Virus record (IMG/VR): IMGVR_UViG_3300017788_000214
Coordinates: 1 to 21,029 of that record
Length of the DNA stretch: 21,029 nucleotides
Strand: one strand, 5' to 3'
Source of the DNA: a virus
Within the stretch, counting starts at the first letter, position 1. Each line of letters begins with the position of its first letter. The notes beneath the pieces were generated by a model. The model saw only the letters and a program-made list of their open reading frames with translations. It made no database searches and had not been told where the DNA came from. Positions 1-21,029 of this stretch are shown here, piece after piece. Position numbers and translations under genes: made by a program.

Positions 1-216
1 AACAAGCCAAAGCGTACACCTAATCATCCTAAGAAGTCACACGTAGTTGTGGCTAAAGAAGGTGACAAGGTAAAGACAATCAGGTTTGGACAACAGGGCG
101 TAACTGGAGATAAACAACCTTCAGCACGTCAACGTTCGTTCAAAGCCCGTCATCGGGCAAATATCCAAAAAGGTAAAATGAGTGCCGCATACTGGGCAGA
201 TAAGGTGAAGTGGTAA
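1..216 (+). CDS. Small basic phage protein, C-terminal part
   Basis: The reading frame is open from the first base to a TAA at 214-216, so the start lies upstream and only the last 71 residues are visible. The protein is very rich in Lys and Arg. It contains the segments SHVVVAKEGDKVKTIRFGQQ, RQRSFKARHRAN and a C-terminal AAYWADKVKW. Short proteins with this pattern occur widely in aquatic tailed phages as a conserved family of unknown function (recalled as DUF6321-like, not checked). It lies directly before another small basic gene, stop codon abutting start codon. The strong charge suggests nucleic-acid contact, but that is inference. Confidence 0.75.
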   Translation, partial: NKPKRTPNHPKKSHVVVAKEGDKVKTIRFGQQGVTGDKQPSARQRSFKARHRANIQKGKMSAAYWADKVKW

Positions 217-306
217 ATGTACGGAATAAAGAAGGCTAAGGGCAAAGCCCCTAAAGCAGCAGTAAAGCCAAAGGCTAAAATCAAGAAAATGGGTAAGAAG
301 AAGTAA
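217..306 (+). CDS. 29-aa lysine-rich microprotein
   Basis: The ATG follows immediately after the preceding TAA, and the frame runs for 29 codons to a TAA at 304-306. The product begins MYGIKKAKGK and ends IKKMGKKK, so about half of it is lysine, with Ala and Pro between. No known domain is recognised. It overlaps the next ATG by one base (TAATG), which argues that it is translated as part of a coupled string. It has no Shine-Dalgarno site of its own beyond purines in the upstream gene. It is a small polybasic peptide that could bind DNA or be a virion component; function unknown. Confidence 0.55.
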   Translation: MYGIKKAKGKAPKAAVKPKAKIKKMGKKK

Positions 307-413
307 TGCCTTACGCTAAATACACACCAGCACAAAAAAAATTGGCTGCTGTTGCTGGCGATAAGAAAAAGATTACAAAAGCAGACCTAAAGAAAATCAA
401 AAAGAAGAAGTAA
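306..413 (+). CDS. 35-aa lysine-rich microprotein
   Basis: This frame starts at the ATG that shares its A with the previous TAA and ends at TAA 411-413. The 35-residue product has an N-terminal MPYAKYTPAQ, a central AAVAGDKKKI and a polylysine tail KKIKKKK. Predicted charge is strongly positive. It resembles its neighbours in composition but not clearly in sequence. The next gene starts three bases after the stop. It is too short for a confident family assignment. The run of tightly packed basic mini-genes is the main argument that it is real. Confidence 0.55.
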   Translation: MPYAKYTPAQKKLAAVAGDKKKITKADLKKIKKKK

Positions 414-415
414 TT

Positions 416-607
416 ATGCCAACCAAAAAGGCTAAGCCTAAATCTAAAGTAAATGAAGCAGGTAACTACACGAAACCTGCTATGCGTAAAGCCTTGTTTC
501 AAAAGATTAAGGCTGGCTCAAAAGGTGGCGACCCAGGTGAGTGGTCTGCGCGTAAAGCGCAACTACTTGCTGTTGAGTACAAGAAGCGAGGCGGTGGTTA
601 CAAATAA
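416..607 (+). CDS. 63-aa basic conserved phage protein
   Basis: This is a small basic protein with a Lys/Pro-rich N-terminus (MPTKKAKPKSK) and a conserved-looking C-terminal block KGGDPGEWSARKAQLLAVEY ending in KKRGGGYK. I recognise the GGxPGxWSARKAQLL...YKKxGGGY pattern from many marine and freshwater phages, where it has no assigned function. The stop TAA overlaps the next ATG (TAATG), so it is coupled to the following 78-aa gene. A role in DNA packaging or as a small head protein would fit its charge and position, but the sequence does not show this. Confidence 0.8.
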   Translation: MPTKKAKPKSKVNEAGNYTKPAMRKALFQKIKAGSKGGDPGEWSARKAQLLAVEYKKRGGGYK

Positions 608-843
608 TGGCACTCGCTAAGTCTCAACAATCCCTGAAGAACTGGACCAAACAGAAGTGGCGAACATCTGATGGCAAGCCATCTAAAGGTAAGAAACGCT
701 ATCTACCTGACGCAGCCTGGGCTGCGTTAAGTCCTGCCGAGAAGGCGGCTACTAACAAGGCCAAGGCTCAGGGTAACAAAAAGGGTAAGCAATTTGTTAA
801 GCAACCTAAAGGGGTTGCTAAAAAGACAGCAAGGTACAGATAA
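607..843 (+). CDS. 78-aa basic conserved phage protein
   Basis: The product is lysine-rich and carries the motif SLKNWTKQKWRTSDGKPSKG followed by RYLPDAAWAALSPAEKAA. This type of sequence recurs in aquatic phage genomes as a conserved domain of unknown function (I recall it as DUF5872-like; this would need a profile search). It is coupled by TAATG overlaps on both sides. Together with the preceding four genes it makes five successive small basic proteins at the left end. No membrane segment or signal peptide is present. Confidence 0.8.
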   Translation: MALAKSQQSLKNWTKQKWRTSDGKPSKGKKRYLPDAAWAALSPAEKAATNKAKAQGNKKGKQFVKQPKGVAKKTARYR

Positions 844-1109
844 TGGCATTAGGACAACCAGGTAGCACATTAGCAGGCGAACTTAATCGTCTTGCTGGTA
901 TTACTAACATTCTTGAATTTCAAGATGAACAAGGCGCAGCAAACGTATGGGCTGGTACAACTGGACTTGCTCTACTTGGTGCCCTTAACCAGAAGGCTTC
1001 TCCAGGTCGTTCGTCTAAAGACTATAAAGGTTTAAATGCAGTCTGCAACGAGATTGCTGGCACCACAGGATTAGCGGCTATCCCAGCACTTAGGAGCATA
1101 AACGTATGA
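843..1109 (+). CDS. 88-aa hypothetical protein
   Basis: The ATG overlaps the upstream TAA and the TGA overlaps the next ATG (ATGA), typical of coupled phage genes. The product is not basic like its neighbours. It is Ala/Gly/Leu-rich and contains AGTTGLALLGALNQKASPG and a second similar stretch IAGTTGLAAIPAL, suggesting two helices or a small internal repeat built on AGTTGLA. Small proteins of this style (MALGQPGSTLAGELNRLAG...) lie near neck or tail genes in other phages. I do not assign a function. Confidence 0.7.
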   Translation: MALGQPGSTLAGELNRLAGITNILEFQDEQGAANVWAGTTGLALLGALNQKASPGRSSKDYKGLNAVCNEIAGTTGLAAIPALRSINV

Positions 1110-2002
1110 CAACATTCAACGATATGGTTGACGAGGTTCTATTGAACCTTGCTGGCTATACAATGCGTCAAGATAGACTTACCTATTTGACCAGTGCTAT
1201 GACTAGCACAACTGGTCTATCTATTCCTATTGCATCTGTGGATAACGTAGCACGTGGCTTGGTTGAAATTGATGAGGAGTTGCTATTCGTTGACTCCGTC
1301 AACCGACCAGCCTCAACTCTAGTGATTGCTCCATTCGGTAGAGGCTATCAAGGAACCACTGGTGCTACCCACGCTCTAAATGCTAAGGTAACCATTGCTC
1401 CTACCTTTCCACGAATTGCTGTTAAGAAGGCTATTAACGATACCGTTAAAGCCGTCTATCCGCAATTGTGGGGCATTGGAACTACTACCTTTAGTTACTC
1501 CCCAGCCCAAAGTACTTACGCCCTTCCTAGTAACGCTGAGGGCATTATAGCGATATCTTACTCAACTATTGGTCCAACCAAAGAATGGTTGCCTATCCGT
1601 GGCTGGAGACACGACCCAATGGCTAACACAGGTTCCTTTACTAGTGGCAATACGATTACTCTTTATTCGGGTGTAGAGCCAGGTCGTACCGTACAGGTAA
1701 CCTACAGTAAAGAAGCCACGGCTATGGCCAATAACGCAGATGTCTTTACAACTGTAACTGGTTTACCACTATCTACTAAAGATGTTATTATCTACGGTGC
1801 TGCCTATCGTCTTATCTCGTTCATTGACCCATCAAGACTTACCTTCACCTCTGCCGAGGCAGATGAAGCAGACCGAACCAAGCCAATTGGTTCTGGTTCA
1901 AATGCTGCACGATTTATTTTTTCGCTATACCAGCAACGACTACAAGAAGAAGCAGGTCGCCTGAAAGGCAAATATCCTGTCCGACTCCACTACACCCGAT
2001 AG
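1106..2002 (+). CDS. Phage virion structural protein (neck/adaptor-like), 298 aa
   Basis: The N-terminus MTTFNDMVDEVLLNLAGYTM resembles the helical start of phage head-tail adaptor proteins. Residues about 45-95 form a beta-rich unit with the pattern EIDEELLFVDSV, then LVIAPFGRGYQGTT, then HALNAKVTI. Virion proteins use such units, and a related pattern appears near the N-terminus of the next gene's product. The middle (about 100-120) has PRIAVKKAINDTVKAVYPQ, and a beta-rich C-terminal half follows. The gene stands between the small proteins and the tail-fibre genes. A structural role is inferred from position and style; the exact place in the virion is not shown. Confidence 0.65.
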   Translation: MTTFNDMVDEVLLNLAGYTMRQDRLTYLTSAMTSTTGLSIPIASVDNVARGLVEIDEELLFVDSVNRPASTLVIAPFGRGYQGTTGATHALNAKVTIAPTFPRIAVKKAINDTVKAVYPQLWGIGTTTFSYSPAQSTYALPSNAEGIIAISYSTIGPTKEWLPIRGWRHDPMANTGSFTSGNTITLYSGVEPGRTVQVTYSKEATAMANNADVFTTVTGLPLSTKDVIIYGAAYRLISFIDPSRLTFTSAEADEADRTKPIGSGSNAARFIFSLYQQRLQEEAGRLKGKYPVRLHYTR

Positions 2003-2009
2003 GAAATAA

Positions 2010-4454
2010 ATGGCACGTCAATATTCCAGCATTTCTCAAGAAACAACACTTACCGCAGACTTAGCAGCAAGTACCAGTTCTGTCACCGTTAACGTACAGT
2101 CTGCTGCCAATCTTATGGGTGGTGTCACACTAACAGGTGGTGACACCTTTACTGTAGTTATTGACCCTGATACAGCCAATGAGGAAATTGTTTATGTAAC
2201 AGCAGTCGTTGCTAACGCATTAACTGTAACTCGTGCTCAGGATTCTACTACTGTTAAGTCCCACGCAACTGGTGCCAAGATTCGTCATATGGCTATCGGT
2301 GAAGACTTCCGCATAGCAGAGACACACCGCAACTCAGACTCAGGAGTGCACGGAGTAACTGGTGACGTAGTGGGCACCACAGATACTCAGACTCTTACCA
2401 ACAAAACAATTACTGGTACCTTCACAGGTAACATCACAGGAAATGTAACAGGAAACGTTACAGGTAACGTAACTGGAAATGTGACTGGCAACGTAACTGG
2501 CAATGCCAGCACTGCTACTGCATTACAGACTGGTCGTGGCTTCCAACTTGTTGGAGATGTAGAAGCATCAAGCCAAACCTTTACTGGTACATCTGACATT
2601 ACCTTTACAACTGCAATCGGTACTGGCGTAATTGTTAATGCTGATATTAATAACTCAGCAGATATTGCTCCTACTAAGATTGCAGGTACAGCAGTAACTC
2701 AGGCTGATACAGGTACAGTAACTAGCAATATGATTGCTGACGGTACTATTGTCAATGCTGACATATCTACCTCTGCTGCTGTTGCTTACAGCAAACTAAA
2801 CATTAGTGGTCAGATTACCTCTGCAGATATTGCAGATGGCACAATCGTTAATGATGACATTAATGCTTCTGCTAGTATCGCACTAAGCAAGTTGGCTGTT
2901 AACCCATTGGCTCGTGCTAACCATACTGGTACACAAACCTCTGGAACTATTTCAGACTTTGATGCTCAGGTACGTACATCTCGGTTAGACCAGATGACTG
3001 CTCCTAGCACTTCACTATCTATCAATAGCCAGAAGTTAGTTGATGTAGCAGACCCAACTGCTAATCAGGATGCTGTTACTCTTAAGTATCTTAATGACCA
3101 AAAAGGTGCAGTGAATGGTATTGCATCACTAGATAGCGATGGTCACATTCCCACAGCACAGTTGCCACCGTTAGCAATTACTCAGGTCAGCGTAGTTAAC
3201 TCTCAAGCAGCGATGCTTGCCTTAACTGCTCAAGCAGGTGACGTAGCAGTTAGAACAGATGTCAACAAGTCATTCATCTTGACTGCATCTCCTGCTTCTA
3301 CTCTAGGTAACTGGCAAGAACTGTTAACTCCAACAGATTCAGTTCTATCTGTAGATGGGTTAACTGGTGCAGTAGACCTAAGCACAAGTTACGTATCGCT
3401 ATCTGGCGATACAATGTCTGGAGCGTTAGTTCTTAATGCTGACCCAACAGTTGACCTAGGTGCTGCTACTAAGCAGTATGTGGATGCTGTTGCTGGTTCT
3501 GCAACTGCTGCAGCGAGCAGTGCTACTGCTGCTGCTTCTAGCGCAGCCGAAGCCGCTACTACTTACGATAACTTTGATGATAGGTACCTAGGTGCTAAGT
3601 CAACCCCACCAACACTAGACAATGATGGCAATGCACTAATCACTGGTGCATTGTACTGGAACTCAGTTGACAATGCTATGTACGCTTGGACTGGTTCTGA
3701 GTGGGGTTCAATTTCTAGCACTGCAGATATCTTCCGTTATCACTTTATTGCTGCTGGTGGTGAGACTGAACTATCTGGTATGGATGAGTATGGTAATACG
3801 TTATCTTACTTGCCAGGCAAAGAGCAGGTGTACCTAAACGGTGTCTTGCTAGTTCGTACAACTGACTACACCGCAACATCTGGTACCAGCATTACATCTC
3901 TTGCAGCCTTGGCTGCAGATGATGTGGTTGACATCATTACCTTTACTGCATTTGATTTAGCAACAGCAATTCAACTAAGTGCTTTTGATGCTAAGGGTGA
4001 TATTTTAGTTGCTGCTGCTGCAGATACTTTAGGTAAGTTAACTGTAGGTACAAATGATTATGTACTTACTGCAGATTCATCGCAAGCACTTGGAGTTAAA
4101 TGGGCTGCGATACCAGCACCTGATTTAAGTGCTTATGCTCCAATCTCACTATCAACTAATGCTAGGACTTCAAGTTACACACTTGCCTTGTCTGACGCTT
4201 ACAAGATTGTAGAGATAAGTAATGCTAGTGCTAACACACTAACTATTCCAACAAGTTCATCTGTAGCATTTCCAGTAGGTACACAAATTACTGTAGTACA
4301 AACTGGTGCTGGTCAGACTACCCTTGCTGGTACGTCTGGCGTAACTGTAAACTCTAAAGATGGTAACCTAAAGATTGCTGGTCAGTGGGCTTCTGCTACC
4401 TTAATTAAGAGAGCCACTGATACTTGGGTTGCTATCGGAAACTTGTCAGCGTAG
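2010..4454 (+). CDS. Tail fibre protein with multiple internal repeats, 814 aa
   Basis: The ATG has AGGAAATAA just upstream. The N-terminal ~95 residues include EEIVYVTAV...LTVTRAQDSTT...HATGAKI, a unit like one in the preceding gene. After QTLTNKTITG there are six NxTG tetrapeptides (about residues 141-164), then three DGTIVNADI-type repeats of about 27-35 residues. An Ala/Ser-rich stretch follows (SATAAASSATAAASSAAEA), then FDDRYLGAKS...DNDGNALITGALYWN, a motif I know from T7-like and marine phage fibres. The C-terminal ~130 residues are beta-rich. Low-complexity repeats joined to such a motif indicate a trimeric fibre that contacts the host. The receptor is unknown. Confidence 0.85.
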   Translation: MARQYSSISQETTLTADLAASTSSVTVNVQSAANLMGGVTLTGGDTFTVVIDPDTANEEIVYVTAVVANALTVTRAQDSTTVKSHATGAKIRHMAIGEDFRIAETHRNSDSGVHGVTGDVVGTTDTQTLTNKTITGTFTGNITGNVTGNVTGNVTGNVTGNVTGNASTATALQTGRGFQLVGDVEASSQTFTGTSDITFTTAIGTGVIVNADINNSADIAPTKIAGTAVTQADTGTVTSNMIADGTIVNADISTSAAVAYSKLNISGQITSADIADGTIVNDDINASASIALSKLAVNPLARANHTGTQTSGTISDFDAQVRTSRLDQMTAPSTSLSINSQKLVDVADPTANQDAVTLKYLNDQKGAVNGIASLDSDGHIPTAQLPPLAITQVSVVNSQAAMLALTAQAGDVAVRTDVNKSFILTASPASTLGNWQELLTPTDSVLSVDGLTGAVDLSTSYVSLSGDTMSGALVLNADPTVDLGAATKQYVDAVAGSATAAASSATAAASSAAEAATTYDNFDDRYLGAKSTPPTLDNDGNALITGALYWNSVDNAMYAWTGSEWGSISSTADIFRYHFIAAGGETELSGMDEYGNTLSYLPGKEQVYLNGVLLVRTTDYTATSGTSITSLAALAADDVVDIITFTAFDLATAIQLSAFDAKGDILVAAAADTLGKLTVGTNDYVLTADSSQALGVKWAAIPAPDLSAYAPISLSTNARTSSYTLALSDAYKIVEISNASANTLTIPTSSSVAFPVGTQITVVQTGAGQTTLAGTSGVTVNSKDGNLKIAGQWASATLIKRATDTWVAIGNLSA
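2430..2501 (+). repeat. Six tandem 12-base units encoding NxTG
   Basis: Six consecutive 12-base units, each close to AAYGTAACAGGN, encode NITG followed by five NVTG. The units differ at wobble positions, so the peptide repeat is kept while the DNA has drifted. This favours selection for the protein repeat over recent slippage. It probably forms a fibrous shaft segment. Confidence 0.85.
2616..2894 (+). repeat. Three imperfect repeats of DGTIVNADI type in fibre gene
   Basis: The encoded protein shows GTGVIVNADINNSADIAPTK, then DGTIVNADISTSAAVAYSK, then DGTIVNDDINASASIALSK. Each unit has a TIVN(A/D)DI core followed by xxSAxIAxxK. Such units build fibrous shafts in phage tail fibres. The DNA copies are divergent. 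Confidence 0.8.
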
Positions 4455-4460
4455 ATTATT

Positions 4461-5036
4461 ATGCATCTATTGATTGCTAACAACTCTGCTGCTGGTGGTG
4501 CACCTGCTGGAGCCTTTGAGTCTATTGCTTCTATAACTGCTACTGGCGGTGAAACTTCTCTAAGTTTTACTTCAATACCCGGAACTTATCAACATTTACA
4601 AATTAGAGGTATCGCTAGAACCTTACGAGCGTTAACTGGTACCGATACTATGTTTATAACCCTTAACAGTGACACTGGAAGTAATTATTCTAGGCACAGA
4701 TTAACAGGTGATGGAAGTACAGCAGCGGCAGGCGGTGCTGCATCGTCAACATCTTTAGCAATAATAAATGGTGCAACAGTAATGGATTCATCCACAGCAA
4801 ATATATTTGCTGCTAATATAATTGATATTCACGACTATGCATCTACTTCAAAAAATACAACAATGCGAGCATTTTCTGGGGGTAATGGTAATACAACTAC
4901 AAATGAGTTTGTTATGGGTTTATATTCTGGTGGCTATTTTAATACCTCAGCGATTACTTCAATCTCACTAGAAAATTCTTTTGGTTTTAAGGCAGGTTCA
5001 ACCTTTGCCCTCTACGGTATAAAAGGAGCAGCGTAA
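4461..5036 (+). CDS. Putative tail adhesin, paralogue A (191 aa)
   Basis: This is the first of three adjacent related genes. The conserved parts are an N-terminal FESIASITATGGETSLSFTS with IPGTYQHLQI, a middle NYSRHRLTGDGS, an IIDIHDYAS segment, and a C-terminal SAITSISLENS...AGSTFALYGI. The fold is presumably all-beta. The extra 15 N-terminal residues (MHLLIANNSAAGGAP) are not shared with the other two copies. The gene follows the large fibre gene by six bases with only a weak ribosome-binding site, so it may depend on upstream translation. A C-terminal GSTFxLYGI is common in marine phage fibre genes. A distal tail or receptor-binding role is inferred. Confidence 0.7.
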   Translation: MHLLIANNSAAGGAPAGAFESIASITATGGETSLSFTSIPGTYQHLQIRGIARTLRALTGTDTMFITLNSDTGSNYSRHRLTGDGSTAAAGGAASSTSLAIINGATVMDSSTANIFAANIIDIHDYASTSKNTTMRAFSGGNGNTTTNEFVMGLYSGGYFNTSAITSISLENSFGFKAGSTFALYGIKGAA

Positions 5037-5549
5037 ATGCCAGCAACTTATGAACCTATCGCAAGCACAACGCTCAGCACAGGAGCATCTTCTATTATTT
5101 TTACTAGCATTCCCGCCACCTTTACTGATTTAAGATTGGTAGTTGTTGCATTTGATGGAGCAACTGATTCAACAACTTTCAACTTGTTTGCGAGATATCA
5201 AACTGCAACAAATTATTCACAAACTAGGCTTATTGGTAATGGCAGTTCCGCAAGTTCAAATAGAATAACAACCACTAGTACAATTCATTTAACTTCTGAA
5301 ACAACTTTGAACGATAACACCACAACACCTACAATGGCAGAGTTAGATGTTTTTAATTATGCTGGCTCAACCTTTAAAACCGCATTAGTAAAAACTAGCA
5401 ATGACCAAAATGGTTCTGGGTCTTTGGAATACTGTGTTTCTTTATGGTCAGATACCTCCGCAATCAATGAATTAAGAGTTTCAGCAGGAGGCGGAATGAA
5501 CCTAAAAGCAGGAACTACCGCAACCCTCTACGGAATACTGAAGGCATAA
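5037..5549 (+). CDS. Putative tail adhesin, paralogue B (170 aa)
   Basis: A good Shine-Dalgarno (AAGGAG) precedes the ATG, which directly follows the stop of paralogue A. The product shares YEPIASTTLSTGASSIIFTS and IPATFTDL with paralogue C and, more distantly, A. It also shares NYSQTRLIGNGSSAS, an LDVFNYAGS segment and a C-terminal KAGTTATLYGI. The central 80 residues differ strongly between copies while the ends are kept, as in receptor-binding proteins under diversifying selection. No enzymatic motif was seen. Confidence 0.7.
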   Translation: MPATYEPIASTTLSTGASSIIFTSIPATFTDLRLVVVAFDGATDSTTFNLFARYQTATNYSQTRLIGNGSSASSNRITTTSTIHLTSETTLNDNTTTPTMAELDVFNYAGSTFKTALVKTSNDQNGSGSLEYCVSLWSDTSAINELRVSAGGGMNLKAGTTATLYGILKA

Positions 5550-5550
5550 T

Positions 5551-6087
5551 ATGGCAGCCACATACATACCTATCGCATCTACTACATTAAGCACATCTGC
5601 TGCTTCGGTTACCTTTAGTTCTATTCCAGCGACTTACACTGATTTAGTTGTAAAATATTCTTTACGCTCATTAACTGGAACATTCAGTGCTGACTTAAAT
5701 GGACAATTAAATAGCAGCAGTGCTAGTGAATACAGCACAACTCAATTAAGCACTTTTGGTGGCAGTCCACAATCAGCAAGATTGAGTAATAGAACTGTTT
5801 TTGAAGCACAAAATGATGTTCAACCATCAGGTTCAACAGCAAATACTTTTGGTTCGGGAGAAATTTACATACCTAACTATGCGGGTTCAACTAATAAACC
5901 GATAAGTCATTTTATTGTTGGTGAAAATAATGGAAGCACTTTTGTTGGTGGTGGGGGATATGCAATAATAAGCACATTGGCTCATCTTTGGAGAAATACT
6001 TCGGCAATAACATCACTTGTTTTATCTTCTGGAAATAATTTTGCATCAGGCTCCACCTTCCACCTTTACGGCATATCAAACACTTAG
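5551..6087 (+). CDS. Putative tail adhesin, paralogue C (178 aa)
   Basis: The N-terminus MAATYIPIASTTLSTSAASV with FSSIPATYTDL is nearly the same as that of paralogue B. The C-terminus SAITSLVLSSGNNFASGSTF-HLYGI matches A and B. A YIPNYAGSTNKP segment corresponds to NYAGSTFKT in B and DYASTSKNT in A. The variable centre has its own Gly-rich loop (FVGGGGY). It starts one base after B ends. The three genes are most simply explained as tandem duplication followed by divergence. They could be alternative or jointly used adhesins. Confidence 0.7.
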   Translation: MAATYIPIASTTLSTSAASVTFSSIPATYTDLVVKYSLRSLTGTFSADLNGQLNSSSASEYSTTQLSTFGGSPQSARLSNRTVFEAQNDVQPSGSTANTFGSGEIYIPNYAGSTNKPISHFIVGENNGSTFVGGGGYAIISTLAHLWRNTSAITSLVLSSGNNFASGSTFHLYGISNT

Positions 6088-6094
6088 GAGAACA

Positions 6095-6319
6095 ATGCCA
6101 ACTAAACTAATCGTAGATTGCTCAACAGGCGAGCAGACCGAAGTAGAACTAACTGCTGAGGAAATCGCTGAAATGGAAGCAGCAGCCGCTCAGGCTGAGG
6201 CTGACCGCGTAGCAGCAGAAGCAGAAGCAGCAGCGAAGGCTGAAGCCAAAGCCAGTGCTGAGGCTAAGTTAGCAGCACTAGGTTTAACACCAGAAGAAAT
6301 AGCAGCACTAAGCAAGTAA
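6095..6319 (+). CDS. 74-aa Ala/Glu-rich helical protein
   Basis: I chose the ATG at 6095 because TAGGAG precedes it at good spacing; an upstream start would overlap paralogue C out of frame. The product begins MPTKLIVDCSTGEQTEVELT. It continues with a long Ala/Glu/Lys helix (roughly residues 20-62), predicted to be strongly helical and possibly a coiled coil, and ends ALGLTPEEIAALSK. Short proteins with this VDCSTGE...LT(A/P)EE layout appear beside tail-fibre genes in other phages. It may be a fibre-associated or assembly factor, but nothing here proves that. Confidence 0.7.
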   Translation: MPTKLIVDCSTGEQTEVELTAEEIAEMEAAAAQAEADRVAAEAEAAAKAEAKASAEAKLAALGLTPEEIAALSK

Positions 6320-6328
6320 GGAATATAA

Positions 6329-6901
6329 ATGACGAAGGCTAGAGACAATGCCAATAACTGGGCAGCGGATATTACTGGTGTTACTGCTGGTACAGGCATA
6401 ACAGGTGGCGGTACTTCTGGTACCGTCACCGTAACTGCTGACACTAGTGTTGTTGCTACCTTAACTGGTACACAAACAATTACTAACAAAACAGTTACTG
6501 CGCCAATCTTAATCTCTCCAGAAGAGCGTTGGACTATTTCTGCTACTGCTGCTACTAGCACCATTAACTTTGATACCCTAACTCAAGGAGTGCTTTACTA
6601 CACCACTAACGCATCAGGTAACTTTACCTTAAACTTTAGAGGTGATGGTTCTAATACTCTTAACTCTACATTAACTACTGGAGATACAATTACTGTATCA
6701 TTCTTAGTAACTAATGGTGCTACTGCATACTATGGTACTGCATTTCAAGTAGATGGTTCATCTGTTACACCTAAATGGTCAGGCGGAACTGCACCTGCTG
6801 CTGGTAATGCATCAGCCATTGATGCTTACATTTTTACAATTGTCAAAACTGCAGACGCAACATTTACTGTTCTTGCTGCTGGCCCAATCAAGTATTCCTA
6901 G
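6329..6901 (+). CDS. Tail-fibre-like virion protein (190 aa)
   Basis: AGGAATATAA precedes the ATG. The N-terminus reads MTKARDNANNWAADITGVTA with GTGITGGGTSG, followed by TLTGTQTITNKTVTAP, a close parallel of the TQTLTNKTITG motif in the 814-aa fibre. The remaining ~110 residues are beta-rich (NFTLNFRGDGSNTL, GDTITVSFLVTNGATAYY). This two-part design, Gly-rich stem plus beta domain, is frequent in virion proteins of marine and freshwater phages. It belongs to the group of host-contact proteins here; its exact role is unknown. Confidence 0.75.
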   Translation: MTKARDNANNWAADITGVTAGTGITGGGTSGTVTVTADTSVVATLTGTQTITNKTVTAPILISPEERWTISATAATSTINFDTLTQGVLYYTTNASGNFTLNFRGDGSNTLNSTLTTGDTITVSFLVTNGATAYYGTAFQVDGSSVTPKWSGGTAPAAGNASAIDAYIFTIVKTADATFTVLAAGPIKYS

Positions 6902-6909
6902 GAGAATAG

Positions 6910-7734
6910 ATGCCTTTATTTAGCCCTGTTGGTGGTGGTGGAGTTCCAAAAGCCACAGTGACTAGCACTACTGGTTCTCCAAATGTTGATACTACATCTC
7001 GCGCTGGTAAAACTATTTATAGATTTACTGGTTCTGGTTCTATTACTATTGGAACTGCTGGTAGTTGTGAAGTTCTTGTAGTTGGTGGCGGTGGGCCAGG
7101 CGGCTCTGGTGGCGGTAATGGTTATGGCGGTGGTGGTGCTGGTGGTGTTTTGTATCAGACTTCAGCATACCTTCCAGCAGGAACGCACGCTGTAACTGTT
7201 GGTGCTGCAACTACAACAAACTCTACTCGTGTTGGGAATGCAAGTTCTATTGGCGCATTTTATGTAGCACTCGGTGGTGGTGCTGGAGACTCTAGTAATA
7301 GCACTGCTCAAAATGGTGGTAGTGGTGGTGGTAATAATACAACAAATACTAGCGACATTAGAACTGGTCTGCCTGGACAAGGTAATAATGGTGGATATGC
7401 AACAGCAAATACTTTTGGAAATCGTGGACCTGGCGGCGGTGGTGCTGGAAGTGCTGGCGCTAACGTAAGTGGCAGCGGTAATGGTGGCAATGGTGGAAAC
7501 GGAGTTGCAATATCAATTACTGGAACTTCTGTTACCTATGGCGGCGGTGGTGGTGGCTCTAGCAACTCTAGTGGCGGTAGTGGCGGTTCAGGCGGTGGTG
7601 GTGCTGGCGCTGGAAGTTCTAATAACTTTAGTGATGGTTCTGCAAATACTGGTGGCGGTGGTGGTGCTGGCAATGGAACCTATGTAAGTTCGGGTATGGG
7701 TGGTTCAGGCGTAGTAATTATAGTAGTAGGATAA
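6910..7734 (+). CDS. Glycine-rich tail adhesin (274 aa)
   Basis: TAGGAGAATAG provides the ribosome-binding site. After a short N-terminus (MPLFSPVGGGGVPKA) and a beta segment ending EVLVVGGGG, the product is dominated by Gly, Ser and Asn with many GGGG runs to its end, MGGSGVVIIVVG. The pattern resembles the glycine-rich domain found in phage adhesins, where polyglycine II helices present variable loops as in T-even gp38-type tips. Many Gly codons are GGT or GGC, giving a locally GC-rich, repetitive DNA. It is likely exposed at the tail tip for host recognition; this is family-based inference. Confidence 0.75.
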   Translation: MPLFSPVGGGGVPKATVTSTTGSPNVDTTSRAGKTIYRFTGSGSITIGTAGSCEVLVVGGGGPGGSGGGNGYGGGGAGGVLYQTSAYLPAGTHAVTVGAATTTNSTRVGNASSIGAFYVALGGGAGDSSNSTAQNGGSGGGNNTTNTSDIRTGLPGQGNNGGYATANTFGNRGPGGGGAGSAGANVSGSGNGGNGGNGVAISITGTSVTYGGGGGGSSNSSGGSGGSGGGGAGAGSSNNFSDGSANTGGGGGAGNGTYVSSGMGGSGVVIIVVG

Positions 7735-7735
7735 T

Positions 7736-9694
7736 ATGGCTGGCAAAGATATTTCAGACGATATACCGTTAAATGTAGGTCAGCCTACTTTACCTTCTAA
7801 CATCTGGTTTAACACAGACACAGCATACGATGTTGCTATTGGTGGTAACCCATTCATCTATGCTACATCAGAGGAACGACCATACGAACGAGCCACTGCT
7901 CCTTATCGTAAGCAACAGTTTGATAATAGCCAAGAGCCAGGTGAGCAGTCGCTCACTGGTTGGTGGATTCGTTCACAGTCATCCTTCCATCGTGGTGCAG
8001 GTATTAAGTTCTACGACCCATCAGCAGGTGAGGAAGTAGAGTATCGCTTTGATACTAGCAAAGGTGTCAACGTATGGACACCAGGACAGGTGACTTTACT
8101 TCGTGAGGTAACTCAGAGTCACGAGACTACTGGCCCTATTGCCAGCAATGGTGTAACTCAACAACACTTACGACCAATTGAGTGGACAATTGCTACAACA
8201 AGTAGCACTACCACTTATGAGGGTGTGCTATTGCTTGATGAGTTTGACGTACATAAAATTGATAGTGCTGGAACTGTAACTCATTTTATTGATTACACCA
8301 GCGGTACTGACAGCCCAGTTTATGCCATCTGTGATGATGGTGCTAATGCTATCTGGGTTACTAACACTTCAACCAAGAAGACAGTTTACAAAAAACCATT
8401 AACTGGTAACTCATCTACATCTGATACTAAGATGTTTGATGAAGTTGGTACTATCTCAAACGCAGTTATAGATTATGTCAAAAATCGTGTAGTAATGGCT
8501 GCTGACAATAAAGTGTATGAGTTCTCCCCATCAGCAGTGGCTATGCCAACTGCTGTGTACACTAACCCATCAACAGCCCACGTGTACACCAGTATTACTG
8601 CATCTGGTACTGCTATCTATTTATCAGGATACAATGGCATTCAGTCAACCATTGAGAAGTTTGTACTATCTAGCAATGGTGCTATGCCTACCCTATCGTC
8701 TGCTATTACAGCAGCCGAGATGCCAACTGGTGAAGTAGTACAGGCAATCCATTACTACCTAGGCTATATGTTAATTGGCACCAACAAAGGTGTACGTGTA
8801 GCACAAGTATCAGATGATGGCTCACTAACTTACGGTCCACTAATTGTAGAAACCAGCCAGGCTGTGTACGCCTTTGCAACTAGAGATAGATTTGCTTGGG
8901 CAGCAACTGGTGTGGCAGGTGAACCTGGAGTTATTCGCATTGACTTATCCGAGCAAATCAGTCCGTTAGTATTTGCTTACGCAAATGATGTGTACAAGCC
9001 TGACGTATCTGGCAAGACAACCACAGCAATATCATTTATTGGTGAGACTGACCGCCTAGCATTTACTACTGCAGCAGGATACACCTACCTAGAACACGCC
9101 ACTAATCTAATCTCTACTGGTTTTATTCAGACTGGTCGTATCCGATACGCAACCCTAGAACCTAAGAACTACAAACGTCTTATCGGTAAGGGTGAGTTTA
9201 CCTACGGGTCTATGACCCTTAACACTGTAGATGTAAGCGGTTCAGTATATGACATTCTGTCTTACGACAGCAGTGTAGGTGCACCTGAAGTAACTACTGC
9301 TGTGCCACAAGGACCATTAGAGTTCTTACAGTATCGCTTTGACTTGAACCGTGACACTAATACTACCTCATCTGGTCCAGTATTTAAAGGCTATCAGATT
9401 AAATCACTACCTGCGAGCACGCGACAGAGGCTAGTGCAGTTACCATTGTTCTGCTTTGATGTTGAACAAGACCGATTCAATAATGAGAATGGTTATCAAG
9501 GCAGAGCCTTTGAAAGAATTGTTGACCTAGAAACCTTAGAGGAAACAGGTGACGAAGTAACATTCCAAGACTTCACCACAGGCGAGCAATTTGGTTGTGT
9601 CATAGAAGAAATCTCATTTAGAAAAATAAGTCCACCTGACCGTAGGTTCTCTGGCTTTGGTGGAATACTTAATGTAGTGATAAGGAAACTATAA
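7736..9694 (+). CDS. Large virion protein, probable beta-propeller (652 aa)
   Basis: The start is preceded by AGGATAAT. The N-terminal ~150 residues contain IPLNVGQPTLPSNIWFN and a Trp-rich region (SLTGWWIRSQSSFHRGAGIK). The middle, about 170-420, shows repeated blade-like strands: GVLLLDEFDVHKI, YAICDDGANAIWVTN, YKPLT-type turns, VVMAADNKVYEFS, YLSGYNGIQ, MLIGTNKGVRVAQ and FAWAATGV. This suggests a propeller of five to seven blades. The C-terminal third (YATLEPKNYKRLIGKGEF and onwards) is beta-rich. It overlaps the next ATG by one base. The position between adhesins and lysis genes indicates a minor tail or baseplate part. Confidence 0.65.
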   Translation: MAGKDISDDIPLNVGQPTLPSNIWFNTDTAYDVAIGGNPFIYATSEERPYERATAPYRKQQFDNSQEPGEQSLTGWWIRSQSSFHRGAGIKFYDPSAGEEVEYRFDTSKGVNVWTPGQVTLLREVTQSHETTGPIASNGVTQQHLRPIEWTIATTSSTTTYEGVLLLDEFDVHKIDSAGTVTHFIDYTSGTDSPVYAICDDGANAIWVTNTSTKKTVYKKPLTGNSSTSDTKMFDEVGTISNAVIDYVKNRVVMAADNKVYEFSPSAVAMPTAVYTNPSTAHVYTSITASGTAIYLSGYNGIQSTIEKFVLSSNGAMPTLSSAITAAEMPTGEVVQAIHYYLGYMLIGTNKGVRVAQVSDDGSLTYGPLIVETSQAVYAFATRDRFAWAATGVAGEPGVIRIDLSEQISPLVFAYANDVYKPDVSGKTTTAISFIGETDRLAFTTAAGYTYLEHATNLISTGFIQTGRIRYATLEPKNYKRLIGKGEFTYGSMTLNTVDVSGSVYDILSYDSSVGAPEVTTAVPQGPLEFLQYRFDLNRDTNTTSSGPVFKGYQIKSLPASTRQRLVQLPLFCFDVEQDRFNNENGYQGRAFERIVDLETLEETGDEVTFQDFTTGEQFGCVIEEISFRKISPPDRRFSGFGGILNVVIRKL

Positions 9695-10110
9695 TGGCAA
9701 GTCCAGTACCAGGAAAAAAAATATCTACAGCCTATAAAGTTAAAGGTAAGATGTGGAAGTTTGGATTTCATACAGGTGTAGACTACAAGTGTGCAGTAGG
9801 TACTGACATTTGCGCTGCGTTTGATGGAAAAGTATTAGAAGTTGGCAGCGTATCGTGGGGGCCATCCTATGGCACAGCCATAGTTGTAGACCACGGTAAC
9901 GGATTCCGTGCCATCTATGCACACTTATCTAAGGCACTGGTCAAGAAGGGCCAGCGTATTAAGACTGGCCAACACATCGGCGAAGCAGGTAGTACAGGTA
10001 ACTCATCTGGCCCACACCTACACTTTGAGGTACGTGTCGCTCCTTTCCGATACGCACCTCAGTGCTTCGTTGACCCAGTTGTCCTAATCAATAAGAAGGC
10101 TGGTGCATAA
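9694..10110 (+). CDS. M23 family metallopeptidase, probable endolysin (138 aa)
   Basis: This is a complete compact M23 (LytM/lysostaphin-type) zinc endopeptidase domain. H26 and D30 lie in FHTGVDYK, H77 in IYAHL, and H108/H110 in GPHLHFEV; these are the zinc ligands and catalytic histidine of the family, which cuts peptidoglycan cross-bridges. The gene has no signal peptide and no cell-wall binding module. It is followed directly by two small membrane proteins, the usual endolysin-holin order. It overlaps both neighbours by one base (TAATG). A virion-associated entry role cannot be excluded, since the upstream gene is structural. Confidence 0.9.
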   Translation: MASPVPGKKISTAYKVKGKMWKFGFHTGVDYKCAVGTDICAAFDGKVLEVGSVSWGPSYGTAIVVDHGNGFRAIYAHLSKALVKKGQRIKTGQHIGEAGSTGNSSGPHLHFEVRVAPFRYAPQCFVDPVVLINKKAGA

Positions 10111-10322
10111 TGTCAGCAATTGATTGGGCAGCACTTATCGTATCCATCATCACAATACTAGGAGCATTTGCAGCAGTAGTAAGATTCTTAGTTAAGCAGT
10201 ACCTAATAGAACTAAAACCCAATGGTGGTCAACCCATCAATGACCGAGTCCGTAGATTAGAGGGCAAGGTTGACCAGATATATTATATATTAGTCCACAA
10301 GAAAGAGAACGATGAAATTTAA
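10110..10322 (+). CDS. Small membrane protein, holin or holin-associated (70 aa)
   Basis: One strong membrane segment spans about residues 5-28 (WAALIVSIITILGAFAAVVR). It is followed by a hydrophilic region with RVRRLEGKVDQIYYILVHKK, which should form a short coiled coil. One-span proteins with a coiled-coil tail after an endolysin are common in actinophages, where they act as the holin or help it. The 3' end overlaps the next gene by 11 bases. Function is assigned by topology and place only. Confidence 0.7.
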   Translation: MSAIDWAALIVSIITILGAFAAVVRFLVKQYLIELKPNGGQPINDRVRRLEGKVDQIYYILVHKKENDEI

Positions 10323-10536
10323 AGAGTTTCTACGAGACAATCCAACCCGTATCGCAGCCTTCGTGTCTGCTACGGTAGCCTTGGTAGTGTCTTTTGCATT
10401 CCCAGAAATCCCTACCGAAGCAGCCGTAGCCTTCGTGCTATCAGCCCTCGGCTTGGGTGAGTTCGCCCAACGGAAAGAGAACGCATTATGGGAAGAGGCC
10501 AAGGCCACCCCAACCTTTGAGGAAGTCGCTGACTAG
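10312..10536 (+). CDS. Putative holin, two hydrophobic segments (74 aa)
   Basis: The protein begins MKFKEFLRDNPTRIAAFVSA. It has hydrophobic stretches at about 13-31 (IAAFVSATVALVVSFAFP) and 35-50 (AAVAFVLSALGLGEFAQ), separated by a short turn (EIPTE), and a charged tail. This is the size and shape of phage holins, which open the membrane for the endolysin. It is the last gene of the + strand module and is followed by a strong hairpin terminator. The two small membrane proteins may work as a holin pair; which one forms the hole is unknown. Confidence 0.7.
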   Translation: MKFKEFLRDNPTRIAAFVSATVALVVSFAFPEIPTEAAVAFVLSALGLGEFAQRKENALWEEAKATPTFEEVAD

Positions 10537-10573
10537 CCTCTAGAAAGCCCTGAGAGCCAATCTCAGACAAGTT

Positions 10574-10626
10574 GCCCCCATCTTGGTAGGTTACCACCCG
10601 ACCGCCAGGATGGGGGCTTATTTTTG
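10574..10626 (+). terminator. Intrinsic terminator closing the + strand module
   Basis: A 13-bp stem pairs GCCCCCATCTTGG (10574-10586) with CCAGGATGGGGGC (10605-10617), with one G-T wobble. The loop is 18 bases, and TTATTTTTGTTT follows on the + strand. This lies between convergent gene blocks (last + gene ends 10536, last - gene ends 10636). The - strand side lacks a T run, so it terminates mainly rightward transcription. The rest of 10537-10635 holds no gene. Confidence 0.9.
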
Positions 10627-10635
10627 TTTATAGGG

Positions 10636-11226
10636 CTATTCCTGTGGTAACTCTAAGATACTACGTACCCAGCATTGGTTGTTGATAATTATTGTACTGT
10701 ATGAACCATCACAGAACTGTAAGAACTTATCAATGCCTTTTTTAGGTTCGTGTTCGGGTGATTGTCCACTAGTCCAAGTGTAATCATCAAAGGCCATAAT
10801 GCCGTATGGTTTTAGCAATGGCCAAGCCCCCACTGCATCAGCAAATACGCCAAGAGCGGTATGGTCGCCGTCAATGTAAATAAAATCATAATTAAAAAAA
10901 GGCTGTCGTTTGAGAAACTCGATGGAATTGGACTTAACTTTGTTGACTTTTTCTTTGAACGGTTTAATTTTTTCATTGTATGTCTCCTCTACGTTTGACC
11001 AGTCAAACTCTTTGTGTACTTCTTCATCTGAACCCTTCCAAGTATCCACATCTGTTAGTCGTGAGTCCTCGTGAGTTAATATATTTTCTAGTAACCACTT
11101 ACTTGCATCACCAGTAAATGCTCCCACTTGTAGGAAGTTTAATCCTTTATGTCCAGCAAATGGTAGTAGGTAATTCTTAAAGTTTGGTTCGGCTGTTGAC
11201 TCAAACCAGTTTGGATAGGTCGTCAT
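10636..11226 (-). CDS. Class I SAM-dependent methyltransferase (196 aa)
   Basis: The protein has a Rossmann-type methyltransferase layout. The SAM-binding strand-loop is FLQVGAFTGDASKWLL (31-46), an acidic DVDTW occurs at 59-63, and YDFIYIDGDHTALGVF (113-128) is followed by LLKPYGIMAFDDYTW (137-151). The last two are typical of the Methyltransf_24 / TylF-like group that often methylates sugars or glycoconjugates. AAAGGAA precedes the ATG. The first 26 bases of the gene overlap the end of the glycosyltransferase gene, so both are probably co-translated. A shared role in glycan decoration of virion or host surface is inferred. The substrate is unknown. Confidence 0.8.
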   Translation of the reverse strand: MTTYPNWFESTAEPNFKNYLLPFAGHKGLNFLQVGAFTGDASKWLLENILTHEDSRLTDVDTWKGSDEEVHKEFDWSNVEETYNEKIKPFKEKVNKVKSNSIEFLKRQPFFNYDFIYIDGDHTALGVFADAVGAWPLLKPYGIMAFDDYTWTSGQSPEHEPKKGIDKFLQFCDGSYSTIIINNQCWVRSILELPQE

Positions 11227-11932
11227 TCTTTTTCCTTTCTGTCATTACTAGGGCGTAGATTTGCCAGTAGTTATTGTAATAGTTTTCATCTAGCGCAAAG
11301 CGTTTCATATGCTTTACTCGTGCCCCAGTATGGGCGTGTACTGGGATACCAGCAGCCTTAAGTTTACGGAAGAATACAATATCTTCACTAACAAACTTAA
11401 CACCTAGTCCTTCTATCTCAGCAAACATAGACTGGTCTGGATACTTCTCACGAAGTTTAGTTACTACAGTGCGGTGCATAAGCACTAGCCCCATACCAGC
11501 CAAGTCAACTTTTATTACTTCATTAAGTGGTAGTGGATGTATGTATGCAATGTTGTGTTCGTCATCCGTTTCCATAAATAAACAAGGAAATGGCTGCATC
11601 ATTGACTGCTCATTCTCTTTAGAGATAAAGTAAACGCCAGTTACTATTGGATGAGTGGCTTTGTCAGCCACATCCCATAACATCTTAAATACTTCTGGTG
11701 TAAGTACAATGTCAGAATCAACCCATAGCAACCAGTCCGTATTGTTCTTATTATACCAAGCATCCAACAACACCTGTCGCTGTCTGCCTATTTGATTACC
11801 CTGTGCTCGCACAGTATCAGTAATAGTATTCTTGTAGTGCAACAAGGTAAACATAAGGCCTTCGGCAAACTTACCATCTGCCATACCATTGTCACACCAA
11901 CCTATGGTTACGGTTTCATTCTTGCTGTGCAT
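11201..11932 (-). CDS. GT-A fold glycosyltransferase, GT2-like (243 aa)
   Basis: The layout is that of a small GT-A glycosyltransferase. The N-terminal strand is VTIGWCDNG, an arginine region QGNQIGRQRQ follows, and the metal-binding DSD at 72-74 lies in LLWVDSDIVLTPEVF. A buried acceptor region has DLAGMGLVLMHR (143-154), then SEDIVFFRKLKAAGI (182-196) and a C-terminal HTGARVKH that supplies the usual histidine. No membrane anchor is present. It lies downstream of the PD-(D/E)XK-like gene and upstream of a methyltransferase that it overlaps by 26 bases. Actinophages are known to glycosylate virion proteins; DNA-base glycosylation is an alternative. Donor and acceptor cannot be read from the sequence. 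Confidence 0.8.
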   Translation of the reverse strand: MHSKNETVTIGWCDNGMADGKFAEGLMFTLLHYKNTITDTVRAQGNQIGRQRQVLLDAWYNKNNTDWLLWVDSDIVLTPEVFKMLWDVADKATHPIVTGVYFISKENEQSMMQPFPCLFMETDDEHNIAYIHPLPLNEVIKVDLAGMGLVLMHRTVVTKLREKYPDQSMFAEIEGLGVKFVSEDIVFFRKLKAAGIPVHAHTGARVKHMKRFALDENYYNNYWQIYALVMTERKKNDDLSKLV

Positions 11933-12413
11933 CTTTAAACTCCTCTATTGGAATGCGCCAACCTTGAATTGAATCATCTTTCCATTCATCTTTGAATGCG
12001 TCGGCTGCATTGTAGTAACCATATACCTCTACCAATGAGAAGTATTCTAGGTCAAGAACCTTAGCACCTACGATTACTTTATCTTTATCCTTAGACCATA
12101 CTGGTACAGCATTTTGTGTCCGAACAGTGCGAACCTCAATGTTTGTACCAACGTCAGCAATCTTGCTACGTTTGCGGTGTAGTTCATTAGGATACCACGG
12201 TACATTCCAGCCTTCGTTATACTGTTTAGCAACAGCCCACTCGGCAATGTTGGCTCTAATGTTTGCAGTTAGTTCGTGCTCTAATTTGCCTTCTTCTTTA
12301 CCTTTAGCATAATTAGGCCTATCTGTACTACCAAACTTAGTAAGCCATCGTTCCACTGCAAGCAGTGTGCAAACTCTGACTTCATCTTTACTAAGTTTCA
12401 CTATCACTGTCAT
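11916..12413 (-). CDS. Putative PD-(D/E)XK-fold protein (165 aa)
   Basis: The central region has an order of residues compatible with a restriction-endonuclease-like fold. E58 lies in the helix ANIAEWAVAKQ, D87 in IADVG, and E93-V-R95 in TNIEVRTV, where Arg stands in place of the usual Lys. Later strands are KVIVGAKVLDL and YFSLVEVYGYY. I recall similar small phage proteins being labelled PD-(D/E)XK-like, but this is a fold guess. The D...ExR set may mean altered chemistry or only a structural role. It overlaps its upstream sigma-like neighbour by 23 bases and its downstream neighbour by 17. Confidence 0.5.
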   Translation of the reverse strand: MTVIVKLSKDEVRVCTLLAVERWLTKFGSTDRPNYAKGKEEGKLEHELTANIRANIAEWAVAKQYNEGWNVPWYPNELHRKRSKIADVGTNIEVRTVRTQNAVPVWSKDKDKVIVGAKVLDLEYFSLVEVYGYYNAADAFKDEWKDDSIQGWRIPIEEFKDAQQE

Positions 12414-13104
12414 ACTCGTCCTCTTTCATTTGTTCTATGCTGTCATTTTCGTAGTGTGGTTTGTGTCCACCCAGTTTATTAATAAGAGTTCTAAGTGCAC
12501 GTGCAACTTTCATACGTGCAGCATCAGGCCTCATATCTAACTGAGCAGCAAGTTCGTTAGGGCCGAAGTCCTCCATATAGCGTAGGCGTAGCAGGTTTTG
12601 TTTATCTTCAGGTAGTTCATTGAATGCTTTGCTGATGTCAGAAAAGTAGGCAATCCAGTTGCCGTGCTCTGACGGATTAGAGCCACTACTATTTGTTAGA
12701 CTTAAGTCAGATTGAATCAGGTCAAGTGTTGCAATAAGGTCTATCTCATTATTGACTTCTGACTTAAGTAAGTATGGGAGTATTTGCTCTACGATTGTTT
12801 TATCATAGTAATAATTATCATCAGGCGAATAGCCAAGTACCTTGGCTTTTTCTTTCTGACAATAATCGTGGGCTGCGTTACGCAGCGACTTAGCAAATAG
12901 TTTGTCTCCTTCTTTAACATCTAGTTTCATCCACTCATTTGTTTTCTTGGGGTGAGTAATGAACCACATCCAAAGTTCTTGTTCAATGTCATCCTTATCT
13001 ATCATATGATAACGTTTGCCAAACTGACCAGCGATAGTACGGACTAAAGATTTATAGTCATCGTATACCTTCTCAGTTATTTTGATTGGCATTTTACCAC
13101 TCAT
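12391..13104 (-). CDS. Sigma-70-like RNA polymerase sigma factor (237 aa)
   Basis: Residues 38-48 (DDIEQELWMWF) match the region 2 helix of sigma factors. Residues 72-90 (SLRNAAHDYCQKEKAKVL) look like the end of region 2. Residues 159-212 are a region 4-type helix-turn-helix: AFNELPEDKQNLLRLRYMED, then GPNELAAQLDMRPDAARMKV and ARALRTLINKL. The acidic tail (KEDEYDSDSET) is unusual. The protein would direct host RNA polymerase to phage promoters, probably for later genes. Distances between domains are somewhat longer than in ECF sigma factors. The start at 13104 has AAAGG upstream and overlaps the preceding gene by 11 bases. Confidence 0.75.
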   Translation of the reverse strand: MSGKMPIKITEKVYDDYKSLVRTIAGQFGKRYHMIDKDDIEQELWMWFITHPKKTNEWMKLDVKEGDKLFAKSLRNAAHDYCQKEKAKVLGYSPDDNYYYDKTIVEQILPYLLKSEVNNEIDLIATLDLIQSDLSLTNSSGSNPSEHGNWIAYFSDISKAFNELPEDKQNLLRLRYMEDFGPNELAAQLDMRPDAARMKVARALRTLINKLGGHKPHYENDSIEQMKEDEYDSDSET

Positions 13105-13852
13105 AGACCTTTCCCTCTACAGTGAAAGAGCGACCCTTAACTGGTACAAGTACTGGAGTTACGTTACCTCTACGGATGTACAGAACAACAAAGCCTTGTT
13201 GCCAATTGGCTCCGCCAAACTTTAAGTAACTTGCTTGAGACAGGTCCATCATATTGCCAACTTCTACTCCGAAAAGTTGATTTGTGTACTTACCATTGTA
13301 TGCAGTGTGCTCGTGTTGAATACCTAATCTATGAGTGTGTCCACATATAATGCTAAGTCCTGTGCGCTTTGCGAGACTAAGTGCAGTTCCACCAGCAGTT
13401 CTGATAAGACTCCCCTCATCTCCGTGTGCCATTGCCCATCCTGGGGCGAACCTCCAAATCTCCCTATGGAATGTGATGTCGAGTTTATCGTATCCAAGCA
13501 GTGTCTCATAGTCGAGAGCACGGAGTGAAGAAAATGCAGGTGCTGATGATGCGATGTAGTGGTTAATTCTATCACCGTGATTGCTCCTCATAACGTGGAA
13601 TGGCTTATCACCCAAGGTTTCTTTGAAACCTGCCATTATTTGATGGGTTTTGTCTAGTCCTTTTTGTAGAGTGCCAGCAAACTCTCCTGCTCTGCCTCTA
13701 GTCCAGCGACTTGGCTCTGGTGCATCGGCTTCGTCTCCAACGCAATACAGTTCATCAGGTTCGTAATCTTTCACAAACCTTTGGATGTTAGTGACAAGTC
13801 TTGCATCGTGATATGGTGCTTGAATGTCACTAAGTACAACTACTCTTTTCAT
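13094..13852 (-). CDS. Calcineurin-like metallophosphoesterase (252 aa)
   Basis: I place the start at the ATG at 13852, which overlaps the preceding stop as ATGA; an upstream TTG at 13864 is less likely. Motifs of the superfamily are present in order: D9-I-Q11 (with H15, D16), G39-D40-E41, N91-H92-G-D, H143-G-D and G171-H172-T-H174. Q11 takes the place of the common His in DxH. These residues would bind two metals and hydrolyse a phosphoester. Phage members act on nucleotides, RNA ends or DNA ends; none of these can be selected here. The neighbouring Nmad1-type gene makes nucleotide metabolism plausible. Confidence 0.85.
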   Translation of the reverse strand: MKRVVVLSDIQAPYHDARLVTNIQRFVKDYEPDELYCVGDEADAPEPSRWTRGRAGEFAGTLQKGLDKTHQIMAGFKETLGDKPFHVMRSNHGDRINHYIASSAPAFSSLRALDYETLLGYDKLDITFHREIWRFAPGWAMAHGDEGSLIRTAGGTALSLAKRTGLSIICGHTHRLGIQHEHTAYNGKYTNQLFGVEVGNMMDLSQASYLKFGGANWQQGFVVLYIRRGNVTPVLVPVKGRSFTVEGKVYEW

Positions 13853-14166
13853 TCGTGTTTCCAATTTTGAGAGTTAGGCCACTCATCATTCAATACCATT
13901 AAGGCAATGATTGCGTAATTGGCTAAATCAAGAAATGAATCGTGTAAAGATTCGTTTTCTGGTTCTTTACCAGAATCTATTAAGTTATTTATCCGTGACA
14001 CTTTATCAAAGATACGAACACATAAACCATTAAGCGCACCACCTGGTGCGTTGGCAATGTTGCCTGGCCCATAGTCATTTTGCTTCTTGACTAGCACCCT
14101 ATGCAGTTGTTCGTAGTACTTCTCGGATACTGTGTAAAACTCACTAATCGTTGTTGGTTTACTCAT
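13849..14166 (-). CDS. DUF1599 / Nmad1-type protein, MazG-like (105 aa)
   Basis: The sequence KKQNDYGPGNIANAPGGALN followed by RIFDKVSRINNL, PENESLHDSFLDLANYAIIA and LMVL is the hallmark of the DUF1599 family. That family has been named nucleotide-modification-associated domain 1 because it occurs with modified-nucleotide genes in phages. It is all-alpha and related to MazG-type pyrophosphohydrolases; the acidic residues in ENESLHDSFLDLANY would bind metal. It probably acts on a (d)NTP. AAAGGAG precedes the ATG. It is coupled to the phosphoesterase downstream, so the two could act in succession on nucleotides. Confidence 0.85.
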   Translation of the reverse strand: MSKPTTISEFYTVSEKYYEQLHRVLVKKQNDYGPGNIANAPGGALNGLCVRIFDKVSRINNLIDSGKEPENESLHDSFLDLANYAIIALMVLNDEWPNSQNWKHE

Positions 14167-14488
14167 CTAATAACTCCTTTAGTTCCTTGTCTAGGTTTTC
14201 CAAAGACCTTTCAACAATCAACTCATCTAGTTCCTCGTGAAGCAGTCCTGTCTTAAGAGAGTATAGCGTAAACCCAAGGCTTTCGGAAATCGCCTTGATG
14301 TCTTCTGTCTTACCTTCGTCAGCCAAATAGTAAATCTCCTCAAGTACTCTCCAAAGGTCTATGCTTAAACCTGAATTACTTAGTTTAATCAGAACCTCTG
14401 GTATTACCTCAATGTGGACTAGGTAGTCATAGATACTATCTAGTTCAACTTTGCATTTATTGCAGATAAATTTGTCATCTTTATTCAT
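14159..14488 (-). CDS. 109-aa hypothetical protein with CxxC at N-terminus
   Basis: The ATG at 14488 is preferred over a start 36 bases upstream because GGAGG precedes it at normal spacing and MNKDDKFICNKCK is a natural beginning. One CxxC (C9-C12) and a His about eleven residues later (YLVHIEV) recall a C2H2-like zinc finger, but the fourth ligand is unclear. The remainder is helical and acidic (DLWRVLEEIYYLADEGKTED; ENLDKELKELLDE), suggesting a helical DNA- or protein-binding domain such as a winged helix. It sits between primase and Nmad1-type genes. Function is not recognised. Confidence 0.65.
   Translation of the reverse strand: MNKDDKFICNKCKVELDSIYDYLVHIEVIPEVLIKLSNSGLSIDLWRVLEEIYYLADEGKTEDIKAISESLGFTLYSLKTGLLHEELDELIVERSLENLDKELKELLDE
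14246..14257 (+). repeat. Dispersed 12-mer TCCTGTCTTAAG, copy 1
   Basis: Exact copy of a 12-base sequence present five times between 14.2 and 20.7 kb, always reading on the + strand, against transcription. It lies inside the 109-aa gene, where the coding strand encodes LKTG. Confidence 0.85.
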
Positions 14489-15107
14489 CTTGCCTCCACT
14501 TCTCATCAAACCAAGCCTTACCAAACTTGACGAAAGTAGAGTTCACATCTTCACCCTCAGGCATATGAATAGTTATGACATTGCCTAGTTCTTTGGTCAG
14601 GTTCTTGGCGAAGTCCGACCCTGCTTGGTCACCATCTGCGAATACATAAATCTTATCAAAGTCGTGCAGGATGCGTGAGTAGTGGCGTTTCCAGTTGTTA
14701 CTTCCTGGAACGCCAATGGCTGGATAGTTCATAGCACTGTCCAGTGTGATGGTATCTATCTCACCCTCACAAACCGCTATCCATTTCTTGGCACGAAAGT
14801 AAGCGTTTACATTGTAAAGGTGCGTGTTGGCACCTGGCAATCCTAGATACTTGGGTTGCTCTGCACCCATTGCTCTAAACCGTAGGTCTACTACACCTGC
14901 CTTGGTTAGGTACGGTATTGCCAACCTGCCTACATACTGCTCGTGTCCATTAAACGGATGCTCAACCACACCAAGCCTGTGCCTAAGCGCGTCTGCGTGA
15001 GATAATCCCCTGCCCTTGAGATACTCTGCGGCCAGAGGAAGACTCTTTTGATAGTGCGCTACGGCTTGTTCCAGTAATTCTTTCTGCGAATTTGACGGCC
15101 TCGCCAT
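14481..15107 (-). CDS. Primase Toprim catalytic subunit, DnaG-like (208 aa)
   Basis: After a helical N-terminus (LLEQAVAHYQKSLPLAAEYL, with KGRGLS as in the DnaG linker), the protein has the RNA-polymerase/Toprim core. It includes GRLAIPYLTKAGVVDLRFRA, then YNVNAYFRAK, VCEGEIDTITL with catalytic E114, and VFADGDQAG with D158 and D160 for metal. It therefore makes RNA primers at the fork. The zinc-binding domain is in the separate overlapping gene just upstream. A clear GGAGGG lies 8 bases before this ATG, so it can be translated as an independent subunit. The 125-base overlap is out of frame. Confidence 0.9.
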   Translation of the reverse strand: MARPSNSQKELLEQAVAHYQKSLPLAAEYLKGRGLSHADALRHRLGVVEHPFNGHEQYVGRLAIPYLTKAGVVDLRFRAMGAEQPKYLGLPGANTHLYNVNAYFRAKKWIAVCEGEIDTITLDSAMNYPAIGVPGSNNWKRHYSRILHDFDKIYVFADGDQAGSDFAKNLTKELGNVITIHMPEGEDVNSTFVKFGKAWFDEKWRQDE

Positions 15108-15321
15108 ACTCTATTCCCTCCTGTCTCATTATTACTTTGTAGGTGTCTCCCTTGATGTCACAAGCGAAACAAATAAATGTGTTTAGTTCTTCGTTGAATG
15201 ATGCTGATGGTGTTCTGTCATTGTGGAACGGACATTTACATCTGACCCAACCTCTGCCTTGCCTAAGGCTCGCGCCATAGTGCTCAAGGATGTGTCTAAT
15301 TTGATGTTTGGCTTGCGCCAT
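14983..15321 (-). CDS. Primase zinc-binding (CHC2) subunit (112 aa)
   Basis: Residues 28-60 hold the CHC2 zinc motif of DnaG primases: C30-P-F-H33, then PSASF, then C51-F-A-C54-D-I-K-G-D. The domain recognises template DNA and initiates priming. After FAERITG at about residue 83 the sequence turns into a Ser/Arg-rich tail (SSSGRRVSQGQGIISRRRA), which lies in the overlap with the Toprim gene. AGGAGGAG precedes the ATG. Primases divided into two overlapping genes are known in actinophages. Either two subunits are made, or a frameshift in the overlap joins them. Confidence 0.9.
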   Translation of the reverse strand: MAQAKHQIRHILEHYGASLRQGRGWVRCKCPFHNDRTPSASFNEELNTFICFACDIKGDTYKVIMRQEGIEYGEAVKFAERITGTSRSALSKESSSGRRVSQGQGIISRRRA

Positions 15322-15331
15322 CTTCTCCTCC

Positions 15332-15691
15332 TTACCACGGGTAGTCCTTTACTCTTGTGACGACATAGGCTTCGTCAATTGACTTGCCTCTTGCTTTGAT
15401 GATGAGAAGGGGATGGAGTCCTGTCTTAAGATTGCGATGCTTTGCATAATTGCCAGCCTCCGAATACGCCTCCTTAAGCCATCCAGACAAATCAATACGA
15501 TTAGAAGCACCTGGAGCCTTAGCCTCAATAATGATTGGGCAGTTAGAAAAGTTCTCAACATAGACATCACCTTCATCTTCTTTACCTGTCCTCGCTAGTC
15601 GCTCTGCCTTCATACCCATTTCGCGAAACCAATCACGCAACTGAGTTTCAAAGGTAGCACCGCGTTGCTTGTGTGATTTTCTAGTTGTCAT
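15332..15691 (-). CDS. Holliday-junction-resolvase-like PD-(D/E)XK nuclease (119 aa)
   Basis: This compact nuclease-like domain has E15 in RGATFETQLRDWF, D42 in DEGDVYV, E56-A-K58 in IIIEAKAP, then a helix and a final strand HPLLIIKARG. This order (E, D, ExK) matches the small archaeal-resolvase/VRR-like PD-(D/E)XK proteins that phages use to cut branched DNA during recombination and packaging. It sits next to the primase and the RecA-type ATPase. Its start overlaps the end of a 40-aa membrane-protein gene and has no strong Shine-Dalgarno of its own, so translation is likely coupled. Confidence 0.8.
   Translation of the reverse strand: MTTRKSHKQRGATFETQLRDWFREMGMKAERLARTGKEDEGDVYVENFSNCPIIIEAKAPGASNRIDLSGWLKEAYSEAGNYAKHRNLKTGLHPLLIIKARGKSIDEAYVVTRVKDYPW
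15419..15430 (+). repeat. Dispersed 12-mer TCCTGTCTTAAG, copy 2
   Basis: Exact copy, 1173 bases from copy 1 and in the same orientation. It lies inside the resolvase-like gene, where the coding strand gives LKTG. Confidence 0.85.
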
Positions 15692-15803
15692 ATCTGCTAC
15701 TTGTAATCCGTCTATTTCTAAGAACTCTTAGTAGTTCATTGTGCATCTGCTTGTTGCGATACATAAGTATACCAATAATTATTAATAATGTAAGCGTTAT
15801 CAC
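15681..15803 (-). CDS. 40-aa single-span membrane protein (GTG start)
   Basis: The interval between the ATPase and the resolvase-like genes holds a 41-codon frame starting at GTG 15803. AAAGG lies ten bases upstream, inside the end of the ATPase gene. The product, MITLTLLIIIGILMYRNKQM followed by a basic tail with LLRVLRNRRI, has one hydrophobic helix (residues 2-15) and then many Arg and Lys, indicating a small membrane protein with a cytoplasmic tail. Its stop overlaps the next gene's start by 11 bases, and it begins five bases after the upstream stop, as expected for a real coupled gene. Function unknown. Confidence 0.6.
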   Translation of the reverse strand: MITLTLLIIIGILMYRNKQMHNELLRVLRNRRITSSRYDN

Positions 15804-15807
15804 TGTA

Positions 15808-16596
15808 TCATATCCTTTCTGGTAGGTCTGCTATAAACATAAACTCTGGGTTGAATTGCAGCCAGTGTGCTGTCGCACCTGAGGCATCTGCTTTACCATA
15901 ACGATTCTTGACTGGTGCTACGGCTAAGAAGCCACGGCTATCCTGTCCAATTGTACAGATAAGTGCAGGCAACTGAGCCACCTTGCCCTGCAATGCAGAA
16001 CGCGGTGGGCACGGGTCACCATTAGATGCCTCGCTTGTGTGGTGCAGTATTAAGACAGAAGCGTTTGTATCACGGGATAGGAACTTTAGTTCCTTAAGTG
16101 CTGCTCGTAAGCCACCCCATTCTTCTGCACCATCCATTGCAATGTCAATCAAGTTGTCAACAACTATTAGATGTGGGCTACTGCCCATTAATTCTTCAAA
16201 GGCAGATACTTCATCATCCAAATCTGACAGGCTAGGTGCTGAATCAAATGACCAGAAGATGTGGTTAGAAGCATTAGATAACTGTTCTGATGCCCAAGCA
16301 GGGTTAATCTCTAACAGCATCTCTGCATCATCCTGTGACTTGCCTGTAATCATTGACAGCAAACGCATAGCCATTGTGTGTGCGTTTGTATCTGCTGAAA
16401 CATAAAGCGTTGGAACTCCTGTCTTAAGTGCCATAGCCAGAGCAAGTGTAGATTTACCTACCCCTGGTGCGCCTGCAATCATAGACACTTCTGCTCTACG
16501 CAGAATAATTTTATTCTTCTCAAAGGTCTGAAAGACCGCAGGCAATGGCTCTCCGCCAATGTCTGACTTACCTACTGACCTAATTAAAGTTTTCAT
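15808..16596 (-). CDS. RecA/DnaB-type AAA ATPase, probable replicative helicase (262 aa)
   Basis: Walker A GAPGVGKST is at 42-50, a YVSADTNAHTMAMRLL segment follows, and Walker B LIVVD is at 143-147. HH at 185-186 in VLILHHTSEA matches the sensor region of RecA-fold enzymes. KNRYGKADASG (230-240) resembles the KNRxG motif of DnaB-type helicases. The protein lacks the DnaB N-terminal domain, so it is a short RecA-core protein. It lies next to primase and nucleases and is best viewed as the phage replication helicase or a recombination ATPase. GAGGAGG precedes the ATG, and the leader can fold into hairpins (16602-16660). Confidence 0.8.
   Translation of the reverse strand: MKTLIRSVGKSDIGGEPLPAVFQTFEKNKIILRRAEVSMIAGAPGVGKSTLALAMALKTGVPTLYVSADTNAHTMAMRLLSMITGKSQDDAEMLLEINPAWASEQLSNASNHIFWSFDSAPSLSDLDDEVSAFEELMGSSPHLIVVDNLIDIAMDGAEEWGGLRAALKELKFLSRDTNASVLILHHTSEASNGDPCPPRSALQGKVAQLPALICTIGQDSRGFLAVAPVKNRYGKADASGATAHWLQFNPEFMFIADLPERI
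16050..16058 (-). repeat. 9-base core CTGTCTTAA on - strand, in ATPase gene
   Basis: The + strand shows TTAAGACAG. Here the coding frame reads it as S-V-L, not LKTG, so its presence is not due to a repeated peptide. Confidence 0.6.
16417..16428 (+). repeat. Dispersed 12-mer TCCTGTCTTAAG, copy 3
   Basis: Exact copy inside the ATPase gene just after Walker A, encoding LKTG on the coding strand. It is 998 bases from copy 2. Confidence 0.85.
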
Positions 16597-16601
16597 AACT
16601 C

Positions 16602-16660
16602 CTCCTCATAGGAGAAGGGAGAGCAGCCGTGAATCGCCATTCTTGGAAACTGCCCTCCCT
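16602..16660 (-). promoter_or_regulatory. Leader hairpins before the ATPase gene
   Basis: On the - strand an 11-bp stem (AGGGAGGGCAG with CTGCTCTCCCT, one G-U; 16660-16650 with 16626-16616) follows the stop of the upstream gene. A second small hairpin then pairs CTCCT (16614-16610) with AGGAG (16606-16602), hiding most of the Shine-Dalgarno of the ATPase gene. There is no T run after the first stem, so it is more likely an mRNA processing or translation-control element than a terminator. The interval 16597-16671 carries no gene. Confidence 0.5.
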
Positions 16661-16671
16661 GTCTCACTTCT

Positions 16672-17094
16672 TTACTTAGGGTTTACTGGTTTACATTGTG
16701 TTGCACGAGGACCAGTGCAAGCCCAGAACTTGTATGGCTTACCTGTCTTGGATGATACACCTTCCATCCACTTCATCGGTCCGTGTACACACACTGGTGG
16801 CTGGTTACCTGCTGGTGCAGCCGAAGGTGCAGGTGTAGGCCAACTTTCAAATGGACCATCTGTTGATGCAGTGCTAACTGTTGTGTTCACTGTTGCTAGT
16901 GATGTTGTGACAGGTGCAAGAGCACCTGCTACTTTAAGATTAGCACCAATCTTGTTGATTAATTCAACCACTGATTCATCAAAGGCGATGAGGTTTTGTA
17001 CAAACTCCTCAATGCTTTCACCCCTAATGTTTGTCATATCCTGTTCCTTATGACCACCTTTGAAGGAGGTCTGGAACTTCCAGTTGTCCGACAT
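16672..17094 (-). CDS. Putative ssDNA-binding-like protein with C-terminal zinc ribbon (140 aa)
   Basis: The ATG at 17094 overlaps the preceding TAA (TAATG) and has GAGGAG upstream. The N-terminal ~55 residues (WKFQTSFKGG, then TNIRGESIEEFVQNL) resemble a domain recalled from actinophage replication proteins. A flexible Ala/Thr/Pro-rich linker (about 58-100) follows. The C-terminus holds C102-x-H104-GPMKWMEG...GKPYKFWAC126...C134, a likely zinc ribbon. Its place between the Cas4-like nuclease and the ATPase fits a ssDNA-binding or recombination accessory protein. That assignment is tentative; only the zinc motif is directly visible. Confidence 0.6.
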   Translation of the reverse strand: MSDNWKFQTSFKGGHKEQDMTNIRGESIEEFVQNLIAFDESVVELINKIGANLKVAGALAPVTTSLATVNTTVSTASTDGPFESWPTPAPSAAPAGNQPPVCVHGPMKWMEGVSSKTGKPYKFWACTGPRATQCKPVNPK

Positions 17095-17741
17095 TATTTT
17101 TTCTCCTCTATATATATCGGTATCTTCTTTGTTACATCTGCTGATGGATACCATTCGCAGAACTCTCGTACTGAACACATATGGCAGTGTCCGTGGTTAG
17201 GTAAGAATACTCCTTGCTTACGGGCTTTGTCAAAACCTGCTATGAGTTTCTCTACTTGGTGTGTCGGATAATTATCTAAGTCTGTAATGCTTTCTGTGCC
17301 AGCCTTACGCGCCATCCAATAAGTTCCCCACTTGGGTCGTACTCCGTACACTAAGTCAATGCCAGCAGCGTAGACTGCTAACTGTAAGTCTGATTGTGGT
17401 GTACGCCTTCCTGTCTTAAGGTCTAAGATTACCAAGTCACCGTCAGGTCTGACGAATACTCGGTCAATACTCATCTTGGTAGGTACACCAGCAATCTGAA
17501 TATTAAAGTCTAACTCAATCGCTAAGCGATTATCAGGTGCTCGCCAAATCTTCCAGCCTACAGCCTTGCGCCAGTCAATCCAAGACTGGAGCATCACCTT
17601 GCCTTGTTCACTCCACCATTCATAGTTTTCACCATCAGGATTACCTTTGGTCTGACTAGATTTAGTGACACGCCACTGGTTAGGGTCAGCATTTTTAGTT
17701 TCTAATGCCCAAGCCTTAGCCCATAATTCATCTACCACCAT
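17094..17741 (-). CDS. Cas4/RecB-like PD-(D/E)XK exonuclease, C-terminal part (215 aa)
   Basis: This carries most of a Cas4/AddB-type nuclease domain. D93 lies in MSIDRVFV, D107-L-K109-TG in LVILDLKTG, and Q120-LAV-Y124 is the QxxxY motif. Three cysteines at 186, 189 and 195 have the C-x2-C-x5-C spacing that, in Cas4, joins one N-terminal Cys to hold a 4Fe-4S cluster. The N-terminal cysteine and the motif I histidine are missing here, but both occur in the ORF at 18082-18276. AGGAGG stands eight bases before this ATG, inside the end of the intervening transglycosylase gene. The protein would resect DNA ends only if the N-terminal part binds it. Confidence 0.85.
   Translation of the reverse strand: MVVDELWAKAWALETKNADPNQWRVTKSSQTKGNPDGENYEWWSEQGKVMLQSWIDWRKAVGWKIWRAPDNRLAIELDFNIQIAGVPTKMSIDRVFVRPDGDLVILDLKTGRRTPQSDLQLAVYAAGIDLVYGVRPKWGTYWMARKAGTESITDLDNYPTHQVEKLIAGFDKARKQGVFLPNHGHCHMCSVREFCEWYPSADVTKKIPIYIEEKK
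17409..17420 (+). repeat. Dispersed 12-mer TCCTGTCTTAAG, copy 4
   Basis: Exact copy, 992 bases from copy 3, over the catalytic DLKTG motif of the Cas4-like gene. Confidence 0.85.
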
Positions 17742-18085
17742 CCTTTTTTCCTCCTATCATCTAGTGCGTTGCAGAATCCACCATAGCGGTAGTCTGCATA
17801 CTTTATTGCTAACTCTGTTTGTCTGTAGATATTCCATCTCTTTGTCTCATTCATAAACTGAAACAATCCCCAAGCACCTGAGGTTTCATTCACTGCTCGT
17901 TCTCGCCAGCGTGACTCTGCGTGTACTATCTCATCAACACACTTGGCTTCTTCAAGTCCTCGTTCACTGTAGATAAACTTTAACACGCGCTCGCGTGTTC
18001 CGCTTACAGCAGTAGGGTATTCATCACCACGATTAAAGTGTATCTCATACACGATGTCTGGTGGTGGAAATGGAATGATTATCAT
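17732..18085 (-). CDS. Lytic transglycosylase-like (SLT) protein inserted in the nuclease gene (117 aa)
   Basis: Residues about 45-117 show the lysozyme-like SLT layout. Glu57 lies in IVHAESRWRERA, SGAWGLFQFMNET follows, then AIKYADYRYGGF and a C-terminal GWW that matches the usual end of such domains, so the domain is complete. These enzymes cleave the MurNAc-GlcNAc bond in peptidoglycan. No signal peptide or anchor is present. It starts on the stop of the nuclease N-part (ATGA) and ends 10 bases inside the nuclease C-part. A lysis-type gene within a replication module on the opposite strand from the lysis cassette is out of place, suggesting insertion as a moron-like gene. Confidence 0.75.
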   Translation of the reverse strand: MIIIPFPPPDIVYEIHFNRGDEYPTAVSGTRERVLKFIYSERGLEEAKCVDEIVHAESRWRERAVNETSGAWGLFQFMNETKRWNIYRQTELAIKYADYRYGGFCNALDDRRKKGWW

Positions 18086-18276
18086 TCACCCTCCAACTGC
18101 CTATCATACAATTCAGTTGCGGAGTGCAGTGCTTTCCCTCCAAATAGCCAAGCGCTAGGTTCTTCCTCAACTTGCATTACACGAGTGAGTAAATACGAAT
18201 GTCCACACGATAGCCAAGTTGTTAGGCTTGAATAACTTATATGTAAGGGCAACTCTTGCCCATTAACTAAAATCAT
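18082..18276 (-). CDS. Cas4/RecB-like exonuclease, N-terminal part (64 aa)
   Basis: The short protein begins MILVNGQELPLHISYSSLTT. It contains C24 in WLSCGHSYLLTRV, then EPSAWLFGGKALHSATELYD with H51. This is the start of Cas4/AddB-type phage exonucleases: the ISxSSLxxxxxC segment with the first iron-sulphur cysteine, and the GxxxH motif I. The frame stops after LEGE, just where intact homologues would go on into the domain that is found at 17094-17741. AAAGGAGG precedes the ATG. It may be a working fragment that reassembles with the C-part or a remnant of a disrupted gene. Confidence 0.75.
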   Translation of the reverse strand: MILVNGQELPLHISYSSLTTWLSCGHSYLLTRVMQVEEEPSAWLFGGKALHSATELYDRQLEGE

Positions 18277-18289
18277 TTATCCTCCTTTA

Positions 18290-18298
18290 TTAAGACAG
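18290..18298 (-). repeat. 9-base core CTGTCTTAA on - strand, intergenic
   Basis: The + strand shows TTAAGACAG. It lies two bases upstream of the Shine-Dalgarno of the nuclease N-part gene and next to the foot of the 18301-18381 stem. Confidence 0.6.
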
Positions 18299-18300
18299 AA

Positions 18301-18381
18301 AAGAACTAGGTCGGTAGCGCACAAGGAGGAGGGGCTACTGAAAGGATGAGTTGCAGTATAGCAACTACCAACCTAGTTCTT
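18301..18381 (-). ncRNA. Structured RNA / 5' leader with long stem and anti-SD loop
   Basis: Bases 18301-18317 pair with 18365-18381 in a 17-bp stem; on the - strand RNA every position pairs, one as G-U. Inside, GTTGC (18350-18354) pairs with GCAAC (18361-18365). A competing short stem, GTAGC (18314-18318) with GCTAC (18334-18338), would break the inner end of the main stem. The - strand loop carries UCCUCCUU (18330-18323), an exact 8-base complement of the AAGGAGGA ribosome-binding site at 18287-18280. It could be a leader that controls the nuclease gene or a separate small RNA. No known RNA family is recognised. Confidence 0.55.
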
Positions 18382-18424
18382 AAATCTATTTAGTTATTAT
18401 ATAATAATATATAATAATTATATA
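18382..18424. promoter_or_regulatory. AT-rich tract, possible promoter or unwinding element
   Basis: This stretch is almost entirely A and T with overlapping TATAAT and TATTAT words on both strands. It lies just upstream (in the - direction) of the structured RNA. It could supply a -10 box for leftward transcription or a DNA-unwinding site. No clear -35 box was seen. Confidence 0.4.
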
Positions 18425-18442
18425 CCCCCGTGAGGGGGGTAT
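18422..18442 (-). terminator. GC hairpin in AT-rich surroundings, possible terminator
   Basis: ATACCCCC (18422-18429) pairs with GGGGGTAT (18435-18442) around a 5-base loop. On the - strand it is followed by an A/T-rich run without a pure T tract. It would end or attenuate transcription from the WhiB and zinc-protein genes, which stop at 18458. Confidence 0.5.
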
Positions 18443-18457
18443 TATTATTAGTTATTA

Positions 18458-18661
18458 TCATAACTCTATTATACCATAGTCAGGGTGGTCTAGCGGAGTC
18501 GGGGCTGTTATCGGCGTGTCGCACTCAAAGCAACGCGCATCAAGCCCATACATCGCTACCTCGTATGTCTCAGGGTCAAAGCACACTGGCAGATTTAGCC
18601 AGAAGTTTCCACAGTTAGGGCACTGTGCAGTAGGTATTCCTGTCGGGTCTATCCCACTCAT
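18458..18661 (-). CDS. Small zinc-ribbon protein (67 aa)
   Basis: Two CxxC pairs, C14-PN-C17 and C44-FE-C47, separated by about 26 residues, form a likely zinc ribbon. The remaining sequence (FDPETYEVAMYGLDARCFEC) includes a short hydrophobic strand region. The C-terminal tail TPLDHPDYGIIEL is acidic. It is coupled to the WhiB-like gene by an ATGA overlap, suggesting the two are co-expressed. Small proteins of this shape are frequent in phage early regions, and none has a function I can name. Confidence 0.7.
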   Translation of the reverse strand: MSGIDPTGIPTAQCPNCGNFWLNLPVCFDPETYEVAMYGLDARCFECDTPITAPTPLDHPDYGIIEL

Positions 18662-19176
18662 AAGTATTTTCCAGACGGCTTTTTGGTTATCACTTTGACA
18701 GTCTTACCCTTCTTGTTTCCTGTAGTTATGGAACAGATACGGCAATGAAAATCAGGATTGCTTTTACTGTTCACATAAACGATGCGTATGTCCTTAACAC
18801 CTGTAAGTGTGTGACCGTTTACACATTTCCCCTTGCGGTTGTTTATGTATTTCCACATCAACTCTTCGTGGTAAGGGTCGGAGAAGTTAGGGATAAAGTC
18901 TTGAAGTGATACTGGTTCTGCCTTAAGACCTAACTTCTTCCGTATCCGCTTGCGTTCGCTGTGATACTTGCCACCCCAGATACCTTCCACATCATTGCGT
19001 AATGCGTACTCAAGGCACTGCTGTTGCACATCACAACTATCACAAATCTTTTTAATGACTTTGTAATTAGCCTGTAGAAAATTACTGCTGTTCTCAGGCG
19101 CAAAGAATAACTCTGTGTCTAAGCCACGACAGTTTCCGTTAATGGCAAGATGCTTTAGTAGTTTTGAATCATTCAT
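18658..19176 (-). CDS. WhiB-family iron-sulphur regulator with C-terminal zinc motif (172 aa)
   Basis: The start at 19176 is chosen because it overlaps the end of the 53-aa gene and gives a natural MNDSKLLKHLAINGNC. C16, C45, C48 and C54 (C...C-x2-C-x5-C) and the G65-IWGG turn are the WhiB signature, followed by basic RKRIRKKLG. WhiB proteins carry a 4Fe-4S cluster and bind the housekeeping sigma factor. Beyond the WhiB domain, about 90 residues add C118-x3-H122 and C145-x2-C148, a zinc-finger or treble-clef-like module not found in typical WhiB proteins. It probably regulates early transcription or interferes with host WhiB proteins. Confidence 0.9.
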   Translation of the reverse strand: MNDSKLLKHLAINGNCRGLDTELFFAPENSSNFLQANYKVIKKICDSCDVQQQCLEYALRNDVEGIWGGKYHSERKRIRKKLGLKAEPVSLQDFIPNFSDPYHEELMWKYINNRKGKCVNGHTLTGVKDIRIVYVNSKSNPDFHCRICSITTGNKKGKTVKVITKKPSGKYL

Positions 19177-19330
19177 AAATAACCTGATGCGTTTTACCTG
19201 CGATGTCCACAAAGTCAATCTCAAAGTCATCAAAGCCTGCTTGCTCTAACTTCTTGACGACTTCGCCTTGTGCATCCAACTCATTACCTTCTTTAACATA
19301 AAGGCTAACTGAAATCCTGTACCAAATCAT
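19169..19330 (-). CDS. 53-aa hypothetical protein
   Basis: The frame starts at ATG 19330 with GAGGAG seven bases upstream and ends with TGA at 19171-19169, eight bases into the WhiB gene. The product MIWYRISVSLYVKEGNELDA followed by KLEQAGFDDFEIDFVDIAGK reads as a small ferredoxin-like beta-alpha-beta fold. Its overlap with the genes on both sides and its good ribosome-binding site support it as a true gene. No function is recognised. Confidence 0.65.
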   Translation of the reverse strand: MIWYRISVSLYVKEGNELDAQGEVVKKLEQAGFDDFEIDFVDIAGKTHQVIYE

Positions 19331-19433
19331 CATTCATCTCCTCGTGTTCTGGTTCGGTCACGCCAATACTAATGTAGTAGGCATCATCTTCTGCCTGAAT
19401 CTTCCAATAGTTCTGCTCATAGTATTCATCCAT
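19305..19433 (-). CDS. 42-aa acidic hypothetical protein
   Basis: The ATG at 19433 has AAGGAG at normal spacing and begins three bases after the previous stop. The product MDEYYEQNYWKIQAEDDAYY continues ISIGVTEPEHEEMNDDLVQD and is very acidic and aromatic. It overlaps the next gene by 26 bases. Composition and packing suit a small early phage protein; very acidic examples sometimes mimic DNA or inhibit host enzymes, but that is speculation. Confidence 0.6.
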   Translation of the reverse strand: MDEYYEQNYWKIQAEDDAYYISIGVTEPEHEEMNDDLVQDFS

Positions 19434-19435
19434 TG

Positions 19436-19666
19436 TTATCTCCTTCTTTTGTCATCTTCTGCATCTAGCATTAGGTCAAATATTAGCCTATCTAACTCAG
19501 CACCTGCAACAAATACCGCCTTTACTGCATCGCCAAGTGTGTGTAGATGAAAGTTATGCTTATCCTTTTCGTGCATTATCTTGTACGTTTCCTCCAACAC
19601 AATCCCAATGCGATGTGTTGCAGATGCTAGGTCGCTAAAGTGTTTTAGCAAATCTACCTCAGCCAT
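19436..19666 (-). CDS. 76-aa helical hypothetical protein
   Basis: AAAGGAGG precedes the ATG at 19666. The product (MAEVDLLKHFSDLASATHRI followed by GIVLEETYKIMHEKDKH and AVKAVFVAGAELDRLIFDLM) appears fully helical and ends in a basic DKRRR. No domain is recognised. It is coupled by a one-base overlap to the upstream 93-aa gene. Confidence 0.75.
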   Translation of the reverse strand: MAEVDLLKHFSDLASATHRIGIVLEETYKIMHEKDKHNFHLHTLGDAVKAVFVAGAELDRLIFDLMLDAEDDKRRR

Positions 19667-19947
19667 TAGTTGTCCTCCTTTAAATTAACAATCACTAAGT
19701 CATCGTGCGGTACTTCGGTAATAAAATATCCTATCCGATTAACTATTGAATATCCTGATGAAATGTAAGGGTTTCCGTAATCGTCATCCGCATAAGTCCA
19801 TATCTTGTTTGAGTCTTGTTGCCGTACGAAATCTAACTCATCTCCGTAGGTTTCAAACATCTCACCATCAACAGATGCGTTCTCGTCTAGGTGATTCTTA
19901 ATAGGCTTGTACTTCTCTGCCCATTCTGTATCTGTAAGTGTAATCAT
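19666..19947 (-). CDS. 93-aa conserved phage hypothetical protein
   Basis: AAGGAGGAT precedes the ATG. The product contains YGDELDFVRQQDSNKIWTYA followed by SGYSIVNRIGYFITE, a pattern (YGxELxFVxxQxxxxIWTYxDxD and GYxxVNRIGYFxTE) that I have seen in many unrelated tailed phages as a short conserved hypothetical. It is acidic and beta-rich. It lies directly downstream of the palindrome-bearing interval 19948-20046, so it may be the first gene of a transcription unit. Confidence 0.8.
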   Translation of the reverse strand: MITLTDTEWAEKYKPIKNHLDENASVDGEMFETYGDELDFVRQQDSNKIWTYADDDYGNPYISSGYSIVNRIGYFITEVPHDDLVIVNLKEDN

Positions 19948-19966
19948 TACTTATCCTCCTTGTTAT

Positions 19967-19980
19967 CTGTCTTAAGACAG
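19967..19980. promoter_or_regulatory. Perfect 14-bp palindrome CTGTCTTAAGACAG (operator-like)
   Basis: This perfect inverted repeat sits 20 bases upstream of the 93-aa gene. It is the symmetric form of the 12-mer found at five other places, so it may be the strongest binding site of a common regulator. Confidence 0.6.
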
Positions 19981-20008
19981 CCTGTACTTATTTAGTATCA
20001 GGTGACGG

Positions 20009-20033
20009 CGCAAGATAGGCGAACTACCTTGCG
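20009..20033 (-). promoter_or_regulatory. 10-bp stem-loop in intergenic region
   Basis: On the - strand CGCAAGGTAG pairs with CTATCTTGCG around a TTCGC loop, with one G-U pair. There is no T run, so a terminator is unlikely. It sits between the stop at 20047 and the palindrome at 19967. It may protect or stabilise mRNA. Confidence 0.55.
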
Positions 20034-20035
20034 AC

Positions 20036-20044
20036 ATCATCCGC
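20036..20044 (-). repeat. GCGGATGAT after stop codon, copy in 20-kb interval
   Basis: This 9-base word lies just after the stop of the 20047-20412 gene. The same word follows the stop of the 20727-20900 gene at 20716-20724. Both intervals also carry CAGGTGA on the + strand (19999-20005 and 20680-20686). Confidence 0.5.
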
Positions 20045-20046
20045 TC

Positions 20047-20412
20047 CTAAAATGGGTAGGAATCTTTGTACACTGCACGCAATAGAATACTACCACCAGC
20101 GCAGGAATCAAAACTATCTATCTCCCCGAAACTGTAGTGACCACAATGTACGTACCCTTCTAATGTTAGCCAAAGCCACGCATCTACGATGTCTTGTGGT
20201 AGTAGTCTCTTGGTACTTGTACCAATTACATCACCGTCAGAATTGTAGACTTCGTACTTAAGAAAGAAAGCATCAGCCTTCTCCCAATTGCCACCGATGA
20301 ATTTGTAATCCTTCATCCACGGCACGCTAAATTCCCAACCACTACCAAAAGTCTCAAACCATATTCGGTCTTTAAGTTTTTGTTCCAGTAGTTGTGCATC
20401 TGCTGTTCTCAT
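20047..20412 (-). CDS. 121-aa hypothetical protein
   Basis: The ATG overlaps the preceding TGA (ATGA) with GGAGG about 12 bases upstream. The product is rich in aromatic residues (IWFETFGSGWEFSVPWMKDY; DAWLWLTLEGYVHCGHYSF) with a C-terminal CAGGSILLRAVYKDSYPF. It appears to be a mixed alpha/beta globular protein without membrane helices. No family is recognised. Paired acidic residues and His/Cys are present, but there is no clear active site. Confidence 0.75.
   Translation of the reverse strand: MRTADAQLLEQKLKDRIWFETFGSGWEFSVPWMKDYKFIGGNWEKADAFFLKYEVYNSDGDVIGTSTKRLLPQDIVDAWLWLTLEGYVHCGHYSFGEIDSFDSCAGGSILLRAVYKDSYPF

Positions 20413-21029: not shown

Follow-up and report, generated by a model that had tools for sequence, protein, structure and literature searches.

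In phage T4, the RegB and RegA proteins switch off early genes through the Shine-Dalgarno (SD) region, and in the 6C RNA of actinobacteria and the RsaE-type RNAs, C/U-rich single-stranded loops pair with the SDs of several mRNAs. Phage antisense RNAs with a loop directed against the ribosome-binding site of a single target are also known already. The closest known system in its working to the locus described here is the C4 antisense RNA of phages P1 and P7, whose loops meet the ribosome-binding site of the ant mRNA and block its translation (PMC12197685). In pattern, the closest known system is the Start-Associated Sequence (SAS) of cluster K mycobacteriophages, an extended SD that is common to 13-19 genes of one phage and conserved beyond its pairing with 16S rRNA, and whose partner could be either RNA or protein (PMC3203893); the ESAS repeats are now read as promoters (PMC11373665).

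Like C4, the putative leader RNA that we describe from aquatic, actinophage-like viruses is a structured phage RNA encoded upstream of its target, with loops complementary to a phage ribosome-binding site, but C4 serves one target (ant), whereas the leader loops match a motif of many unlinked genes. As with SAS, a conserved extended SD stands upstream of many genes of one phage, although the motif and the hosts are others: the motifs here are GACAGGAG, GAAAGGATGA, AAGGAGGA and GGAGACA, not the SAS consensus GGGATAGGAGCCC. A phage gene set switched off at the SD region is also the theme of RegB and RegA, which are proteins, while we propose RNA pairing. Unlike the 6C and RsaE-type RNAs, which are host-encoded and use short generic seeds, the leader has 8-10 nt phage-specific seeds and a different architecture. 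Searches of Rfam with the window and its relatives gave no match at the gathering threshold and only noise at a permissive one; membership of the 6C family was rejected on finding no covariance-model match, and that of the C4 family on finding no gathering-level match and no C4 among the noise.

A hairpin element before a split nuclease gene

The whole stretch of DNA that was analyzed (the window) is a 21,029-base virus record with an actinophage-like genome, encoding a WhiB-like protein (19233-18658) and relatives of mycobacteriophage genes. Structural genes occupy the plus strand up to approximately 10.5 kb, and replication-side genes run leftwards on the minus strand. The hairpin element sits between a 67-aa ORF (18661-18458) and the first gene of the minus-strand series, which comprises, in order, the N-terminal piece of a PD-(D/E)XK nuclease, an SLT transglycosylase-like ORF, the C-terminal piece of the nuclease, a gp49-like protein, a DnaB/AAA ATPase, a DnaG zinc ribbon, a Toprim ORF and a sigma-70 region-4 protein. 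A DNA similarity search of the phage collection returned nothing for the window region, the WhiB ORF had no matches among viral contigs, and a host genome scan with the nuclease of phage ct2KA10, described below, found no relative and so pointed to no host or prophage.

The gene starting at 18276 had been called a nuclease gene in a first-pass annotation of the sequence. Its position and conserved linkage bear this out, but the ORF is only the 64-aa N-terminal piece (18082-18276, minus strand) and has no Pfam match of its own; the domain match (PDDEXK_1, Cas4-like) lies in the C-terminal ORF (17094-17741, minus strand). The same division into N-terminal and C-terminal ORFs is seen at L021:3826-4603 and in relatives, as it is in the window (18276-17094, minus strand), with the SLT transglycosylase-like ORF (18085-17732 in the window) between the halves in the window clade and a direct overlap of the halves in ct2KA10. 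The primase is seemingly split too (15321-14481, minus strand), with a DnaG zinc-ribbon ORF (15321-14983) overlapping a separate Toprim ORF (15107-14481).

The element itself spans 18301-18381 on the minus strand and is identified by an inverted repeat, by its fold stability and by paired changes in relatives. Its outer stem, P1, joins 18381-18365 to 18317-18301 in a 17-nt inverted repeat that is 94% complementary as DNA. This is the 17-bp stem reported in the first-pass annotation, and its sole plus-strand mismatch is indeed a G-U pair in the minus-strand RNA. The fold is much more stable than those of 200 dinucleotide shuffles, with a z of -6.1 on the minus strand and -5.1 on the plus strand.

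Two pyrimidine-rich tracts are presented inside P1. The outer anti-SD loop, CCUCCUCCUU (18323-18332, minus strand), is the complement of the SD of the first downstream gene and of other AAGGAGGA SDs; the tract, which includes UCCUCCUU at 18330-18323, is predicted to be unpaired with a probability of 0.96. A second anti-SD loop, which had not been singled out before, belongs to the inner hairpin P2 (18334-18362, minus strand; 18362-18354 paired with 18340-18334, bulged) and presents UCAUCCUUUC at 18349-18340. The first-pass annotation mentioned an inner hairpin; the one that recurs at this place in relatives is P2, whose loop is kept in all members of the window clade on a stem of differing sequence. 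Neither the small GUUGC/GCAAC hairpin nor the supposedly mutually exclusive GTAGC/GCTAC stem is kept. In the window, the P2 stem is weak (-2.3 kcal/mol compared to -5.3 for the GUUGC/GCAAC hairpin), and the UCAUCCUUUC tract is predicted to be unpaired with either inner fold (0.86). Overall, the predicted unpaired probabilities of the anti-SD tracts are 0.62-0.99.

Upstream of the element lies a G+C-rich hairpin (18422-18442, minus strand), with an equivalent hairpin at the same place in most relatives. A candidate -10 hexamer, TATAAT preceded by TGG, is found approximately 85 nt upstream of P1 (18468-18473, minus strand); it is proposed from consensus only, a similar hexamer occupies the same place in relatives, and the sequence holds no clear -35 for it. 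We also observed that GGCGTGTCG (18513-18521 in the window) recurs upstream of the leader in several relatives. The long stem runs directly to the first gene with no terminator in between, suggesting a leader rather than a free small RNA, although processing is possible.

Paired changes and strand in relatives

A search with the nuclease recovered six contigs in which the element occupies the equivalent position; of these, three share an identical element sequence and two others are nearly identical. Across the six, paired changes preserve the outer stem, the stems of the inner hairpin are entirely different, and two tracts of the loops are conserved, namely UCAUCCUUUC in the inner hairpin and CCUCCUCCU after it. 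A search of viral contigs with the bare motif UCAUCCUUUC..CCUCCUCCU returned known relatives and chance matches only. A more distant relative, ct2KA10 (OX376641, from a public phage collection), has a stem, a small bulge, 3 bp and a 12-nt loop ending in CUCCUGUC, followed by the SD GACAGGAG.

To widen the set, we used the ct2KA10 nuclease, which gave 308 relatives, and a mixed alignment, which gave at least 572 in IMG/VR; 80 loci were taken from each. Our own hairpin finder recognized the element in 89 loci, representing 33 distinct hairpins. In the simpler type of element (28 distinct members), 95.2% of stem cells pair and 14 of the 21 stem pairs change on both sides; such compensatory changes in related phages had been named as a check in the first-pass annotation. 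The stem covariation score is 0.357, compared to 0.153 in shuffles and at most 0.109 when slid, and the whole named structure (stem plus loop-SD pairs) shows 91 two-sided cell changes, compared to 26 in shuffles and at most 19 when slid. The short upper stem varies as GAG/CUC, AAG/CUU and GGC/GCC.

Read in the minus-strand (gene) sense, the 33 distinct stems contain 49 G-U and 2 A-C pairs among their non-Watson-Crick pairs, a count that is partly biased in that the finder tolerated G-U and penalized mismatches, although one mismatch was allowed per stem and almost none was used for A-C. This asymmetry agrees with the assignment of the minus strand as the functional sense, which had first been made from the single mismatch in the window. 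We note that a larger, different structured leader precedes the nuclease at L121:2040-2260 (z -3.7; similar in L117, L126 and L134), where the anti-SD pattern was not matched.

Loops match the SD of the gene that follows

The first downstream gene of the window carries the SD AAGGAGGA (18280-18287, minus strand) before its ATG at 18276, and the 8-base match between it and loop UCCUCCUU (18330-18323 against 18287-18280, both on the minus strand) is exact, as first annotated. Clades with unrelated stems have loop and following SD in different matching versions: UCCUCCUU/AAGGAGGA in the window, UCCUCUCC/GGAGAGGA in L004, CUCCUGUC/GACAGGAG in the ct2KA10 type, UCCUUUC/GAAAGGA in L149 and UUGUCUCC/GGAGACAA in L150. 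Where a small ORF is inserted between the element and the nuclease, it is the inserted ORF that carries the matching SD. Within one clade, the complementarity of loop and cis SD shows only G-U-type variation. An own-versus-cross energy test of the cis pair over 18 representatives, weak clades included, gave a modest p = 0.03, owing to the similar composition of all loops and of all SDs. In some clades (L113, L137), the hairpin that precedes the nuclease matches its SD poorly, and L149/G001 has the match in cis but no shared SD or regulon.

These matches would suit a purely cis-acting leader, in which the loop pairs with the SD just downstream in an H-type pseudoknot and controls the first gene only, and in which the motif elsewhere reflects a general SD preference. 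The matching sequences differ between clades, the match shifts to a small inserted ORF when that comes first, and the linker of approximately 6-13 nt could span the stem. We nevertheless regard control confined to the first gene as improbable, and as an insufficient account: nothing in cis matches the inner loop UCAUCCUUUC, whose 10-nt complement is instead the shared SD of other genes, and other targets are found upstream of the RNA or on the opposite strand. Nor would plain SD preference account for the shared motifs, because their extra bases, such as the GAC- of GACAGGAG, fall outside the pairing with 16S rRNA. The switch hiding its own SD that the first-pass annotation suggested thus stands in part: in the clearest clades, the loop does match the cis SD, and a pseudoknot could form. 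With an inner loop that has no cis target, however, it is not the whole story.

The loop complement is shared by other genes of the same phage

We fetched whole or nearly whole contigs, called start codons by simple rules, and listed the 8-mers common upstream of most ATGs without using the loops. In nearly all RNA-bearing contigs, the loop complement was a top shared 8-mer, G016 being the clearest exception; enrichment of the shared SD is weak in G016 and G014. Contigs without such a loop had no SD-like 8-mer common to more than a few genes, except G004 with AGGAGGAA. Counts of non-cis SD sites follow the loops: GACAGGAG has 51 sites in 338 kb of contigs with its own loop compared to 4 in 393 kb of others, AAAGGATGA has 10 in 76 kb compared to 3 in 655 kb, and GGAGACA has 11 in 33 kb compared to 11 in 697 kb, although there are only three independent motif groups and the site-count p-values treat sites within a phage as independent. 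As a composition control, the reversed motif GAGGACAG occurs at 10 sites, compared to 85 for GACAGGAG, in the same own-loop contigs. Across the three motif groups, loop-SD complementarity changes in step with the shared SD, which, along with the covarying stem and its strand, we take as established.

Individual phages show where the targets lie. By our own count, ct2KA10 contains GACAGGAG ten times in 38.9 kb, and seven of these are the SDs of non-cis genes. The ct2KA10 genes with GACAGGAG are mostly small and on the plus strand, while the RNA is on the minus strand, which argues for action in trans. GGAGACA is common to two phages with loop UUGUCUCC. In the window clade, two loops go with two shared motifs, which in G018 are GAAAGGAT and AAGGAGGA. 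The P2 loop UCAUCCUUUC pairs with GAAAGGATGA, an SD common to genes upstream of the RNA in relatives; the GAAAGGATGA genes of G018 are located there, suggesting that the inner loop acts on them in trans, if they are not linked to the leader by a longer transcript from upstream.

In the window, the proposed trans target of P2 is the SD GAAAGGATGA (20656-20665, minus strand) of the gene at 20651-20409, a 10-nt complement of the loop, and this is the only gene in the window with the motif because the window ends just beyond. For the outer loop, the proposed trans targets are loop-complementary AAGGAGGA SDs on the minus strand, before the genes at 19947 (19954-19961) and 19666 (19673-19680) and before the DnaG zinc-ribbon gene at 15321 (15326-15333). 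Being canonical SDs, these three are weakly informative alone.

One gene can be followed across all three motif groups. A SprT-like protease gene, assigned by a Pfam SprT-like match just below the curated cut-off, has the SD GACAGGAG in G006 and G012, GAAAGGATGA in G018 and G019, and AGGAGACAA in G010, in each case matching the loop of its own phage; in G013 its SD is GACGGGAG, a wobble match. On inspection, the target genes are dissimilar to one another. Among the functions put forward in the first-pass annotation, a small RNA acting on many SD sites is the best supported, and the strongest evidence for it comes from the inner loop, which had gone unnamed, and from relatives with other motifs.

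A separate sequence feature was seen in the same contigs. The palindrome GTCTTAAGAC occurs at 19969 and 20697 in the window, and some copies run straight into an SD; it is possibly an operator. It is present in 1-7 copies in contigs with the RNA and a shared SD (G006, G010-G013, G016-G019, G021-G023 and L187) and absent from contigs without the RNA and from G014.

A proposed antisense leader acting on an SD regulon

We consider it likely that the leader is a trans-acting antisense RNA that prevents translation initiation across a phage-specific SD regulon, its own first gene included. The element would be the 5′ leader of the nuclease/replication operon, or a small RNA derived from that leader, in the minus-strand sense. 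Its long stem would hold up pyrimidine-rich loops that are the exact antisense of the extended SD common to the phage's own genes. Upon transcription of the operon, the loops would pair in trans with the SDs of the gene set and keep ribosomes off; the SD of the first gene would also be paired, either in a cis pseudoknot or in trans. The SD would in this way be an address that places otherwise unlinked genes under one RNA, and silencing of one gene set would be tied to transcription of another. The predicted loop-SD pairing is well supported, and we infer that the RNA accumulates, that pairing represses translation and that it sets the timing of early versus later genes.

The shared SD might instead be kept by some other cause, such as a phage protein like T4 RegA or the spread of an SD by duplication, with the loop merely tracking the cis SD. 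Start-site motifs with no known RNA partner do exist, namely SAS (PMC3203893) and the motif of cluster EF (PMC7302621), and we found no convincing antisense SAS loop in the EF phage AnnaSerena. An independent cause of this kind seems unlikely to us, given that a second loop, directed against a shared SD other than the cis SD, has been retained in the window clade, that contigs without such an RNA loop are mostly without a shared SD motif, and that the target genes resemble one another so little. A DNA element (an origin, a protein-binding dyad or a bidirectional terminator) or a plus-strand decoy of the 16S 3′ end, the latter also raised in the first-pass annotation, would fit an A+T-rich gap that contains a long inverted repeat and, next to it, a terminator-like hairpin scoring on both strands, but is very improbable and, for the decoy, unsupported, as the G-U pairs point to the minus strand and the loops have departed from the 16S 3′ end and follow the SD motifs of their own phages.

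If the leader does act as an antisense RNA in trans, one RNA directed against a motif of unlinked genes, with both changing between clades, would be a compact translational switch for gene sets. We give even chances to the broader hypothesis of a phage-wide translational code, in which a clade-specific extended SD is the address and the antisense loops reside in the leader of another operon. Switching that operon on would silence the regulon, loop and SDs would change together, and the K1 SAS may be a second use of the code.

An antisense SAS loop in mycobacteriophages

The leader offers a testable candidate partner for the mycobacteriophage SAS, whose role has been under question since 2011 and which can be studied in a cultured host with RNA-seq already published. 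The 29 kb of Adephagia (K1) that we examined contain a single antisense copy of SAS, which has one mismatch in 13 bases and lies within the loop of a long hairpin (GGCGUCGACCAG..CUGGUCGACGUC). This hairpin occupies the gap between genes 92 and 93, where published RNA-seq places the start of late transcription (PMC11373665).

The loop is kept exactly in 4 of 12 aligned phages (Adephagia, Enkosi, Validus and Devera). Others keep SAS, with loops that are altered (in DarthP by a one-base gap) or absent (Pixie). A coordinated change of loop and SAS across K subclusters was predicted but not seen: GGGATAGGAG is retained by Amgine, DarthP, Ximenita, Shandong1 and Pixie although their loops differ. 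The identification of the SprT-like target with the SAS-bearing gp75 of Adephagia was likewise unsupported by pairwise similarity (E 0.06). Because SAS is kept where loops are altered or absent, and AnnaSerena lacks a convincing loop, the mycobacteriophage link to the leader RNA is a lead and not a result.

The Adephagia hairpin locus has matches in 177 mycobacteriophage records, often unannotated. It is a conserved intergenic RNA candidate at the cluster K late promoter (JF704105 58447-58878; L228:28448-28879), with an invariant TAGACT and, in K1, the anti-SAS hairpin; in some records, short ORFs are annotated over it.
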